64,000 nucleotides of DNA from Candidatus Aegiribacteria sp. (GTDB taxonomy: Bacteria > Fermentibacterota > Fermentibacteria > Fermentibacterales > JCC-6). The notes below the pieces were generated by a model. It was not told where the DNA came from, did no database searches, and was given only the letters and a program-made list of their open reading frames with translations. This document shows, piece by piece, positions 1 to 64,000 of the stretch; the first letter of the stretch is position 1, and every line of letters starts with the position of its first letter. The position numbers and the translations under genes are program-made. Location: the NCBI GenBank assembly GCA_030594645.1, contig JAUVEU010000001.1, positions 1 through 64,000 on the forward strand, read 5' to 3'.

Positions 1-765
1 AATATTGCCGTGAAGTCCGTGAACCATGATGATTAAATCCTTACCGGAGTCCAGGAAATATCCTGTCATGTGGCAGCCATCCAGTGAACTGATATCAACC
101 GGTTTCCATGGTGATCCGGGAAAGGGATGTGGAACGGGCTGGCGAATTCTGAATCGATTGGTGTAACCTATCAGACCCGGTCGGGATAGCATTCTCCTGA
201 AGATCAGCCAGAAAAGAATGCCGAGTAATGCACCGATACTCCATCCGGTGAGGACATCAATCGGATAATGAACTCCCAGGTAGATCCTGCTGAACCCGAC
301 CAGGAGCGAAACCGATATGGCAAATGGAGCAAGGGGCGGGTATGCAAGGGCTATTGTAGTTGCAAGGGCAGCAGAATTTGCCGAATGCGCGGACGGAAAA
401 GACCTGTTGCCATGCACGTCTCCCCTGTAATTAACTTCTCCACTGATGTTCTCTTCAAAACAGGGTCTGGATCTGGCTGTATTTCTTTTAAGATGGTAGC
501 AGACCTGGTCTGACGCAGATGTGGCCAGAATCATGCATAGCAGAACTATTCTGGGGTTTTTTGACGCAAATGCCCGTTTCCATCTGCTGCCGCTTGAAAC
601 ATATGGCTTCGTTCTGCCCCACCATAGCAGAAGCAGAATGAAACCAATCAGCAGTGGGATCCAGTTATCAACATTTGTTATCGTTCGCATTATGTATGTG
701 AGCGGATTCGACTCAATTCCATTTATCTGAAAGAACAGTGATGTATCCCAGGATGGCCAGAGCAC
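1..765 (-). CDS. PAP2 phosphatase fused to an alpha/beta-hydrolase domain (partial)
   Basis: Translation of the minus strand from a GTG at 765 is open to the window edge. It begins with hydrophobic segments and then shows the three PAP2 phosphatase motifs in order: LKRNTARSRP, SFPSAH and SRIYLGVHYPIDVLTG. After the last membrane segments the frame continues without a break into a sequence ending GKDLIIMVHGLHGN, which looks like the first strand and oxyanion-hole HG motif of an alpha/beta-hydrolase. PAP2 enzymes remove phosphate from lipid phosphates at the membrane; the hydrolase half may act on a related lipid, which is inference. The start is set by a stop three codons upstream and has no clear ribosome site. 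It follows the DUF1232 gene by one base. The C-terminus lies outside the window. Confidence 0.8.
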   Translation of the reverse strand, partial: MLWPSWDTSLFFQINGIESNPLTYIMRTITNVDNWIPLLIGFILLLLWWGRTKPYVSSGSRWKRAFASKNPRIVLLCMILATSASDQVCYHLKRNTARSRPCFEENISGEVNYRGDVHGNRSFPSAHSANSAALATTIALAYPPLAPFAISVSLLVGFSRIYLGVHYPIDVLTGWSIGALLGILFWLIFRRMLSRPGLIGYTNRFRIRQPVPHPFPGSPWKPVDISSLDGCHMTGYFLDSGKDLIIMVHGLHGNI

Positions 766-766
766 T

Positions 767-1210
767 CTAGCTTCTGCCTGAATCTAGTCCGCATTCTTTC
801 CAAATCCTGTATTCTTCCAGATCAGTGCCGATGAACTTGATACACAGGCTTAGCACAAAAGCATCATCTATGTATCCAATGAACGGAATTAAATCCGGAA
901 TAACATCAAATGGATTCACAAAGTACAGCAGTGTGAATACTACAGCACCAAGCGTACGAAGTGGTACTTTATACCTGCCTTTGACAGAGTCGGAAAGCAT
1001 GGCGTACAAAATTTTTATATCTTCCCAGAATTTCTCCAGTGCCGCTGGAATGCCGTGAGCCTCAAGATGATTTATCTTCTCTTCTGCTCTTCCCGCAGCT
1101 TCCATGGTTTCTTTCTCACCAGCGGATTTTCTCCCGCTGTCAAACATTTGCTCAAGTCTTCTCCGGTCTCTATTCATGAGATGCATCTTCATTCTCAACC
1201 TTTCATTCAC
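767..1210 (-). CDS. DUF1232 (YkvA-like) membrane protein
   Basis: This 147-residue protein has a basic, charged N-terminal half and a C-terminal DUF1232 core. The family signature is visible as LLYFVNPFDVIPDLIPFIGYIDDAFVL (split here: LLYFVNPFDVIPD, then LIPFIGYIDDAF), around residues 95-125. DUF1232 proteins are small membrane-associated proteins of unknown biochemical role. The gene lies directly upstream of the PAP2/hydrolase gene on the same strand with effectively no gap, so the two are probably cotranscribed and may both act at the membrane. Assignment to the family is clear; function is unknown. Confidence 0.85.
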   Translation of the reverse strand: MNERLRMKMHLMNRDRRRLEQMFDSGRKSAGEKETMEAAGRAEEKINHLEAHGIPAALEKFWEDIKILYAMLSDSVKGRYKVPLRTLGAVVFTLLYFVNPFDVIPDLIPFIGYIDDAFVLSLCIKFIGTDLEEYRIWKECGLDSGRS

Positions 1211-1293
1211 TCTTTAATAAGAACATAGCCAAGCATGATGGACAAAGAAAGACAGGGTGGCTCCAGAAGACCTCTTTGTGTTAACTTAGACAT

Positions 1294-2832
1294 ATGGAAT
1301 ACATGATAATATCACCTCCGGTAATCACGCCTTCCGAACCACCATCAGGAGCTTTCCTGCTTGCTTCCGGACTGGAAGCCAGAGGGATCAGTACCGGTTT
1401 TCTTGATCTGTCACTTGAGTTCTTCAATTATATCTTCGCTAAGATACCTGAGGGTAGGGGTTATCCCGCTGTTAAATATGCACTTACGTATCTCAGAAAC
1501 AACTCAAATTATCCACCCGGCCAGCATCGCACAGTTTCCGGTGTCCTGAATTCCGCTTTAAAGACATTTTCAAAAGGTTACCCAGGGTGGAAAATCTCTC
1601 TAATGGATCTTACTCCCCCTTCCGAAGTACATAAACCTGAGGAGTTGCTTAAAATCTGCAAGCGGGAAGTAACGCCATTTTCAGAATTCTGGGAAGAATA
1701 CCTGCTGCCTATTCTCAAGATGCATCATCCGAAAACCGTTCTTGTTTCATTTTCCTATCTTTCACAGCTTCCAGCGGGAATAGACCTGGCTCTATTCCTA
1801 AAAACAAACGGATACCACGTGATAGCTGGGGGTTCGCTGCTGAACAGCCTTGATAGAACAGGAAAAGGATTTGATCTCCTGCGCAGAGTGCTTCCTGAAA
1901 CTGTCCTCGGAGATGGTTCGCTGCTCAGGGGAATAGAGTCCACGGATAATTCACTGTTAAGCAGATTGTCATGGCCATACACGCTGAGCTCGTGGCAATA
2001 CATATCCGGAAGTCCCATAATTCCTTACACGTTATCTACAGGGTGTTTCTGGAATAAGTGTCTATTCTGTCCTGACAGAAAAAGGAAACTGTCAATCTTC
2101 GGGAAAGAAGTATTCGAGGAATTCATCAAGACTGTTCCGCCTTCGATAATGAAACGAAAACCGGTCATTCATTTACTTGACTCAACGATCCCGAAAAAGA
2201 CTCTGCTGGATACTCTTCCGGTTCTCAAAGAAAACAACCTTGATTTCTATGGTTTTATCAGACCGGAAAAGTGGGTTGCAGACCAATCAGATATGCTTGC
2301 GGATCATGGATGTCTTATGCTGCAGCTTGGGGCTGAAAGCGGAAGTCACTCCCTGCTTGAACGATTCAGCAAGGGAATCGATCCCGAAACTTCACTGGAA
2401 GTAATACAAAGCTGCGCTGAATCGGGGATAAGAACTTACGTGTATATGCTTCTGGGGCTTCCCGGAGAGACTATTTCCGATCTGAATGCATCTGTCAATT
2501 TTCTGCAGGAGGCGGGGAATTCAATCGATTTCATTAACTTCTCCATATTCAATCTGCCCACTAACTGCGAATTATCGGACAGAGCCGATGAATTCGGAAT
2601 TGAGCTGGTTTATGACAAAGACTCTGAAAATGTGATAAGGCTTTACATGCCCTTCCGCTGCGAAGGGCGAAACCCAAGAATAATGGCAAGGGATTTTATA
2701 ACCGAAAAGCTCAGCCGACTCCCTTCGATTGAGGAGACTCTGCTGCGAACCCCAAAATGGTTCAGAACATCCCATTTCCCGCTGATTGAGATACCGGGGC
2801 GTATTTCTCACAAACCTGACCTGAGTAAATGA
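1294..2832 (+). CDS. Radical SAM protein with CX4CX2C cluster motif
   Basis: This 512-residue protein has an N-terminal region resembling the cobalamin-binding-type Rossmann domain of B12 radical SAM enzymes (ISPPVITPSEPPSG start), then a radical SAM core. The iron-sulfur motif at about residues 251-259 is GCFWNKCLFC, a CX4CX2C spacing seen in some B12-type families (the CPWNxCxFC variant) in place of the standard CX3CX2C. Later core strands are visible (LQLGAESGSHSLLERF and YVYMLLGLPGE). Substrate is unknown. It stands alone, divergent from the DUF1232/PAP2 pair and convergent with DUF389. No good ribosome site precedes the ATG at 1294, so the start is less certain than the identity. Confidence 0.8.
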   Translation: MEYMIISPPVITPSEPPSGAFLLASGLEARGISTGFLDLSLEFFNYIFAKIPEGRGYPAVKYALTYLRNNSNYPPGQHRTVSGVLNSALKTFSKGYPGWKISLMDLTPPSEVHKPEELLKICKREVTPFSEFWEEYLLPILKMHHPKTVLVSFSYLSQLPAGIDLALFLKTNGYHVIAGGSLLNSLDRTGKGFDLLRRVLPETVLGDGSLLRGIESTDNSLLSRLSWPYTLSSWQYISGSPIIPYTLSTGCFWNKCLFCPDRKRKLSIFGKEVFEEFIKTVPPSIMKRKPVIHLLDSTIPKKTLLDTLPVLKENNLDFYGFIRPEKWVADQSDMLADHGCLMLQLGAESGSHSLLERFSKGIDPETSLEVIQSCAESGIRTYVYMLLGLPGETISDLNASVNFLQEAGNSIDFINFSIFNLPTNCELSDRADEFGIELVYDKDSENVIRLYMPFRCEGRNPRIMARDFITEKLSRLPSIEETLLRTPKWFRTSHFPLIEIPGRISHKPDLSK

Positions 2833-2852
2833 ATGCCGGCGAGATTTGCGTG

Positions 2853-3854
2853 TTAATCCCCGGTAACAATCAGATAAGTTAGTACAGACAGAATAAGCAG
2901 CCATACAACTACAGCGATAGCAGCTGTTTTTCTGGCTCTGCCTGCATCATCCTCCGAATCGGGTCGAATTCCTACAGCAAGAAATGTAATTACTCCTGCA
3001 AGATTGATCGAAATGAGGTTCACGGCAAGCAGCTGACCCGCGTGGAATGCTCCATTTATATCGCCCATCGCGCCAAGCAGACCCGCCACAACAAGAGGAG
3101 GCATCAGTGCAGCGGCAACCATCACTCCTATCAATGTTGCGGGAGCGCCAGTACTCAAAGCAAGGGCTCCGGCAGCTCCTGCTGCGAGAGCTATAACAAT
3201 ATCTGATGTACCAATAAAAGTACGAGAAACTATCTCGGAAGATGACGAATCAAAGTTGAAAACCATCCCTGCGATCACGACGAAGGCAAATGCGGCCCCT
3301 ATCCGGATTGTGTTTTCTCGAAGGGCTCTGATTCCGAGCCCCAGATCTCCTATTGTCACAGCCAGGGAAAGGCCGACATTAGGTCCAAGTAATGGAGCTA
3401 TGACCATGGCGCCTATAATCACTGCGATATTATTCCTGGCAAGGCCTATGGCACATACGATCGCTGAAAGCATGGTCATGATGATATTCGGCCAGGAAGT
3501 CTTTGTCATCTCGTTTACATCCGAGTAGAGTTCTTCTCTGCTTACTCTGTGGATTTTCCTGCGCGATGCACTGCTGGAAACCTTTTTCTCATCCGGGATT
3601 TCCTCGGGAGCCGGGATGGAAGAAGCCACAGGAAGGGAGACAATTCTCAGGTCCTCACCTGAATCAGCAAGCGCTGATCTCAGTTTATCTGTTATTTCTT
3701 CACTTTGTTCGGCTTCCGCAAGGATATGAAGCTGCGCCTGCTCAACGGAAAGCTTCTCCCACCAGATTGAGATCGTATCAAGACTGCTGACTGATGATCG
3801 GGCCAGTTCCAGCCGATCAGCGGGCAGGAATACTTCTATCAGACGTACAGCCAT
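2853..3854 (-). CDS. DUF389 family membrane protein
   Basis: This is a 333-residue protein. Residues 1-75 form a soluble alpha/beta domain (VRLIEVFLPADR start), followed by a polar linker and then a membrane domain with several helices. The DUF389 hallmark is present: NNIAVIIGAMVIAPLLGP, followed by repeated small-residue helices. Family members (TIGR00341-like) are widespread bacterial and archaeal membrane proteins without an established transport substrate. The gene starts 22 bases after the end of the PhoH-like gene on the same strand, which suggests cotranscription. The family call is secure; the role is unknown. Confidence 0.85.
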   Translation of the reverse strand: MAVRLIEVFLPADRLELARSSVSSLDTISIWWEKLSVEQAQLHILAEAEQSEEITDKLRSALADSGEDLRIVSLPVASSIPAPEEIPDEKKVSSSASRRKIHRVSREELYSDVNEMTKTSWPNIIMTMLSAIVCAIGLARNNIAVIIGAMVIAPLLGPNVGLSLAVTIGDLGLGIRALRENTIRIGAAFAFVVIAGMVFNFDSSSSEIVSRTFIGTSDIVIALAAGAAGALALSTGAPATLIGVMVAAALMPPLVVAGLLGAMGDINGAFHAGQLLAVNLISINLAGVITFLAVGIRPDSEDDAGRARKTAAIAVVVWLLILSVLTYLIVTGD

Positions 3855-3875
3855 ATCAGAGGTTACTCCTTCCGG

Positions 3876-5216
3876 TTAAAGAAGATTGCTTGCAAGCTCA
3901 GCAAGTCTGCTCCTCTCCCCTTTGACCAGGTTGATATGAGCGGTGATGCTCTCATTCTTAAATCGATCAATAAGAAAAGTCAGGCCGTTAGACTGGCTGT
4001 CAAGATAAGGTGTATCTATCTGATAAATATCACCCGTGAATACAATCTTAGTGTTTTCGCCAACCCTGGTGATAATGGTTCTGACTTCATGAGGCGTCAG
4101 ATTCTGAGCTTCATCAACAATGAAGTAAATTCCATCCAGGCTTCTACCCCTGATATACGCCAGAGGAGTGATTAGAAGTTTCTCATGTTCAATCATCTCC
4201 TGTAGACTGAGATATTCTTTGCTGTCAGTTGAGAAACGGCTTTTAATAACGGCCAGATTGTCCCACAGGGGCTGCATATACGGATCTAGCTTGCTCTGAA
4301 CATCACCCGGAAGATAGCCAAGATCTCTGTTTCCAAGCGGTACAACGGGTCGTGCCAGAAAAATCTGTCGATATTCTTTTCTCTGAGCGAGAGCAGCAGC
4401 AAGCGTCAGCAGGGTTTTTCCGGTTCCTGCTTTGCCTGTCAGCGTGACAAGCTGAACTGATGGATTCAACAGTGCGTGAAGGGCATATGTCTGTTCAGCG
4501 TTCCTCGGTTGTATTCCATAGGCTCTGGTTTTGATAATGCGTTCGAACTCATCAGAATCAGGATTGAACCATGCAAGGGAACTGGTGCTGCCGTTTCGGA
4601 GAATGAAGAACTGATTCGGAGTCGGAGAAAGCTCAGTGTCGATATCGCTTCTCGGAACGGTAAAAGGCTGCTCGTAAAACCTGGATATCAAATCTGTGTC
4701 AATATCCTCCAGGATTCCAGTACCCGTATAAAGCTCATCAACATTTTCAACTTTTCCGGTTTCGTAATCCTCAGCGTTAATACCGATAGATTTTGCTTTC
4801 ATCCGAAGATTGATGTCTTTGCTGATAAGAATTACTTCCCTGCCGGGATTAGCAATCCGCAGCTGATCGGCAAGCGCAAGAATCCGATGATCAGGCTTGT
4901 TCAGGGTAAATGTTTCCTTTACGATGCTTCCTGCAGATACCTTTGCGACTTTTACAAACAGTTTCCCTCTTCCCTCTCCAAGAGGAAGACCATCATTGAA
5001 CAATTTCTCACCTGCAAGTTTATCAAGCTTTCTTATGAATTCCCTTGCTTGAAAGTTGATGAGATCATTTCCTTTTTTAAAATCATCAAGTTCCTCAAGA
5101 ACCGTAATCGGTATAACTACATCATGCTCCTGGAAATTGTCTATGCAATTGTGATCGTAGAGAAGTACATTCGTATCAATAACGAATAGCCGTGGGGATT
5201 CCTGTGATTCTGTCAA
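3876..5216 (-). CDS. phoH: PhoH family ATPase with N-terminal PIN domain (PhoH2-like)
   Basis: This 446-residue protein has a PIN nuclease domain at residues 8-150 (FVIDTNVLLYD, VVIPITVLEELDDFKKG, DHRILALA, acidic residues in the expected places) joined to a PhoH ATPase domain. The Walker A motif is GKAGTGKT near residue 260 and Walker B is FIVDEAQNL near 368, followed by FTGDIYQID. PIN-PhoH fusions are described as RNA helicase-ribonucleases in some bacteria; that function is transferred from the family. It is followed after 22 bases by the DUF389 gene. About 195 bases separate its start from tRNA-Lys. Confidence 0.9.
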   Translation of the reverse strand: MTESQESPRLFVIDTNVLLYDHNCIDNFQEHDVVIPITVLEELDDFKKGNDLINFQAREFIRKLDKLAGEKLFNDGLPLGEGRGKLFVKVAKVSAGSIVKETFTLNKPDHRILALADQLRIANPGREVILISKDINLRMKAKSIGINAEDYETGKVENVDELYTGTGILEDIDTDLISRFYEQPFTVPRSDIDTELSPTPNQFFILRNGSTSSLAWFNPDSDEFERIIKTRAYGIQPRNAEQTYALHALLNPSVQLVTLTGKAGTGKTLLTLAAALAQRKEYRQIFLARPVVPLGNRDLGYLPGDVQSKLDPYMQPLWDNLAVIKSRFSTDSKEYLSLQEMIEHEKLLITPLAYIRGRSLDGIYFIVDEAQNLTPHEVRTIITRVGENTKIVFTGDIYQIDTPYLDSQSNGLTFLIDRFKNESITAHINLVKGERSRLAELASNLL

Positions 5217-5412
5217 TTATCACATCCAATCTGAAGTGGTTGATTTTGAGTCCGCCTTCCAATTCTATATGAATTTCAAACAAAGGAAAACCTGCATGAG
5301 ATTATAGAACACAAGGGATGGTGCAAGAGAGAAAGCGGAATTCATTTTTTCATCTATTGCATTTTTCGTTCATTTTCTGCATTTTACCGCCTGCCCGAAA
5401 ACCCTTGAACGT

Positions 5413-5488
5413 GAGCCGCTAGCTCAGTAGGTAGAGCATCTGACTTTTAATCAGAGGGTCGGGGGTTCGATCCCCCCGCGGCTCACCA
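5413..5488 (+). tRNA. tRNA-Lys (anticodon TTT)
   Basis: A 76-base cloverleaf with acceptor stem GAGCCGC/GCGGCTC, anticodon loop CTTTTAA giving TTT, T-arm GTTCGATC and an encoded CCA end at 5486-5488. It lies 66 bases before tRNA-Glu on the same strand. Confidence 0.97.
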
Positions 5489-5526
5489 GTATCTTGGGGA
5501 AATCGGGTATTGACGAAATCGACTTC

Positions 5527-5546
5527 AGTTACCATTGTTGGTAACT
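5527..5546 (+). other. Perfect 7-bp hairpin between the two tRNA genes
   Basis: AGTTACC and GGTAACT pair around a six-base loop. It has only a weak T run after it, so it may be a processing or weak termination structure between tRNA-Lys and tRNA-Glu. Confidence 0.45.
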
Positions 5547-5554
5547 ATTTCGGC

Positions 5555-5629
5555 GACCCCATCGTCTAGCGGTTAGGACACTGGCCTTTCACGCCGGCAA
5601 CACGGGTTCGATCCCCGTTGGGGTCGCCA
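5555..5629 (+). tRNA. tRNA-Glu (anticodon TTC), anchor of the downstream island
   Basis: A 75-base cloverleaf with acceptor stem GACCCCA/TGGGGTC, anticodon loop CTTTCAC giving TTC, T-arm GGTTCGATCCC and an encoded CCA. Its last 20 bases (5610-5629) recur exactly or nearly so at 5735, 9514 and 15230, and in degenerate form elsewhere up to about 24160. This makes it the likely origin of the island's boundary repeats. Confidence 0.97.
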
Positions 5630-5631
5630 TT

Positions 5632-5667
5632 AAGCAAACACGGCCCCTTGCGGGTCGTTTTTGCTTT
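5632..5667 (+). terminator. Rho-independent terminator of tRNA-Glu
   Basis: A long hairpin with AAGCAAA pairing to TTTGCTT outside and ACGGCCC to GGGTCGT inside, with a T-rich 3' arm. Structurally equivalent hairpins follow the tRNA-like repeats at 9410 and 15126. Confidence 0.8.
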
Positions 5668-5734
5668 ATACCGATAGAGGGCTGAGAACCCGCAGGGTGA
5701 GTTTACCCTGAGCGAGTCGTTGACGAGTCGAAGG

Positions 5735-5754
5735 GATCCCCGTTGGGGTCGCCA
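5735..5754 (+). repeat. tRNA-Glu 3'-end direct repeat
   Basis: An exact 20-base copy of the tRNA-Glu 3' end, 125 bases downstream of the original. The bases between hold the terminator and a conserved block around GAGCGAGTCGTTGACGAGTC (5711-5730). It marks the left edge of the first secreted-protein module. Confidence 0.85.
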
Positions 5755-5817
5755 ACTCTTATGAAAACGTGCCACCCACTGTTAAATACGACATGAGGAT
5801 TTACTTTTAAGAAATTT

Positions 5818-6519
5818 CTAGAAGAGGGTCTTGATGCTGCCCCAGGTTTCAGGTTCCAGAGCACTTACAGGCTCTCCGTAGAAATCAAAGAACATGTCCA
5901 GAGGGGTACCGAATATAATGTCAGATCTCACCCATACACCGGAACCGTCATTGTACCAGATATAGTCAGCGATGTAATGCAAGCTTGCAAGAATAAAACA
6001 GTTGTCGTTAACATCAGCCTGGGTTTCGAAGTAGTAATGTACACCCGCGTCAAGCTCAGGGTAAGCATCTGCGTTGATGATACAGTGGGTCTGATAGATA
6101 TCGTATCCCCATTGGCTGTCGCCTGTGAATGTGTTGGTGCAAGGTACGCTCTCTACCCATACATCGGTATTGGTGTTGGGGTCCGAATCACCGGTATAAT
6201 CTTCGGAGATGACGAAATTCATCATTGATCCCATCTCACCTGTCCAGATCATCCAAACATACATTTCTGTGACATAGTAGTTGTTATCAAGCTCGAAGTC
6301 ATCACAGATCCAGCGGTTACCACCACCGTAATTGGTGACAGCGGTAACTAAAACTGAATAATCGTATGTCTGCGAATAGACCAACCCATCAATCGCAATA
6401 GGACCGGTTCCTTGAACTTGATGTCTATCCGGCGTGATTGATGGATCAAGCGTAATTGATGGATCAGCAAGTACAAAAGATACTGACATGAAGAGCATAA
6501 AGGAAAAGAGTTTCTTCAT
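5818..6519 (-). CDS. Island secreted-protein family, copy 1
   Basis: This 233-residue exported protein has an N-terminal signal peptide (MKKLFSFMLFM, cleaved after a VLA-type site). The mature part holds the blocks shared by all copies: GTGPIAIDGLVYSQTY, RWICDDFELDNNYYVT, WMIWTGE, SDPNTNTDVW, GDSQWGYDIYQTHC, YYFETQADV, FFDFYGEP and the tail EPETWGSIKTLF. Conserved cysteines (CDDF, VPC, HCI and NCF) suggest disulfides outside the cytoplasm. I do not recognise a named family. The ATG at 6519 is chosen because the other copies start at the equivalent site. It has its own promoter at 6556-6584. Confidence 0.8.
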   Translation of the reverse strand: MKKLFSFMLFMSVSFVLADPSITLDPSITPDRHQVQGTGPIAIDGLVYSQTYDYSVLVTAVTNYGGGNRWICDDFELDNNYYVTEMYVWMIWTGEMGSMMNFVISEDYTGDSDPNTNTDVWVESVPCTNTFTGDSQWGYDIYQTHCIINADAYPELDAGVHYYFETQADVNDNCFILASLHYIADYIWYNDGSGVWVRSDIIFGTPLDMFFDFYGEPVSALEPETWGSIKTLF

Positions 6520-6555
6520 TGCACACAACCTTACATTAATGATTAACCTAAATAG

Positions 6556-6584
6556 ATTCTAGATAAATGAATATATGATGTCAA
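6556..6584 (-). promoter_or_regulatory. Promoter of secreted-family copy 1
   Basis: TTGACA, a 17-base spacer and TAGAAT on the minus strand, 37 bases before the ATG. A conserved block (CACAACTGTATG) lies just upstream of the -35 box. Confidence 0.75.
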
Positions 6585-6706
6585 CATACAGTTGTGGCAT
6601 CAGATAGCAAAAGGCTACAAGATGAAGGAGATGACGTTTCATGTGACCGCCCCATCTCAGCAATTTCAGATAATGATTAATGTACTTTCTACAGCTTGCT
6701 TAATGT

Positions 6707-6756
6707 CAGCAACCATTTCCAAAAGGGGTTTGAAGTTTTGCCCGTTGGGGTCGCCA
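6707..6756 (+). repeat. Module boundary repeat (50-bp type), tRNA-Glu-like end
   Basis: Begins AGCAACCATTTCC, continues AAAAGGGGTTTGAAG and ends CCCGTTGGGGTCGCCA, identical to the last 16 bases of tRNA-Glu. Near copies lie at 7684, 9359 and 18661, and a deleted copy near 16162. Confidence 0.8.
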
Positions 6757-6819
6757 TCTCTTATGAAAAACGTGCCACCCACTGTTAAATGCGACATGGG
6801 AATTTCTTTTTAGAAATTT

Positions 6820-7506
6820 CTAGAAGAGGGTCTTGATGCTGCCCCAGGTTTCAGGTTCCAGAGCACTTACAGGCTCTCCGTAGAAATCAAAGAACAGATC
6901 TGGTGAATAGGGCATCATGCCAGAAAGACTCTGCCATACACCGGAACCATCATTGAGCCAGCAACTGTCACCGATGTAATGCACGCTTACAAGAATGAAG
7001 GAGTTGTCTGTAACATCAGCAGCCTGGGTTTCGAAGTAGTAGTGGATACCCGCATCAAGCTCAGGATAGACATTTGCGTTGATTATGCAGTAAGTCTCGT
7101 AGATATCGTAGCCCCAGTTGCTGTCGCCGGTGAAGGTATTGATGCAGGGTACGCTCCCAACCCATACATCGGTGTTGGTGTTTGGGTCGGAATCGAGAAG
7201 ATCATCTTCTGATATCACTAAATTCATCTGTGTTGCTTGTTCACCTGTCCAGATCATCCAGACACACATTTCTGTGACATAGTAGTTGTCATCAAAGACG
7301 AAGTCATCGCAGACCCAGCGGTCACTAGCACTACAGTTGCTGAAGCCGTTGTACAGTTCTGCAAAACTGTAAGTCTGAGAATAAACCAACCCATCAATCT
7401 CAACCGGACCGGTTCCCTGAATGTGACGGGAACCCAGTTCAAAGGGTGGCTCAGCCAAGGCGGAATACAGTGAGATAATCAGAATAACAGCGAGGATATG
7501 TTTCAC
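6820..7506 (-). CDS. Island secreted-protein family, copy 2
   Basis: This 228-residue exported protein starts at GTG (7506) behind a GAGGTG ribosome site and has a clear signal peptide (ILAVILIISLYSALAEP). It shares all family blocks (GLVYSQTY, CDDFVFDDNYYVT, WMIWTGEQ, GYDIYETYC) and ends EPETWGSIKTLF. It differs from copy 1 mainly after the SQTY block and just before the FFDFYGEP block, which look like the variable parts of the family. The gene and about 60 bases of 3' flank, as well as its upstream flank, are repeated around other copies, so the unit was duplicated together with its borders. Confidence 0.8.
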   Translation of the reverse strand: MKHILAVILIISLYSALAEPPFELGSRHIQGTGPVEIDGLVYSQTYSFAELYNGFSNCSASDRWVCDDFVFDDNYYVTEMCVWMIWTGEQATQMNLVISEDDLLDSDPNTNTDVWVGSVPCINTFTGDSNWGYDIYETYCIINANVYPELDAGIHYYFETQAADVTDNSFILVSVHYIGDSCWLNDGSGVWQSLSGMMPYSPDLFFDFYGEPVSALEPETWGSIKTLF

Positions 7507-7542
7507 AGTTCACCTCATCTCAATGGAGTTAGACCCAAATAG

Positions 7543-7571
7543 ATTGTAGAGTACTATTTATACAATGTCAA
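7543..7571 (-). promoter_or_regulatory. Promoter of secreted-family copy 2
   Basis: TTGACA, 17 bases, TACAAT on the minus strand, with the conserved upstream block in the form AATCGTATC. Confidence 0.75.
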
Positions 7572-7683
7572 GATACGATTATGGCACCTGATAACGAAAG
7601 GCTGCCAGATGATGGAGATGACTTTCATGTGACCGCCCCATCTCAGCCAATAATTAACATACTTTCTACAGCTTGCTCAATGT

Positions 7684-7733
7684 CAGCAACCATTTCCAAA
7701 AGGGGTTTGAAGTTTTGCCCGTTGAGGTCGCCA
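7684..7733 (+). repeat. Module boundary repeat (50-bp type)
   Basis: Differs from the copy at 6707-6756 by one base (GTTGAGGTCGCCA ending). About 75 further bases upstream (from 7609) also match the flank before 6707. It separates copy 2 from the Fic module. Confidence 0.8.
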
Positions 7734-7879
7734 TTCTATAAATAACGATCTGAAATAGGGAACTCTACCCTACGACACTTTTAGAAATGCTATTTAACCT
7801 CAGATTTTCTTCTCATCCTATTTGCATATAGAACTTTACACCGATTACCCAATCCTAATACTATTCTCCGAAGCAGGAA

Positions 7880-7975
7880 ATACTAATCTATTACTAAATT
7901 ACTCAGATTTAGTAATTGACATTGTCATTCACATTTGATATACTAATTTTCAATGAATTAGTATTACATTAGTAT
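7880..7975 (+). promoter_or_regulatory. Promoter and operator array of the first Fic gene
   Basis: TTGACA at 7916-7921, a 17-base spacer and TATACT at 7939-7944 form a good promoter. The -10 box lies inside a perfect inverted repeat, ATACTAAT (7940-7947) and ATTAGTAT (7957-7964). Further half-sites occur at 7880-7887, 7891-7898, 7908-7916 and 7968-7975. The array is AT-rich and unique in the window. It looks like a repressor-binding region, perhaps for the winged-helix end of the Fic protein itself. Confidence 0.7.
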
Positions 7976-8009
7976 TTCTCTATATTCTAATATAGAAGGA
8001 GTTACAGCG

Positions 8010-9335
8010 ATGAAGTTACCCATGTCGCCTCCGAAATTAACTGAAATCATGCTTAAGTCTAAACCAAGCGACCTTGTACGTATAATGGATATTGTCTCTT
8101 CTTCATTAGTCAAGGACCGGTACTTGCATTGGGATGAATTACGCTATAGAGAGCCTCCGGAAGGATGTACACTCGAAGAATGGTGGATGGGTTTAAAACT
8201 ACGCAGGCTGGCTATGGTAAAATCCATTCCCTTGTGTGATGAACATGGTGATAACTTCCTATTCACGGAACCCGATCCCGTACAGGAAGCCCTCTTTAAT
8301 ATAACTTTGGGGGCTGGAGGCTCAATAGAAATACCAACAGAGATCACAGACCAGGAAAAAGATAGGTATTACTTCACTTCATTGATTGAGGAAGCAATAA
8401 CATCTAGTCAACTTGAAGGAGCATCAACAACACGAGATGCTGCTAAGGAAATGTTGAGAACGAATAGACCACCTCGAGATCACAGTGAACGGATGATTCT
8501 GAATAACTTCCAGACAATGAAAAGAATCGGTGAACTGCGAAACGAGGTTCTAGATACTGCGCTCGTACTTGAAATTCACAGGATCATAACTGACCAAACT
8601 CTTAGTGATTCAAAGGCATCTGGGCGGTTTAGAACCCAGGACGAAGACATTAAGGTATGGACAGAAAAGGGACTTCTACTACATACCCCACCTCCTGCCA
8701 GCGAACTCCCGGATAGAATGAAGATTATGTGTGATTTCGCTAACGGAAAGACTCCTGATACTTTCGTGCATCCAGCTCTCAGAGCAATAATCCTTCACTT
8801 CTGGTTAGCTTATGATCATCCATTTGCCGATGGAAACGGTCGAACGGCTCGTGCCCTATTCTACTGGTCAATGCTTCGCAATGATTTCTGGTTGTTTGAG
8901 TTCATTTCAATTTCATCAATTATCCGAAAAGCACCAGCGCAGTACGCCAGGTCATTCTTATATACAGAATCAGATGACAACGATATTACATATTTTGTAT
9001 TAGGCCAGATAAAAGTAATTACAAAAGCAATGGAAGAACTTGTACGATATGTGAAGAGGAAGACAAAACAGGTTAGAGCGATGGAAGCTGAATTGCGTGG
9101 AGTTGAAGTACTGAATTATCGTCAGAAGGCACTAATTAATCATGCCCTCAGACACCCACAACATAGATACTCAATTGAATCTCACAAACGAAGCCACAAT
9201 GTCGTATATCAAACAGCACGATCAGACCTGCTAAATCTGGTTGCAAGAAGTCTACTGATAAAGAGTAAGATTGGCAGACGTCTCTACTTCTCTCCAGCTC
9301 CCGATCTAAATGAGAAATTGGCTATACTTGATTAA
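8010..9335 (+). CDS. Fic family protein with C-terminal winged helix
   Basis: This 441-residue protein has the Fic catalytic motif HPFADGNGRTAR at about residues 270-281. The inhibitory-helix motif SSQLEG ((S/T)xxxE(G/N)) lies upstream at about 132-137, placing it with the self-inhibited, N-terminal-helix class. The last ~80 residues look like a helix-turn-helix/winged-helix domain. Fic enzymes attach AMP or other nucleotide-derived groups to target proteins. The target is unknown, and no partner toxin or antitoxin lies beside it. The ribosome site GAAGGAG precedes the ATG. The gene is a complete module between two tRNA-Glu-like boundary repeats, consistent with transfer as a unit. Confidence 0.88.
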   Translation: MKLPMSPPKLTEIMLKSKPSDLVRIMDIVSSSLVKDRYLHWDELRYREPPEGCTLEEWWMGLKLRRLAMVKSIPLCDEHGDNFLFTEPDPVQEALFNITLGAGGSIEIPTEITDQEKDRYYFTSLIEEAITSSQLEGASTTRDAAKEMLRTNRPPRDHSERMILNNFQTMKRIGELRNEVLDTALVLEIHRIITDQTLSDSKASGRFRTQDEDIKVWTEKGLLLHTPPPASELPDRMKIMCDFANGKTPDTFVHPALRAIILHFWLAYDHPFADGNGRTARALFYWSMLRNDFWLFEFISISSIIRKAPAQYARSFLYTESDDNDITYFVLGQIKVITKAMEELVRYVKRKTKQVRAMEAELRGVEVLNYRQKALINHALRHPQHRYSIESHKRSHNVVYQTARSDLLNLVARSLLIKSKIGRRLYFSPAPDLNEKLAILD

Positions 9336-9358
9336 ACACGAATATTCTACTGAATGAT

Positions 9359-9407
9359 AGTAACCATTCCCAAAAGGGGTTTGAAGTTTCGCCCGTTAGG
9401 GTCACCA
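9359..9407 (+). repeat. Module boundary repeat (50-bp type) after the Fic gene
   Basis: A diverged copy of the boundary repeat ending GTTAGGGTCACCA. Only its last ~50 bases match the other copies, so this short stretch is the shared part of otherwise unrelated modules. Confidence 0.75.
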
Positions 9408-9533
9408 TTAAAACTGATACAGCCCTTCGTGGGCTGTTTCTGTTTTAAATGCCATCATTAGTGAGAACCCGCAGGGTGAGTTTACCCTGAGCGAGTCGTT
9501 GACGAGTCGAAGGGATCCCCGTTGGGGTCGCCA
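9408..9533 (+). repeat. 126-bp terminator/repeat block, left copy
   Basis: Holds a terminator (9410-9446), the block with GAGCGAGTCGTTGACGAGTC, and a full tRNA-Glu 3'-end copy (9514-9533). It is nearly identical, with about three differences, to 15124-15249. It also matches the region directly after the real tRNA-Glu. Confidence 0.85.
9410..9446 (+). terminator. Terminator hairpin after the Fic module
   Basis: ACAGCCC-TTCGT-GGGCTGT stem extended by AAAAC/GTTTT arms. It is the counterpart of the tRNA-Glu terminator. Confidence 0.75.
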
Positions 9534-9640
9534 TTTGGATTAGGGCTCTACACCATGGCTCTAAGTAGTTAAAATATAAAGGATTTGGGGGAGTTCTAAA
9601 CTTCTCCTCTGGATGATACACAAGAGGCTCTACCCCACCG

Positions 9641-10198
9641 ATGGGGGCACTTTCCAATATCATGCTGGAATTGAGGAGAATCCACTTTCCTATTACTCAA
9701 TGGTTGAGTATCTGGCAGAGCCTGAGCCCACTATTTGATGGTTTTTACCTGAGTATTGCCAATGAAACCATACTTGGGCTTAATGAGCTATCCGAAGGAT
9801 CATCACTTACGAGGGAGGAACTTGAAGCATATTACAGAGTCCACGATAACTCTTTCGTCAGGCACATAAGGGTTGCCCTTGATGGATATATGTCAGGAAC
9901 TTAAGATGGTGTATTCTTGGGGGGTAGTTCACTGGAAGACCTGGAGTCCTTCAGGGATTACCTGGAGGACAGTTTTGTGGTCCTCGTGATCGATTCTGCC
10001 CCCATGGGGGGATACCTGATAACCCTGATCTCCCAGCAGAAGCCTGGCAGGATCTTCTCCGTATGGGTCTATTTGCTCGGAATCGGTGAATATGAACTCA
10101 GGGGATTCGAAGAGAGCAGGCAATTCTCACCCTCGCAGGTTGGGACCATAGCCGATCAGTTCCAGCAGGCACTTCGGGACACCAGTCACAGTATTTAA
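9641..10198 (+). pseudogene. Broken gene, possibly SMI1/KNR4 (SUKH)-like
   Basis: Two open stretches in the same reading frame (9641-9901 and 9905-10198) are separated only by one TAA at 9902-9904, so this was probably one gene of about 185 codons. The pattern ELEAYYRVHDNS, then FLGGSSLEDLESFRDYL, then SAPMGGYLITL resembles the SMI1/KNR4 fold often used by immunity proteins against toxins. That match is by eye only. The upstream end may also be shifted: a different frame just before 9735 reads plausibly as protein. The true 5' end is therefore unclear. Confidence 0.45.
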
Positions 10199-10288
10199 GC
10201 AGGATTTCAAGGGAAGCAGTGATCCTGAGATTATCTCTGAGAGCAGAAGCTGTTTCCAGACCCATTGCGCGCGAATATCCGGTTGTCT

Positions 10289-10504
10289 CTACTTCACGCT
10301 TACGAAAAGCTGCATTAGTACGCCCTCATCCAAGGGGATGAACTCGGCCGGGTAGTACTCAAAGTCGTAACATTCTCAGAGCGCAAGGTCTGATTCCGGA
10401 AGCCATGTTCCGTAGATGTATCCGTAGGCTTCATCAACCAGTACGAATGGGAAGGTGAAGACAGCATACTCAATGTTTGACTGCGGTTGATTCAGACCGT
10501 ATGA
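10289..10504 (-). pseudogene. Remnant of a GyrI-like (effector-binding) domain protein
   Basis: The minus strand reads EYAVFTFPFVLVDEAYGY, then IYGTWLPESDLAL, an in-frame TGA, then ECYDFEYYPAEF and a final LFVSVK before TAG at 10289-10291. The order TWLPESxxxL-ECYDFEYYPAEF is typical of the C-terminal half of GyrI-like/AraC effector-binding domains. The frame is closed by TAA just upstream and no start is present. This is a truncated, inactivated gene in the same decayed stretch as the one before it. Confidence 0.55.
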
Positions 10505-10546
10505 TTAATTTATGGCAGGAATTGGAGGTTTATTGAGGGAAATACA

Positions 10547-10595
10547 CTGTCTCGGGGAAAATTCCCGGAACGGTTTGAAATCAAGATTCCTATTG
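10547..10595 (+). repeat. Left arm of 49-bp inverted repeat around the propeller gene
   Basis: Matches the reverse complement of 13542-13590 with a few differences and two one-base shifts. The core is GGAACGGTTTGAAAT. The two arms enclose only the 10719-13430 gene and its terminator. Confidence 0.7.
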
Positions 10596-10718
10596 TTGGT
10601 TATAGCCCAGATGCAGAATGCTGTTCACATCGAACTTTCTGAAGATTCGTAATATACGAACGAAATGTTTGGACTCGTGCACCGGAGTCTCCGAGAATTA
10701 ACTCATTGAGGAGGAAGA

Positions 10719-13430
10719 ATGTTTCTGAATATTGTTTTTGCTTTGGCCATCGGTTCCGGAATACCGATGCAGGAATCTTACGTAGAAACATCAAACGGTG
10801 TCGCAGAATGCATCATTATTATAGAGCAGGGAGATCAGCCATCGCAGACCACAGAGGTTTCATTTCCCGTAACCGATGGTGATCATAGTCTTCTTTACAG
10901 AGCCGAAGCACTCTGGGTGGACACGACCAGTTATGCAGCCATAGCTAACGAAGTTGCCATCTCAGGAAACGGACAGGGGATTCTCACCAGCTGGTACCTC
11001 AATAACGATAGGTTTTCAAAGTATGCCATCCTTGGAACAGGTATACCATTGTGGAGTTTCGATATGCCTAATAACTGGGAGGGCATGGATGTAAGCGCCG
11101 GGTCAGGCACCATCTTCGCAGGGGTATCCAGTTCCTGGGGGCTTTTCGCCTGGCTAACTTCCTCTTCAGTACCCAGCCTTGAGCTGGAATTCTCATTGAA
11201 ACAGGATATTACTTCAGATGGTAACTATATAGTCTATGCAAAAAACGATAGAACATTGATCTGCTGGGATTGCGCTGCGGAAACAGAACTCTGGTCCACC
11301 CAGCTGCAGCCGACCGAGTACTACGAGATGAATGGTGTTGAGATTTCAGGAGATGGATCAAGGGTACTCGTATCGATTTACGACGCATCCAGCGGCACAC
11401 AGGTTTACGATATGTCAGATGGCTCCCAGGTGGGCGCGGCTCTTGGGAATTACGGTCAGGTAATGGGTGATATTTCCTACGATGGAAACAGGATCGTAAC
11501 CGGTAACTTTGATTGTATGATAAAGCTGTACGAATTCGACGGAGCAAACTGGAATCTGGAAGGAAACATATACGCCGGAGACACCTGGGCAACATCGGTT
11601 TCCATAAGCGGCGACGGAGAAACGGTCGCGGGGGGAACCGTTTACCTCAACAGCTCGAACTCAGGTAGACTTATTAAAATTGACTGGCCTTCCTCCGGAT
11701 CTCCGTCTGTAGCGTGGCAATACACGAATTATGGTTCCACGGTATCATCCATCGATATCTGTTACGATGGCTCCGTTCTGATAGCTGGAAGCTGGGGAAG
11801 GTATAACGCTACCTACGGCGATGTTGTAACGGTTCTGGACAATGCAGGTTCTGTGATATTTCAATTGCTGGACGATATCGATGAACCTGGTTCAATTTTC
11901 AGCGTCTCTATCAGCGATGACGGTTCCTTCGCGGCGGCTTCCGGAAAAGCTGTACATGCCGAGCAATGGGGTAACGGTGGCCAAGTGTACGGCATTCGTA
12001 TCATCGAAGCCGGGGATCATGATGTAGCCGTCATTGCAATTGCTGCTCCGCAGGAGAACCTTCAGGTGGGTGATGCTGTTTCACCTGAAGTGACTGTATC
12101 AAATCCGGGACTGAACCAGGAGTCGTTCTCGGTTCATGCAATGATCACCGAAGTGGGAACCGGAACGGTTGTATGGTTCGATGACGCGTCGGTAACTGGT
12201 CTTAATCCGGGCGAGAATGAATCCGTAATATTCGCGAACTGGACGGTACCGGATTATGGGAACTGGATCTTCACCTCGTATACGGGACTGCCCGGAGATA
12301 ACTATCCAGAAAATGATACTCTCTCCACCGGCACACGTGCCTTTCATGACGCGAGGGCAAAATCCATCATCTGCCCGTACCTTGAAAACACGGCTTTCCA
12401 GCAGATGGTACCCATGGTAGAAGTATCCAATACAGGGACGTACCCGGATGCCTTCGACGTTATCCTTGAGATCACTCCCTCGGGTGGTTCCACAGTTTAT
12501 CTGGATACAATTACAACCGCTTCTCTCAACCCCGGGGATGCTGCAGTTATGAGCTTTCCGGTCTGGACACCACAGGAAGTAAATACATTCACAGCGACAC
12601 TTACCGTTGAACTTACGGATGATTACAATCCGGATAATGACAATCTCTCAATATTCTTCGATGCATCCTACGAGATAATCTACGATGACGGTTCGTACGA
12701 AGCCTACTACTATGTCGGCAGTCAGGAAGATGACATGTTCGCCTTAAAATTCACACCGGTTCTGACACCACCCATGAATATTATCGGGGCCAGACTCTAT
12801 GTGAGCGGCTCCGATCCATTCGAATGGGTAGCTATCTGCTCCGATGACGGTACCGGGCTACCTGATGTACTCAATCCGATTCAGGTCGTGAATAACCCCG
12901 GTGTTTCTTCACCTCCAGCATGGCTGGAATTAACCTTTGATATCTGGTGGAACTGCACGGACGATCTCTGGCTTGTGACAAAATGGTACGATGGATATAC
13001 ATATCTTGGTGTTGGAACAGATATGAGCGCCCCGGTTACAGGTAGATGCTGGTGGCACAGCGGATCCAGTGGATGGAATCAATTCACCGAGGGTGATTAC
13101 TCCTTCAGGCTTAATGTCGAACCGACAACCGGAACAGAGGAAGAACCTGGAATCCCAACCGTTTACGATATGAACTCACCCAGACCGAACCCTTCTGCGG
13201 GAATAGTTTCGATATTGCTGAGCATTCCCGAAACCGAGGGAGAGGTCAGCCTTTCCGTATACGATCTCTCTGGCCGGTGCGTCGACTCTGTAGTCAGCGG
13301 TGTGTTTAAAGCCGGTGAGCACACAGTTATATGGGATCCATCACAGTCTTCGATTTCAACCGGGGTCTATTTCTTGAGAATGGACGCACCAGGCACTGTT
13401 GTAACGAAAAAACTGGTGGTTATCAGATAG
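10719..13430 (+). CDS. Large exported beta-propeller protein with CARDB-like repeats and FlgD/T9SS-type C-terminus
   Basis: This 903-residue protein begins with a short signal-like segment. Residues ~50-430 hold repeated WD/PQQ-style propeller blades (SxDGxxIVxG, ISGDGSRVLVS, ISGDGETVAGG). Residues ~440-640 hold two CARDB-like adhesion domains (HDVAVIAI, TVSNPGLNQESF, VEVSNTGTYPDAF). A less clear domain follows, and the last ~85 residues are a FlgD-like sorting domain (NPSAGIVSI, YDLSGRCVDSV, GVYFLRMDAPG, KKLVVIR). Such C-termini direct export through type IX-like systems in the FCB group. The start has a GAGGAGGAAG ribosome site. It lies alone between inverted repeats and ends at a strong terminator. 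Ligand and role are unknown. Confidence 0.85.
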   Translation: MFLNIVFALAIGSGIPMQESYVETSNGVAECIIIIEQGDQPSQTTEVSFPVTDGDHSLLYRAEALWVDTTSYAAIANEVAISGNGQGILTSWYLNNDRFSKYAILGTGIPLWSFDMPNNWEGMDVSAGSGTIFAGVSSSWGLFAWLTSSSVPSLELEFSLKQDITSDGNYIVYAKNDRTLICWDCAAETELWSTQLQPTEYYEMNGVEISGDGSRVLVSIYDASSGTQVYDMSDGSQVGAALGNYGQVMGDISYDGNRIVTGNFDCMIKLYEFDGANWNLEGNIYAGDTWATSVSISGDGETVAGGTVYLNSSNSGRLIKIDWPSSGSPSVAWQYTNYGSTVSSIDICYDGSVLIAGSWGRYNATYGDVVTVLDNAGSVIFQLLDDIDEPGSIFSVSISDDGSFAAASGKAVHAEQWGNGGQVYGIRIIEAGDHDVAVIAIAAPQENLQVGDAVSPEVTVSNPGLNQESFSVHAMITEVGTGTVVWFDDASVTGLNPGENESVIFANWTVPDYGNWIFTSYTGLPGDNYPENDTLSTGTRAFHDARAKSIICPYLENTAFQQMVPMVEVSNTGTYPDAFDVILEITPSGGSTVYLDTITTASLNPGDAAVMSFPVWTPQEVNTFTATLTVELTDDYNPDNDNLSIFFDASYEIIYDDGSYEAYYYVGSQEDDMFALKFTPVLTPPMNIIGARLYVSGSDPFEWVAICSDDGTGLPDVLNPIQVVNNPGVSSPPAWLELTFDIWWNCTDDLWLVTKWYDGYTYLGVGTDMSAPVTGRCWWHSGSSGWNQFTEGDYSFRLNVEPTTGTEEEPGIPTVYDMNSPRPNPSAGIVSILLSIPETEGEVSLSVYDLSGRCVDSVVSGVFKAGEHTVIWDPSQSSISTGVYFLRMDAPGTVVTKKLVVIR

Positions 13431-13435
13431 ACTAT

Positions 13436-13502
13436 TCAGGGACAGATCGGAGCGGAGGTTATTAGAAAATCTAATTACCTCCGTCCCTGATTAAGCCTTT
13501 TT
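13436..13502 (+). terminator. Long terminator hairpin after the propeller gene
   Basis: TCAGGGAC pairs with GTCCCTGA outside, and CGGAGGTTATTAGA pairs with a near-complement inside, followed by a T run at 13498-13502. Confidence 0.8.
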
Positions 13503-13541
13503 AGTCGCATTGACTCACCATTTTTGTTACCCATGACAAAG

Positions 13542-13590
13542 CAATAGGAATCTTTATTTCAAACCGTTCCGGAATTTTCCCGAGAAACAG
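13542..13590 (-). repeat. Right arm of 49-bp inverted repeat around the propeller gene
   Basis: Reverse complement of the arm at 10547-10595 with only minor differences. From 13591 to 13791 I see no gene. Confidence 0.7.
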
Positions 13591-13791
13591 CATATTCGTC
13601 CCAACAAAACCTCCGATTCCTGCCTGAAACGATACTTCCCCGGAGACAATCCCACGTCAACAAGGAAACCACCATTACCAGTAACCAGTGGTTCCCGGGA
13701 GATCCCGGAAACCGTCTGGTGCCCCCTGGAAACTGCGCATCAGAACACACCGATCCCTCTGATACCCTACTCATGAATTATCAACCTACCT

Positions 13792-13974
13792 CTATCTCCG
13801 GGAAATCGTCCTGCTGGGAATGTATTCCGCATCGTCACATACCAGTTCCAACGGCTCGGGCGGTGGCCTGGGGTCTTCCCAGAGATTAAGATGTTTCAGG
13901 ATACGTCTGATGACAAACGGTTGCTCTATGAAAGAGATGATCTTCATCTGTCCTCCGCACTTCGGACACTTCAA
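13792..13974 (-). pseudogene. Transposase C-terminal zinc-ribbon fragment, copy 1
   Basis: This 60-codon frame reads CPKCGGQMKIISFIEQPFVI, then ILKHLNLWEDPRPPPEP. The pattern is typical of the extreme C-terminus of IS91-like (Y2-type) transposases, where a CPxCGG ribbon is followed by IxxILxHLxLW and a proline-rich tail. The catalytic part is absent, so this is a remnant. About 145 bases are almost identical to 14760-14904. A separate small zinc-ribbon protein is the less likely alternative. Confidence 0.6.
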
Positions 13975-14111
13975 TACGTCAAAAAAGCTGTGTATTATTG
14001 GATACAGACTGTTTAGACATGGGGCCTCCTTGGTAGTACTTAAGTTCTTCTTGTAGAGACTATTATACTACTTTGAAGGGCTTCTCTCAATATACTGGTG
14101 AGTTTTGCGGG

Positions 14112-14483
14112 TTAGAGGTCCGTTCTTCCCCTGAGGAAATCCTCATAGGGAATTAATAATCCTGGTATCGGACTGAAGTAGAGTATCCGTCCATCGGTGT
14201 AAACTCTGAACCTGTCCAGAAGGGGCAATGAATCATCAGTAGCAGGCACCCCCGGGTCGAACAGTTCCCAGATGGCGATATCCGTATAATCTCTTTCTGT
14301 ACTGTCAGGCAGTTCATCCATCCACTCGATCATAAAGCAGGCTGCTTCGAGTACTCCTACTTCGTAGGTTTCATCCAGCCTCAGACAATCGGAGAGGTAA
14401 GTTATAGCATGAGCATGATCGATGTAGAGTGTATCCTCACCCTCAACACCTGCAACGAGAATCAGGAGAAGTGGCAACACCAT
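14112..14483 (-). CDS. Small exported protein of unknown function
   Basis: From the ATG at 14483 this is a 123-residue protein with a short signal peptide (MVLPLLLILVAGVEG) followed by an acidic mature part (LYIDHAHAITYLSDCLRLDE, then FMIEWMDELPDSTERDY). A longer frame extends to 14555, but its extra residues are not signal-like. I recognise no family. It lies between two copies of the same transposase fragment, on the same strand as both, and may have moved or been duplicated with them. Confidence 0.5.
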   Translation of the reverse strand: MVLPLLLILVAGVEGEDTLYIDHAHAITYLSDCLRLDETYEVGVLEAACFMIEWMDELPDSTERDYTDIAIWELFDPGVPATDDSLPLLDRFRVYTDGRILYFSPIPGLLIPYEDFLRGRTDL

Positions 14484-14707
14484 ATTTCTACACCTTACCT
14501 GTCGTATTAAAACATAAGGAAACTGGATTTGCACCATTTCATCAAAATAACTCAAAACAGCATATCCGACCCAATATCATCCAATTTCGCTACCCGAAAC
14601 TGACCATACGATGTGAAACACCCGCAGTCAAAATCGTTGCAAGCAGATATGTACCGGAAACTCAGAATCAAGATGTACATTTCCCGTGAAGTCGGATCCT
14701 TGAATCA

Positions 14708-14905
14708 TTACCCAAACTCTATTTCCGGAACATCGTCTTGCCATGGAATGTACTCCGCATCGGGTTCACATACCAGTTCCAACGGCTCGGGCGGTGGCCT
14801 GGGGTCTTCCCAGAGATTAAGATGTTTCAGGATACGTCTGATGACAAACGGTTGCTCTATGAAAGAGATGACCTTCATCTGTCCTCCGCACTTCGGACAC
14901 TTCAA
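14708..14905 (-). pseudogene. Transposase C-terminal zinc-ribbon fragment, copy 2
   Basis: This 65-codon frame is nearly identical to the fragment at 13792-13974 (CPKCGGQMKVISF, then HLNLWEDPRPPPEP) but keeps a longer tail (DAEYIPWQDDVPEIEFG). Both copies start at the same internal methionine and lack the upstream catalytic region. The stretch 14906-15092 holds no gene that I can see. Confidence 0.6.
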
Positions 14906-15092
14906 CGAATTGATGTCCTATCTCCTCACTGAGATAAGATGCATCTATTACTACAATCTATAGAGTTAGAACATCGAAAGGGGTTAAAAGGATTCTGATC
15001 ACGACGATTAGTACGAACAGCACTAAACGACGCTATAGCTTCATTTGTCGAATCCACCGACTGCAGCGACATTCTTTAACCACTCAATGAAA

Positions 15093-15123
15093 ATGTTCGA
15101 ACTTTTTGATACAAGGGTCGCCA
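15093..15123 (+). repeat. Module boundary repeat, second type
   Basis: The sequence GTTCGAACTTTTTGATAC followed by GGGTCGCCA. A close copy lies at 17058-17088. It shares only the tRNA-Glu end with the 50-bp type. Confidence 0.65.
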
Positions 15124-15249
15124 TTAAAACTGATACAGCCCTTCGTGGGCTGTTTCTGTTTTAAATGCCATCAGTAGTGAGAACCCGTAGGGTGAGTTTA
15201 CCCTGAGCGAGTCGTTGACGAGTCGAAGGGATCCCCGTTTGGGTCGCCA
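15124..15249 (+). repeat. 126-bp terminator/repeat block, right copy
   Basis: Nearly identical to 9408-9533 in the same orientation. It contains a terminator at 15126-15162 and a tRNA-Glu end copy at 15230-15249 (one base changed). Confidence 0.85.
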
Positions 15250-15313
15250 TCTCTTATGAAAAACGTGCCACGCACTGTTAAATACGACATGGGAATTCTC
15301 TTTTTAGAAATTT

Positions 15314-15982
15314 CTAGAAGAGTGTCTTGATGCTGCCCCAGGTTTCAGGTTCAAGAGCTAGATTCTCTCCGTAGAAATCAAAGAACATATCCACATACCA
15401 AAAGAAATAAGCCCATACACCAGAACCATCATCGTACCAGCAGTTGTCGGCAACATAGTGAAGGCTGAAAAGGATGAAACAGTTGTCGGCAACGTCAGCC
15501 TGGGTTTCGAAGTAGTAGTGCACTCCCGTATCAAGCTCAGGGTAAGCATCTGCGTTGATGATACAGTGGGTCTGATAGATATCGTATCCCCAATTGCTGT
15601 CGCCTGTGAATGTGTTGATGCAAGGAACGCTCTCTACCCATACATCAATATTAGTATTGGGATCGGAATCACCGGTATCATCTTCGGAGATAACAAGGTT
15701 CATTACTGAAGCCTGCTCACCCGTCCAGAGCATCCAAACGTCGATACTTGTAACATAGTAGGTATCATCAAGCTCGAAATCATCGCAGAACCAGCGGTCA
15801 CCTCCACCGTAGTTGCTCGTGCCGTTATACAAAAGCTCCCAACTATAAGTCTGCGAATAAACCAACCCATCAATCGCAATCGGGCCGGTTCCTTGAACGT
15901 GACGGGGACTCAGGACAAGAGGTTGGTCAGCAAGGATAGAAGCTGTGGATAATAAGAGTAATACAAAAAGGAGTTTCTTCAT
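15314..15982 (-). CDS. Island secreted-protein family, copy 3
   Basis: This 222-residue exported protein has a signal peptide (MKKLLFVLLLLSTASILADQ) and all family blocks, ending EPETWGSIKTLF. It is the shortest intact copy: the segment before the tail is reduced to AYFFWYVDMFFDFYGENLAL, lacking the RSD/FGG part of others. A GGAGGTG ribosome site stands before the ATG. The 60 bases after its stop and the promoter region match copies 1 and 5, so border sequences are conserved along with the gene. Confidence 0.8.
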   Translation of the reverse strand: MKKLLFVLLLLSTASILADQPLVLSPRHVQGTGPIAIDGLVYSQTYSWELLYNGTSNYGGGDRWFCDDFELDDTYYVTSIDVWMLWTGEQASVMNLVISEDDTGDSDPNTNIDVWVESVPCINTFTGDSNWGYDIYQTHCIINADAYPELDTGVHYYFETQADVADNCFILFSLHYVADNCWYDDGSGVWAYFFWYVDMFFDFYGENLALEPETWGSIKTLF

Positions 15983-16018
15983 TGCGCACCTCCTTACTCT
16001 GAAGATAAACCTAAATTG

Positions 16019-16047
16019 ATTCTAGATATATGCTTAATTAATGTCAA
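16019..16047 (-). promoter_or_regulatory. Promoter of secreted-family copy 3
   Basis: TTGACA, 17 bases, TAGAAT on the minus strand, with CAACTGTATG directly upstream of the -35 box. Confidence 0.75.
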
Positions 16048-16248
16048 CATACAGTTGCAAGATTAGATAATGAATAGCTGCCAGATGAAGTAGATGACTT
16101 TCATGTGACCACCCCATCTCAGCCATTTCAGATAATAATTATGTGCTTTCTACAGCTTACTCAATGTCAGCAACCATTTCCAAAAGGGGTTTGAAAAACG
16201 TGCCACCCACTGTTAAATACGACATGAGGATTTACTTTTTAGAAATTT

Positions 16249-16932
16249 CTAGAAGAGGGTCTTGATGCTGCCCCAGGTTTCGGATTCCATAGTATTCACA
16301 GGCTCTCCGTAGAAGTCAAAGAATACATCTCTGCCACCACCAAAAGCTACATCGGACCTTATCCATACTCCAGATCCATTGTCGTACCAACAGTAATCCC
16401 CAACCATTGCTGGACTAAGCAACATGAGGCAGCAGTCCGTAACGTCAGCCTGAACCTCAAAGTAGTAATGCTTTTCGGCGTAGAGTTCAGGGTAAAATCT
16501 GATATCAATCACACAATGTGTTTCATAGATTTCGTATCCCCAGTTACTATCACCTGTGAACGTATTGGTACATGGTGCGCTTTCAGCCCATACGTCGGTA
16601 TTAGTATTGGGATCCCAATCAAGCAGATCATCTTCAGATATTACAAAATTCATCTGTGTTGCTTGCTCATCTGTCCAAATCATCCAGACATGAACATCTG
16701 AGAGGTAGTAGTCATTATCAAGAATGAAATCATCGCAAAGCCAGCGATCCAGCACTCCTTCGATACATCCTGAACCAGAAATCAATCCAAAATCGTAAGT
16801 CTGCGAATAAACCAGCCCATCAATCTCAATCGGACCGATTCCTTGAGGTTGATGGCCATTCAACATGCAAGATTGATCAGCCAGGATAGAAGTTATGGAT
16901 AACAAAAGTAATGCAAAAAGGAATCTCTTCAT
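16249..16932 (-). CDS. Island secreted-protein family, copy 4
   Basis: This 227-residue exported protein (signal MKRFLFALLLLSITSILADQ) is one of the more diverged copies: WDPNTNTDVW, CVIDIRFYPELYAEKHYYFE, and a tail ESETWGSIKTLF. All cysteine positions of the family are kept (CDDF, APC, HCV, CCL and CW). The boundary repeat to its left is deleted. The sequence runs straight from AAAAGGGGTTTGAA into the conserved 3' flank, as if recombination between short TGAA repeats removed the tRNA-like end. Confidence 0.8.
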   Translation of the reverse strand: MKRFLFALLLLSITSILADQSCMLNGHQPQGIGPIEIDGLVYSQTYDFGLISGSGCIEGVLDRWLCDDFILDNDYYLSDVHVWMIWTDEQATQMNFVISEDDLLDWDPNTNTDVWAESAPCTNTFTGDSNWGYEIYETHCVIDIRFYPELYAEKHYYFEVQADVTDCCLMLLSPAMVGDYCWYDNGSGVWIRSDVAFGGGRDVFFDFYGEPVNTMESETWGSIKTLF

Positions 16933-16968
16933 CTAGAACCTCCTTATACTGCAGATGAATCCTAATAG

Positions 16969-16997
16969 ATTGTAGAGTATTATTTATTATATGTCAA
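16969..16997 (-). promoter_or_regulatory. Promoter of secreted-family copy 4
   Basis: TTGACA, 17 bases, TACAAT on the minus strand, with the upstream block CACAACCGTATC. Confidence 0.75.
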
Positions 16998-17057
16998 GAT
17001 ACGGTTGTGGGACAAGAGTTCATTAGTTCTGCAACATTCCTGAGCCACGTATAGAAA

Positions 17058-17088
17058 AGTACGAACTTTTTTGATAGAAAGGTCGCCA
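17058..17088 (+). repeat. Module boundary repeat, second type
   Basis: GTACGAACTTTTTTGATAG followed by GGTCGCCA, matching 15093-15123. It begins the module containing copy 5 and the toxin-antitoxin pair. Confidence 0.65.
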
Positions 17089-17153
17089 ACTATTAAGAAA
17101 AAACGTGCCACCCACTGTTAAATACGACATGAGGATTTTCTTTTTAGGAATTT

Positions 17154-17837
17154 CTAGAATAGGGTCTTGATGCTTCCCCAGGTTTCAGATTCCAGAAAAC
17201 TCACAGGCTCTCCATAGAAATCAAAGAACATACCAGGACGATCCAGACCGAAATATTCGATCCTCACAAACACACCGGAACCGTCATCCATCCAGCACCA
17301 GTCACCGAAACAATACTTTCTTACAAGAATGAAGCAGTTATCTCTAACGTCAGCCTGGGTTTCGAAATGGTAATGGACGCCCGTATCAAGCTCAGGGTAT
17401 GCATCTGCGCTAATAGTACAGTAGGTATCGTAGATGTCGTAACCCCAACGCGTATCGCCTGTCCAAATGTTTGTGCAGGGTACGCTCTCTACCCATACAT
17501 CGGTGTTGGTATTGGGGTTATAATCGCAGGCATCATCTTCGGAGATGACAAAATTCATCATGGATCCCTGTTCACCTGTCCAGATCATCCATACGCGTAT
17601 CCCTGTGACATAATAGTTATCATCAAGCTCGAAATCATCACAGAGCCAGCGGTTGCCACTACTGTAAATGCTGTAACCGTTAAGCAGAGTTTCAAAACTG
17701 TAAGTCTGTGAATAAACCAACCCATCAATCTCAACCGGACCGGTTCCCTGTGTGTGACAGGGACTCAGAGAAAGCGGCTGATCAGCCAGAACAGAAGCTA
17801 TGGATAACAAGAGCAATGCAAAAAGGAGTTTCTTCAT
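17154..17837 (-). CDS. Island secreted-protein family, copy 5
   Basis: This 227-residue exported protein (signal MKKLLFALLLLSIASVLADQ) has family blocks GTGPVEIDGLVYSQTY, RWLCDDFELDDNYYVTG, WMIWTGEQ and YDIYDTYC, and the tail ESETWGSIKTLF. The first ~45 residues and 3' flank are closest to copies 2 and 3, while the middle is closer to copy 1, suggesting exchange between copies. GGAGGTGTGCA precedes the ATG. Confidence 0.8.
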   Translation of the reverse strand: MKKLLFALLLLSIASVLADQPLSLSPCHTQGTGPVEIDGLVYSQTYSFETLLNGYSIYSSGNRWLCDDFELDDNYYVTGIRVWMIWTGEQGSMMNFVISEDDACDYNPNTNTDVWVESVPCTNIWTGDTRWGYDIYDTYCTISADAYPELDTGVHYHFETQADVRDNCFILVRKYCFGDWCWMDDGSGVFVRIEYFGLDRPGMFFDFYGEPVSFLESETWGSIKTLF

Positions 17838-17873
17838 TGCACACCTCCATCTACTGGAATTGCACCTAAATAT

Positions 17874-17902
17874 ATTCTAGATAGATACATAAATGATGTC
17901 AA
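17874..17902 (-). promoter_or_regulatory. Promoter of secreted-family copy 5
   Basis: TTGACA, 17 bases, TAGAAT on the minus strand, upstream block CAACTGCATG. Confidence 0.75.
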
Positions 17903-17999
17903 CATGCAGTTGCTGCATCTCTTGGGGAGGGGACTTGCGACACTTGTATTTATTCAAGAAAATTATCTCTTTAAGTCGTAGAGTAATAAATTACGAAAC

Positions 18000-18035
18000 T
18001 TGACAATGATATGTACATATTGTACAATACGTACA
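18000..18035 (+). promoter_or_regulatory. Promoter and probable operator of the toxin-antitoxin operon
   Basis: TTGACA (18000-18005), 17 bases, TACAAT (18023-18028). The core contains three GTAC palindromic steps (ATGTACAT, TTGTACAA and ACGTAC) that overlap the spacer and -10 box. This is as expected for an operator bound by the antitoxin. Confidence 0.75.
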
Positions 18036-18054
18036 AATAATGAAAGGAAGGAAT

Positions 18055-18306
18055 ATGCCTGAAACTGTTTCGACTGCAGATGCTAGAATGAATTTCTCAG
18101 AGATTATAAACAAGGTTGCTTACGGTAATGAACCAATCATATTGACTCGTAGAGGTAAGAGCATCGCTGCACTTGTTTCTATTGCTGAACTTGAACTGCT
18201 TCAAAGGATCGAAGAGCACCTGGATATTGAAGATGCTAAAGTAGCTTTAGCTGAACCTGGTGATAATATTTCAGCTGAAGAAGTGTGGAAATCTCTAGAT
18301 CTCTGA
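18055..18306 (+). CDS. Phd/YefM-type antitoxin
   Basis: This 83-residue protein shows the Phd/YefM pattern: VSTADARMNFSEIINKVAYG, then PIILTRRGKSIAALVS and a C-terminal acidic helix that would bind the toxin. The ATG at 18055 is preferred over an in-frame ATG at 18040 because a GGAAGG ribosome site precedes it. It ends three bases before the toxin's GTG. By family knowledge it neutralises the RelE-like toxin and represses its own promoter; the palindromes at 18011-18035 fit that. Confidence 0.88.
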   Translation: MPETVSTADARMNFSEIINKVAYGNEPIILTRRGKSIAALVSIAELELLQRIEEHLDIEDAKVALAEPGDNISAEEVWKSLDL

Positions 18307-18309
18307 TCA

Positions 18310-18576
18310 GTGAATTATTCCATTGAATTCAGACCTGCTGCTCTTAAAAACCTTAAACGGTTTCCGAAACGTGACTTAGTTCGAATCAAAAAGAAAATTG
18401 AGGGACTTGGTAACAATCTACCTGACCCGAAAACAACCAAAGTGAAAGGGAAGAATTCTTTTCATAGAATTCGCTCTGGAAATTACCGTATTATCTATGA
18501 GATACATGCAGGTAGATTAGTCATTCTTATCGTTAAGGTTGGTCATCGCAGGGATGTTTACAGAAATCTCACCTGA
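18310..18576 (+). CDS. RelE/ParE-superfamily toxin
   Basis: This 88-residue protein starts at GTG right after the antitoxin. It has the RelE fold pattern: YSIEFRPAALKNLKRFPKRD, then FHRIRSGNYRIIYEI and IVKVGHRRDVYRNL. The basic residues and the final RRDVYR stretch match the mRNA-cleaving RelE branch. It forms a standard antitoxin-toxin operon within the copy-5 module and is followed by a degenerate boundary repeat at 18661. Confidence 0.88.
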   Translation: MNYSIEFRPAALKNLKRFPKRDLVRIKKKIEGLGNNLPDPKTTKVKGKNSFHRIRSGNYRIIYEIHAGRLVILIVKVGHRRDVYRNLT

Positions 18577-18660
18577 GATTTTCGAATATCAGTCAGTATA
18601 CAAATGCTTGTGAGTTGGGAACATATTCTCTTCTAGTGGTTCATATTCTGCTCAGCGATA

Positions 18661-18708
18661 ATAACCATTCCCAGAAGGGATTTGAAGCTTTGTCCGTTGG
18701 AGTCGCCG
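18661..18708 (+). repeat. Module boundary repeat (50-bp type), degenerate
   Basis: ATAACCATTCCCAGAAGGGA, then TTTGAAGC, ending TCCGTTGGAGTCGCCG. It is the downstream border of the toxin-antitoxin module and is most like the copy after the first Fic gene. Confidence 0.65.
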
Positions 18709-18787
18709 TTACTTTATCCAGCTCTTGAGAAATCGCTCAATTCAGGTAAAATCATTACAAGTTCCTGTTTCACCCATTTCTCGTTTC

Positions 18788-19669
18788 TTAACTGGTTGGG
18801 TTACCTATTTTCCATACTCCCTTTTCCAGGAAAGCTTCAATGGTTTGCCGTTTGGCTTTATTGATTAAATTCGAATGCGAAAGACTATTCTGCTTTGCGT
18901 ATTCATTAAGAGTAATGATGTTCATTCCATCAAGGTATGCTAATCGTTTATGATAACTGTTGGTAATCGCTTTCCCAACTATTTCTTCCATAATCGAACT
19001 ACTGTTACTTCCATCAAACTCTTCAAAGGCATCATAGTACAATGTACGGTCTATGAATTTAATGTTTATGGGTACATAACCTTCGCGGATCAATAAGTAA
19101 TTGTTAAGCGCCCTTCCTATTCTCCCATTACCATCGACAAAAGGATGGATGTGTTCAAAACTGAGATGGAAGACAGCAATTCTATTTATGATACCCTCGC
19201 TCACCGAAGAATTGTATTTGATGAACATATCCTCAAGTTTGCCTATAATGTGTTTGGGATCACAAGCGATATGATTTGCAACTCTTACCCATTCATCATT
19301 TTTCCTGAACCGACCTGCTATATCATCGCGAATATTCGCTATCAACATTCTATGCAGAAACAGAATCATCTCCAGGTTCAGTTCCTGCTGCTTTGCTTTT
19401 GTGTCTATGTATGTAACTACTCGCGCCAGGTTCCTGGCTTCGAATAATTCGCGTTCGGAGACATATCGGTCTAAATCGAGATGAAGGAGTATTTTCTCAG
19501 TTTCCTCCAAACTCAGAGTGCTGTTTTCAATAGCATTTGAATTATAGACCTGCTCTGCAACCTCTGCTTCACTGATTAGTTTAAGCAAGGAATCCTTATT
19601 GCGAGCAGATTGATAATACCGCTCTCTCAGTGAATCAATTTTCTTATAGACACTCATTACTTTTCCCAT
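18788..19669 (-). CDS. Second Fic family protein
   Basis: This 293-residue protein has catalytic motif HPFVDGNGRIGR at about residues 174-185 and inhibitory motif SNAIEN (S44, E48, N49) near the N-terminus. It has the arginine and glycine residues expected in the nucleotide site, and a helix-turn-helix-like C-terminus (LNEYAKQNSLSHSNLINKAKRQTIEAF, split as LNEYAKQNSLSHSN then LINKAKRQTI). It belongs to the same self-inhibited class as the first Fic protein but is only distantly similar, so this is a separate acquisition. Target unknown. An alternative start lies four codons inside. A repeated 18-bp element sits in its upstream region. Confidence 0.88.
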   Translation of the reverse strand: MGKVMSVYKKIDSLRERYYQSARNKDSLLKLISEAEVAEQVYNSNAIENSTLSLEETEKILLHLDLDRYVSERELFEARNLARVVTYIDTKAKQQELNLEMILFLHRMLIANIRDDIAGRFRKNDEWVRVANHIACDPKHIIGKLEDMFIKYNSSVSEGIINRIAVFHLSFEHIHPFVDGNGRIGRALNNYLLIREGYVPINIKFIDRTLYYDAFEEFDGSNSSSIMEEIVGKAITNSYHKRLAYLDGMNIITLNEYAKQNSLSHSNLINKAKRQTIEAFLEKGVWKIGNPTS

Positions 19670-19681
19670 AACTTGAATTTA

Positions 19682-19750
19682 ACATATTTTCACGCTTTTA
19701 GCAACAAAACAGTTAACTATAGTGGGGATATGATATGTTTTCACGCTTTT
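19682..19750 (-). promoter_or_regulatory. Direct-repeat operator candidates upstream of the second Fic gene
   Basis: Two copies of AAAAGCGTGAAAAYATRT on the minus strand (19682-19699 and 19733-19750) lie 51 bases apart. Each sits between a TTGxxA box and an AT-rich -10-like box at 17-base spacing, so both could control the Fic promoter. Confidence 0.5.
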
Positions 19751-19842
19751 CCAATCGATTCCAGCATAATACAACGTAAGGGAGATACCACCGCTGGTTA
19801 GGATTGGCAGGTGCCCGTTAATTCATAACTGTTATGGATTTT

Positions 19843-19985
19843 CAGAAGAGGGTCTTTATGCTTCCCCAGGTTTCAGGTTCCAGAGCATTTACAATTTCTC
19901 CCGTCGGCATAGTCCAGACATAAATGTCTGTGATGTAGTAGTCACTATCAAGCTCGAAATCGTCACAGAACCAGCGGCGTTAATG
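19843..19985 (-). pseudogene. Secreted-family remnant, C-terminal fragment with internal deletion
   Basis: The minus strand reads RWFCDDFELDSDYYITDIYV, then W, and jumps directly to PTGEIVNALEPETWGSIK plus TLF and stop. About 115 codons of the family's middle are missing, as is everything before RWFCDDF. It is a decayed copy. Its N-terminal counterpart may be the short match at 21291-21340 beyond the cNMP gene. Confidence 0.75.
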
Positions 19986-20115
19986 TGTACCGTAATAATC
20001 AATTCTGATAAATTCAGTTGCATTACTTGTGAATATGTTGATTTGTGCTGGTCGCGAACGGAATTTTCAAGCCATTTGCTAATCCGTTACTTCATCCACT
20101 TAATGTGATACACAT

Positions 20116-20145
20116 TTGACATGCTAATGCAATTCTTGGTATTGT
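20116..20145 (+). promoter_or_regulatory. Promoter of the twin cNMP-domain gene
   Basis: TTGACA (20116-20121), 18 bases, TATTGT (20140-20145), about 100 bases before the ATG. Confidence 0.55.
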
Positions 20146-20245
20146 CTTTCCAGTACAGGAAAGCTGTGAATAATTATTCGGCAATTTCAAGGAATTGCCC
20201 TCAGTACGAATTCTATGGTTTTCTATAAACAGTGGAGAGGTTTCC

Positions 20246-21217
20246 ATGAAAATTCACAATCTATTTAATACTGTTGATATCCTTTCTGAAAGCGGTGTGA
20301 GGGATCTCTTTGAACAGATGGATGTGAACAAATCGGATATACTTGTTAAACAGGGAAATACTGGAACAGATCTATTTATTGTTGAATCCGGCGAATTTAT
20401 TGTAACTGATGAAAAAGGAGAAAGCAGGATTCTAGATACGCTCGGAAAAGGTGCTGTGTTCGGTGAAATGGCCTTCCTTGGTGGAGAAAACCGTTCAGCT
20501 AGTGTTACCGCGAATACTTCTGGAACCGTCTTGATGCTCTCCCGAGAACCATTTGTAGGATTTCTGAGAAAAAACCCCATCTCCGGAACTCGATTTCTTC
20601 TGTTTCTTGAAAAATTCATGGTTGACAGACTCAGAAAGGCAGATGCTCTTAGATCTCTCATCTCAAGTGACCATAAACTCAGTGAACGTCAGGAACTTAG
20701 AAAGCTGAGGGCTGATATCCGGGCTCGCAATAGAAAGCCCCTGTTTTCCGCCGATGATCCAATACTTTCTGAAATGTGCCACTGGATTTACGCTCATGAT
20801 AATCAGATTCTATTCAGACAGTGGGACATGAGTACAGATCTTTTCATCATCAGAAAAGGAAAAGTAGTAGTCATGGACGACGATTCCGGAGGATTCATTC
20901 TTGGCACTTTTGGATCAAACGATGTTATTGGAGAACGGTCATTCCTTGATAACAAACCAAGAGGAACTACCGCAAAGGTAATTGGAAGTGCCGAAATACT
21001 GATGCTCTCGAGAGATACTCTCCTTGAGCTCCTCGATAAAAACAGTACAAACGCCATCAGCCTGAATCTCAGCCTTGGAAGTCTTCTCGCCAAGAGACTT
21101 ATCCTGGCAAATGAAACTCTAAGACTCTTATCAAATGAAGATCTGAGAGAAAGAGCAGAGGTTTCAAGATTGCTCAGCGAAATGCGAAAATCTCTCCGTA
21201 TTACAGCTCTGCACTGA
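20246..21217 (+). CDS. Protein with two cyclic-nucleotide-binding-like domains
   Basis: This 323-residue cytoplasmic protein has two copies of the CAP_ED/cNMP fold at about residues 10-130 and 175-300. Each has the glycine turn and phosphate-binding-cassette area (first: GAVFGEMAFLGGENRSASV; second: DVIGERSFLDNKPRGTTAKV). No DNA-binding, kinase or channel domain is attached. The second domain retains less of the standard cassette, so nucleotide binding there is doubtful. GGAGAGG precedes the ATG at 20246, chosen over an upstream frame start. It lies between two pieces of a broken secreted-family gene. Confidence 0.82.
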   Translation: MKIHNLFNTVDILSESGVRDLFEQMDVNKSDILVKQGNTGTDLFIVESGEFIVTDEKGESRILDTLGKGAVFGEMAFLGGENRSASVTANTSGTVLMLSREPFVGFLRKNPISGTRFLLFLEKFMVDRLRKADALRSLISSDHKLSERQELRKLRADIRARNRKPLFSADDPILSEMCHWIYAHDNQILFRQWDMSTDLFIIRKGKVVVMDDDSGGFILGTFGSNDVIGERSFLDNKPRGTTAKVIGSAEILMLSRDTLLELLDKNSTNAISLNLSLGSLLAKRLILANETLRLLSNEDLRERAEVSRLLSEMRKSLRITALH

Positions 21218-21290
21218 TCTGCATATTCTGTATTCTTTGATCATCACTTAATCTGTATTTCTTAATCGGCTTGGCAGCATGAGAAAGAAA

Positions 21291-21340
21291 GACGGGAACC
21301 AAGCTCACAGGTGAATCAGCCAGGGCGGAATACAGTTATA
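21291..21340 (-). pseudogene. Secreted-family remnant, N-terminal piece
   Basis: About 50 bases closely match the start of copy 2 (the region at 7425-7475 encoding the signal-peptide end), including GGCGGAATACAGT on the plus strand. It is too short to code for anything by itself. The orientation fits the C-terminal fragment at 19843. Confidence 0.5.
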
Positions 21341-21454
21341 TCTAACAACTGTCCTCCAAAGAGGAAAGACAGTCGGAGTAAGGTAATACAATTATCCCGA
21401 ACAACTTGACATCCTGCCAGATTACTGCAATCCTTAAAACACAGGAGGTATCCC

Positions 21455-23254
21455 ATGTATAAAATAATTCTGCTTTTGCTGTTATACGGTTCTTTCGTTA
21501 TTTCAAATGCTGATTCTGCAATTCAGACTGATTGGTCCGGGGGTCAAGGACTCCTGGGTCCGGTTAGTGAGTGGAATAATCGATTTTATTCTGCTATCGA
21601 TGTACATTGGAGCATTCCCGGGAGTATTATGCTCCCTTTTCCCGCTGAGCAAACCGTTGATGATGACTTCGACGGTAATAGCGTATACTCAGAGGATATT
21701 GACAGCGATGGAGACATGGACATCCTCGGTGCCGGTGATTACACCATCACCTGGTGGGAGAATGCAGACGGTTCGGGTTCATCCTGGATCGAGCATATCG
21801 TTGATGGGGACTTCAATAGTGCGAGATCCGTATACTCAGAGGATATAGACGGCGACGGCTATATGGATATACTCGGTGCTGGTGGATACGACATCATCTG
21901 GTGGGAGAATACAGACGGTTCGGGTTCATCCTGGATCAAGCATACCGTTGACGGGGATTTTGATGGCGCCAGGTCAGTATATTCCGCGGATATCAATAGT
22001 GACGGCTATATGGATATCCTCGGCGCTGCTTTTTACGCTGACGACATCACGTGGTGGGAGAATATCGATGGTTCTGGTACATCCTGGATCGAGCATACGA
22101 TTTCTTGGGACTTCGATGGTGCCACTTCCATATACCCCGAAGACATGGACGGCGACGGTGACATTGACGTGCTCGGTGCTGCTGAAAAAGCTGATGATAT
22201 CACCTGGTGGGAGAATATCAACGGCTCGGGTACATCCTGGATCGAGCATACTGTTGATGTAGACTTCGGTGGAGCTGCGTCCGTTTACTCGGAGGACATA
22301 GATGGTGACGGAGATATGGACGTGCTTGGTGCTTCTTTTATTGACTGGGATATAACCTGGTGGGAGAATATCAACGGCTCGGGTACATCCTGGGTGGAGC
22401 ATATCATCTTTGGAGGGTTTAAAGGCACGCATTCTGTATACTCAGAAGACCTGGATGATGACGGTGACATGGACGTACTCGGTGCTGCATGGACAGACAA
22501 CGACATCATCTGGTGGGAGAATACAGACGGCTCGGGTTCATCCTGGATCAAGCACACCATTGATGGAAATTTCAGTTGGGCCTGGTCCGTATACTCGGAA
22601 GATATAGACGGTGACGGAGAGATGGACATCCTCGGTGCTGCATGGAATGACGGCATCATCTGGTGGAAGCTTGATGCATATCCACCTGGAGGTTCACTTA
22701 TATCCAGTATTCTTGATACGCAGGGGGATCCCTACTGGGATTATCTCGATTGGAATTCACACACCCCTCTGGGAACCTCTGTTTCATTCCGGGTCAGATC
22801 ATCGGGCGACAGCAATAACATGGGAGCATGGTCAGACACACTGACCTCACCGTGTCTACTGGAAAGTATCCTGATCGATGGTAACAGATACGTACAGTAC
22901 ATGGCTATACTCGAAACATTCAACACTGATACTACTCCCACGCTTAACGATGTCACGATCAGCTGGGATCCAACGGAAATCGTGGACAGTGAGTATCCCG
23001 CTATCCTGGCGCTTCTGCCCTTCTCACCAAATCCTGCTTCAGCTCCTGTCGTAAGGTTCAGCCTGCCCGAGCCTGCTTCTGTCGAAATCTCCATCTTTGA
23101 CATGTCAGGCCGACTCATCAGTGAGATTAATGGAGATGAATACTCTCAGGGGGTTCACGATGTTCTGCTGGGAAACTTCAATTCCGGGATTCACTTCTGC
23201 AGGATGATCTCTGGAGACTTCACGGCAATACAACGCTTCGTGGTGATAGAGTAG
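21455..23254 (+). CDS. Exported FG-GAP/VCBS-type repeat protein with FlgD/T9SS-type C-terminus
   Basis: This 599-residue protein has a signal peptide (MYKIILLLLLYGSFVISNA) and seven tandem repeats of about 48-50 residues (roughly residues 75-405). Each carries a calcium-type loop (DIDGDGDMDVLGA), WWEN and GSGxSWIEHT. A jelly-roll-like region follows (~410-505). The last ~85 residues are a FlgD-like sorting domain (FSPNPASAPVV, IFDMSGRLISE, GIHFCRM, QRFVVIE). The repeats probably form a calcium-stabilised beta-propeller at the cell surface. An AGGAGGT ribosome site precedes the ATG. Confidence 0.87.
   Translation: MYKIILLLLLYGSFVISNADSAIQTDWSGGQGLLGPVSEWNNRFYSAIDVHWSIPGSIMLPFPAEQTVDDDFDGNSVYSEDIDSDGDMDILGAGDYTITWWENADGSGSSWIEHIVDGDFNSARSVYSEDIDGDGYMDILGAGGYDIIWWENTDGSGSSWIKHTVDGDFDGARSVYSADINSDGYMDILGAAFYADDITWWENIDGSGTSWIEHTISWDFDGATSIYPEDMDGDGDIDVLGAAEKADDITWWENINGSGTSWIEHTVDVDFGGAASVYSEDIDGDGDMDVLGASFIDWDITWWENINGSGTSWVEHIIFGGFKGTHSVYSEDLDDDGDMDVLGAAWTDNDIIWWENTDGSGSSWIKHTIDGNFSWAWSVYSEDIDGDGEMDILGAAWNDGIIWWKLDAYPPGGSLISSILDTQGDPYWDYLDWNSHTPLGTSVSFRVRSSGDSNNMGAWSDTLTSPCLLESILIDGNRYVQYMAILETFNTDTTPTLNDVTISWDPTEIVDSEYPAILALLPFSPNPASAPVVRFSLPEPASVEISIFDMSGRLISEINGDEYSQGVHDVLLGNFNSGIHFCRMISGDFTAIQRFVVIE
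21680..22670 (+). repeat. Seven ~145-bp tandem coding repeats
   Basis: The DNA encoding the FG-GAP-like units repeats with high similarity, for example TCGGGTTCATCCTGGATC. The repeats could change number by slippage or recombination. Confidence 0.8.
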
Positions 23255-23268
23255 CAGCTGACAGAGAT

Positions 23269-23955
23269 CTAGAAGAGGGTCTTGATGCTGCCCCAGGTTC
23301 CAGATTCCAGGGCATTGACAGGCTCCCCCCAGAAATCGAAGAACATATCCATATCTGTACCAAATACGATATCCGACCTGGTGTATGAGCCTGACCCGTT
23401 ATAGTCAAACCAGCAGTAGTCACCAACAAAGTTGCCGCTGAAAAGCATGGCGTAATTGACTCCAATATCAGCCTGTACCTCAAAGTAGTAGTGAACGCCG
23501 GCCGTAAGCTCAGGATAAGCATCCGCGCTGATGATGCAGTGGATCTCATAGATGTCGAAGCCCCATTGATTGTCACCGGTGAATGTGTTGGTACAGGGAA
23601 CGGTCTCGGACCATACATCGATGTTGGTATTGGGATCCCAATCACCGATATTATCCTCGGAAATGACAAGGTTCATCATCGAGGCCTGTTCAGTTGTCCA
23701 CATCATATAGACATAGATTTCATCAATATAGTAATCGTTATCGAGCACGAAATCATCACAGGCCCATCCTCCGTGTTCACCATAAATCATAACACCGTAA
23801 CCTGCAAAACTTAAATCGTAAGGTTGCGAATACACCAGATAATCAACTGAGATCGGACCGGTTCCTTGAAGATGACGGGGACTCAGAACAGCAGGCTGGT
23901 CAGCCAGGATAGAAACTGTGGATAGGAATAGCAAAGTGAAAAGCAGTTTCTTCAT
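23269..23955 (-). CDS. Island secreted-protein family, copy 6
   Basis: This 228-residue exported protein (signal MKKLLFTLLFLSTVSILADQ) keeps the family blocks with several changes: PISVDYLVYSQPY, GGWACDDFVLDNDYYID, VYMMWTTEQ, GFDIYEIHC and FFDFWGEP, with the tail ESGTWGSIKTLF. It is convergent with the FG-GAP protein, leaving 14 bases between stops, so it lacks the conserved 3' flank of copies 1-5. This suggests the downstream border was replaced. Confidence 0.8.
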   Translation of the reverse strand: MKKLLFTLLFLSTVSILADQPAVLSPRHLQGTGPISVDYLVYSQPYDLSFAGYGVMIYGEHGGWACDDFVLDNDYYIDEIYVYMMWTTEQASMMNLVISEDNIGDWDPNTNIDVWSETVPCTNTFTGDNQWGFDIYEIHCIISADAYPELTAGVHYYFEVQADIGVNYAMLFSGNFVGDYCWFDYNGSGSYTRSDIVFGTDMDMFFDFWGEPVNALESGTWGSIKTLF

Positions 23956-23991
23956 TGTGCACCTCCATCTATTGAAAATATAGCTAAATAG

Positions 23992-24020
23992 ATTAGAAAT
24001 ATACGCCTAATATGAGTCAA
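23992..24020 (-). promoter_or_regulatory. Promoter of secreted-family copy 6
   Basis: TTGACT, 17 bases, TCTAAT on the minus strand. The upstream block CACAGCCGTATC is conserved. Confidence 0.65.
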
Positions 24021-24109
24021 GATACGGCTGTGGCACAATGGGGTCGACAATGTGGTAGGATGTCACTTGCGGCACTTGCATAATTATTTTGAGAATCTTC
24101 AGCGTGAGT

Positions 24110-24161
24110 TAACCTTGAACAACTCGTATCACGAGCCGAAGGGATCCCTTTGGGACCACCA
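24110..24161 (+). repeat. Last recognisable tRNA-Glu-type repeat of the island
   Basis: A degenerate version of the block found after tRNA-Glu: GTTAACCTTGAACAACTCG, then GAGCCGAAGGGATCCC and TTTGGGACCACC. It marks the approximate right end of the repeat-bounded region. Confidence 0.5.
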
Positions 24162-24210
24162 TTCTTTAACCGCTGTCATGCACCTGTCAATTCACAAGTA
24201 GTACAAATTT

Positions 24211-24645
24211 CTAGAAGATGGTCTTGATACTGCCCCAGGTTTCAGGTTCTAACACATTCATTACAGCTATGAAAACAAAAAACATATCAGAATCCTCGTT
24301 AAAAGCTTCATCGGATCTTACCCATATACCAGAGCCATCATCGATCCAGCAGTAATCACCATAGTAATTAGGACTGACCAGAATAAAGCAATTGTCCGGG
24401 GTTACTGCCTGGGTTTCAAAGTAATAGTGTGTGCTGCAATTAAGATTAACACCGGGACTGATTTCGCAATAAGTCTCATAGATGTCGTATCCCCAGTTGC
24501 TGTAGCCTGTCGGGGTGTTGATACAGGGAATGCTCTCAGCCCAAACATCGATGGTGATGTTTGGATCGGAATCGCCAGCCTGATTGTAGTCATCAGTCCC
24601 TGAGCCTCCACCGGAATAATCAGTAACGCTTCGCAGGCTTACCCC
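24211..24645 (-). pseudogene. Secreted-family copy lacking its N-terminus
   Basis: An open frame of about 145 codons ends EPETWGSIKTIF and covers SDPNITIDVW, GYSNWGYDIYETYC, YYFETQAV, FILVSPNYYGDYCW and DDGSGIWVRSDE. It has no signal peptide, no first ~75 residues, no start codon and no promoter, being closed upstream by TAA. The FYGEP segment is also replaced. It is a truncated, inactive copy. Confidence 0.75.
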
Positions 24646-24871
24646 TTAGGTGGACAGTTGTTAGAATGAGACCTCCTGACAAATACAAGTCCGTTTCAGA
24701 TCGCCGTATGTTCTCCGGACAATAGTGTTTCATTAATAATAATGCTGACCTGTCTTTCGTTCAGATCTTAGACGGATATCTCGATGTGCAGGACTGAAGA
24801 GTAAAACCGATAGATCAGGGAGTGCTGAACAGGTTGGGGTGCGACTGTCTCTTTTTGACTGAATAGAGGAT

Positions 24872-24900
24872 TTGTCAAATAAAAATCAATGCTGTATAAT
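24872..24900 (+). promoter_or_regulatory. Promoter of the RRM gene leader
   Basis: TTGTCA (24872-24877), 17 bases, TATAAT (24895-24900). Transcription from here would give a leader of about 260 nucleotides. The stretch 24646-24871 holds nothing I recognise. Confidence 0.7.
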
Positions 24901-25040
24901 ACCCAAAGCTTGTTGAAATCAAGTTAGTTTTGGTTATTTACTGTGTTGCGAAGAGGTATACGTCATTTCGAATCATATCAGTACTTTAGATTCCATGGCC
25001 ATCATCGCATGAGTGAAAATAAATATAATCGCACGTATTC

Positions 25041-25151
25041 TCTGCTGCGATTGTGCAGCACGGTTCCGGGCCGTATCCCGGTCAAGCATGACCCCTGCTA
25101 GAGGGGCAACAGCAGCATTTATGCTGCGTGGTACTTAGGGACGAAAGTCCC
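25041..25151 (+). ncRNA. Structured 5' leader of the RRM protein gene (five hairpins)
   Basis: Five consecutive hairpins can be drawn: TGCTGC/GCAGCA (25043-25060), CCGGG/CCCGG (25066-25081), CCCC/GGGG (25092-25106), GCAGCAT/ATGCTGC (25112-25127) and GGGAC-GAAA-GTCCC (25138-25151). The first arm TGCTGC can instead pair with GCAGCA of the fourth hairpin, and the second arm of the first with TGCTGC of the fourth, so two alternative folds exist. The last hairpin ends just before the ribosome site of the RRM gene. This looks like a cis-regulatory RNA; I do not recognise a known riboswitch class. Confidence 0.6.
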
Positions 25152-25167
25152 GGGAACAGGAGTTCTG

Positions 25168-25422
25168 ATGAATAAGAAGCTTTTTGTTGGTGGATTAGCC
25201 TGGGCAACAAACGATGAAGGTCTGAGAAAGGCTTTTGAGGAATTTGGAGCTATTGAAGAGGCAAACGTTGTCTGCGAAAGAGACACAGGCCGTTCAAGAG
25301 GATTCGGTTTTGTAACTTTCGAAACCGAAGAGGGCGCAAAGGCAGCTCAGGAGGCAATGCACGGACAGGAAATAGATGGACGCCAGCTCAGAGTGGACTT
25401 TGCTAACAGCAAGCCCAGATAA
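25168..25422 (+). CDS. RRM-domain RNA-binding protein
   Basis: This 84-residue protein is essentially one RRM fold. RNP2 is KLFVGGLAW at residues 4-12 and RNP1 is RGFGFVTF at about 44-51, with aromatic residues in the RNA-contacting positions. Bacterial single-RRM proteins of this type bind RNA and are often cold-induced, as in cyanobacteria; the function is transferred from the family. A CAGGAG site precedes the ATG. The long structured leader and strong promoter suggest regulation after transcription starts. A terminator follows. Confidence 0.92.
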
Positions 25423-25452
25423 AACTAGCGCAATTCTACGTCAGTGATTTAA

Positions 25453-25478
25453 GGGGAGGCATTCATGTCTCCCCTTTT
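25453..25478 (+). terminator. Terminator of the RRM gene
   Basis: GGGGAG pairs with CTCCCC around a ten-base loop, followed by TTTT. Confidence 0.8.
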
Positions 25479-25558
25479 CAAATATTCAAATTAGTACAGA
25501 AATATTGCTTCTCCAGGCAGGAGTAGATCTCCTCATGCGATAGTTCCACGAGTATAAA

Positions 25559-26008
25559 TCAATCTCGAATGGAAAGTATAGAATCCCGATTGACGCAGAG
25601 TATGCACTCAGGCAGAAAGAAAGTGAAAAACTGTATCGGTTGATTCAAGTAATCTTTGACGCGTCGGAAACCTTCAGGAAGACTGACATAAAGGTTTGCT
25701 TCCAAATTCTTTTGAAGCATTGTGGTAATACTAACTCTGTGTTTATCGCCCATTATTGTGAAATCACGACTGTTCTTCTCAATATTTGCTCTGGCAAGCA
25801 TGATATGAGTGCTGTTCAAAAGTACTAAGCCGTCAACTGTATTAACAGGAATAAACGGATTTCCCTCATTCAGGAGTTCATCAATCTGCTGTACTCCCCT
25901 TCTATTTGCGGAATACAGCCATAGATAAACTTCGCCCTTTATCTCTGTGCCATCGGTAAGGGTAAATAGAACTTCCTTTTTTTTCTTGTCGATTTTTTCG
26001 CTGCTCAT
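25559..26008 (-). CDS. Conserved hypothetical protein cotranscribed with pilT
   Basis: This 149-residue soluble protein starts ATG within the last codons of pilT (four-base overlap), so translation is probably coupled. The N-terminal part reads FTLTDGTEIKGEVYLW and has a beta-rich character with later FIPVNTVDGLVLLNSTHI, resembling small DUF6812-like or Sm-like folds found near pilT in other bacteria. That resemblance is weak. A role in surface motility is inferred from the overlap with pilT only. Confidence 0.6.
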   Translation of the reverse strand: MSSEKIDKKKKEVLFTLTDGTEIKGEVYLWLYSANRRGVQQIDELLNEGNPFIPVNTVDGLVLLNSTHIMLARANIEKNSRDFTIMGDKHRVSITTMLQKNLEANLYVSLPEGFRRVKDYLNQPIQFFTFFLPECILCVNRDSILSIRD

Positions 26009-27075
26009 CGATACGATATCCCTTCTTCAGATAGTGGGAAAAGACTCTTGTCAACAGCGTATTTGTAGGCCTCCTCTATCGAGATTTTCCTGGCCTCCAA
26101 AAGATTCATAAGGGACTGATCCATAAGCTGCATACCCTTAGCTTTTCCCGTTTGAATAACCGATGGAATCTGGAACGTCTTCCCTTCCCTGATCAGGTTG
26201 GACACTGCTGCGGTAACAAATAATATCTCCAAAGCGGCACATCGTTTGCCGTCAATGGTTCTGAGAAGCTGCTGAGCTATTACCCCCAGTATAGATTCAG
26301 CCAGCATTGTTCGGATTTGCGCCTGTTGATTAGCTGGAAAAACGTTAATGATACGATCGACCGTTTTTGCAGCACTACTTGTATGAAGGGTGCCAAACAC
26401 AAGATGACCTGTCTCGGCGGCCGTTATTGCCAGTTCGATAGTTTCAAGATCACGCATTTCGCCCACAAGTATGATGTCAGGATCCTCTCGAAGCGAGGCT
26501 CTTAATGCCGCCTTGAAGGATTCAGTGTGGTTACCTACTTCCCTCTGGTTAATCAAGCACCCCTGGCTGACATGAACAAATTCGATCGGATCCTCAATCG
26601 TGATAATATGTACTTTACGGGTTTTATTAATATGATCTACCAGGGCGGCCAGAGTGGTTGATTTTCCGCTTCCAGTCGGTCCTGTCACCAGAACCAAACC
26701 CTTTGAATATTCAGTGAAATCCAAAACAACCGGGGGAAGCCCAAGTTCCTCTACCGTTAATATCTTGTTCGGAATCAGTCGGAAAGCACCACTGATACCG
26801 TAACGGCCAAGGAAAATATTCGCTCGAAACCTGGCTTCCAGAGAGGGAACCTCATAGGCAAAATCGATATCATGAATCGCTTCGAATTCTTCTTTCTGTG
26901 AATCAGTCATTATCTCATAAAGCATCGTTTTGCTCTGGCCGGAAGTTACTTTCCTGTCCCCAATCGGAAACAAGTTACCGGATATTCTCAGAAGTGGAGA
27001 ATTCTGCGGGGAGATGTGAAGATCAGACCCGCCTCTTGCTTGTAGAATACTGAACAGTTTATCAATGCCCGCCAT
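26005..27075 (-). CDS. pilT: Type IV pilus retraction ATPase PilT
   Basis: This 356-residue protein, standard for PilT, has Walker A GPTGSGKSTT near residue 129. The Asp box (ITIEDPIEF), Walker B (DPDIILVGEMRDLET) and His box (GHLVFGTLHTSSA) follow, and the C-terminal helices include the MQLMDQSLMNL segment. The N-terminus (GGSDLHISPQNSPLLRISG) matches the PilT/PilU N domain. PilT disassembles pilin subunits to retract type IV pili. No pilus structural genes lie nearby, so the rest of the system is elsewhere in the genome. Confidence 0.95.
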   Translation of the reverse strand: MAGIDKLFSILQARGGSDLHISPQNSPLLRISGNLFPIGDRKVTSGQSKTMLYEIMTDSQKEEFEAIHDIDFAYEVPSLEARFRANIFLGRYGISGAFRLIPNKILTVEELGLPPVVLDFTEYSKGLVLVTGPTGSGKSTTLAALVDHINKTRKVHIITIEDPIEFVHVSQGCLINQREVGNHTESFKAALRASLREDPDIILVGEMRDLETIELAITAAETGHLVFGTLHTSSAAKTVDRIINVFPANQQAQIRTMLAESILGVIAQQLLRTIDGKRCAALEILFVTAAVSNLIREGKTFQIPSVIQTGKAKGMQLMDQSLMNLLEARKISIEEAYKYAVDKSLFPLSEEGISYR

Positions 27076-27327
27076 ACAATACTCCTGACATAAAGGATAC
27101 CTGTTTCACCGGTAACATCGCTACCGAGAAGATTTAAATATCTCCTGCTTTTTCTTTCAGTGATATCTTCCAGCACTTCATTCCGCTTTATACTAAAATA
27201 GCGGAGATGACCGGACCGAGTCAAATTACTAACAATCTTCGTGCCATTAGAATACTGCATGAAACGCTGTTGGTAACACCATTCAGAGGTTCTGCCAGGG
27301 AGATGATCCTGAGAATGTTAGATTGTT

Positions 27328-28008
27328 CTAGAAGAGGGTTTTAATACTGCCCCAGGTTTCAGGTTCCAGAGCATTCACCGGCTCTCCGTAGAAATCGAAG
27401 AACATGTCCATGGAAGTTCCACCAAAATAGATATCTGATCTTATCCAAATACCGGAACCGTCATCGTACCAGCACCTGTCACCAAAGTAATTTTCCGAAA
27501 AGGTTATCCAACAAGTATCAATGACATCTGTATTAACTTCGAAGTAGTAGTGAACATCGTTGTAAAGCACAGGGAATATATCCTGGTCTATGAAACAGTG
27601 CGCCTCATAAATGTCATAACCCCAGTTACTGTCACCTGTAAATGTATTGCTACACGGTACATTCTCAGACCATACATCTATGTTTGTGTTTGGGTCGGAA
27701 TCATTTGTGTAATCCTCAGAGATGACAAGGTTCATGTTCGAGGCATGCTCACCTATATACAGCACCCATACATAGATATCAGTTACATAGTAATCTGCTC
27801 CAACAGTGAGGTCATCACAGAACCAGCGGTCTGAGTTGAAAGAGACTACGTTATTAAGGCGCGGATAATTGTATGTCTGAGAGTATACCAACCCATATAT
27901 TTCAGCAGAAGCGATTCCCTGAGCGTAACGGGGAGTTAGAATAAGCGGCTCATCAGCCAATATAGAAGCTATGGATAAGAAGAGAAATGCAGGAAGCAGT
28001 TTTTTCAT
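27328..28008 (-). CDS. Secreted-protein family, copy 7 (outside the island)
   Basis: This 226-residue exported protein (signal MKKLLPAFLFLSIASILADE) has blocks GLVYSQTY, RWFCDDLTVGADYYVT, SDPNTNIDVW, GYDIYEAHC and FFDFYGEP and the tail EPETWGSIKTLF. It lies beyond pilT and has no tRNA-like border repeat beside it, so the family is not limited to the island. The mid-protein changes (IDQDIFPVLYNDVHYYFEV) are the largest among intact copies. It has its own promoter. Confidence 0.8.
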   Translation of the reverse strand: MKKLLPAFLFLSIASILADEPLILTPRYAQGIASAEIYGLVYSQTYNYPRLNNVVSFNSDRWFCDDLTVGADYYVTDIYVWVLYIGEHASNMNLVISEDYTNDSDPNTNIDVWSENVPCSNTFTGDSNWGYDIYEAHCFIDQDIFPVLYNDVHYYFEVNTDVIDTCWITFSENYFGDRCWYDDGSGIWIRSDIYFGGTSMDMFFDFYGEPVNALEPETWGSIKTLF

Positions 28009-28041
28009 TATTCGACCTCCTTGATTCTATATTCCAAAATA

Positions 28042-28070
28042 AATTTAGTATTCCAATATTAGGATGTCAA
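28042..28070 (-). promoter_or_regulatory. Promoter of secreted-family copy 7
   Basis: TTGACA, 17 bases, TAAATT on the minus strand. The upstream CACAAC block is degenerate here. Confidence 0.6.
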
Positions 28071-28123
28071 TTACGATCACAGCACAGTATCCAGACAATC
28101 TTTCGTACCGGGGATTTAAAGGA

Positions 28124-29482
28124 TCAGGGTCGTTCTGCCGAAGGGGCGGGAACAAAATTCTCATAGAGGTATTCCGCCATCCACATGGCTACTTTCTCAT
28201 TACCCAGCACATTCAGGTGGCACAGATCAGTGAAAACTTCCATTCCATCTTCACTGATAATTCCCTGGATTGGAAGCATCCCTGGATAGCTATCCTTCCT
28301 GTCAAGGATCGCTCTGTAAGTCAATTCCGCAAGCTCAAGAAGCCGGTCATCCTCAGTTTCCAGAAGCTCTGATTCATTTGAACTTACATAACTCTTTTCG
28401 AAGCAGAGCAGTGGCTGAAGAAAGAAATAGAACTGAAAATCGTATTCCCTGGATAATGCCTCAACTATCCTGTAGTTCTCCAGGTACTGTGCAGCGGTTT
28501 CATCGGCCAGGGAAGCCATATTAAACAGGGAATCATCAAAACATGGCGCTGCTACGACAAACCGTACAGTCGGTGCATTTGCTTCCGGTTCAGCATCGAT
28601 CAGGTAATCCAGAAGTATGAAGATGTGGGTATTTCGCAGAAGTTGAATGAAACCATCAGAGGGTTCGGAGGATTTGTATTTGCGTACAGATAATCTTCTG
28701 TCAATACTTCTGTTGCCTATAACCATTCCCGCCATGCCATTCTCGAATGAAGCAAGAATATCGTTTGCGCCATTGTAGAAAATCACCAGATCGGGGACAT
28801 CCCCTGACCTCAGCCTGAGCATGAGTTCCGTAACTTCCTGCGTGGACACCCACGCGTTCTGTGCCAGATTGGTTACCGATGCATTGAATCCGGGGATAGC
28901 GTTGAATTCCTTTTGAAGACATGAAGGAATAGTGGATGAGTCAGGGACCATCCATCCCCACATAGCCGAACCGCCCAGAGCGAAAATCCTGGTTTCCGCA
29001 GTCCGGGGAATCCAGCAGGTACGTCGTGTGCCATCCTGGTTCACCTTCATCAGAGGCAGATCCACAGGCGCGGATCTCCACATTATGAACGGATGATATT
29101 CCTGGTCGGGAAATATCAACCCGCTCTCTGACATATCCCTGCTCTGTATCTGCTCCCTCAGATTCTCGCGAAGCATATTCTCTGTACCAATCAGTTTGAT
29201 CAGAATCAGAGCTGAAAACTCCAGAAAAGCAAGAAGAATGAGAGTATTGAGTATTATTGTTGCAGCTGATTTATACCCGTCAAGAAATTTCCTGCGGAAG
29301 ACTCCCGCAAGAATAATCAGAACGCCTGAGAGAGCCATGAACACCTGACCGAAGCCTATCCCCTCACCACTGCTAAGACCGATGATATCACCGAGGAGCG
29401 CTGCCAGAAGCAGCAGAAATCCTGCAATTATGGCTATTTTCCCGTATTGTCCTGTTACTCTATTAAGGAAACAGCTTTGCAT
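28124..29482 (-). CDS. Membrane-anchored SGNH-like hydrolase
   Basis: This 452-residue protein has about three membrane helices in the first ~100 residues. An SGNH/GDSL-like domain follows: the nucleophile block is IFALGGSAMWGWM at ~165-177, LVIFYNGANDI is the block III Asn region at ~230-240, and CHLNVLGNEKVA near the C-terminus supplies the final Asp/His region (as DLCHLN). SGNH enzymes hydrolyse esters, often acyl groups on sugars. The extracellular placement suggests modification of a surface glycan, which is inference. It stands alone. Confidence 0.75.
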   Translation of the reverse strand: MQSCFLNRVTGQYGKIAIIAGFLLLLAALLGDIIGLSSGEGIGFGQVFMALSGVLIILAGVFRRKFLDGYKSAATIILNTLILLAFLEFSALILIKLIGTENMLRENLREQIQSRDMSESGLIFPDQEYHPFIMWRSAPVDLPLMKVNQDGTRRTCWIPRTAETRIFALGGSAMWGWMVPDSSTIPSCLQKEFNAIPGFNASVTNLAQNAWVSTQEVTELMLRLRSGDVPDLVIFYNGANDILASFENGMAGMVIGNRSIDRRLSVRKYKSSEPSDGFIQLLRNTHIFILLDYLIDAEPEANAPTVRFVVAAPCFDDSLFNMASLADETAAQYLENYRIVEALSREYDFQFYFFLQPLLCFEKSYVSSNESELLETEDDRLLELAELTYRAILDRKDSYPGMLPIQGIISEDGMEVFTDLCHLNVLGNEKVAMWMAEYLYENFVPAPSAERP

Positions 29483-29578
29483 TCGATCCGTTCTTTCAAC
29501 TTCTTCAGTGATACTGTTTTGATATGGGTGATTATAAAACCGAGGATAATCACGAGCAACGTACTTAGCCGTTCTTTT

Positions 29579-30004
29579 CTATGGTGTCACGGTAATTGTA
29601 AGGGTGTAGTCTCCCGTGCCATCCTCCATGGCGTATACACGAACATCATAACTTCCCGATCCGGCGATAGTATAATTCAAAGCATCTCCTGCCGAGTATT
29701 CCGAGTCCCACTCCGCGATTACGGCCCCTGTGGAAACCTCCACAAGCTTAAGAAGCGGTGTAAAACCTTCCGCGGTCACTTCAATGCACACCTGATCAAG
29801 AGTTTCGGCCTCAAATTCATATGTGTCATATGCAAAATAACTGTGATTTGGATCGCGGGCATCACCGGACTCGATCTCTCCAGCCTTCTCTATCACCCTG
29901 ACGGCTTCTTCTCCATCATTCCCGCCGCCGCAACCTGCCAGCAGAACAGCTGCCAGAACCGCTGAAAGGAGAAGTTTACAACGAACTATTTCAGTGAACT
30001 TCAC
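29579..30004 (-). CDS. Lipoprotein with PPC-like beta-sandwich domain
   Basis: From a GTG at 30004 behind GGGAGGG, this 141-residue protein has a lipobox (AAVLLAGC) and a short acidic linker. A domain of about 95 residues follows, resembling bacterial pre-peptidase C-terminal (PPC) domains: YDTYEFEAETLDQVCIEVTA, then GSYDVRVYAMEDGTGDYTLT. PPC domains assist secretion or substrate binding of secreted enzymes; here the domain is alone. An in-frame ATG at 30028 would add eight residues, but the ribosome site favours the GTG. Confidence 0.7.
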   Translation of the reverse strand: MKFTEIVRCKLLLSAVLAAVLLAGCGGGNDGEEAVRVIEKAGEIESGDARDPNHSYFAYDTYEFEAETLDQVCIEVTAEGFTPLLKLVEVSTGAVIAEWDSEYSAGDALNYTIAGSGSYDVRVYAMEDGTGDYTLTITVTP

Positions 30005-30143
30005 TATTCCCTCCCTTAACCCGGTCATATTAGCATCTTATGAACAATCCTGAGGAGAATTATCATCCTCGAAAAGAGTCCGCATCCTTCTATAGCCAGA
30101 GAAAAATGAGATGAGAATGGAAAGTACTTATTCTCTGTTCTGA

Positions 30144-31571
30144 TTACCGGTTTTCTTTAAGATTAATGAATTTTGAGAATCCAAAAGTAACATATCTCCA
30201 TAGTTTCCTGCAAGAACGGATTCTCTTCAGCGTTCTCCATATAATGGAAGGCCTCATGTAAATACTGATCAAAGCCTTTTTTCTTGCCCTGGCTATTTCC
30301 TGCCTTGTAAGGTGATAAGTGTTCATGACAGGCAGGAAGTAATTACCCTTTTCAAGATCGTTTTCACAGAAAAGCCCTTCTCTCAATCCCAGTTCATAAA
30401 GGGGGGTTCCAGGAAACGGGTATGCGCTGTGAATCTCATAAAAATCAGCAGGGATTCGCTTCGCAAACTCAACGGTTTCCCTTATCGTATCCCGGGTTTC
30501 CCATGGCAGCCCTATTACAAAATACAGCATTGAAAGAATTCCGTGATTCCTGCAGAGATTAACAGCCCGGCTTACATCATCCAGGTTTATATTCTTTTTC
30601 ATCTTCACGAGCATTCCCTGTGAACCTGATTCGACACCAAAACTTACAATGTAGCATCCTGCCCTGGCCATCGCATCAGCTCTTTCCTCATCGAAAGTAT
30701 CCACCCTCGAGTTTGCTCCCCATCTGATGGCGTGACCTGATTCCGAAATACTTCTGCACAGTTCGATTACCCATTGTTTGTCAATCGTAAAAGTATCCGA
30801 TCGGAAAAGAAAAGACCTGATTCCGTACTTGTTAACACACGAGTTTATCTCCGTCATGATACTGGAAACGGATCTTTTCCTGATCCTTTTCCCGCTGACC
30901 AGGAAAACAGGGCAGAATATGCATTGCCCTGAACAACCTCTTGATGTCAGTACGGGAGTCAGAGGCTCACCTGTTTCAGGATCCGGATAAAGCTCATTCC
31001 TTATAAGATCCCGAGCTGGTTCAGGCAGAATATCCAGGTTTTCGAGAAGTTTCCTGTCCGGGTTTCGAATAACTTCTCCGCTGACGCTTCTATATGTCAA
31101 TCCTGTTATCTGAGCCGGGTCAATGCCGCTGATCAGATCCCCTGTAATGAGCTCCGATTCACCTCTTACAGCATAATCAAGAGTACTGTATCTGTTTAAG
31201 ACTTCGATGTCATGATCTGAAAGATGAGCACCCTTTGCAATGCATTTAATCCTGTTTCCCAATTCCTCGTGAGCTATTTCAGCTGCTTTCATATCATCCT
31301 GAAAAGTCGGTGTTGTTGTGCTTATCACAAGAAAATCAGGCCTGAAGCTTGTTAGAAGAGTCCTGAACTCATTCCACCCTCCTCCTTCAACAGGGTAGTC
31401 TTTTATCAGGCAGGTGGAATTGGAATCTCTTCTGCACACGGCCGCTATGTATGCAAGATCCATCGGTGGCCGTACACCCTGAGCCATCATACTCTTGACA
31501 GGAGCCTGACATCTGTCTTCCCTAAGATATAGACCTGTAGGCGGGTTAATGAGTAAAATCTTCGAGTTCAC
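30144..31571 (-). CDS. B12-binding-type radical SAM protein
   Basis: This 475-residue protein has an N-terminal cobalamin-binding-like domain (LLINPPTGLYLRE, then PDFLVISTTTPTFQDDM). The radical SAM core with a standard CX3CX2C motif, GCSGQCIFC, lies at about residues 212-219, followed by SFGVESGSQGML and YFVIGLPWET. It overlaps the upstream glycosyltransferase by four bases (ATGA), so the two are translationally coupled. The pairing suggests a role in building or modifying a lipid or glycan, for example hopanoid- or lipid-type methylation or coupling; that is inference. Confidence 0.82.
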   Translation of the reverse strand: MNSKILLINPPTGLYLREDRCQAPVKSMMAQGVRPPMDLAYIAAVCRRDSNSTCLIKDYPVEGGGWNEFRTLLTSFRPDFLVISTTTPTFQDDMKAAEIAHEELGNRIKCIAKGAHLSDHDIEVLNRYSTLDYAVRGESELITGDLISGIDPAQITGLTYRSVSGEVIRNPDRKLLENLDILPEPARDLIRNELYPDPETGEPLTPVLTSRGCSGQCIFCPVFLVSGKRIRKRSVSSIMTEINSCVNKYGIRSFLFRSDTFTIDKQWVIELCRSISESGHAIRWGANSRVDTFDEERADAMARAGCYIVSFGVESGSQGMLVKMKKNINLDDVSRAVNLCRNHGILSMLYFVIGLPWETRDTIRETVEFAKRIPADFYEIHSAYPFPGTPLYELGLREGLFCENDLEKGNYFLPVMNTYHLTRQEIARARKKALISIYMRPSIIWRTLKRIRSCRKLWRYVTFGFSKFINLKENR

Positions 31572-32302
31572 AGTGTATTGAACCTTTTCCAGTTTCGCGC
31601 AAGTTCCATAAAGGCCTTTACTATTACACTTATTCTGGCTCCGCTCTGTGTTCCCTCAATTCTTGGATAATGAGGAATCGGAACTTCAAGAATACTGTAT
31701 CCAGCTTTTTTGCACCGGCATAACAGTTCAGCAGAAATAATCGCTCCATCCGAAGTAAGTGGTAAAACCCTTTTCAGTGCATCTCCTGGAATCAGCTTGA
31801 AAGCACAGTCAATATCCCTGACTTTCCGTAACCCGAGGGATATTCTTATAAGAATATTAAAAAGAGCTGCATTCAGCCTCCTGTAAAACGGATCCTTCCT
31901 GTTCATTCTGTAACCTACGGCAACAACAGGCTGATCGGATGATGCAACAATATCCACAAGCAGATGCAAATCCTCCATTTTAAACTGTCTGTCTCCGTCT
32001 GAAAAGAAAATCCAGTCTTTTGTGCTGTTGACAAATCCGGTTTTCAGAGCGGCTCCGTATCCCAGGTTATGCTCATGAATAATAGCCCTTACCAGTCCAG
32101 GATACTTTTTCTCCATGCTTCTTGCAAGTTTTGCAGTCGAATCGTCACTACCATCATCGATTGCAATGATTTCCAGATCATCCGCTATTTGTAATCCGGT
32201 TTTTACCGCACTTTCAATCATATAGACTATGTTGTCCTCTTCATTATGAAAAGGAAAAAATATGGTCAGAGACTGAAGAGGACGTTTCGGCTCGTTTATC
32301 AT
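31568..32302 (-). CDS. Family 2 glycosyltransferase (dolichol-phosphate-mannose-synthase-like)
   Basis: This 244-residue protein has a GT-A fold: SLTIFFPFHNEEDNI at the N-terminus, EIIAIDDGSDDST at ~45-57, GYGAALKTGF, and FFSDGDRQF as the DxD-type metal site. It has no strong C-terminal membrane helices, so it is of the short DPM1-like type and would transfer a sugar to a lipid carrier. It is coupled to the downstream radical SAM gene. Confidence 0.87.
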   Translation of the reverse strand: MINEPKRPLQSLTIFFPFHNEEDNIVYMIESAVKTGLQIADDLEIIAIDDGSDDSTAKLARSMEKKYPGLVRAIIHEHNLGYGAALKTGFVNSTKDWIFFSDGDRQFKMEDLHLLVDIVASSDQPVVAVGYRMNRKDPFYRRLNAALFNILIRISLGLRKVRDIDCAFKLIPGDALKRVLPLTSDGAIISAELLCRCKKAGYSILEVPIPHYPRIEGTQSGARISVIVKAFMELARNWKRFNTL

Positions 32303-32565
32303 GAATCAGCTTTCTGTCTTACAAAGAATATCAGCAGAAGTACTGTATGGTTCAGTTATAATTCCATCAGAGCTTCAACAGATTGCTTTCTGCATTTCTC
32401 AAGCATCCTTGAGATAAGAGAATACATGTATACTGAATGCTCGTGGAATATGATCAGTCATGTTGATGGAGTCTAGCATAACGATTCATTGCAGGAATCC
32501 AGATCGATTATTCTATCCCTTCATTGTGATGTAAGCAGGGAGTATCCTGCATTAAATCAGTAGTT
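32303..32565. other. Intergenic stretch without recognisable gene
   Basis: Between the glycosyltransferase start and the promoter at 32566 I see no convincing frame, repeat or RNA structure. Confidence 0.5.
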
Positions 32566-32595
32566 TTGACATAGTCTGATTAATTATAGTATTAT
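32566..32595 (+). promoter_or_regulatory. Promoter of the 32720 secreted gene
   Basis: TTGACA (32566-32571), 18 bases, TATTAT (32590-32595). Confidence 0.55.
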
Positions 32596-32719
32596 CAATG
32601 GAGTTGGAATTAAATCCTTAAAGAGTTGAAAAGAAACGAACAGGGGATACTGAAACCATACAGCAGTATTACAATGGAGAAAGCTGTTTTTCATATCAAT
32701 CAATGAGGAGGTTGTAATA

Positions 32720-33313
32720 ATGTATATAAAGAAATTGTTGATTGTGGTTTTTCTTTCAACGACAATTTCTCCTGTGTTTTCCGATGCCGTTATTTTTCAA
32801 ACTGATTTCAACGAGCTGCCTGATAACTGGTTTGCTACTGATAATTGGGAATTCGGTCCAGATGGAGCTGTAACCGGTTTCTCCTACTGGCAGGGATACT
32901 GGTTTGCAGATATGCTAACCAGTAATGGAGATACTGAATTCACCTACTTCGTTCCGGACGGAACGGACTCTATTCTTGTTACAATACCATATTACCTCGG
33001 AGTAGAAGTGTTTGATGGAAGCGCTTATTTCAGTATCCTGATGCAAGCATCTGGTTCCGGATGGACTGAGATATGGAGTGAGTCAGTGATTTGGTATGAA
33101 TGGTTATTCGAAACTGCAACAATCAATGTGTCTCCTGACTGGATTTCCGGAGGGGAATGGATCAGTATCCGTTTCAAGGGTTGGGGTGGAAGCGAAGAGT
33201 ACTCCAATGTTCACTGGGAAATACAGGGTCTTACAATTACTGCAATAGGTGACAGCCTGGCTCTCGACAACAGCACATGGGCAGAGATAAAGTCTATTTC
33301 GGGATGGGAATGA
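32720..33313 (+). CDS. Secreted protein with TWxxIK C-terminal tail (jelly-roll-like)
   Basis: This 197-residue exported protein has a signal peptide (LLIVVFLSTTISPVFSDA) and a beta-rich, aromatic body (FQTDFNELPDNWFATDNWEF, later ISIRFKGWGG) like a concanavalin/jelly-roll fold. It ends NSTWAEIKSISGWE. That ending corresponds to the TWGSIKTLF tail of the island family although the bodies are not related. AGGAGGT lies upstream of the ATG. Function unknown. Confidence 0.75.
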   Translation: MYIKKLLIVVFLSTTISPVFSDAVIFQTDFNELPDNWFATDNWEFGPDGAVTGFSYWQGYWFADMLTSNGDTEFTYFVPDGTDSILVTIPYYLGVEVFDGSAYFSILMQASGSGWTEIWSESVIWYEWLFETATINVSPDWISGGEWISIRFKGWGGSEEYSNVHWEIQGLTITAIGDSLALDNSTWAEIKSISGWE

Positions 33314-33417
33314 TACAGAAGAGTATATATTTGACTACAATCATATAATCTTTTATCTTTATGTGGGTTACTTGGTAGGAATTTGTGTGAAATTTCATTT
33401 ACTTTTTGGAGGTTACT

Positions 33418-34089
33418 ATGAAGAATTTACTTCATCTGTTTGTTGCTGTTGCCACAATGATGTTGTTTGTTCCTGCTGTCAGTGCAGACTGGGACGATGA
33501 TTTCGATTCCTATGTGCTTGGCAGCGGATTACACGGTCAGGGTAACTGGGAAGGCTGGAACAACGACCCAGCTTTTGATGCTTTTGTGTCTGATGTTCAA
33601 TTTTCCTCCTCTCCCCATTCGGTTGCCATCAATCCAACCTCAGATATCGTCCAGCCGTTCTCGGAAACCTCTGGCGAGTGGGTCATGACATCCTGGCACT
33701 ACATCCCCACCGGATCAACGGGCGATCAGTACTGGATTCTCTGCAACTCTTACCCTACTGCATACAGCGAAGACTGGTCTCTACAGCTTAAGTTCGAATC
33801 AGCTAGTGGTAACATGATCATAATGGAAGGTTCAATGGCTGTTCCGATAGTATACGACCAGTGGATCGAAGTTAAGGCTGAAATCAATCTTGGCACTGAC
33901 ACTCAGAGCATCTACTACAACGGAGTATTTCTTGAATCGATTAACTGGAGCAGCGGTGGTGCAATAGCAATAGGCTGCCTCGATTTATTCTCGGATGGCG
34001 GGAGTACAATCTATTGGGATGACTGCTCGCTTGAGGTTGCTGGCGCGCTTGAGCAGACCACCTGGGGTCAGATCAAGACTTCCTTATAA
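33418..34089 (+). CDS. Secreted LamG/concanavalin-like protein with TWGQIK tail
   Basis: This 223-residue exported protein has a signal peptide (HLFVAVATMMLFVPAVSADW) and a lectin/LamG-like beta-sandwich: DDDFDSYVLGSGLHGQGNWE, SGEWVMTSWHYIP, and YDQWIEVKAEINLGTDTQSI followed by YYNG. It ends LEQTTWGQIKTSL. The ATG at 33418 follows a GGAGG site. A strong terminator follows. It probably binds a surface or extracellular polymer, which is inference from fold type. Confidence 0.78.
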   Translation: MKNLLHLFVAVATMMLFVPAVSADWDDDFDSYVLGSGLHGQGNWEGWNNDPAFDAFVSDVQFSSSPHSVAINPTSDIVQPFSETSGEWVMTSWHYIPTGSTGDQYWILCNSYPTAYSEDWSLQLKFESASGNMIIMEGSMAVPIVYDQWIEVKAEINLGTDTQSIYYNGVFLESINWSSGGAIAIGCLDLFSDGGSTIYWDDCSLEVAGALEQTTWGQIKTSL

Positions 34090-34111
34090 TAGCTTAAACA
34101 TTGTGCTTCAA

Positions 34112-34143
34112 GGGAGCCGGTTCTATGCTGGCTCCCTTTTTTC
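34112..34143 (+). terminator. Terminator after the LamG-like gene
   Basis: GGGAGCC pairs with GGCTCCC across an 11-13 base loop, followed by TTTTTT. Confidence 0.85.
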
Positions 34144-34337
34144 AGAGGGAGTATTTCCACCGGTTATATTTGAAAATACTGATGAAATGCTTATCTGAAA
34201 TATTCTGTTAAGTTGATGCAAATATCCTATATGTACTAAAATTCCAGATAATATTTCATATGTATTATTCTTGACAATTTATATATGATTCTATTAGTTT
34301 TGTTTATTAGCTTAACCTTTTAGAAAGGAAGGTTAGA

Positions 34338-36278
34338 ATGAAAAAGGGGTCATTATTACTTGCTCTTCTTCTGATCACTGCTGGTAGTGCTGTAGCACTA
34401 CCTTCCTATCTGGGTCTGAGGGGACTCAACCGCACAGTTGATGCTGAACCTATAGGAGCAGGAGAATACTCATTTGGGTTATTCTCTTTCCTCGGATTGA
34501 GCAGCGATACACGCACTGCCTATCTTTCCGGTGATTCCGTAGATGTTACCGATACAGAATACGACGGTACCTTTTACCTCACCTCTGCTATAGGACTTGG
34601 CGCAAATGTTGAACTCGCTGGAAGAATTTCCTACATCTGGAACTGTTTAAAAAGGGATGATGTCGCAGGAAGAACCGATCTAAGCGGAGGAGACTGCGAG
34701 AACGATGACGGCTTCAGCGAAGCTCGCCTTGCTGCGAAATTCTCGACAAATCCCATGGAAGGTTGCTGGATAGGCATAATGCCATGGGTTGGTTTCAGTA
34801 TTTATGACGGCGGGAACAGCCGTTATGTAATCAACAACAATGAATACGACGGAATATGGTACGCGGGCCAGCCTATGTTCGAACTCCGCAGACCGATGAT
34901 CGGAGTTGAAGGTGTTTCGGGTGGTGCTGATCTGCTGTTTTCAAAAGACCTGAACCCGGTTACACTCCATGTAAACCTTGGTTACCATTACTTCAAACAG
35001 CATTTTGAGTATACTGATTACAGATATACTTCATCCGGCTGGACCGACAGCACTCACGTAGACATGTATATTGAAGATCCTGTCATGCACTTCGCAGCCG
35101 GTGTTGAATATCCTCTGGAAAAAGTCACGCTTTTCACTGAGCTTGAATGGCGTCACTTTATGAAAAGGGACTGGGAAGAAGGCGACGGCGAAAACTTCGA
35201 TGACTGCATTACTCTCTCTCCCGGTATCAGGATACCCACAAACAGCGGACTTGCGTTCGATATAACAGGTTCCTTCACTCTGACTGATTTCGACGCTGAA
35301 TACAACGATCTCGGGCATAACGCTTATCAGAATGGCGGAAACCCGACAGACAGCGAGAGAGCTCGCTATGCGCCATTCCCTGAGGGTTATTCTCCTGAAT
35401 GGGGTATTGGACTTAATGTCATGTACTCGAGCGATCTCCGTGCCGGTCCGAGTACTGCCGTTATGGCAGGCACCGTTACCGATGCTGTTACAGGAGAATT
35501 CCTCGCAGCTACGGTTGCATTCCCCGGAACCGCTGTTGAACCTGCTGCCTCTGATGCTGAAACGGGTTTCTACTCCGCAGAGCTTCCGGAGGGTAATGTT
35601 TCTGTGGCAGTCAACGCAGAAGGTTATATCGGAACCACTGAAGCCGTACAGGTTGCCGGTGGACAGGACTTCTCAACGGACTACGCTCTTCAGCCTGAAC
35701 CCGGCACGATTGCCGGAAGTGTTATTGATATTGAGACAGGCCTTGCCGTCTCAGCAACAGTTTCAGTACCTGATGTTCCAGCAAGTGCCAGATCCGGCAG
35801 TGATGGACTTTACAGCTTACAGGTTCCGGATGGTGTCTGGACTGTTACCGCTACTGCCGATGGTTACCTTGGAGAAAGCGCTCCAACTGAAGTCGCAAGC
35901 GGTGAAGATGTAACAGTTGATTTCCAGCTCCAGTCCGTTGCTTTCGAGCCGGTCTACTTCGATGTTAACGTTTATAACATCAAGTCTGAGTTCACAGGTC
36001 TTCTTGATGAGATCGCAGATAAGATCATTGCAAATGATCTTGTTGTGCAGATCTGTGGTCATGCTGATTCTGACTATACAGAGGAATTCAACATGACTCT
36101 CAGTGAAGACAGAGCCTTGGTCATTTACGATTACCTGGTTGATCGTGGAGTCAGCGCCGGAAGTCTTTCGACAATCGGTTACGGTGAAAACAAACCAGCA
36201 GTTCCCAATACTACTAATGCCAACAAGTCTCTCAACCGTCGTGTTGAGTTTGTTGTTCGATCTGTGAGAACTAACTAG
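34338..36278 (+). CDS. OmpA-family outer membrane protein with carboxypeptidase-regulatory-like repeats
   Basis: This 646-residue exported protein (signal SLLLALLLITAGSAVALP) has a beta-barrel-like region at about residues 25-375. Two CarboxypepD_reg-like domains follow (MAGTVTDAVTGEFLAATVAF and AGSVIDIETGLAVSATVSV). The C-terminal OmpA domain at ~520-645 contains VQICGHADSDYTEEFNMTLS, then RALVIYDYLVDRGV and NKSLNRRVEFVV, the peptidoglycan-binding pattern. It links the outer membrane to the cell wall. A TTGACA box lies at 34273 upstream, and GAAAGGAAGG precedes the ATG. Confidence 0.9.
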   Translation: MKKGSLLLALLLITAGSAVALPSYLGLRGLNRTVDAEPIGAGEYSFGLFSFLGLSSDTRTAYLSGDSVDVTDTEYDGTFYLTSAIGLGANVELAGRISYIWNCLKRDDVAGRTDLSGGDCENDDGFSEARLAAKFSTNPMEGCWIGIMPWVGFSIYDGGNSRYVINNNEYDGIWYAGQPMFELRRPMIGVEGVSGGADLLFSKDLNPVTLHVNLGYHYFKQHFEYTDYRYTSSGWTDSTHVDMYIEDPVMHFAAGVEYPLEKVTLFTELEWRHFMKRDWEEGDGENFDDCITLSPGIRIPTNSGLAFDITGSFTLTDFDAEYNDLGHNAYQNGGNPTDSERARYAPFPEGYSPEWGIGLNVMYSSDLRAGPSTAVMAGTVTDAVTGEFLAATVAFPGTAVEPAASDAETGFYSAELPEGNVSVAVNAEGYIGTTEAVQVAGGQDFSTDYALQPEPGTIAGSVIDIETGLAVSATVSVPDVPASARSGSDGLYSLQVPDGVWTVTATADGYLGESAPTEVASGEDVTVDFQLQSVAFEPVYFDVNVYNIKSEFTGLLDEIADKIIANDLVVQICGHADSDYTEEFNMTLSEDRALVIYDYLVDRGVSAGSLSTIGYGENKPAVPNTTNANKSLNRRVEFVVRSVRTN

Positions 36279-36303
36279 CTGGAAGTTAAACCTGGTTCTT
36301 TCA

Positions 36304-36329
36304 GGGCGGGTCTTCGGACCCGCCCTTTT
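36304..36329. terminator. Bidirectional terminator between convergent genes
   Basis: GGGCGGGTC-TTCG-GACCCGCCC with a T run on the plus strand and A-rich bases on the other side. It serves both the OmpA gene and the minus-strand operon ending at 36329. Confidence 0.88.
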
Positions 36330-38368
36330 CAGTCTCTTAAAAGAGTGCCTGTCACTATTAGTACCACTGTGGTGATAAGGAGAGCCGTCTGAGCGCCGAG
36401 CAGTGGAAACAGGACAAGGGGCATGAGAAGAGCAGCAGCAGCGCTTCCCCCATGTTCTGCCAGATCCAATAAACCAATTCTCCTCGTATCCCCCGCTCTG
36501 AGGAATGTTACCGCGACCGGGAAGGCCCCACCGCTTGCCACCCCGCAAACAGCAATTCCTATGAGAAGCAGTAAAGAGAGCAATCCGCCACCAAGCAGCC
36601 CCTGATCGTACAGGTACAGAACAAGGACGGAAAACAGAGATGATATCCCTGAAAGAACAACCAGCTGTCTGAGATTATTGAAGACACCCTTATCCTGTCC
36701 GAGAGCGCCAAGAGCTCCACCGGCCATGAAAGTACCGGTAATAGCGCCTACAAGCACCCATGAATGGCCTGTAACAGCTTGAATAGCAACCAGAGCGATA
36801 ATCTCAACGGATAATCCTATAAAACCTACCATACCCAGCGCCAGGGCAGGTTTGACCTTCCCGCTTAGAAACGCTGCTATGATCATTACAAATAAGCATA
36901 AGCCAGCTATAGGAATCGTAAGGTTGAGTTTCCTGTCATCACCTACTCGTATATCCCATAACTCGCAGGCAATTCGGAAACCTTCCGGATGAAGATCTGT
37001 ATTTTTGCGTGCTGAAGCAGCTTGAAGCTGTTCCTCGACAGCAGACAATCTCAAGCGCGACAGGTCAAATGGAAGTGTACCGGAATTGACAAATACACCT
37101 GATGCTCCAATGGAATCCATTTTCTCCGCCAGTACTGAACCTTCAAATGATGGCTCCAGACCATTTCCCGCCAGAAGAACAAGACCCGAAGAAGGGAGAA
37201 TTCTGCTCCAGCGAAACACACTCTCCGCAGACAGGAGTATGGATTTCGCCAGTTCCGCTTCAAGTGGATGCAATCTGTTTATCCCTCCGGGAAGATGGAC
37301 AGCTGCAACACCATTCTCAGTAAGCCTGTCTGAGAGCAGTTCAAAGAATTCTCCTGTGAAGTACCTGTTGGAGAGAAGAGTCATAGGCTGGCCCGTAGAC
37401 ACAATTACAAGATTCCAGAGCTCATCATTAACGGAAAGAAAACGTCTTCCGTCTCCCGCTATCGTTCCAGGAGGATATTCCGCAACTGAACATAGTGTCC
37501 TGTCTGGAACCAGGGTCAGAACACTGTCTACGGTCGGCCATTCCGATATGATCCCCGCCTCTTCCGGTGAAGAACCTATGTATAGAACCCGTGATGGCAG
37601 AGCCGCAATAAGAGGAACTATAACAATCCCCTCCGCTGATTCCAGCGAGGGCCATGTTGCCTCCAGCAAACCGCTCCTGAAAATAGCGTGCTGGCCGGAT
37701 CGAGTTCCTGTAACCACCTCTCCGTATGGCGATGAGTGGGTGCTGACGCTTTCATACTCTTTGAAAGATTCTCCTCCAAGCCATACTCCCATCGACGCAG
37801 GTGCGCCGAACAGTAATCCTGCCAGAAGAACAGCTGAAACAGTCAGTCCGGGAACAGGTCTTCCACAGAGCAGCAGACCGACAGCAGAGACAGAGATACC
37901 AACAGCAAGCATTTCGAAAGCGAGCAGGTGCGGTGAAAGAAGGACGAATATCCCGCCACCAACTGCCGCGCCAAGAGCTTCAAGAGCGTATATTTTCCCT
38001 GGTCTGCAGAAGGCAAACGGCTGCACAAACACCATCCCGCCGATAAATCCTGCAGGAAGCACTGATAACGCAGTAGGAATTATCTCCAGTCTGGAAACAG
38101 TTACTTGAAGAAATCCCATAATCGGAAGGAGAATCATACCCATTACCCATAGTAGACGGTGTTTTGAAGTCCTTCCGCCAACTGCGGCACCAATACCGGA
38201 TCCGGCAATCCATGATGCAAGGACTATTCCGGATGTCAGTTCCGCCTGATGATGACCAAAAAGAGATTCTCTTAATACTACCGCCTGAATAATGACAGAA
38301 ATCAATCCCCCCGCAAAAGCAGCCAGCACGGGCAGGGATTTATCTTCAGTCTTCTGAATATGCCTCAT
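36329..38368 (-). CDS. Membrane protein of the fused MFS/spermidine-synthase-like type
   Basis: From the ATG at 38368, this 679-residue protein has about seven membrane helices (SLPVLAAFAGGLISVIIQAV onward). A soluble spermidine-synthase-like Rossmann domain follows at about residues 215-430 (SSPYGEVVTGTRSGQHAIFR, VLYIGSSPEEAGIIS, LWNLVIVSTGQP and FFELLSDRLTENGVAAVHLP), then another set of helices. The aminopropyl-transfer aspartates are replaced (STGQP where DxxDP-like residues are expected), so polyamine synthesis is doubtful. It is the last gene of the six-gene operon and overlaps the MEMO-AMMECR1 gene by 23 bases. Role unknown. Confidence 0.75.
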   Translation of the reverse strand: MRHIQKTEDKSLPVLAAFAGGLISVIIQAVVLRESLFGHHQAELTSGIVLASWIAGSGIGAAVGGRTSKHRLLWVMGMILLPIMGFLQVTVSRLEIIPTALSVLPAGFIGGMVFVQPFAFCRPGKIYALEALGAAVGGGIFVLLSPHLLAFEMLAVGISVSAVGLLLCGRPVPGLTVSAVLLAGLLFGAPASMGVWLGGESFKEYESVSTHSSPYGEVVTGTRSGQHAIFRSGLLEATWPSLESAEGIVIVPLIAALPSRVLYIGSSPEEAGIISEWPTVDSVLTLVPDRTLCSVAEYPPGTIAGDGRRFLSVNDELWNLVIVSTGQPMTLLSNRYFTGEFFELLSDRLTENGVAAVHLPGGINRLHPLEAELAKSILLSAESVFRWSRILPSSGLVLLAGNGLEPSFEGSVLAEKMDSIGASGVFVNSGTLPFDLSRLRLSAVEEQLQAASARKNTDLHPEGFRIACELWDIRVGDDRKLNLTIPIAGLCLFVMIIAAFLSGKVKPALALGMVGFIGLSVEIIALVAIQAVTGHSWVLVGAITGTFMAGGALGALGQDKGVFNNLRQLVVLSGISSLFSVLVLYLYDQGLLGGGLLSLLLLIGIAVCGVASGGAFPVAVTFLRAGDTRRIGLLDLAEHGGSAAAALLMPLVLFPLLGAQTALLITTVVLIVTGTLLRD

Positions 38369-39848
38369 CTTCTCCAAACACCTGGGCCTGAAAACGGTAG
38401 AGAGTAACTTCACCAAGATAGGCGTCAGGACTCAATCCGGCTTTCATACAGACACCTTCAAGAAATTCCTCTCTGTTCCAGCCCTGTTCAACCGGAACCT
38501 GAGGAAGAAGGACGCCGCTTCTGTTTCGGGAGGTTATCATCAATCCATCCGTTCCCACTCTTACATCATGCCAGTCCCCGAGTATCTGCAGGGGTGTAAG
38601 AACGGATATTTCGTATTCAAGATCAGGAAGTTCATCAGGCGTTACAGGCATAAAGCGTGGATCTTCCAATGCAGCCGACCGGGCCATCAGCGATACCGTT
38701 TCAGCAACAGGTCGAATCGGTCTCATAGAGCCAATACAGCCTCTGAGACTTCCGTTTCTCTTCAGCGTCACGAAAGCTCCGCGTGGAATCAGAAGCTCCC
38801 TGGGAATATCATCGTGCAGGTTAAAACCGGTATTCTCAACCGCCGCCTCAACAGACGCAATTGCGATCTCAAGGAGTTCTTCTTTCCCTTCTTCTGAAAT
38901 GCTCCATTCCGACGGTTCAGGTTCTGGTGATTCAAATGCAATGGAAGCGTACCCGACAACCCGTGAATAGTCTCCGGAGACAGAAGCGCTCGTTGTACTC
39001 GACAGCAATTCGGATGTAACTCCGGGATAAAGAGCGCTGTAAGCCATGACAAGAGCAATTGGAAGCCTTCCGCAAGCAAACGTATCAAGGCCGGCCGGCA
39101 GTTTCTCTTCAGAAGTAACCTGAAGGAATTGATTTGCGTCACCACTTAGAATTGCTTCCACGGTTAGAGAATCAACAACTCTTGCCAGACTCTCGGCGGG
39201 ATAGTGGGACAGATCACTGCTTGCCAGGACAAGCACTTTTTCATTGTACGCTTCCGCAAGGATTAACTCGGCCATGTATTGCAGCTCATTTGCTCCTGTG
39301 TAACCTATCACGATCGGTACTATCCTGAAACCGGGTTCAATTGATCTCTGAAGAAACGGAATCTGAACTTCAAGGCTATGCTCCTCCTCGTGAGCAGCTG
39401 GAATAAATGAAGCTGCTGGATGTGATTCCCTCAATCTGTCAGCTACATCTGCAGCAACCGGGACGCTTCCAAGAGGGGTAATGTAGAAATCTCCATCGAA
39501 TACGGACATTCCCTGGAAAGCAGCACGGTGTGAAGGGCCGATGAGAACCACTACATCAAACTCAAGCCCATCGATAAGACTGAAGAAATCCGCTGCGGTG
39601 CCTCCGCTGTAAACGTATCCAGCATGCGGAACCACGCCCGCTATTATTGATCCGCTGGTACTCTTAACGACTGACGCTTCAATCAGTCTTTCCACCATGC
39701 TGCTCAGTTCAACAGGGTCCGAAGGATAGAACATCCCCGCAACAACAGCCGGCCTTGCTCTCCCTCTACCGGACACTTCTTCTTCTCCGGGGGAACTGTT
39801 CCCGCAGGCGGCAAACAGGACTAATGTGAACATTATAAATACTCTCAT
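38346..39848 (-). CDS. amrB: MEMO-AMMECR1 fusion lipoprotein (AmmeMemoRadiSam system B+A)
   Basis: This 500-residue protein has a lipoprotein signal (MRVFIMFTLVLFAACGNSS, lipobox LFAAC). A MEMO domain follows at ~33-310 (ARPAVVAGMFYPSDP, VVPHAGYVYSGGTAA, GPSHRAAFQG, EEEHSLEVQIPFL, ASSDLSHYP and DTFACGRLP). An AMMECR1 domain lies at ~325-490 (IPRGAFVTLKRNGSLRGCIG, then RFMPVTPDELPDLEYEISVL). Separate MEMO (B) and AMMECR1 (A) proteins are known partners of a radical SAM enzyme, usually without exact function. Here they are one chain, and the lipobox would place it outside the cytoplasm, unlike the radical SAM enzyme. The start overlaps the Tat-signal gene stop (ATGA). Confidence 0.88.
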   Translation of the reverse strand: MRVFIMFTLVLFAACGNSSPGEEEVSGRGRARPAVVAGMFYPSDPVELSSMVERLIEASVVKSTSGSIIAGVVPHAGYVYSGGTAADFFSLIDGLEFDVVVLIGPSHRAAFQGMSVFDGDFYITPLGSVPVAADVADRLRESHPAASFIPAAHEEEHSLEVQIPFLQRSIEPGFRIVPIVIGYTGANELQYMAELILAEAYNEKVLVLASSDLSHYPAESLARVVDSLTVEAILSGDANQFLQVTSEEKLPAGLDTFACGRLPIALVMAYSALYPGVTSELLSSTTSASVSGDYSRVVGYASIAFESPEPEPSEWSISEEGKEELLEIAIASVEAAVENTGFNLHDDIPRELLIPRGAFVTLKRNGSLRGCIGSMRPIRPVAETVSLMARSAALEDPRFMPVTPDELPDLEYEISVLTPLQILGDWHDVRVGTDGLMITSRNRSGVLLPQVPVEQGWNREEFLEGVCMKAGLSPDAYLGEVTLYRFQAQVFGEDEAYSED

Positions 39849-40018
39849 CCCGCAAGCTCCCTGAAGTAGTCCGCCTTTTTCCTTGATGTTTTCCCCACTG
39901 CCAGTTCTGCTGTTTCCTTTTCCTGCGGCAGCTTTCCTCCTGTAACAGCCGCAACCGCGGAGAGCAGCAACAGAACAGTACTTGAGAGAAATTTTCTTCT
40001 GCTGATTTTACTTTTCAC
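39845..40018 (-). CDS. Tiny Tat-signal protein inside the AmmeMemoRadiSam operon
   Basis: From the GTG at 40018, which overlaps the radical SAM stop (GTGA), this 57-residue protein has a twin-arginine signal, SRRKFLSS, a hydrophobic stretch LLLLSAVAAVTGG, and a short charged tail ending KKADYFRELAG. It overlaps the next gene by four bases. Its size suggests a peptide anchored or exported through Tat, perhaps a substrate or partner of the radical SAM enzyme; that is inference. An upstream in-frame ATG lies inside the radical SAM gene and is less likely. Confidence 0.6.
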   Translation of the reverse strand: MKSKISRRKFLSSTVLLLLSAVAAVTGGKLPQEKETAELAVGKTSRKKADYFRELAG

Positions 40019-41028
40019 TGTTCCTCCATTCCATTCCATACTCCGGCTACCGGAGATGAACAGCTGAAGCACTTTCCATTTATAATTCTGTTTTCCTCGA
40101 TGAGATATCCCTGTCTTCTTATGAGAACTTCATTGCAATTCGGACATGCTGTTACCATCCCATCCTCCGTAACTGCGTTCCCGACGTAAACATGATGAAG
40201 ACCAATCTCAAGAGCCCTTTCTCTAGCACTCTGTAATGTGGATACCGATGTAGGAGCCAGATCAGTCAGCCTGTACATGGGAAAAAACCTAGAGAAATGA
40301 AGCGGTGTATCAGCACCTGTGTTCTCCAGAATCCATCTGGCAAGCTCATCCAGCTCTCGAGAGTCATCATTCAGTGTCGGTACTATAAGATTCGTTACTT
40401 CAACCCAGGTTCCGAGTTCCTTCAAAGTAGTTATCGTATCAAGTACAGGCTGGAGAGTTCCGCCGCATATATCTCTGTAATAACTGTCTTTCATCGATTT
40501 AAGATCAACATTCACGGCATCGATGTACTCAGCGAGTTCGGTAAGGGGGCCCTGATTTATATACCCCGCCGTAACGAGGATATTCTTCAGCCCGGCCTCC
40601 TTTGCCAGTTTTGCTGTATCACGGGTGTATTCAAAATAAACAACTGGTTCCGTATATGTGTAGGCAATAGCATCGCAATTGTAAGAGATTGCCTGTTCAA
40701 CAACAGCCTCAGGGGGCAAATCGTAAGGTGTAACGTCTTCAGGGGCGGCCTGGGAAATCTCCCAGTTCTGGCAGAACTCACATCTGAGATTGCACCCTGC
40801 AGTCGCAATAGAGAATACATCGATTCCAGGGAGGAAATGAAAGAGCGGTTTCTTCTCAACAGGGTCAACGTGTACCGCGACAGGTCTTCCATAAACAAGG
40901 CTGACAAGTTCACCATCAACATTCAATCTTACGCTGCACCTTCCCCTCTCCCCCGGAGAAAGGATGCATAAGTGAGGACACAGAACGCACTGAACCCTGT
41001 TACTCACCGATATCATCCTTTTCAGCAT
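40015..41028 (-). CDS. amrS: AmmeMemoRadiSam system radical SAM enzyme
   Basis: This 337-residue protein has the CX3CX2C cluster motif C79-N-L-R-C83-E-F-C86 and an N-terminal cysteine set (C14, C17, C21, C31) typical of pyruvate-formate-lyase-activating-enzyme relatives of this family. Other blocks are KPLFHFLPGIDVFSIATAGC, AYTYTEPVVYFEY and LILVTAGY-like ILVTAGYINQGPL. A C-terminal zinc-type pair (CPNCNEV and GKCFSC) completes it. The family co-occurs with MEMO and AMMECR1, as here. Its substrate has not been established. An alternative start lies four codons inside (41016). Confidence 0.92.
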   Translation of the reverse strand: MLKRMISVSNRVQCVLCPHLCILSPGERGRCSVRLNVDGELVSLVYGRPVAVHVDPVEKKPLFHFLPGIDVFSIATAGCNLRCEFCQNWEISQAAPEDVTPYDLPPEAVVEQAISYNCDAIAYTYTEPVVYFEYTRDTAKLAKEAGLKNILVTAGYINQGPLTELAEYIDAVNVDLKSMKDSYYRDICGGTLQPVLDTITTLKELGTWVEVTNLIVPTLNDDSRELDELARWILENTGADTPLHFSRFFPMYRLTDLAPTSVSTLQSARERALEIGLHHVYVGNAVTEDGMVTACPNCNEVLIRRQGYLIEENRIINGKCFSCSSPVAGVWNGMEEQ

Positions 41029-41257
41029 ACCAGTCAGCGGTATGAAAAGTGATTATTCCACTTTCGAAGAGTTCCAGCATCCGTTCCATATCTACGTTCT
41101 CGATCGGCTTTGCCCATGGACGGATCTCACTCCCGGCCATACGTACAAGAATCTGGAACAATCCGGAACCCGTGCTGTCCTGTTCAGGCAGAGGTTCCTC
41201 AGGAACTGCCCCTGACAGAACAAAGAACATCAAGAGGAAAAATGCAAGTGCTTTCAT
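41000..41257 (-). CDS. Small exported protein in the AmmeMemoRadiSam operon
   Basis: From the ATG at 41257 with a GGGAGGAG site, this 85-residue protein has a signal peptide (MKALAFFLLMFFVLSGAVPE). A short mature part follows (LFQILVRMAGSEIRPWAKPI, then MERMLELFESGIITFH). I recognise no family. It lies between the M1 peptidase and the radical SAM gene and overlaps the latter by 29 bases, or about 17 if the radical SAM start is the inner ATG. Confidence 0.6.
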   Translation of the reverse strand: MKALAFFLLMFFVLSGAVPEEPLPEQDSTGSGLFQILVRMAGSEIRPWAKPIENVDMERMLELFESGIITFHTADWYAEKDDIGE

Positions 41258-41271
41258 ACTCCTCCCTGATT

Positions 41272-44076
41272 TCAGTACAGATCGGGGAAACCTGCGGGTG
41301 ACAGTCCAATCCTCCACCGGAATTCCCATTCGTCATCATCACCTTCCGGATCAGATACCCATATTGGAAAGATCGCTTCAAGCATCGCAATCCGCACGGC
41401 TATTCCCGCGTTAAAGAGGATATCGTCACCTGAGAAATCTCCAAAGGAATCACCGAGCCATCCAGCTCCTCCGAATATTTCAACAGGAAAGAAAGGTAAA
41501 GACAAGGGAAATCTCTGTTCGATAGAGAATGCTGCTCTCCCCCGAAGGGTACTGTTCCAGTAGCCTGGAAGGGCAGGTCCTGAGCGAACATAATAATGCT
41601 CCATAGGAGAAAGCGAACCGTTCGGGGGGACAAATGCCCCCATAATACCCTTTGCGAAGAGTCCACCACCAGGTCTTAAGAATCGCTGAACGGGAGCACC
41701 ACCGGTTATTCGGCCTGCATATATCCTGGTTCTGGTCAGATAATTTCCCCAGAGCCTGCCTGTCAGTTCAATCCTTCCGTCAATCCTGGCGTAAGCACCA
41801 TCATTCCATTCCGGAGAAGCCAGCACACTCAAAGCTCCATTCCATGATAACCTGTAGTTCCGGTCAACAGCAGCTATGCATGTTGTGAATTCAAAAGCAT
41901 TACCTTCCTCGACGTTCAGAGCACCGTATACCGTTGTATCCTCCACGCTGAACAGATCCATATCAAGAGAGATCCTGTAATGGGGATCGGTTGCCACTCT
42001 GCCACTCCGCAGATAGTCAGCACCAATAGAGGCTCTGCCGATTCCGTACCCTCTTGAAATTCCGGAAGACAAATAGATGCTGCGTCGATATTCCCGGTAC
42101 AGAGGCATATGGAAAGAAGCGCCCCATGCCGAGTAACTTTCGCTTTCAAATGGGATCGAAGCAGATGCGGTCCAGGTGTACGGACCGCCCATATAGGATG
42201 GGATTGTTGATGACATGCAGATAATATCAGCTCTCCATGAATGATCAGCGTAGGATGGGAACGGGAGAACCCACATACTGTGATGAGTCGGTCTTGGAAT
42301 CGGAAGGAACATCGGCTTAAGCTGACCGAGTGGTGGTGAGGCGTTATTCCATGGCGCCCTGTCAGGCATGCATAAAAACGGATCTACAACAACTGCATCC
42401 CAATTTCCAGGAACTGTGACTGTATCATTCAATCCAGGAGCAAGTGCAGTTTCTGTAATGAGTGAGTCTTCACCGGATATAAACAGAAGATCAAGTATAA
42501 CTGAGTGGGGAACATCACCTGTTACAATCACACTGGTTGAATTTGAGCCACAGGTAAAATCCTTAACAAGAATATCAGCGTTAGCCGTCCCTCTAAGCCA
42601 AAAATTGAATTCCTCCTCCCAGGATCTCCCTGTTACTTCTTCCACTATTGCCTGGAAATCATCGGTATGAGGATGATGGTACTTGAACCTCTCAAAGTAA
42701 ATCGACATGACCTGATTAAAATCCTCTTCACCCATCTGCCTCTGAAGCATCCGCATGAACAGAGCCGGTTTGGCGTAATATGTAAACCCGGTTGGATGAC
42801 TTCCGTCTCCAGCCTCGGTAGCATCGCTGAGTACTGGTATTTCTTCACCGGCCATAGTACCTGTTACATATGTCATAAAACTCATGTCCTGATCACTCAG
42901 TTCAAGTATCCAGTCCGGAGTTCTGGACATATTCCCGCTGAATCCATGCCTTCTCTGCATATAGCGAAGCTCACTGAAGGTGTTCATTCCTTCGTCCAGC
43001 CACGCCTCTTCTACTTCATCATTACCGAGCATCCCGTAAAACCACTGGTGTCCGATCTCATGCATCGTAACCATCTCAAGAATCCTTAGAAATGGAAAAT
43101 CGGGTACTGAGAAAACGAATTGCGGATACTCCATCCCCCCCGCGCTCATAACAACCGGCTCCACTACCCAGAGGTCTTCGTAAGGGTAGGGAGTATACCA
43201 TTCTCCATAGTACAGGAGAGTGGAATCGATAACTGCGGGAACCTCATCCCAGTGATCATCTGAATCGTCAAGCAGAACCAGATGCACATTTACCGAACAG
43301 GAACCCAGGCTTTCAGGATAGATGTATGTGTGCTCACGGACAGTATAGTCAGGACTGGCTGCCCAGACGAAATCATGAACATTTTCGGCGATCCAGACTT
43401 CTGCTCTTCTGAGAGAATCCTCGGTGAAAAAAATGTTTTCAACGCTTCCTGTAGCAGCGGTGACAAATTCCCCCGGAACATCAAGTGTTACCGAGTAATT
43501 TCCATAATCGCTGTAAAATTCTCCTCTCCAGTGATATCGTGCCCGGTGCCATCCATTCTCATCTAGAACGCACATTTTAGGGTACCACTGCGTTATCTGA
43601 TACGTATCACCACTGTGCCCCATCCTGCTCCAGAATTTGGGAACCTGCACATCGAAATCGCCACGAAGGAGAATGGATTCGCCTGATTGAAGAGGATCAT
43701 CAAGCGGTATGAAGGCCAGAGTACCATCAATTGAAGGTTCAACAGCTTCCCCATCCACACTCCAGTTCGAAAGATCGATCCAGCCCCTTTCTGACGGAGG
43801 GGATGCCCGGAAACAATAGCGTCCGACAGCTTCAAGATCCTGCCCGAATGCAGTCGTATGATCTCTGTAAGCGTTTGGATAAAGATGAAGCCAGAGTGTA
43901 TCAACAGGAAACTCTACTCCGTTGGTAAACATAATTTCCAGGGAACCATGAAACATGTTTGAATCCGGCTGAAGCGAGACGCTGATATCGTAATCAGCCC
44001 TGCTTTCAGGACCTGGATAACCGGCAGCAACCAGAACCGCAAGAAATAATCCTGACACCATCAGCGGAACCTCCAA
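41272..44076 (-). CDS. M1-family metallopeptidase with C-terminal barrel-like region
   Basis: This 934-residue exported protein has a signal peptide and an N-terminal M1 beta domain (~25-210). The catalytic domain has the substrate motif AGGMEYPQ in place of GAMEN and the zinc site HEIGH (337-341) with the third ligand E360 in WLDEGMN, at the canonical 18-residue spacing. A helical/beta region follows to ~560. The last ~350 residues are rich in alternating aromatic beta strands (for example YRLSWNGALSVLASPE, then FSIEQRFPLSLPFFPVEIFG) like an outer-membrane or bacterial-surface-antigen barrel. It probably trims peptides outside the cell. First gene of the operon. Confidence 0.88.
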   Translation of the reverse strand: MEVPLMVSGLFLAVLVAAGYPGPESRADYDISVSLQPDSNMFHGSLEIMFTNGVEFPVDTLWLHLYPNAYRDHTTAFGQDLEAVGRYCFRASPPSERGWIDLSNWSVDGEAVEPSIDGTLAFIPLDDPLQSGESILLRGDFDVQVPKFWSRMGHSGDTYQITQWYPKMCVLDENGWHRARYHWRGEFYSDYGNYSVTLDVPGEFVTAATGSVENIFFTEDSLRRAEVWIAENVHDFVWAASPDYTVREHTYIYPESLGSCSVNVHLVLLDDSDDHWDEVPAVIDSTLLYYGEWYTPYPYEDLWVVEPVVMSAGGMEYPQFVFSVPDFPFLRILEMVTMHEIGHQWFYGMLGNDEVEEAWLDEGMNTFSELRYMQRRHGFSGNMSRTPDWILELSDQDMSFMTYVTGTMAGEEIPVLSDATEAGDGSHPTGFTYYAKPALFMRMLQRQMGEEDFNQVMSIYFERFKYHHPHTDDFQAIVEEVTGRSWEEEFNFWLRGTANADILVKDFTCGSNSTSVIVTGDVPHSVILDLLFISGEDSLITETALAPGLNDTVTVPGNWDAVVVDPFLCMPDRAPWNNASPPLGQLKPMFLPIPRPTHHSMWVLPFPSYADHSWRADIICMSSTIPSYMGGPYTWTASASIPFESESYSAWGASFHMPLYREYRRSIYLSSGISRGYGIGRASIGADYLRSGRVATDPHYRISLDMDLFSVEDTTVYGALNVEEGNAFEFTTCIAAVDRNYRLSWNGALSVLASPEWNDGAYARIDGRIELTGRLWGNYLTRTRIYAGRITGGAPVQRFLRPGGGLFAKGIMGAFVPPNGSLSPMEHYYVRSGPALPGYWNSTLRGRAAFSIEQRFPLSLPFFPVEIFGGAGWLGDSFGDFSGDDILFNAGIAVRIAMLEAIFPIWVSDPEGDDDEWEFRWRIGLSPAGFPDLY

Positions 44077-44218
44077 TTAAGAATGTTTATTGTAGTATGA
44101 AGACTCACGGTAAAAAGAACAAATGCAGTCATCGCTTTGCAGTTAAACTGGAATAGTTAGAGAGGTAAAGACATGACTCAGACACAGGATTGCATTACCT
44201 TCTGATAAGGAGGCTTTC

Positions 44219-45415
44219 ATGGAATGGGTTGACAGGAATTCAGGCAGAATTCCCATAATGTTCTGGAGCACTGATGTGGAGAAGATTGCGTTGAATCAGT
44301 CGATCAACCTGTCCCGGCACAGTCAGACCTTCCATCATGTGGCGATAATGCCTGATTGCCATCCCGGATACGGAATGCCCATAGGTGGAGTCATTGCCTG
44401 CGAGAACACAATTATTCCATATGCTGTAGGTGTGGACATCGGCTGCGGTATTGTTGCCGCACAAACAGATATTCCAGCTGACAATATGAGCAACAGTGAT
44501 ATCAGAAGAATCATCGATCGTGCAGGAAAGAGAATTCCGACAGGAGAAGGTAATTCTCACAGGACCGCTCAAAGCTGGGATCAGTTCGAGCGGCTTCCGT
44601 CATGGTTCGATAAAAGGGGGAAAGATCTGGCGGAGAAAAGCCTGGGGACCCTTGGCGGAGGAAATCACTTTCTGGAAATCCAGGCCGGTGATGATGGCTG
44701 GGTCTGGCTCATGATTCATTCCGGTTCACGAAATCCGGGCTATCGAATTGCCGGGCATCATCATGAAAAGGCTATGAAGTTCTGCATTAATAACCGGAAA
44801 GAACTGCCGTCAAAGGATCTTTCCTACCTCACCGTCAATTCTGCTGATGGAAAAGATTATATCAGAGAAATGGAATTCGCAATGGATTTTGCCTCCGAGA
44901 ACCGGAGAAGGCTTATGGTATCTTTCAAGGATATATTCACCGAAGTGAAGGGAAAGGTCGGTTTCTCAGAGGAAGTCAATATACACCATAATTACGCAGC
45001 TCTGGAGAAACACTTCGGCAGAAAGGTCTGGGTTCACAGGAAAGGCGCTACTTCAGCAAGGAAAGGCCAGAAGGGAATCATTCCCGGCAGCATGGGAACA
45101 TTCTCGTACATTGTCGAGGGTCTCGGGAATCCTGACTCATTCAACAGCTGCTCGCATGGAGCCGGAAGGGTCATGGGCAGAAGAGAAGCTTCCAGAAAGC
45201 TTTCCGTCAGCGATTGCGACATATCTATGAAAGGCATCGTTTTCGAAGGATGGAAAAGATACAGGGGATATGGTCGAAAGAAACATGGCTCTCCTTCACT
45301 TGATCTCAGTGAGGCCCCGGCAGCGTACAAAGACATAGAAGATGTGATGAAAGCCCAGAGGGACCTTGTAACACCTGTTGTCAGGCTGAAACCGCTTGGT
45401 GTTGTGAAAGGCTGA
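44219..45415 (+). CDS. rtcB: RtcB family RNA ligase
   Basis: This 398-residue protein has the RtcB pattern: VAIMPDCHPGYGMPIGGVIA, AVGVDIGCGIVAA (metal Asp/Cys), LGTLGGGNHFLEIQ with the GGGNHF motif, MIHSGSR, VNIHHNYA, VWVHRKGATSARKG and SCSHGAGRVMGR with the guanylylated His. These residues support an active GTP-dependent 3'-phosphate/5'-OH ligase, used in RNA repair. It has the short length of the bacterial RtcB2-like group. A TAAGGAGG site lies before the ATG. Confidence 0.93.
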   Translation: MEWVDRNSGRIPIMFWSTDVEKIALNQSINLSRHSQTFHHVAIMPDCHPGYGMPIGGVIACENTIIPYAVGVDIGCGIVAAQTDIPADNMSNSDIRRIIDRAGKRIPTGEGNSHRTAQSWDQFERLPSWFDKRGKDLAEKSLGTLGGGNHFLEIQAGDDGWVWLMIHSGSRNPGYRIAGHHHEKAMKFCINNRKELPSKDLSYLTVNSADGKDYIREMEFAMDFASENRRRLMVSFKDIFTEVKGKVGFSEEVNIHHNYAALEKHFGRKVWVHRKGATSARKGQKGIIPGSMGTFSYIVEGLGNPDSFNSCSHGAGRVMGRREASRKLSVSDCDISMKGIVFEGWKRYRGYGRKKHGSPSLDLSEAPAAYKDIEDVMKAQRDLVTPVVRLKPLGVVKG

Positions 45416-45423
45416 ACAAAATG

Positions 45424-45551
45424 GGGGCCGGGCCTAACATCTAAACATTTACAATTACCAGGTAAGATACAGACTCTGTTGTGTGTCCCCTATAAACTTC
45501 GCCTCCGGTGCGTATCCCCGCAGAAAATGTTTAAATGTTAGGCCCGGCCCC
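45424..45551. mobile_element. 128-bp palindromic MITE/REP-like element
   Basis: Ends are 27-base inverted repeats (45424-45450 and 45525-45551) with one mismatch, containing GGGGCCGGGCCTAACAT. The inner ~75 bases are unique and non-coding. The form resembles REP/MITE elements mobilised by Y1 (TnpA-REP) transposases. It interrupts the flavodoxin-type gene that starts at 45683. Confidence 0.75.
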
Positions 45552-45683
45552 TATATTCTTCATTGGCAGTTCATCATGTCCAAGTCTGATTAGATCCGTC
45601 GTACCCTGAAGTTCTTCGGCAAGAAGTTTTGCCGCGTTCTCAACACTGCCGTACTTCGTCGCGTAGACAATCAGATTCTTCAT
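45531..45683 (-). pseudogene. Flavodoxin-like gene cut by the palindromic element
   Basis: The first ~44 codons read MKNLIVYATKYGSVENAAKL, then LAEELQGTTDLIRL, the FMN phosphate-loop start of a flavodoxin-domain protein (short family, ~150-170 residues when whole). The frame then enters the element and stops at TAA (45531). A good GGAGG site remains, so transcription and translation signals are intact but the protein is truncated. The remaining ~110 codons are not found on the other side of the element. Confidence 0.75.
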
Positions 45684-45760
45684 GCCTTTCCTCCGCGTCT
45701 TTAAAGGCTCGTTTTTCTCAGTTCCTTGCTAATTCTACTGCGGCTAACTGTTATGGCTTC

Positions 45761-47428
45761 TCATCTCAGCAAACACAGGCCGGTTGTTTCCGTAATACTT
45801 CCGGATTGAATCCTGCAGAAGTAAAGGCCGGCTGAAACGGGCTCCCCGTTCCGACGTCTTCCGTCCCACTGCACAGAATGTTCTCCGGCGGTAAGCTCTG
45901 AATCGTTAAGCGAGTAAATAATCCTCCCGGAAAGATCATACACTTCAATTAACGTGTATCCCGGTTCTGAAAGCTCAAATGAAATGGATGCAGTTGAATG
46001 GAAAGGATTCGGGCTAGCGCACAGACCAAGCCGGTGAGTAGGCTCCAAGCTGATCCCTGTTCCGGTAACAGTGAAGCTTATGGTGTCTGCGGCAACAGGG
46101 ATTCCTTCGTCGAAGGATGTAACTATCAGCTCGTTCGATCCCACCTCCGCGAACAGATCGTCTCGATAAGTGTACTTCAAACCGGTTCCGAAGGCGTAGA
46201 GGTTCCAATCAGTGGCTGCTATGTAAACAACACCGTCTGTGATGGCAGGGCTGGATTGGATAAATTTACTGCCTGTTGCATAGGACCAGATCTCTTCCCC
46301 GGTATCACAGTCCAGTGCTATGACTCTAGCATCATCCGGATTGTATTCTTCGCCATAGAAAACCATACCATCGGCAATGCCGGAAGAACCATGCTGTTGA
46401 CCCGGGACTGACCATATGATGCTGCCTGTGGAAGCATCAAGACAGCAATAATTTCCGAAACCAAAGTAGAGTCTGTTATCGTTATAAGCAGGAGTTGCTG
46501 TGAAGTATGTCCCACCAGGATAGGTTTCAGCCTCCCAGACAGTGATCCCTGTTATTGCGTCAATTGCCCGTATCTTGCCGTCAATTCCACCTATGTATAT
46601 CAAACTGTCCACAACAACAGGAGATGAGTCCCAGTAACCTTCATAGCTATCCATGTTTTCCCAGATGATCGAGCCTGTATTGGCATTAAGAGCATACAAA
46701 GGACTCTCGTTATCCCAACAAGTTGGGACAAATACCATGTTGTTCCATACCGCCATACAGCTCACCTGAGTTCCGGAGAGTGTATTCGCCCATATCTCTG
46801 TGCCTGTTGCCGCATCAAAGCAATAGACACTTTGGCTTTCCCCACAATACACTCTTCCATTAGCCACCGCAGGTGTGCCCGCACTTCCGTTGACATCACC
46901 AGAAGCCCAAATCCTCTCACCTGTATTGGCATCCAGACACCATACTGAATCGCTTGCTGTGTACAGGAAGCCGTCCTTAACTGTAACCGCGTCATCTGTA
47001 GCACCAACCCGGTATTTCCAGATCAGCTCGCCTGTAGCAGCATCAAGGGCATACAGGGTGTCATTGCCATGGTCTGAGGGATAGTACACAATTCCATCTA
47101 CTATCACAGGCGTGGGAAACTCATGGGAATCTCCTGTGACCGAAGCTGTCCAGAGTATTGTGTTGTCCGTAGGAGCAGGCGACTCTGAAAAGCCATGATG
47201 CAGATCATTCTGCATGTATGTATACCAGTCTGTGTTCAAACGGGGGATCTGTACAACTGGCTGTCCGTTAATTGAGTACTGGACGTATTCAGGTATCTCG
47301 TTCTCGTTCTCCACAATGGTTCTGACTGTAAGCCAGTCGCCGTCATAGGTTTCTCCGTCAACAGGTTCTGTGATTGTAAGATTTGTGACAGATATAAGGA
47401 TTGCTGTAAGAAGTGTTCCGAAAATCAT
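45761..47428 (-). CDS. Exported PQQ-like beta-propeller protein with FlgD/T9SS-type C-terminus
   Basis: This 555-residue protein has an N-terminal hydrophobic start (MIFGTLLTAILISVTNL). PQQ-like propeller repeats span ~85-450, each with the ALDAATGELIWKY pattern and VVDSLIYIGG or AYNDNRLYFG strands. A linker follows, and the last ~85 residues are a FlgD-like sorting domain (ASPNPFHSTASI, VYDLSGRIIYS, GLYFCRIQSG). Such proteins are surface-exported in the FCB group. No PQQ-binding signature is visible, so an enzyme role is not supported. A GGAGG site precedes the ATG. Confidence 0.87.
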   Translation of the reverse strand: MIFGTLLTAILISVTNLTITEPVDGETYDGDWLTVRTIVENENEIPEYVQYSINGQPVVQIPRLNTDWYTYMQNDLHHGFSESPAPTDNTILWTASVTGDSHEFPTPVIVDGIVYYPSDHGNDTLYALDAATGELIWKYRVGATDDAVTVKDGFLYTASDSVWCLDANTGERIWASGDVNGSAGTPAVANGRVYCGESQSVYCFDAATGTEIWANTLSGTQVSCMAVWNNMVFVPTCWDNESPLYALNANTGSIIWENMDSYEGYWDSSPVVVDSLIYIGGIDGKIRAIDAITGITVWEAETYPGGTYFTATPAYNDNRLYFGFGNYCCLDASTGSIIWSVPGQQHGSSGIADGMVFYGEEYNPDDARVIALDCDTGEEIWSYATGSKFIQSSPAITDGVVYIAATDWNLYAFGTGLKYTYRDDLFAEVGSNELIVTSFDEGIPVAADTISFTVTGTGISLEPTHRLGLCASPNPFHSTASISFELSEPGYTLIEVYDLSGRIIYSLNDSELTAGEHSVQWDGRRRNGEPVSAGLYFCRIQSGSITETTGLCLLR

Positions 47429-47440
47429 TTCATCCTCCTG

Positions 47441-48313
47441 TTAATTTCCTCCAAGTACTGCTGCACACCATGCGAATGCTCCTGCCATTATTTGATCCTC
47501 ATTCTTGAAGATAACGGCGTAATCTTTGAGTATCGATGTCAATTCATCCATGCTGATGAATTCTGAGAACGGGCTTTCCTTAAAGTGTTCCTCTGATTCA
47601 AATGAACAGCACCAGTTCATATCACAGGAGGTCCGCTCGAATACTGAACGAGCTGCCTCGAAATACTGCACCGCGTTCTGAATGTTCCCCTCCTGAAAAG
47701 CGGCCATGGAAGCTGTATGAGCAGCAATCAGAAACCTGCAGGACATATCCTCGTTGTTATAATAATTAGCCGGATACATGACATTATCCAGGGTTTCAGC
47801 GGCCAGTCCGATTTCACCCGTTTCGAGGAGTGAATCCACCAGAAACAGTTGATCAGATGAATAATCTATATTCGTCGAATCAACAGCAACAAGTATCAGG
47901 GTCTCCGGATTCCAGCTGTAGAATACGATGTTAGTCGACATGCTGTAGGGATATTGTGAGGCTACTACTACAAGTCCTTCCTCCTCATCGAACCAGGAAT
48001 AAGTCTTTACCGGGTTCATGAACATGCCGAATGAAGTTGAACCAAGGTACAGGGTATCTTCCCCATACCCGATCAGTGCAAGTTCAGGTCCATCCATCGG
48101 TTCACCCACAACGAGAAGGTCAAGACTGTCCAGCCCTTCAAGCAGCAGTTCCGAGGGAAAATCCTGAATATTTATCACATCCGGGCTGCCTTTACTGTTC
48201 TCCCACTCTTCCAGATAGAATCCGGGATCGTCGGCAAGAGACGGCGACATATTTAACAAAAGAATTGTCAGCAAACAGAAACCGAACAGTGATGAACAGT
48301 AATTTCTTTTCAT
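47441..48313 (-). CDS. Exported protein of unknown function
   Basis: From the ATG at 48313 behind GGAAGGAG, this 290-residue protein has a signal peptide (FGFCLLTILLLNMSPSLADD). A beta-rich N-terminal half follows (LDLLVVGEPMDGPELALIGY, later VVASQYPYS), then a helical C-terminal half containing tetratricopeptide-like stretches (AAHTASMAAFQEGNIQNAVQ, then YFEAARSVFERTSC). It lies 12 bases upstream of the PQQ-propeller gene and is likely cotranscribed with it. No named family recognised. Confidence 0.7.
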   Translation of the reverse strand: MKRNYCSSLFGFCLLTILLLNMSPSLADDPGFYLEEWENSKGSPDVINIQDFPSELLLEGLDSLDLLVVGEPMDGPELALIGYGEDTLYLGSTSFGMFMNPVKTYSWFDEEEGLVVVASQYPYSMSTNIVFYSWNPETLILVAVDSTNIDYSSDQLFLVDSLLETGEIGLAAETLDNVMYPANYYNNEDMSCRFLIAAHTASMAAFQEGNIQNAVQYFEAARSVFERTSCDMNWCCSFESEEHFKESPFSEFISMDELTSILKDYAVIFKNEDQIMAGAFAWCAAVLGGN

Positions 48314-48424
48314 AAGAACTCCTTCCGGGAACTGCCTGAAAACAATACCGAAATAAGAATGGAGATTCAAGGTAGTGCGATGATGCGAATATCGCGTTAG
48401 GATATATTGAATGGAGGTTTTGGG

Positions 48425-49855
48425 ATGATTTCATTCATTCTGAATGATCAGCAATTTACAACCGAACTGCCGCCAGGATCGGTTGCGCTTGATCTCATAA
48501 GAAAGGCAGCAAGGCTTACCGGTACGAAGGAAGGCTGCAGAGAAGGGGATTGCGGAGCATGTACAGTGCTTCTTGGAATCCCCCAGCAGAATGGAATGAA
48601 GTACATGGCAGTTAATTCCTGTCTTCTACCAGTGGGAGAACTGCGGGGCAGGCACCTGGTTACAGTGGAAGGGCTGAGCCCATCCGAGGGGTATTCACCC
48701 GTTCAAAGCCTTATTGTAAACGAAGGGGCTTCTCAGTGCGGTTTCTGCACACCAGGTATTGTAATGTCTCTTACCGGTTATCTCCTCAGCACGGTTTCCC
48801 CGATTACGGAGGGAGCTATCGATTCTCTGGGAGGCAATATCTGCAGATGTACGGGATATGTTTCCATAAGGAAAGCAGCAGAACTCCTTTGCTCGAAAAT
48901 CGGCCCATCCCCTGCTCTCTCACCCGAATCACCTTTGCATATTAAATGGCTTATCGAGAAAAGAATTATTCCTCCATTTTTCGAAGGAATTGAATCCCGT
49001 CTTAATGAAATCGGTACTCCTGAATCTCCAGATGTAATGGATTCAGGAATGAGCGATGTGATCAGAGTAGCGGGAGGAACCGATCTGTTCGCAATAAAAG
49101 CTGAAAAGCTGAAAAACGCTGAGCTGCTGTTCTTTTCCAGGCAACCGGAAATGAACGGAATTACAGTTAAAAATGATCACTGCTTCATAGGAGCTGCTGC
49201 GACAGTCAGCAACATTATGGATTCGGAAGTATTCAACTGCATCGAAGGTTTTTCGCGTATCCGGAGGCTCATCTCTTCAACTCAGATCCGGAACAGGGCT
49301 ACGCTCGGAGGGAACATCGTGAATGCTTCACCGATTGGTGATCTGAGCATTATTTTCCTCGCTCTTGATTCAGTAGCGCTGATATCAAACGGCATCGAAA
49401 AACGTCAAACACGTCTGAAGAATTTTTTCAGGGGTTACAAGATTCTCGATCTTGCTCCGGATGAGATAATCGAAGGTCTTTCATTCAGAATACCGGACAG
49501 AAATACAGAATTCAATTTTGAGAAAGTCTCTATGAGAAAACACCTTGATATTGCCGCCGTCAATACTGCAGCGCGAATAAAAGTGGAAAACGGAAAGATC
49601 CTTGAAGCCGACCTTTCTGCTGGAGGCGTTGCGCCTGTCCCCCTGTTTCTGAAAGAGACTTCCAGCGTACTGAAAGGTAAGTTAATTTCAAGTGATATGG
49701 TGCTTCTTGCAGCTGATACTGCCCGTCAGGAAGTTAAGCCTATCGACGATGTCCGTGGTTCAGCTGAATACAAAAGAATACTGCTTGGCAGACTCATTGC
49801 CGCCCACTTTATTGAACTGTTCCCGGACCTGGTCAATGTGAAAGAACTGCTATGA
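48425..49855 (+). CDS. Xanthine-dehydrogenase-type FeS/FAD subunit
   Basis: From the ATG at 48425 (GGAGG upstream), this 476-residue protein has a plant-type 2Fe-2S domain (EGCREGDCGACTVLLG, residues ~35-50). A second 2Fe-2S domain follows (QCGFCTPGIVMS at ~106 and CRCTGY at ~140), then an FAD domain of the CO-dehydrogenase-flavoprotein type from ~205 (VIRVAGGTDLFAIKAEKL, then ATLGGNIVNASPIGD) and its C-terminal lobe. It is the XdhA-like small/medium chain in fused form. It overlaps the molybdenum subunit gene by four bases. It passes electrons from the molybdenum site to an acceptor; the substrate is not evident. Confidence 0.9.
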   Translation: MISFILNDQQFTTELPPGSVALDLIRKAARLTGTKEGCREGDCGACTVLLGIPQQNGMKYMAVNSCLLPVGELRGRHLVTVEGLSPSEGYSPVQSLIVNEGASQCGFCTPGIVMSLTGYLLSTVSPITEGAIDSLGGNICRCTGYVSIRKAAELLCSKIGPSPALSPESPLHIKWLIEKRIIPPFFEGIESRLNEIGTPESPDVMDSGMSDVIRVAGGTDLFAIKAEKLKNAELLFFSRQPEMNGITVKNDHCFIGAAATVSNIMDSEVFNCIEGFSRIRRLISSTQIRNRATLGGNIVNASPIGDLSIIFLALDSVALISNGIEKRQTRLKNFFRGYKILDLAPDEIIEGLSFRIPDRNTEFNFEKVSMRKHLDIAAVNTAARIKVENGKILEADLSAGGVAPVPLFLKETSSVLKGKLISSDMVLLAADTARQEVKPIDDVRGSAEYKRILLGRLIAAHFIELFPDLVNVKELL

Positions 49856-52116
49856 AGCACTTCGACGCTGAACTTCATGTAAAGGGTACTTCATTGTTCA
49901 TGGATGATTTTCCGGCACAGGAGAATCTTCTTTACGCTGCTGTACTCGTTTCTCCGGCATCGCATGGTGAAATTGTTTCAATCGAGATTGAGAAAGCAGA
50001 AGCAATTCAGGGTGTAAAAACGATCATCACTGCAAAGGACATCCCCGGTGAAAACCAGATAGGCAATATCATCATGGACGAACCCCTTCTTGCAGAAGAC
50101 AGGGTTCATTTCATAGGTGAGCCGATAGCGGTAGTACTTGCTGACAACCCGCAAACTGCCCGAAACGCTGTAAAAGCAATAAACCTTGAAATCCATGAAC
50201 TGCCCCACGTTACCGACCCGAGGGAGGCTTTTGCGAAAGGGATGCTCATCTCCCCTCCAAGGACTTTCTCTCTGGGTGACACATCAATTGCATGGGACAG
50301 ATGCGATGTTGTGGTAGAAGGCAGAGCGGATTCAGGCGGACAGGAGCATGTATACCTTGAAACACAGGGTTCTGTTGCCATACCTCTCGAAAATAACTGC
50401 ATAAGGATTTACGCCGGAACACAGGGACCGACATTCGTTCAGAAGGTTACCTCACGTGTACTTGGAATTCCAATGCACAAAGTCGAAGTGGATGTAGGCC
50501 GACTCGGGGGAGCATTCGGAGGCAAGGAAGATCAGGCCACTCCCTGGGCCGTTATGGCCGCTCTCGGAGTACAGATCACAAAACAGCCGGTGAAAATCAT
50601 TCTGAATCGAAACGAAGATATGACCTGGACAGGCAAACGGCACCCGTATACTTCAGATTTCAAACTGGGACTTTCAAATGACGAGAAAATCCTCGCTTTT
50701 GAAGTAACTTATTATCAAAACGGTGGAGCCGCTTCAGACCTTTCAACAGCGATACTGGAACGTACTCTCTTCCACTCTACAAACGCCTACTACATTCCTA
50801 ATGTCAAAGCTACCGGAATCTGCTGCCGAACAAATCTTCCTCCGAATACAGCTTTCAGAGGGTTCGGAGCTCCTCAGGCGATGTTCGTTCTCGAATCTGC
50901 GATTCATAAAGCTGCAATTCTTATGGGAATAGATACTGAACAGATCCAGGAGAAGAACCTTCTCAATCCCGGAGACGGGTTTCCCTACGGAATGATCTTT
51001 GAAGGGGATGAGATCAGACGTTCATGGATGAAACTCAATGAACTGTACAATCCTGTAAAGGTCAGAGAAGAGATAAAGGAGTTCAATTCCGTGAATATCC
51101 TGAAGAAAAAGGGCATATCCTTTATGCCCGTATGTTTTGGAATCTCTTTTACCAATATATCACTGAACCAGGCAAATGCTCTGGTTCACGTTTACACCGA
51201 TGGAAGTGTGGGAGTAAGCACCGGCGCAGTGGAGATGGGACAGGGAGTAAATTCCAAGATAAGGCAGGTTGCCGCGAGAACATTCAGCATCAGCATCGAG
51301 AAAGTAAAGGTAGAATCAACAAACACGACCAGAGCCGCAAATACTTCACCCACGGCGGCAAGCTCTGCAGCGGATATGAATGGAAATGCCGTCAGAATAG
51401 CCTGCAGCAACATTCTGAACCGTCTTCTGACTCTGGCTCGAAAACAGCTTGGCGTTCAGGAGAAGGATCAGGTTGAACTCAGGAATGAAACGGTAACAGT
51501 CAATGGAATCGGTACCGATCTTCTCTGGGGGAAACTGGTTGGCAAAGCTTACAGAGATCGCATCAGTCTCTCCTCTCAGGCTCACTACGCAACACCGGGA
51601 CTCTATTTTGACAGTTCAGAAGAAAAGGGCAGACCGTTTGCGTATCATGTTACCGGAACAGCGCTGACTGAAGTCACACTGGACAGGCTTAGAGGAACAT
51701 ATTCGCTGGATTCAGTAAAGATCGTTCATGATTGTGGAACTAGTATCAACCCCCTTGTTGATAGAGGGCAGATAGAGGGTGGTCTGCTTCAGGGCATTGG
51801 ATGGGTAACTCTCGAAGAACTGAAATACAGCAGCGAAACACATGAATTGCTTTCAAATTCACTTGCTACCTACAAGATTCCTGACATTTACTTCGCACCC
51901 GATGAAGTACAGATTGAATTTCTTGAGAACCTTTCTGAAAACGGAGGAGTGTTCAACTCAAAAGCTGTTGGAGAACCACCTTTCATGTACGGTATTGGAA
52001 CGTATTTCGCGCTTCTAAACGCTCTTCAAGAATGTAACTCTGAGATCGAACCGGAATACTCAACACCACTGAGCGCTGAAAAAATTCTGATGCTTTTAGA
52101 ACAGAGCCCGGACTGA
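49852..52116 (+). CDS. Xanthine-dehydrogenase-type molybdopterin subunit
   Basis: This 754-residue protein has the XDH large-subunit pattern: GQEHVYLETQGSVA with the substrate-site Glu-type residue, GGAFGGKEDQA, NTAFRGFGAPQAMF (the Arg/Phe pair), SVGVSTGAVEMGQGVNSKI, and the catalytic Glu in AVGEPPFMYG near the C-terminus. These residues support an active hydroxylase rather than an aldehyde oxidase lacking Arg. Purine or a related heterocycle is likely but not proven. It is translationally coupled to the FeS/FAD subunit and followed after five bases by a membrane protein. Confidence 0.9.
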   Translation: MKHFDAELHVKGTSLFMDDFPAQENLLYAAVLVSPASHGEIVSIEIEKAEAIQGVKTIITAKDIPGENQIGNIIMDEPLLAEDRVHFIGEPIAVVLADNPQTARNAVKAINLEIHELPHVTDPREAFAKGMLISPPRTFSLGDTSIAWDRCDVVVEGRADSGGQEHVYLETQGSVAIPLENNCIRIYAGTQGPTFVQKVTSRVLGIPMHKVEVDVGRLGGAFGGKEDQATPWAVMAALGVQITKQPVKIILNRNEDMTWTGKRHPYTSDFKLGLSNDEKILAFEVTYYQNGGAASDLSTAILERTLFHSTNAYYIPNVKATGICCRTNLPPNTAFRGFGAPQAMFVLESAIHKAAILMGIDTEQIQEKNLLNPGDGFPYGMIFEGDEIRRSWMKLNELYNPVKVREEIKEFNSVNILKKKGISFMPVCFGISFTNISLNQANALVHVYTDGSVGVSTGAVEMGQGVNSKIRQVAARTFSISIEKVKVESTNTTRAANTSPTAASSAADMNGNAVRIACSNILNRLLTLARKQLGVQEKDQVELRNETVTVNGIGTDLLWGKLVGKAYRDRISLSSQAHYATPGLYFDSSEEKGRPFAYHVTGTALTEVTLDRLRGTYSLDSVKIVHDCGTSINPLVDRGQIEGGLLQGIGWVTLEELKYSSETHELLSNSLATYKIPDIYFAPDEVQIEFLENLSENGGVFNSKAVGEPPFMYGIGTYFALLNALQECNSEIEPEYSTPLSAEKILMLLEQSPD

Positions 52117-52121
52117 AGAAG

Positions 52122-52616
52122 TTGAAAATGAAAATCAGATACAGTCGGTCCGATATCATTCGAGGTCTTCTGATCTATTCAGCCGGCGATACCATTGCCT
52201 CTCTTTTGCTTTCGGAGTTCTCCATCTGGAGGCTCTTTGGAATGATGCTGATCGGCGGGACAGTTTACGCGTTCGAGATACCAAACTACTTCAGATGGAT
52301 TGATTCCAGAACAGGTAGTTTGAAAGGAATACATGCATCTCTGTTCAGAACTGGACTTGCTGTTCTTTACTTCAACCCGCTCTGGATAGCCCGTCATCTG
52401 CTTTTCATCCAGGTTTTCTCAGGGAACTGGGGCAGTATCAGTTTCAATCTTCTCAAACTTGGCCTGTACTCTTTTCTTGTAAACATCCCGATCGCGTTCA
52501 TGGCTAACTACGCAATTCAGAACAGGATTTCTCTGAAATGGAGATTTTTAGCCAGTGCTGTGTTCTCGTCTCTGATGGCTGTCTATTACGCACTCAGCAA
52601 GGTGCTTTTCGGATAA
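52122..52616 (+). CDS. Small membrane protein, possibly Mpv17/PMP22-like
   Basis: This 164-residue protein has about four membrane segments: LIYSAGDTIASLLLS, FGMMLIGGTVYAFEI, FNPLWIARHLLFIQVF and LASAVFSSLMAVYY. The order RSDIIRGLLIYSAGDTIAS, then WRLFGMMLIGG, recalls the Mpv17/PMP22 family (GDxIxQ, RxxRMxxxGxxxxGP), but the GP-H-WY motif is not clear. It begins five bases after the molybdenum subunit, so it belongs to that operon. Transport of the substrate or product is an inference from position. Confidence 0.55.
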   Translation: MKMKIRYSRSDIIRGLLIYSAGDTIASLLLSEFSIWRLFGMMLIGGTVYAFEIPNYFRWIDSRTGSLKGIHASLFRTGLAVLYFNPLWIARHLLFIQVFSGNWGSISFNLLKLGLYSFLVNIPIAFMANYAIQNRISLKWRFLASAVFSSLMAVYYALSKVLFG

Positions 52617-52683
52617 ACTCATGATAATCGCAGATGGAATTTATTACGAATGGATCTGTAATACATAAAAGAAAGGAAAAGCC

Positions 52684-53817
52684 ATGTCCGGAAAAATGAT
52701 CACCCTTCTATTACTGATGACAGTTATTTCCCCCCTTACCGTTAACGCTGAGCCATGGTTCGAAGACCTGGAGGAGTCAATTAGCGATCTCCCATGGATC
52801 TACGAAGCAACCATTTTAAGTATTGATAACAGTTCAATCACCGTTATCGTGAAGATCGTTTTCCTTGGAGATGTACTTGCCGGTGATACCCTAACTGTCG
52901 ATTTCTGGGAGATGGGCATGGCCTATGACCTGATCGAAGGGAAAGAAATCCTCCTTATTCCCGACAGCAGCGGGGACCTGCAGATTGCGGGATTTCCAGG
53001 CAACGGTTTCTATTTACTCAAAGGGTATTACGATTTCAATGCTTTTATGCTTGAGCCTGGCGTTTTGAGCAGAGATGAGCTTAGAACGCTCTGTTCCGGC
53101 GAATCTTTGAATGAAAGAATAGTAGAGATTGATATCTGGTTCGCGGGAGTCAGCCAATTCCTCGATGCCAGAGCTACTGAAACTGAAGAGGGCTGGCACA
53201 TCGAATCACATTCTCCGCTTCTGCATAAACTTGATCTTTCAAAATGGCAGCTGCGACTCGGAGGAATGGACAACCAGCTGCTTGAACCATCTGTATACAT
53301 TACAATCCCGGTTGATAGTGGAAGCGATCTGATTCTTTCGGGAAGGGTTATGTACTGTTCTGATAACGTTTACAGATGCACAGTATATCCTACAGCTCCG
53401 GTGATCAGAACTATTGATGCTCTGTCACTCTACCTGTCAGATGGAATCCTTCCGGAACCACCTGTGATTGATGTTGAAATAATCGGAGCGGATCCAGTGG
53501 ATCTTGGCCTTCCTGAAGAACCTTTTCTGACAACTGATGAATGGGGTAATCTGATGCTCAGCGGTGAGAATGGACTTCTTCCGATAAACTCAATCTGCAT
53601 AATGGACCCAAGTAAGAGACCAACCATAGGATTCGGCTGTATAGAAGACAACACTGTTTCTGTATTTCTTGACTTCGGTGAGGTGCCAGAAGGCCTTTCA
53701 GGTCATCTTGCTACAGATATCATCGATATGCTTGAAAAGGGAGTAGTTGAAGGCAATATCGGTATCGATTATTCACTGAATATCGCACGGTTCAAACTAC
53801 ATATCAGGAGACAGTAA
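52684..53817 (+). CDS. Exported protein of unknown function
   Basis: This 377-residue protein has a signal peptide (MITLLLLMTVISPLTVNAEP) and a beta-rich body (IYEATILSIDNSSITVIVKI, then KEILLIPDSSGDLQIAGFPG). No cysteine pattern, repeat or C-terminal sorting tail is evident. I recognise no family. GAAAGGAAAAG precedes the ATG. It is likely a separate unit from the molybdenum enzyme, 67 bases upstream. Confidence 0.7.
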   Translation: MSGKMITLLLLMTVISPLTVNAEPWFEDLEESISDLPWIYEATILSIDNSSITVIVKIVFLGDVLAGDTLTVDFWEMGMAYDLIEGKEILLIPDSSGDLQIAGFPGNGFYLLKGYYDFNAFMLEPGVLSRDELRTLCSGESLNERIVEIDIWFAGVSQFLDARATETEEGWHIESHSPLLHKLDLSKWQLRLGGMDNQLLEPSVYITIPVDSGSDLILSGRVMYCSDNVYRCTVYPTAPVIRTIDALSLYLSDGILPEPPVIDVEIIGADPVDLGLPEEPFLTTDEWGNLMLSGENGLLPINSICIMDPSKRPTIGFGCIEDNTVSVFLDFGEVPEGLSGHLATDIIDMLEKGVVEGNIGIDYSLNIARFKLHIRRQ

Positions 53818-53819
53818 TC

Positions 53820-54128
53820 CTCAGCATCCTCATAATCATTGTTGAACTTGAATGGTTTACGCGGCCAGTCAGCAAGGAATTCGCAAGAGAACAGATTGAG
53901 GGATATTTCGGCAGAAATAGCATTGATGACGATGATTGCCTGCAGATATGTATCTATCTGATGATGCGCATCCTGTCTACCATTGGCTGGACATTGAAAT
54001 TTCATCCGCATACTATGACATATATTGAAAACAGGATATACTCAATACTTGATTATTATGAGTATTTTGAAAAAATCAATCCGGACTGGGCAAATAGCAA
54101 GACGGATGCAGTCACAGCAAACAGCTGA
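53820..54128 (+). CDS. Open frame without a standard start, unknown
   Basis: About 102 codons are open from 53820 to the TGA at 54126-54128. They read as a soluble helical protein (EFAREQIEGYFGRNSIDDDD, CLQICIYLMMRILSTIGWTL and IYSILDYYEYFEKINP). There is no ATG, GTG or TTG before an internal ATG pair at about 53960. Either the gene starts at that ATG (about 56 codons), uses an unusual start, or lost its 5' end. No family recognised. Confidence 0.35.
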   Translation, partial: LSILIIIVELEWFTRPVSKEFAREQIEGYFGRNSIDDDDCLQICIYLMMRILSTIGWTLKFHPHTMTYIENRIYSILDYYEYFEKINPDWANSKTDAVTANS

Positions 54129-54197
54129 ACCTTATTCGCGGCATTAGGTTGTTCAAATATATCAGATTAGTCTAGAATGAGTGGAGGAGTGAGCAGG

Positions 54198-54635
54198 ATG
54201 AAGAAAATCAGTATAATCATCTGCGATCGTTACCATACATGTGCAGGAGGGAAGTGCCTGCGGGCTTTGCGAAACCGGGAGGGGGCCTTTGCTCTGTACA
54301 AGGATGAGGAAGTTGAGATGGTAGGCTACACCACCTGCGGAGGTTGTCCCGGCGGCAACGTAGAGTACGCTCCAGCTGAAATGAAAAAGAATGGTACGGA
54401 TGTCATCCATTTAGCTACGGGCTTAGTGGTCGGCTACCCACCTTGCCCCCGCCTGCAGGCTTTCTGTGAATTTATTCCCGCTAAATATAACCTGGATGTG
54501 ATTGTGGGCACTCATCCAATCCCACAAAACTATTTCCTGATTCACCAGGGTTTAGGTACCTGGCAGTCAACCAGATGGCAAGAACGTATTCAGCGCGTCC
54601 TGACAGATGAAGAAACACGTTTGGCATACGATTGA
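54198..54635 (+). CDS. CGGC domain protein
   Basis: From the ATG at 54198 (GGAGGAG upstream), this 145-residue protein has the CGGC-domain pattern: IIICDRYHTCAGGKCLRALR, YTTCGGCPGGNVEY and TGLVVGYPPCPRLQ, with conserved cysteines likely binding metal. Members are thought to be redox or metal-related but have no proven role. A longer in-frame start at 54177 is possible. It stands alone, convergent with the MscS gene. Confidence 0.87.
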   Translation: MKKISIIICDRYHTCAGGKCLRALRNREGAFALYKDEEVEMVGYTTCGGCPGGNVEYAPAEMKKNGTDVIHLATGLVVGYPPCPRLQAFCEFIPAKYNLDVIVGTHPIPQNYFLIHQGLGTWQSTRWQERIQRVLTDEETRLAYD

Positions 54636-54667
54636 CGAGATAAGTTGCAAAAACTGTGTGATAACTT

Positions 54668-56173
54668 CTATCTTATCCCGAAGAAATCCCTTATTCGACC
54701 AAGGATGTGCTCCTTTTGAACAGGCTGTTTCTTTTCCTGTTCTTCGATTGACCTGTTCACAGCTCTGCTTGAAAGGTCCTCCAGTCGCTTTTCCAGCATC
54801 TCAGAGAGCGGTTCCAGGATCGAGGGTTCCGTTTCCAGCAGGTTTGCCAGGCCTTCTTTTTTAACAACGATTACTTCAGTTTCGGCCAACGTGCAGACCG
54901 ATGCGGATCGCGGTTCACCTGTCAGGAGGCTCATTTCACCGAAATAGTCTCTATCATGGAGATCTGCCAGATGAGTTTTTCTACCGGAGCTATCAGAAAC
55001 GTAAACCTCTACCCTGCCATTCGAAATAATCAGCAGCGAATCACCTGAATCCCCCTGGTGAACAAGTATTTCTCCCTTTGAATAGAGATGTTTGGAGGAA
55101 CTCTCGGCAAGTTTCAGGATCTGTTCGTCGTTAAGCATTTTAAAGAGTTCCACTTTTTTGAGCTCATTCAGCATTTCTGTTTTGAGCAGTTCGTTGATTC
55201 TGAAATCGTGGTCCTCAGAGACAGTTCTGAGTGTCACATCCCTTATCGGGAACGGAATTGAAAGTCCGGCCCTTCGAAGGCTGTACCAGATATGTGTTCT
55301 GATGTCGTTTTCAATTTCAAGTTTTCTGTGAAACTCCGTAATCCAGAAACGTACATCATAATTGATAGTGTAATCATCAAATTTGTTAAGGAGTATTTTG
55401 GGAAGAGGTTTCGACAGAACTCCATCGGTTCTGGCAAATATCCCTGAAATCACTTTCCTTACTTGCCCAGGTGAGTGATCGTAAGCCATTCCGACCTCTA
55501 TCCTGCACATGTGCTGTCTGTTCGGATGGGAGTAGTTGGTCACGATATCCTTGGAAACAGTAGCATTTGGAATGGTAACATGATCTCCGGCTCTTGTTCT
55601 GATGGTAAGAGTTCGCCAGTTCATCTGTACGACTATACCCTCTTCTTCACCGACACCTATCCATTCACCAACTTTGTATGGTCTCTCCATCTGCAGGGCC
55701 AGACCCGCAAATAGATTGCCAAGTATGTCCTGAAGAGAAAGTCCTATAACTGCGGAAAGAACAGTTGATGTAACCAGGAACGCGGTGAGTTTGACTCCGA
55801 ATATTCCGTTTAGAATGGCTACTGCGACGATAGCCAGAACGATGAAATTGATCATGTCGATTATCAGTCTCGGTATGTGAATATCACCCTGCTTTTTCAG
55901 AAGATAATCCCACAGAAGCAGGTTCAGAACCTGCAGAATCGTGTTGGCACCGAGCATGATTGTTGCAGCGAGAGCTATTCTGGAAAAGGTTGATTCTCCA
56001 GGCACTCCGAACATCTTCATCACAAGGTATGACGCGCCTGCGATACCAGCCAGAAGAATCCAGAGCTTCAGCTTGCTCCCCGGTGAATGTTTTCTGATTA
56101 TCCAGAGAATGAGCCCTACTGCAAGACCAAGAGCAACAGCCTCAATACCGTACACAATCATCTGCTGACTCAA
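54668..56173 (-). CDS. MscS-family channel with C-terminal cNMP-binding domain
   Basis: This 501-residue protein has about five membrane helices in the first ~150 residues. The pore helix VIGLSLQDILGNLFAGLALQ (~142-161) is of the MscS type, followed by the beta domain (GEWIGVGEEEGIVVQMNWRT, then TIPNATVSKDIVTNYS). The C-terminal cNMP domain (~345-465) contains ILVHQGDSGDSLLIISNGRV, then YFGEMSLLTGEPRSASV with the RS of the phosphate cassette. This is the bacterial cyclic-nucleotide-gated (bCNG-type) arrangement; gating by cAMP is inferred from the domain. Confidence 0.9.
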   Translation of the reverse strand: MSQQMIVYGIEAVALGLAVGLILWIIRKHSPGSKLKLWILLAGIAGASYLVMKMFGVPGESTFSRIALAATIMLGANTILQVLNLLLWDYLLKKQGDIHIPRLIIDMINFIVLAIVAVAILNGIFGVKLTAFLVTSTVLSAVIGLSLQDILGNLFAGLALQMERPYKVGEWIGVGEEEGIVVQMNWRTLTIRTRAGDHVTIPNATVSKDIVTNYSHPNRQHMCRIEVGMAYDHSPGQVRKVISGIFARTDGVLSKPLPKILLNKFDDYTINYDVRFWITEFHRKLEIENDIRTHIWYSLRRAGLSIPFPIRDVTLRTVSEDHDFRINELLKTEMLNELKKVELFKMLNDEQILKLAESSSKHLYSKGEILVHQGDSGDSLLIISNGRVEVYVSDSSGRKTHLADLHDRDYFGEMSLLTGEPRSASVCTLAETEVIVVKKEGLANLLETEPSILEPLSEMLEKRLEDLSSRAVNRSIEEQEKKQPVQKEHILGRIRDFFGIR

Positions 56174-56457
56174 GAATCAACCTCCCGGAGTTTAGATATC
56201 AATAGTATACAATAACAGGAGCAGACCGGGTATGAGGATACCTGTATTCATATCGCGAATGCCTTATGTGAAGAATTTGACCTATGAACTAAAGTTGACC
56301 TGTTCTTTCAATGAGACTATCAATGCTTATACAGATGAAATGAAACCTGATTAATCCTGTTTTCTGTTTGCTGAAGCGGGATAGTGAGCTGGAATAAATA
56401 TCGCTGCGAAATGTATCAAAAACAGGATAATGAGTCTCTCTTCAATTGGAGGATCGA

Positions 56458-57384
56458 ATGCTACCCCTGATGTTTGCAGCACTGGTCGACACAATTATTG
56501 CTCCCCCGGCTGACTTGAATACAATCTATGTTCATGAATGGGGAGCAATAACTTTTTCTGAAGAAGTAATAATCGGAGCAGTTCCAACATCGGATCCTTT
56601 TGAGAGTTTCACAACTCACAATGAATGGGACGAACCAGTGGCCAGAGCCCCCGTTGTCTACTTTTACGGTGCTCCCTTCAAAGGTACTTTCACTGTCACG
56701 GTTCCATCCGGAGTATTTATCGAAACCTGGCCTGTCCCGGAGGAATTGATTCTTATCGCTCCCCTGCAGTTATCTAACTCTTCCAGAGCGGTGTGGAACA
56801 TCTCCGGTACTTCGTGGGGGGAACCCGGCACAATTGACATTCCAGCTGAAAGGGATGAGTTAAGTTTTACACCCGATATCATTGATGTCTGGAGATGGCC
56901 TCCATCGTTTCTGCTGGAGTTCAATAATGGAGTCCGCGAAAAATTTATCTATTACGAGTGTGCTCTGACACCACAGAGTAATGACGACTTCTATCCGGCA
57001 ATACTAACAGATGAAGGGACCATACTTGATCCTGAATATCATGGTGAACTGATAAGGTTCATCAAGCTGGATGGAAAAGTAGTCATCAATCCAATTGCCG
57101 GAAGATACGGAATACGTCGCGAATTACAGCAGGCAACCGAATATGGAGATATCTTTGAAACCCTCTGTTCCTGGGCTGGTGGAACAATGAAATCAGATGA
57201 GATAAATGCCATGTGGACTACATGGGAAGACTGGATCTACGATGGTTCCTGGAGCGGTAATACTCTCCTTGTATTCCCACTGCCTGAGGAAACCATTGAG
57301 AAAATGAGCAGCATAACACTGGAAACCTCAGAGGAACATGAAATAGAATACAGCCGATTCTATGTGGGGATACTGTCAATCTGA
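56458..57384 (+). CDS. Exported protein of unknown function
   Basis: From the ATG at 56458 (GGAGG upstream), this 308-residue protein has a short hydrophobic start (MLPLMFAALVDTIIAPPAD). A beta-rich body follows with many tryptophans (IYVHEWGAITFSEE, YGAPFKGTFTVTVPSGVFIE). The start VHEWGAxTF is shared, as far as I recall, by uncharacterised proteins of several phyla. No enzyme motif is seen. A TTGACC/TATCAA pair with 17-base spacing lies at 56295-56323. Confidence 0.65.
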   Translation: MLPLMFAALVDTIIAPPADLNTIYVHEWGAITFSEEVIIGAVPTSDPFESFTTHNEWDEPVARAPVVYFYGAPFKGTFTVTVPSGVFIETWPVPEELILIAPLQLSNSSRAVWNISGTSWGEPGTIDIPAERDELSFTPDIIDVWRWPPSFLLEFNNGVREKFIYYECALTPQSNDDFYPAILTDEGTILDPEYHGELIRFIKLDGKVVINPIAGRYGIRRELQQATEYGDIFETLCSWAGGTMKSDEINAMWTTWEDWIYDGSWSGNTLLVFPLPEETIEKMSSITLETSEEHEIEYSRFYVGILSI

Positions 57385-57437
57385 CATTTTCAGTTGCTCA
57401 TCCCGGGCTTTTTCACCGGCTTCTGTATGCAGTTGCG

Positions 57438-57701
57438 CTATTCTCCTTCTGTTTCTGTTTTTACGACGATTGTGCAGTTTGCTACGAGAGCAGCAATCGC
57501 TCCGATAGCTGCCCAGACCGGGAGTAAAATTACGGCTACAGCGCCCAGGGTCATTGGAACTTCAATCAGAACTTTTCCATCTTCATTCATTATCATGATA
57601 TGTCTTACATTACCCTGATGGAGAATCTCCTTTAATTTGTCAATGAGTTCTTTGCCGCAAACATGGAATTCCTTTGTTGTTGTATTCTTTTCTTCCTGCA
57701 T
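57438..57701 (-). CDS. DUF4342 domain protein
   Basis: This 87-residue protein has an N-terminal helix and the DUF4342 core: ELIDKLKEILHQGNVRHIMI, then KVLIEVPMTLGAVAVILLPV and a glycine/alanine-rich membrane segment, ending IVVKTE. Members are small, partly membrane-inserted proteins without known function. It lies directly after thiL (two-base gap) in the same operon. Confidence 0.8.
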   Translation of the reverse strand: MQEEKNTTTKEFHVCGKELIDKLKEILHQGNVRHIMIMNEDGKVLIEVPMTLGAVAVILLPVWAAIGAIAALVANCTIVVKTETEGE

Positions 57702-57703
57702 TT

Positions 57704-58669
57704 CTAAACCTCCAGATGATCGTACCCGGTTGTTTCAACGTTTACCTGTTTTCCATCCAATAAAACACTAACTCTCCCCGCACCTTCCTTTGCGAAACCA
57801 ACTCTTTTACATCCTCGAGATGTAAACTCACTCTGTTCAGTCGCACCGAAAAGCAGAACGAAATCTTCCCCGGATGCTGCAGCTTCAAGCGGTTTATCTT
57901 TCACTGAGTTATAGAATATCGATTCATCAATATCAAGAGTTACATCAACTCTGCTCTCACGGGAAAGATGCCAGGCCTCTGAGAAAAGACCATCGGAAAT
58001 ATCAATCCCGCAAAGAACTCCTTTTCTCCTCAGTTCTGCGGCAAGCTCAAGCTCAGCCCGCGGAAGCAGAAAGGCTCTCACCTGTTCCAGTCTATCCTCA
58101 GAGATTTTACCGGAGCGAGGATTCAAATTCTCGCCTTCAAGACCGCCTGCCTTCTCGAGTATTGCAGGAGCATCAAGCGCCCTGCCTATCGGTCCGGAAA
58201 GCCAGAGATTATCACCCGGTCGCAGTGTTGATCTTCTAAGAAGAGTTTGGGAATTACCTCCTTCACCAACTGCGGTAAGTGTGATCCCGAAATTACTCCC
58301 CCTGATTGTTTCTCCTCCTGCAACAACGCAATCCTCTCTCTCCATCAGTCCTCTGTAGAATCTTTCAAGCCAATCAATCTCCAGACATGGGGGTAATGTG
58401 ACTGCGGTAAATATCCACCGGGAACAGGCACCCATGGCTGCGATATCCGATAGTGTCGCTTCAAGCAATCGCCGCCCGAGAACCTCTGGCGGTGCCCACC
58501 AGCGATAAAAATGGGATCCCTCGAAATAGCTGTCCGTAGTCACAACAGGACACTGGAGGGCTGGAAGAACGCTGCTGTCATCACCGATTAGACTGAGTGA
58601 CGGAAAGGTATCCCTCAGCCTTTGTATCAGACCTCTCTCTCCTATATCACCTACAGTTGAACCAGTCAA
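57704..58669 (-). CDS. thiL: Thiamine-monophosphate kinase
   Basis: This 321-residue protein has the AIR-synthase-like fold: GERGLIQRLRD, LIGDDSSVLP as the GDD metal site, VVTTDSYFEGSHF, LSDIAAMGA, VAGGETIRGSNFGITLTAVG, LWLSGPIGRA and GIDISDGL. It phosphorylates thiamine phosphate to the diphosphate with ATP. It lies between mtnP and DUF4342 on the same strand with tiny gaps. No other thiamine gene is in the window. Confidence 0.93.
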   Translation of the reverse strand: MTGSTVGDIGERGLIQRLRDTFPSLSLIGDDSSVLPALQCPVVTTDSYFEGSHFYRWWAPPEVLGRRLLEATLSDIAAMGACSRWIFTAVTLPPCLEIDWLERFYRGLMEREDCVVAGGETIRGSNFGITLTAVGEGGNSQTLLRRSTLRPGDNLWLSGPIGRALDAPAILEKAGGLEGENLNPRSGKISEDRLEQVRAFLLPRAELELAAELRRKGVLCGIDISDGLFSEAWHLSRESRVDVTLDIDESIFYNSVKDKPLEAAASGEDFVLLFGATEQSEFTSRGCKRVGFAKEGAGRVSVLLDGKQVNVETTGYDHLEV

Positions 58670-58675
58670 GAAAAC

Positions 58676-59542
58676 CTATCTCTCAAGAATGACTTTCAGA
58701 TGCTCCTTCGCCAGATAACTCCGATTCTCAGGAACTGTAATAATCGAACTCTCAACAGCCTCTGCTCCTCCGTGGCAGTTACATTCCGTATCTTCAGGAT
58801 CTATCTTCTTCAACGCGTTCTCTATCGTTCTCCTTGCCCGAACGGTATTCACCCTGATGTTCGCCATTACAGCTTCGACTGAGACATCTTCCTCTGATTC
58901 ATGCCATACATCGTAATCTGTGACCAATCCAAGAATCGAGTAACATATTCCTGCTTCCCTGGCGAGTTTAGCTTCTGGAAGTGCCGTCATGCCTATAATA
59001 GCATGCCCCTGACGACGGTAAATATCACTCTCTGCCCTTGTGGAGAAAGCAGGCCCTTCCATGCAGACGAGAGTTCCACCTCTATGTATTGTAGCGTCTG
59101 CTTCTTCCGCTGAACAGGCAAGAATCCCGGATAACTTCTGACAGAAGGGGTCACCAAATCCTATGTGAGCAACTAATCCACCGCTGAAGTAAGTCGATCT
59201 TCTTATTCCTTTTGTTCTGTCGTAAAGTTGATCCGGAATAACAAAGTGTCTGGGGTGATACTCCTCTTGAAGACTTCCAACAGCTGACACTGAGATAATC
59301 TTTCGTACGCCGATATGCTTCATTGCATATATATTTGCCGCGTATGGAACTTCTGAGGGAGATAGTGTATGACCCTCGCCATGTCGTGGAAGAAAAACTA
59401 GAGGGATTCCATCGTATTCGGCCAGAATCAAAGGCGCTGACGGTCTTCCAAAGGGAGTTTCGGTATTCAGTTCTCCTTCGATTTTGACTCCGTCAAATGA
59501 ATAAACTCCGGAGCCTCCTATTATCCCAATGCGTTTTTTCAT
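58676..59542 (-). CDS. mtnP: 5'-methylthioadenosine phosphorylase
   Basis: This 288-residue protein has the MTAP/PNP pattern: IGIIGGSGVYSFDG with the phosphate-loop serine, FLPRHGEGHTLSPSEVPYAA, NIYAMKHIGV, VSAVGSLQEEYHPRHFVIPD, CMEGPAFSTRAESDIYR, and IGMTALPEAKLAREAGICY in the base site. It splits methylthioadenosine from polyamine or other SAM use. The neighbouring operon genes are thiL and DUF4342. Inosine-type variants cannot be excluded from sequence alone. Confidence 0.92.
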   Translation of the reverse strand: MKKRIGIIGGSGVYSFDGVKIEGELNTETPFGRPSAPLILAEYDGIPLVFLPRHGEGHTLSPSEVPYAANIYAMKHIGVRKIISVSAVGSLQEEYHPRHFVIPDQLYDRTKGIRRSTYFSGGLVAHIGFGDPFCQKLSGILACSAEEADATIHRGGTLVCMEGPAFSTRAESDIYRRQGHAIIGMTALPEAKLAREAGICYSILGLVTDYDVWHESEEDVSVEAVMANIRVNTVRARRTIENALKKIDPEDTECNCHGGAEAVESSIITVPENRSYLAKEHLKVILER

Positions 59543-59627
59543 TATCCTCCGTTCGAGGCAAAAGGAACTTACAGTTATAGATTATATATATAACTTCTAC
59601 AACTGTTTGAAAGGTAGTTAAAATAGC

Positions 59628-60665
59628 ATGCTCAGAAACGATAATCACGAAAGAATCAGTCTATCCGGCCTAACATACGAACAACTGAGATCCTGGCTAT
59701 CTTCGAATATGAATATGAAGCCTTTCAGAGCAAACCAGATCTTCTCCTGGATTCATCAAAGGGGAGTCACTTCCTTTCAAGAGATGAGTAATTTGTCCTT
59801 GAGTGCCAGGGAACACCTGGAAACACTGGCTATTATCACAACTCTCCGAACCGACAGCTCGCTTTCCGCAGAAGATGGAACAATCAAGTATTCCTACTTA
59901 TTAAGTGATGGTAGCAGAATTGAATCTGTACTTATACCAGAGCCTCCCAGATTAACAGCCTGTCTTTCAACTCAGGTCGGATGCAGGCTCGGCTGCATTT
60001 TCTGTCAGACGGGAAAAATGGGTTTGACAAGAGATCTCACCACTGATGAAATCGTATCCCAGCTTTATCAGTTGCGAAGCACGACAGAGACACGAATCAG
60101 CAACGTGGTCTTTATGGGTATGGGTGAACCAATGGATAACTTTGACAATGTCAGTAATGCGCTTTCCATCATAGGCGATGACAGAGGTATCTGTATAGGA
60201 TCAAGAAAAATCACTATATCAACAGTTGGTTTGCCGGGAGGGATTGAAAAACTGGCCAGGCTTCAAGGACAGTACGGTCTTGCAGTCTCTCTTCACAGTG
60301 CTGTTGAGAAAACTAGAAGAATGCTGGTGCCTGCTTCAAGGGCTTTACCTCTTCACAGACTCAAACAGGATATCCTTGATTACAATCAGAAAAAAGGCAA
60401 AAGAGTCACGCTTGAGTATTGCCTTATTGAAAACGTAAACGACTCGATTAAAGAAGCTCAGGCTCTGGTGGAATTCACAAAGGGGCTTGAATGCAAAATC
60501 AATCTTCTGCTTTATAACAGTATTGAAGGAGCTGATTTCAGCAGACCAGGCAGTGATGTCGTAGAAAAATTCATAGGCTACCTTTACCCCAGATGCCAGG
60601 CTGTTACCCTGCGTCGTTCAAGAGGAGCCGATGTTTCAGCAGCCTGCGGCCAACTAGGGACTTAG
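59628..60665 (+). CDS. rlmN: 23S rRNA (adenine-2503-C2) methyltransferase RlmN
   Basis: This 345-residue radical SAM methyltransferase has cluster motif C119-x3-C123-x2-C126 and catalytic cysteines C112 (ACLSTQ) and C340 (AACGQL) at positions matching the enterobacterial enzyme's pair. Supporting blocks are FMGMGEPMDNFDNV, ISTVGLPGGIEKLA, LAVSLHSAVEKTR and INLLLYNSIEGADF. It methylates A2503 of 23S rRNA and often tRNA. It is divergent from mtnP. Confidence 0.95.
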   Translation: MLRNDNHERISLSGLTYEQLRSWLSSNMNMKPFRANQIFSWIHQRGVTSFQEMSNLSLSAREHLETLAIITTLRTDSSLSAEDGTIKYSYLLSDGSRIESVLIPEPPRLTACLSTQVGCRLGCIFCQTGKMGLTRDLTTDEIVSQLYQLRSTTETRISNVVFMGMGEPMDNFDNVSNALSIIGDDRGICIGSRKITISTVGLPGGIEKLARLQGQYGLAVSLHSAVEKTRRMLVPASRALPLHRLKQDILDYNQKKGKRVTLEYCLIENVNDSIKEAQALVEFTKGLECKINLLLYNSIEGADFSRPGSDVVEKFIGYLYPRCQAVTLRRSRGADVSAACGQLGT

Positions 60666-60669
60666 TCTG

Positions 60670-60745
60670 TTTAGTCAATTTAAAGTACATATATCAAATA
60701 TATAATACAAATTAAATATATAATATATATTGTTTATAACGTTTC
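60670..60745. other. Very AT-rich tract between convergent genes
   Basis: Almost pure A/T with repeated ATATAT steps. It may end transcripts or mark a weakly paired region, but no single hairpin with a T run stands out. Confidence 0.4.
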
Positions 60746-60778
60746 TGCTTTATAAAGCACTCTATATTCTGGCCCAGG

Positions 60779-61342
60779 TCAAAAGACAATAGAAGCAAGA
60801 ATCTTCAATCCGGACAAATCTTTCTCCGACTCCCCTGCAAGAGCAGAACCAACAGGCACCCATTCCGGGGATACAACAAGGTCAAGGAAAGTTGATTCTC
60901 CAAGCATTATCCTTGTCCCGATTTCAGCTCCGATAACAGCGGCTCCTGTATTTCTACCATCCTGATTTCCATCGGGTCTGTCCCAGAGAAGAATCCCGCC
61001 TCCATATATACCCAGCAACGGTTCAATTCCCCTTGGTCCTGCGTATTGTTTGTAGAAAGGATAGGTTCTGTATCCAACTGTCAAAGGTATACCGGCTACA
61101 CCCTTCCAGCTGTCTCTGTCTGAGGTTGCACTCAAGTATCCGGTTTCAATAATGAAGCAGCTACCCAGAGAGGGCGGTATCTGCAGTGATACCATGAATG
61201 CAGGACCAGGATTCAACTGCGTATCGGAATCGAACAGTGAAGGCATCCAGACACCAACACCGAAACTCATTTCAAGCTCACTTCTCTCAGACGCAGCAAC
61301 AAGTGCGCACAACAGTGCAAGGATAAGGATAGCAGCTTTCAT
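60779..61342 (-). CDS. Small outer-membrane beta-barrel-like protein
   Basis: This 187-residue exported protein has a signal peptide (AAILILALLCALVAASE) and alternating strands typical of an 8-strand barrel: ELEMSFGVGVWMPSLF, FIIETGYLSATSDRD, IPLTVGYRTYPFY and a terminal GLKILASIVF ending in a phenylalanine. No named family. It lies between rlmN and the cobalamin gene. Confidence 0.65.
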   Translation of the reverse strand: MKAAILILALLCALVAASERSELEMSFGVGVWMPSLFDSDTQLNPGPAFMVSLQIPPSLGSCFIIETGYLSATSDRDSWKGVAGIPLTVGYRTYPFYKQYAGPRGIEPLLGIYGGGILLWDRPDGNQDGRNTGAAVIGAEIGTRIMLGESTFLDLVVSPEWVPVGSALAGESEKDLSGLKILASIVF

Positions 61343-61411
61343 ACTTTACCTCCTAATAATAATATTTAGCACTATTAATATGATGAAAATGTCAAAATAC
61401 AAGGTTTGACC

Positions 61412-61936
61412 CTAATTTTCTATTCCTTTTCGAGCGAGGAGGTTTTCTGTTTCATAGTAGTGTTTCACTTCCCGCATTTCAGTCACTAGATCAGCCAGCT
61501 CTACGAAACTGTCAGGAGCGTATCTGCCGGTTACAACAAGCTCGACATTATCGGGACGCTTCCTGAGCACTTCCAGTACGTCTTCCTTATCAAGAAGACC
61601 AAGGTAAACGGTTACGTTAAGCTCATCTGCTATTATCACATCAAACCTACCTGAAAGCATGGCTTCCATCAATTTGATGAGGCCGTTCTGAGCAGCGACT
61701 AAATCCTCAGTTGAAGGTTTCTCGCCCTTGCAAAGCAGTTTTGGTGTACCGTACTGCTCCATTGTGATAGTTTCAGGGAAACGTTCAGGGAGAGCCAGTT
61801 CAGAATAGTCCTGCCCCTTCATGAACTGGCCAATATACACCTTCATACCGGAGCAGGCGGCTCTTACAGCAAGTCCAAGAGCAGCTGTAGTCTTGCCTTT
61901 TCCGTTACCGGTGTACAATTGGAACCGACCTTCCAT
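61412..61936 (-). CDS. cobO: Corrinoid adenosyltransferase (CobO/BtuR type)
   Basis: This 174-residue protein has the phosphate-binding start YTGNGKGKTTAALGLAVR, GQFMKGQDYSEL, FDVIIADELNVTVYLGLL and LVVTGRYAPDSFVELADLVT. It adds the adenosyl group to cob(I)alamin or its precursors. Two B12-type radical SAM enzymes in this window would depend on cobalamin. An alternative symbol is btuR/cobA. Confidence 0.93.
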   Translation of the reverse strand: MEGRFQLYTGNGKGKTTAALGLAVRAACSGMKVYIGQFMKGQDYSELALPERFPETITMEQYGTPKLLCKGEKPSTEDLVAAQNGLIKLMEAMLSGRFDVIIADELNVTVYLGLLDKEDVLEVLRKRPDNVELVVTGRYAPDSFVELADLVTEMREVKHYYETENLLARKGIEN

Positions 61937-62032
61937 ACCACTCCTTTCAGTATAAAGATAAGCCGCATTGGAGAAGGAAGAAAGTCTGAAAGAATTAAGT
62001 TAATTCAGTTGATTATAATCCCGGGAAACGGT

Positions 62033-62671
62033 TCACCTGCCGGGAAGCATCAGTGAGTGAGAAAGTATGTCCAGTTCTGTGGAAATTTCTATGTATCGCA
62101 GCTCTACACCTTCCGGAATATCCAGAGGTTCCAGTACAAAACTCAGAATCGCATTACACCCTGCTTCCACAAGCTGATTAACACATTCCTGTCCTTCACC
62201 ATCAGAAACTGCAATCACCGCTATAACATCACCGAGTTCCTTGATTGCCTCCCGCAGTTCCGTCATCGGTTGAATGACGGTCCCGGCACAGATCTTTCCT
62301 TGCTTTTCAGGGTCAGTATCAAAAATAGCAGAGTAGTTGTATCCACCGGTACCTTCAAGACCGGATTCAAGAAGAGCGTGACCAATATTGCCTGCACCTA
62401 TTACAATAACATGTGAAGGTTTTCCCGTTCCAAGTATTCTCTCAATGTTCGCAAGGAGACTCTGAACATCGTATCCGGAACCCTGCTTACCGAACTCTCC
62501 GAACACAGCAAGATCCTTTCTCACTCCCGCTGAAGAAATCCCACATCTTTTCGCCAGATATTCCGATGTAACGATTTTTTTTCCTTCAGTTCTGGTGTGC
62601 CTGAGGCACCGTGCATAGTGGCTGAGACGCCTGATGGTTCTTTCTGAAACTTTTCCGACGGTCAAAATCAT
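62033..62671 (-). CDS. rex: Redox-sensing repressor Rex
   Basis: This 212-residue protein has an N-terminal winged helix (RTIRRLSHYARCLRHTRTEG, then VTSEYLAKRCGISSAGVRKD) and an NAD(H)-binding Rossmann domain with VIGAGNIGHALLES and the IFDTDPEK segment. It ends with the domain-swapped helix. Rex senses the NADH/NAD ratio and represses fermentation or respiration genes; the targets are not in view. It stands alone. Confidence 0.93.
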   Translation of the reverse strand: MILTVGKVSERTIRRLSHYARCLRHTRTEGKKIVTSEYLAKRCGISSAGVRKDLAVFGEFGKQGSGYDVQSLLANIERILGTGKPSHVIVIGAGNIGHALLESGLEGTGGYNYSAIFDTDPEKQGKICAGTVIQPMTELREAIKELGDVIAVIAVSDGEGQECVNQLVEAGCNAILSFVLEPLDIPEGVELRYIEISTELDILSHSLMLPGR

Positions 62672-62883
62672 CCGTTTCTGTTTGTGAATGTCCGAACTTA
62701 TGCAAATCTATACCCGGAATTTACCCGGTCAACCCTCCCTGCAAGGTTAGTCTCCCATGAAAGGGATATTGCATCTCTTCCTGGTAGACCTCAAAGAAGA
62801 AAGAGCTTTACCTTGAAATTGGGTATTCCCATAAGGATCATAATCTTTGACGCATAGTACCGATGTTTATTCCTGAGAAAAAG

Positions 62884-63225
62884 CTACTTTGCTTCGCGAA
62901 TACCTTCAAGAGTCGCCTTTGCCGAAGGAACTAAATCAAGGAATTCCATAAGATCCCTGCAAGGGTACTCGATGCAGTCCGCGCAGGTACTAACAGATCG
63001 TTTCATTGCACAAGGACGCATTATACACTTGAAACAGTAGGAAAAATGTGCGCCTTCAACCGACTTACAACCATCACAATTGATATCTTCTGCTGTAAGG
63101 TCCCAATTGAATTCTTTCGACCACCCAATCGCAACTTTTTCTCTGAGCCCTTGATCGTTATTCTGCGTAGCCTGATAAGCGGGACACTCTTCACAGTTCA
63201 ACCCACAGTACGCGATAAGAGGCAT
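62884..63225 (-). CDS. DUF3795 domain protein
   Basis: From the ATG at 63225 (GGAG upstream), this 113-residue protein has the DUF3795 pattern: MPLIAYCGLNCEECPAYQAT, CDGCKSVEGAHFSYCFKCIM, and CADCIEYPCRDLMEFL. The cysteines likely bind metal. No established function. An in-frame ATG at 63237 would overlap maf by 11 bases. Confidence 0.88.
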   Translation of the reverse strand: MPLIAYCGLNCEECPAYQATQNNDQGLREKVAIGWSKEFNWDLTAEDINCDGCKSVEGAHFSYCFKCIMRPCAMKRSVSTCADCIEYPCRDLMEFLDLVPSAKATLEGIREAK

Positions 63226-63226
63226 T

Positions 63227-63826
63227 TCACACTCCATTCATCAATCGGATATTGAACTCATAAACAAGTCGGCTTATCGGTAAACCCATGACATTGAAAT
63301 AGCAGCCATCCACTCGATCTACAAGCGCACACCCCAATCCCTGTATACCGTATGCACCAGCCTTATCCATCGACTCACCAGATGAAACATACATCCTTAT
63401 CTCTTCCGCTGAAAGCGTTCTGAAACGGACTCTCGTAGATTCGACGAATTCGAAATCAATTCCCTTTTCAGGCCAGATTACACAGACACCTCCGTAAACA
63501 CTGTGCCATTTTCCAGACAGCTGTGTCAGCATGTCGAACGCCAGGGCAGCATTTTCAGGCTTTCCAAGCAGCTTATCTCCGAGGGCAACCATTGTGTCCG
63601 CTCCAAGAACTGGATTACTTTTCCAGGAAGGTAGAATATCGAACGTCTTCTTTCTTGCCCAATGCAGTACAACATCAGAAGGTGAACCGATGAAATCATT
63701 TTCGTCTATGTTTCCAGGTGACTGGATGTACGGTATGCCCGCCATTTCCAGTATTGCCTTCCGTCTTGGGGACTTGCTTGCCAGAACAAGGGGAACTTCA
63801 GTTTGCAGCCACAAGATTCTATTCAC
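63227..63826 (-). CDS. maf: Maf-family nucleotide pyrophosphatase
   Basis: This 199-residue protein starts at GTG and has the Maf pattern: LVLASKSPRRKAILEMAGI, GADTMVALGDKLLGKP, HSVYGGVCV, and DKAGAYGIQGLGCALV. It removes pyrophosphate from noncanonical nucleotides. The start overlaps the dtd stop and the end touches the DUF3795 gene, so the three form an operon. Confidence 0.93.
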   Translation of the reverse strand: MNRILWLQTEVPLVLASKSPRRKAILEMAGIPYIQSPGNIDENDFIGSPSDVVLHWARKKTFDILPSWKSNPVLGADTMVALGDKLLGKPENAALAFDMLTQLSGKWHSVYGGVCVIWPEKGIDFEFVESTRVRFRTLSAEEIRMYVSSGESMDKAGAYGIQGLGCALVDRVDGCYFNVMGLPISRLVYEFNIRLMNGV

Positions 63827-64000
63827 TTTCTCTCGGAGGGTGATTCGATCATGATCGTGACTGGGCCGCTGTTAACAAGTTCCACGTTCATCATCGCTCC
63901 GAAGATTCCGGATTGAATCGTAAGACCGCTGTGTGACAGCATTTCGATAAAAAGATTGTATAGAAGTTCCGCCTTTTCCGGGGAAGCTGCATCAATAAAA
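63823..64000 (-). CDS. dtd: D-aminoacyl-tRNA deacylase (partial)
   Basis: The last ~58 codons are visible, reading AELLYNLFIEMLS, GLTIQSGIFGAMMNVELVNS and GPVTIMIES. The pattern GAMMxVxLVNxGPVT, with the cis-Pro-containing GP motif, is specific to Dtd, which hydrolyses D-amino acids from tRNA. The gene continues beyond the window edge. Its stop overlaps the maf GTG start. Confidence 0.92.
   Translation of the reverse strand, partial: FIDAASPEKAELLYNLFIEMLSHSGLTIQSGIFGAMMNVELVNSGPVTIMIESPSERK

Follow-up and report, generated by a model that had tools for sequence, protein, structure and literature searches.

Small exported proteins of Candidatus Aegiribacteria sp. share a C-terminal tail of about 14 residues with the consensus [AS]-[LV]-[ED]-x-x-T-W-[GA]-x-I-K-x-x-F-COOH. 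The tail occurs throughout the genome and the phylum, follows many unrelated bodies, and is positioned outside the fold in two predicted structures. These properties lend good support, as far as the class of the element is concerned, to the proposal of the first-pass annotation that the tail is a sorting or anchoring signal. We consider it very probable that the tail, written as [AS][LV][ED]xxTW[GA]xIKxxF(R)-COOH to include a variant ending, is an autonomous sorting or docking tag. More specifically, it is probably an autonomous C-terminal sorting signal that works like the CTD of the T9SS. A link of the tail to the T9SS itself is possible, and is the least certain step of this interpretation.

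Tail proteins in the window, the genome and other phyla

The window, which is the whole 64-kb stretch of DNA analysed, contains two tail proteins encoded on the forward strand. As the first-pass annotation had reported, the product of 33418-34089 ends ALEQTTWGQIKTSL and that of 32720-33313 ends LALDNSTWAEIKSISGWE. The latter is an atypical member, in which six residues follow IK instead of the usual three. Nine reading frames of an island family, on the reverse strand, end LE..TWGSIKT[LI]F*; seven of them are intact, one is partial, and one is a remnant of 45 codons. The features are as follows, with the evidence in brackets.

32720..33313, + strand: signal-peptide protein of 197 aa, tail LDNSTWAEIKSISGWE
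33260..33310, + strand: C-terminal tail of the preceding protein, atypical (tail HMM, E 1.5e-4)
33418..34089, + strand: lectin-like signal-peptide protein of 223 aa, tail ALEQTTWGQIKTSL, body cluster a singleton
34045..34086, + strand: C-terminal tail ALEQTTWGQIKTSL (tail HMM, E 1.9e-6)
5818..6519, - strand: island-family paralogue, tail ALEPETWGSIKTLF (pattern and tail HMM)
6820..7506, - strand: island-family paralogue with GTG start, tail ALEPETWGSIKTLF (pattern and tail HMM)
15314..15982, - strand: island-family paralogue, tail ALEPETWGSIKTLF (pattern and tail HMM)
16249..16932, - strand: island-family paralogue, tail TMESETWGSIKTLF (pattern and tail HMM)
17154..17837, - strand: island-family paralogue, tail FLESETWGSIKTLF (pattern and tail HMM)
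19842..19979, - strand: island-family remnant (L006), 45 codons open, tail still at its end (tail HMM)
23269..23955, - strand: island-family paralogue, tail ALESGTWGSIKTLF (pattern and tail HMM)
24211..24645, - strand: island-family partial copy (L008), open frame of 144 codons without signal peptide, tail VLEPETWGSIKTIF
27328..28008, - strand: island-family paralogue modelled with AlphaFold2, β-sandwich body (residues 40-210) and tail helix (216-225)
27331..27372, - strand: C-terminal tail ALEPETWGSIKTLF of the modelled paralogue, outside the fold (model; tail HMM)

The nine paralogues, spread over positions 5818-28008 of the reverse strand, suggest local duplication and decay of a family of small exported β-sandwich proteins. 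Comparison of the tail proteins of the window with Pfam and NCBIfam gave no match, including for the body of the 32720..33313 protein. Directly downstream of the two forward-strand tail genes, and on the same strand, is the gene of an OmpA-like protein with carboxypeptidase-regulatory-like repeats (34338-36278). A Fic-like protein is encoded at 8010-9335 and matches protein adenylyltransferase Fic with an E-value of 2e-10, which is under the curated cut-off.

The source genome comprises 3.07 Mb in 158 contigs and is approximately 94% complete; tails were counted in it by pattern searches, HMM searches and the reading of individual stretches. The pattern ACNTGGGSNNNNATHAAR (T-W-[GA]-x-I-K) was matched 35 times in the genome and never in the reversed control. 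Thirty-four of the matches are located three to six residues ahead of a stop codon, and the remaining one falls within a C25-type peptidase. The internal TWGSIK (L021, G000:C103:15073-15090) lies upstream of the peptidase domain of this 1250-aa protein, has an E-value of 1.3, and is probably a coincidence. An HMM of 16 positions, built from 55 diverse tails, identified 38 C-terminal tails in the genome with E-values from 6e-7 to 0.043, and the next match had an E-value of 1.3. The 38 proteins conform to the consensus [AS][LV][ED]xxTW[GA]xIKxxF-COOH, and a few of them carry one to three extra residues.

A stricter DNA pattern, which requires the Phe and a stop codon, matched 403 times and in each of the 42 genomes of the phylum (1-27 matches per genome, median 9), on contigs of Candidatus Fermentibacteria, Aegiribacteria and Sabulitectum. 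The same stop-anchored pattern had no matches in reversed controls, and about 0.08 matches are expected over all 42 genomes at uniform base composition. The tail is therefore not confined to the proteins on which it was noticed; such a confinement had been named by the first-pass annotation as speaking against a signal. The codons for T, G, I, K and F of the tail vary synonymously (ATC 107, ATA 38 and ATT 22; AAG 121 and AAA 46), which indicates selection on the peptide.

Outside the phylum, the matches listed include tails in MAGs labelled Latescibacterota, Krumholzibacteriota, Eisenbacteria, Coatesbacteria and Gemmatimonadota, although some of these MAGs share protein families with Latescibacterota MAGs, and the labels may differ from GTDB. 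These tails are in frame, exactly C-terminal, and belong to exported-looking proteins; one genome (G161) encodes 22 of them. A variant ending in [FY]R before the stop codon is frequent in Eisenbacteria and Krumholzibacteriota and was found in frame at the C-terminus in all 26 of its matches. Matches of the DNA pattern in Halomonas relatives, Pseudomonadales and one Acidobacteria MAG were rejected as chance, since they fall within the reading frame of a permease, which continues for another 141 residues. One Treponema match, in a frame of 72 codons, was rejected likewise. A contig labelled Syntrophaceae (L139, JAUXBI010000036.1) encodes two tail proteins whose families are typical of Fermentibacteria, and its MAG is probably mislabelled or mixed.

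Bodies of the tail proteins and predicted structure of the tail

The bodies to which the tail is attached are not alike, in agreement with the first-pass annotation. With their signal peptides and tails removed, the 161 proteins compared formed about 33 body clusters (phmmer, E<1e-3), a number that is, if anything, low, because single-linkage clustering merged some distinct families. Pfam and NCBIfam matches on the bodies include LTD, CBM96/DNRLRE, Disaggr_repeat, DUF4350 and a bacterial Ig-like domain, and propeller bodies are also among the tail bearers. One island-type member matches NCBIfam choice-of-anchor R. Choice-of-anchor is the NCBI name for bodies that various sorting tails follow. 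The name thus designates the body and not the TWGxIK tail, and the likeness consists in a body type that carries different C-terminal anchors. A Foldseek search with the island body returned only β-sandwich resemblances, to phage fibre and baseplate proteins and to the lectin-like domain of Cwp84, with query TM of at most 0.50, which are uninformative for function. According to simple hydropathy and regex rules, used in place of SignalP, 136 of the 161 bearers have a signal peptide, the failures being mostly 5'-truncated or non-ATG frames, and 4 of 160 have a lipobox cysteine after the signal peptide, so that the bearers as a group do not qualify as lipoproteins. The median length of the tail bearers is about 236 aa, compared to about 546 aa for T9SS CTD proteins.

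AlphaFold2 predictions with family alignments resulted in a β-sandwich for the 27328-28008 paralogue and a β-propeller for a second tail protein (L019), both with pLDDT above 90. In both models, the tail forms a separate helix of 10 residues, with a low pLDDT of about 50-70, which follows a loose linker and is positioned outside the fold. The possibility raised by the first-pass annotation that the tail might be part of one shared fold is thus contradicted by two different predicted folds. The island family is divergent, and the columns that do not vary among its members are those of the tail residues T, W, I and K. Some positions of the tail consensus were fixed by the search patterns, whereas A/S at -14 and L/V at -13 were never required. 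The tail, which ends xIKxxF-COOH, has only W, I and F as hydrophobic residues, and a transmembrane segment is absent. If the helix forms as predicted, Trp, Ile and Phe (i, i+3, i+7) would be located on one of its faces, and the Thr preceding the Trp is a plausible N-cap. The existence of [FY]R endings argues that the face of the putative helix, rather than a free C-terminal Phe, would be the element that is read.

Comparison with known sorting signals and the T9SS

C-terminal sorting signals are a known kind of element. The tail resembles the type A CTD of the T9SS (TIGR04183/Por_Secre_tail; SprA, PorV, PorU) in its C-terminal position on signal-peptide proteins whose bodies are of many unrelated kinds, in having many copies per genome, in occurring in the same genomes, and in the case of one homologous body that carries one or the other signal. 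The type A CTD is an Ig-like β-sandwich of 70-100 residues, and the "short" CTDs of Prevotella intermedia consist of 40-55 residues of β-sheet with motifs B, D and E (PMC11969387; PMC12618676). In contrast, the tail has about 14 residues, is a predicted helix outside the fold instead of a β-sandwich or β-sheet, and does not match TIGR04183. The type B CTD (TIGR04131; PorP/SprF shuttles) is 150-235 residues long, and its gene is often beside that of its shuttle (PMC12618676), whereas the tail has neither a TIGR04131 match nor a recurrent neighbour. The T9SS signals published so far comprise 40-235 residues with β-sheet structure and are read by PorV or PorP/SprF shuttles (PMC11969387, PMC12618676, PMC10994853); the tail is therefore not a member of these signal families.

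The profile searches agree with this distinction. None of the 100 listed tail proteins matched TIGR04183 at E<=0.1, TIGR04131, or the PEP-CTERM-type and NCBIfam CTERM models, and none of the 100 combined the tail with a T9SS CTD. Positive controls from the same window did match: three larger exported proteins (10719-13430, 21455-23254 and 45761-47428) scored over the TIGR04183 cut-off. The contrast drawn by the first-pass annotation, that the tail proteins lack the FlgD/T9SS-type domain of larger exported proteins, was thus borne out.

The short C-terminal homology region on unrelated exported proteins, and the mode of its discovery, are reminiscent of PEP-CTERM/exosortase and GlyGly-CTERM/rhombosortase; however, those signals end in a transmembrane helix and a basic cluster, and the tail has neither (PMC1569441, PMC3237569). 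The hydrophobic transmembrane segment, subsequent basic residues and signature motif that define PEP-CTERM, GlyGly-CTERM and LPXTG are not found in the tail, nor are the β-barrel body, alternating hydrophobic strand and aromatic end of an outer-membrane β-signal. Pfam and NCBIfam contain no model covering the tail, and a full-text literature search for the motif, and for Fermentibacteria with secretion, found no paper. The tail is distinct from the known signals in being much shorter, non-membrane, helical by prediction, and associated with no known machinery.

The T9SS is well represented in the genomes that encode the tail. Type A CTDs (TIGR04183) are present in all 42 genomes of the phylum, with at least 105 in the source genome and at least 30 in each, and SprA scores over the cut-off in 40 of the 42. 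C25 (gingipain/PorU-family) peptidases are expanded across Fermentibacteria to 10-33 per genome, and some of them occur in adjacent pairs of 1.26 kaa (G000:C24). Outside the phylum, SprA was detected over the cut-off in 16 of 16 tail-bearing genomes but in 81 of 343 sampled background genomes, a co-occurrence that is confounded by shared ancestry, as the tail phyla are all within or near the FCB group. The presence of SprA in a genome is a necessary but not sufficient condition for a T9SS substrate, and most of the sampled SprA genomes are without the tail. A genome of the same genus (G014, 98% complete) has few tails and no SprA over the cut-off, and contains 33 CTDs. Its SprA may have been missed, be unassembled or very divergent, or else may not be required; we considered a joint loss of SprA and tails, but since the CTDs are kept, SprA may equally well have been missed or left unassembled.

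The two signals are connected by a parallel β-helix body that ends in the tail in L325, from a Krumholzibacteriota MAG (...VERTTWGGIKSIFR), and in the type A CTD in its Fermentibacteria homologues L260 and L344 (29% identity over 342 aa, E 5e-25). It is the sole convincing body exchange found, and β-helix bodies are promiscuous. The numbers of tails and CTDs correlate among the 42 genomes with a rho of 0.62, or 0.40 with genome size removed; these values carry little weight, being uncorrected for phylogeny and based on first-look candidate CTDs. Clustering of the gene neighbours of tail genes gave no recurrent neighbour or operon partner, and a co-occurring processing protein, for which the first-pass annotation had suggested a search, was not found. 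Since the tail genes share no neighbour, the receptor of the tail is probably encoded elsewhere and acts in trans. The tail may function apart from the T9SS machinery, or may be a second type of signal for the T9SS route.

Proposed mechanism and alternatives

Based on the tail sequences and the predicted structures, a mechanism of tail function can be proposed. Tail proteins would first be exported by Sec via their predicted N-terminal signal peptides. The folded body would then present the C-terminal helix on a short linker, with W, I and F exposed on one face and Thr capping its start. A conserved periplasmic or outer-membrane receptor might read the helix and route the protein across the outer membrane or hold it at the surface. 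The tail would thereby serve small proteins without a T9SS CTD, in genomes whose larger proteins carry T9SS CTDs. A single SprA translocon can serve several signal classes, each through a different shuttle (PMC12618676). The likeliest mechanism here would be of this kind, with the tail helix read by a dedicated shuttle or adaptor close to the SprA translocon. It is conceivable, though we hold it tentatively, that the tail is a signal common to several FCB-group phyla and has a dedicated receptor or translocon for small exported proteins that operates alongside the classical T9SS. Such a receptor or translocon could belong to the T9SS, as a new class of shuttle that takes helical signals, or could form a separate system for sorting at the outer membrane.

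The tail could instead be a docking tag independent of the T9SS, whose helix binds a surface or periplasmic scaffold, such as an outer-membrane protein, an S-layer-like protein or a cohesin-like receptor. The scaffold would retain the proteins in the periplasm, or else anchor them at the surface after export along a different route. A short amphipathic helix on a linker is like docking motifs, CTD motifs and transmembrane segments are absent, lipoboxes are few, and many SprA genomes lack the tail. We nevertheless regard docking independent of the T9SS as unlikely, because no candidate scaffold was found, SprA accompanies the tail in all 16 tail genomes outside the phylum, and a role in export is suggested by the single body found with either the tail or a T9SS CTD. 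Envelope PDZ domains read C-terminal YxF. A tag for quality control or turnover, read at the free C-terminus by a periplasmic PDZ protease (DegS/DegP- or Prc-like) that limits the amount of protein, would thus fit the fixed distance to the carboxylate and the C-terminal Phe of most tails. It is improbable, since the [FY]R ends of Krumholzibacteriota and Eisenbacteria and the extra residues of some tails in the source genome indicate that a Phe at the free C-terminus is dispensable, conservation extends 13 residues inward, and a degron fixed on so many unrelated stable bodies would be unexpected.

Two further explanations have almost no probability left. At least 13 of the 38 tails in the source genome are on one expanded body family, as would be expected if the tail were the common end of one diverged protein family or a product of chance. 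This explanation is already refuted by the number of clusters formed without the tail, the β-sandwich and β-propeller folds, the distinct Pfam domains, and the empty reversed controls. The C-terminal Phe is also shared with outer-membrane β-signals read by BamA; this reading is largely excluded, given that the bodies are soluble β-sandwiches or propellers rather than barrels, position -3 is T/A/S/N instead of a hydrophobic or aromatic residue, and the tail is predicted to be helical.

Whole sorting systems, including PEP-CTERM/exosortase, GlyGly-CTERM/rhombosortase and the T9SS, were first recognized from C-terminal signals. As a sorting signal, the TWGxIK tail would be among the shortest at a C-terminus, without a membrane segment or a fold of its own, and it occurs in phyla that have almost no cultured members. 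In each genome it marks dozens of proteins annotated as hypothetical, for which it predicts export to one shared destination. The tail provides a concrete tag for a receptor search, and bears on whether the T9SS reads signals beyond the known domain-sized ones.
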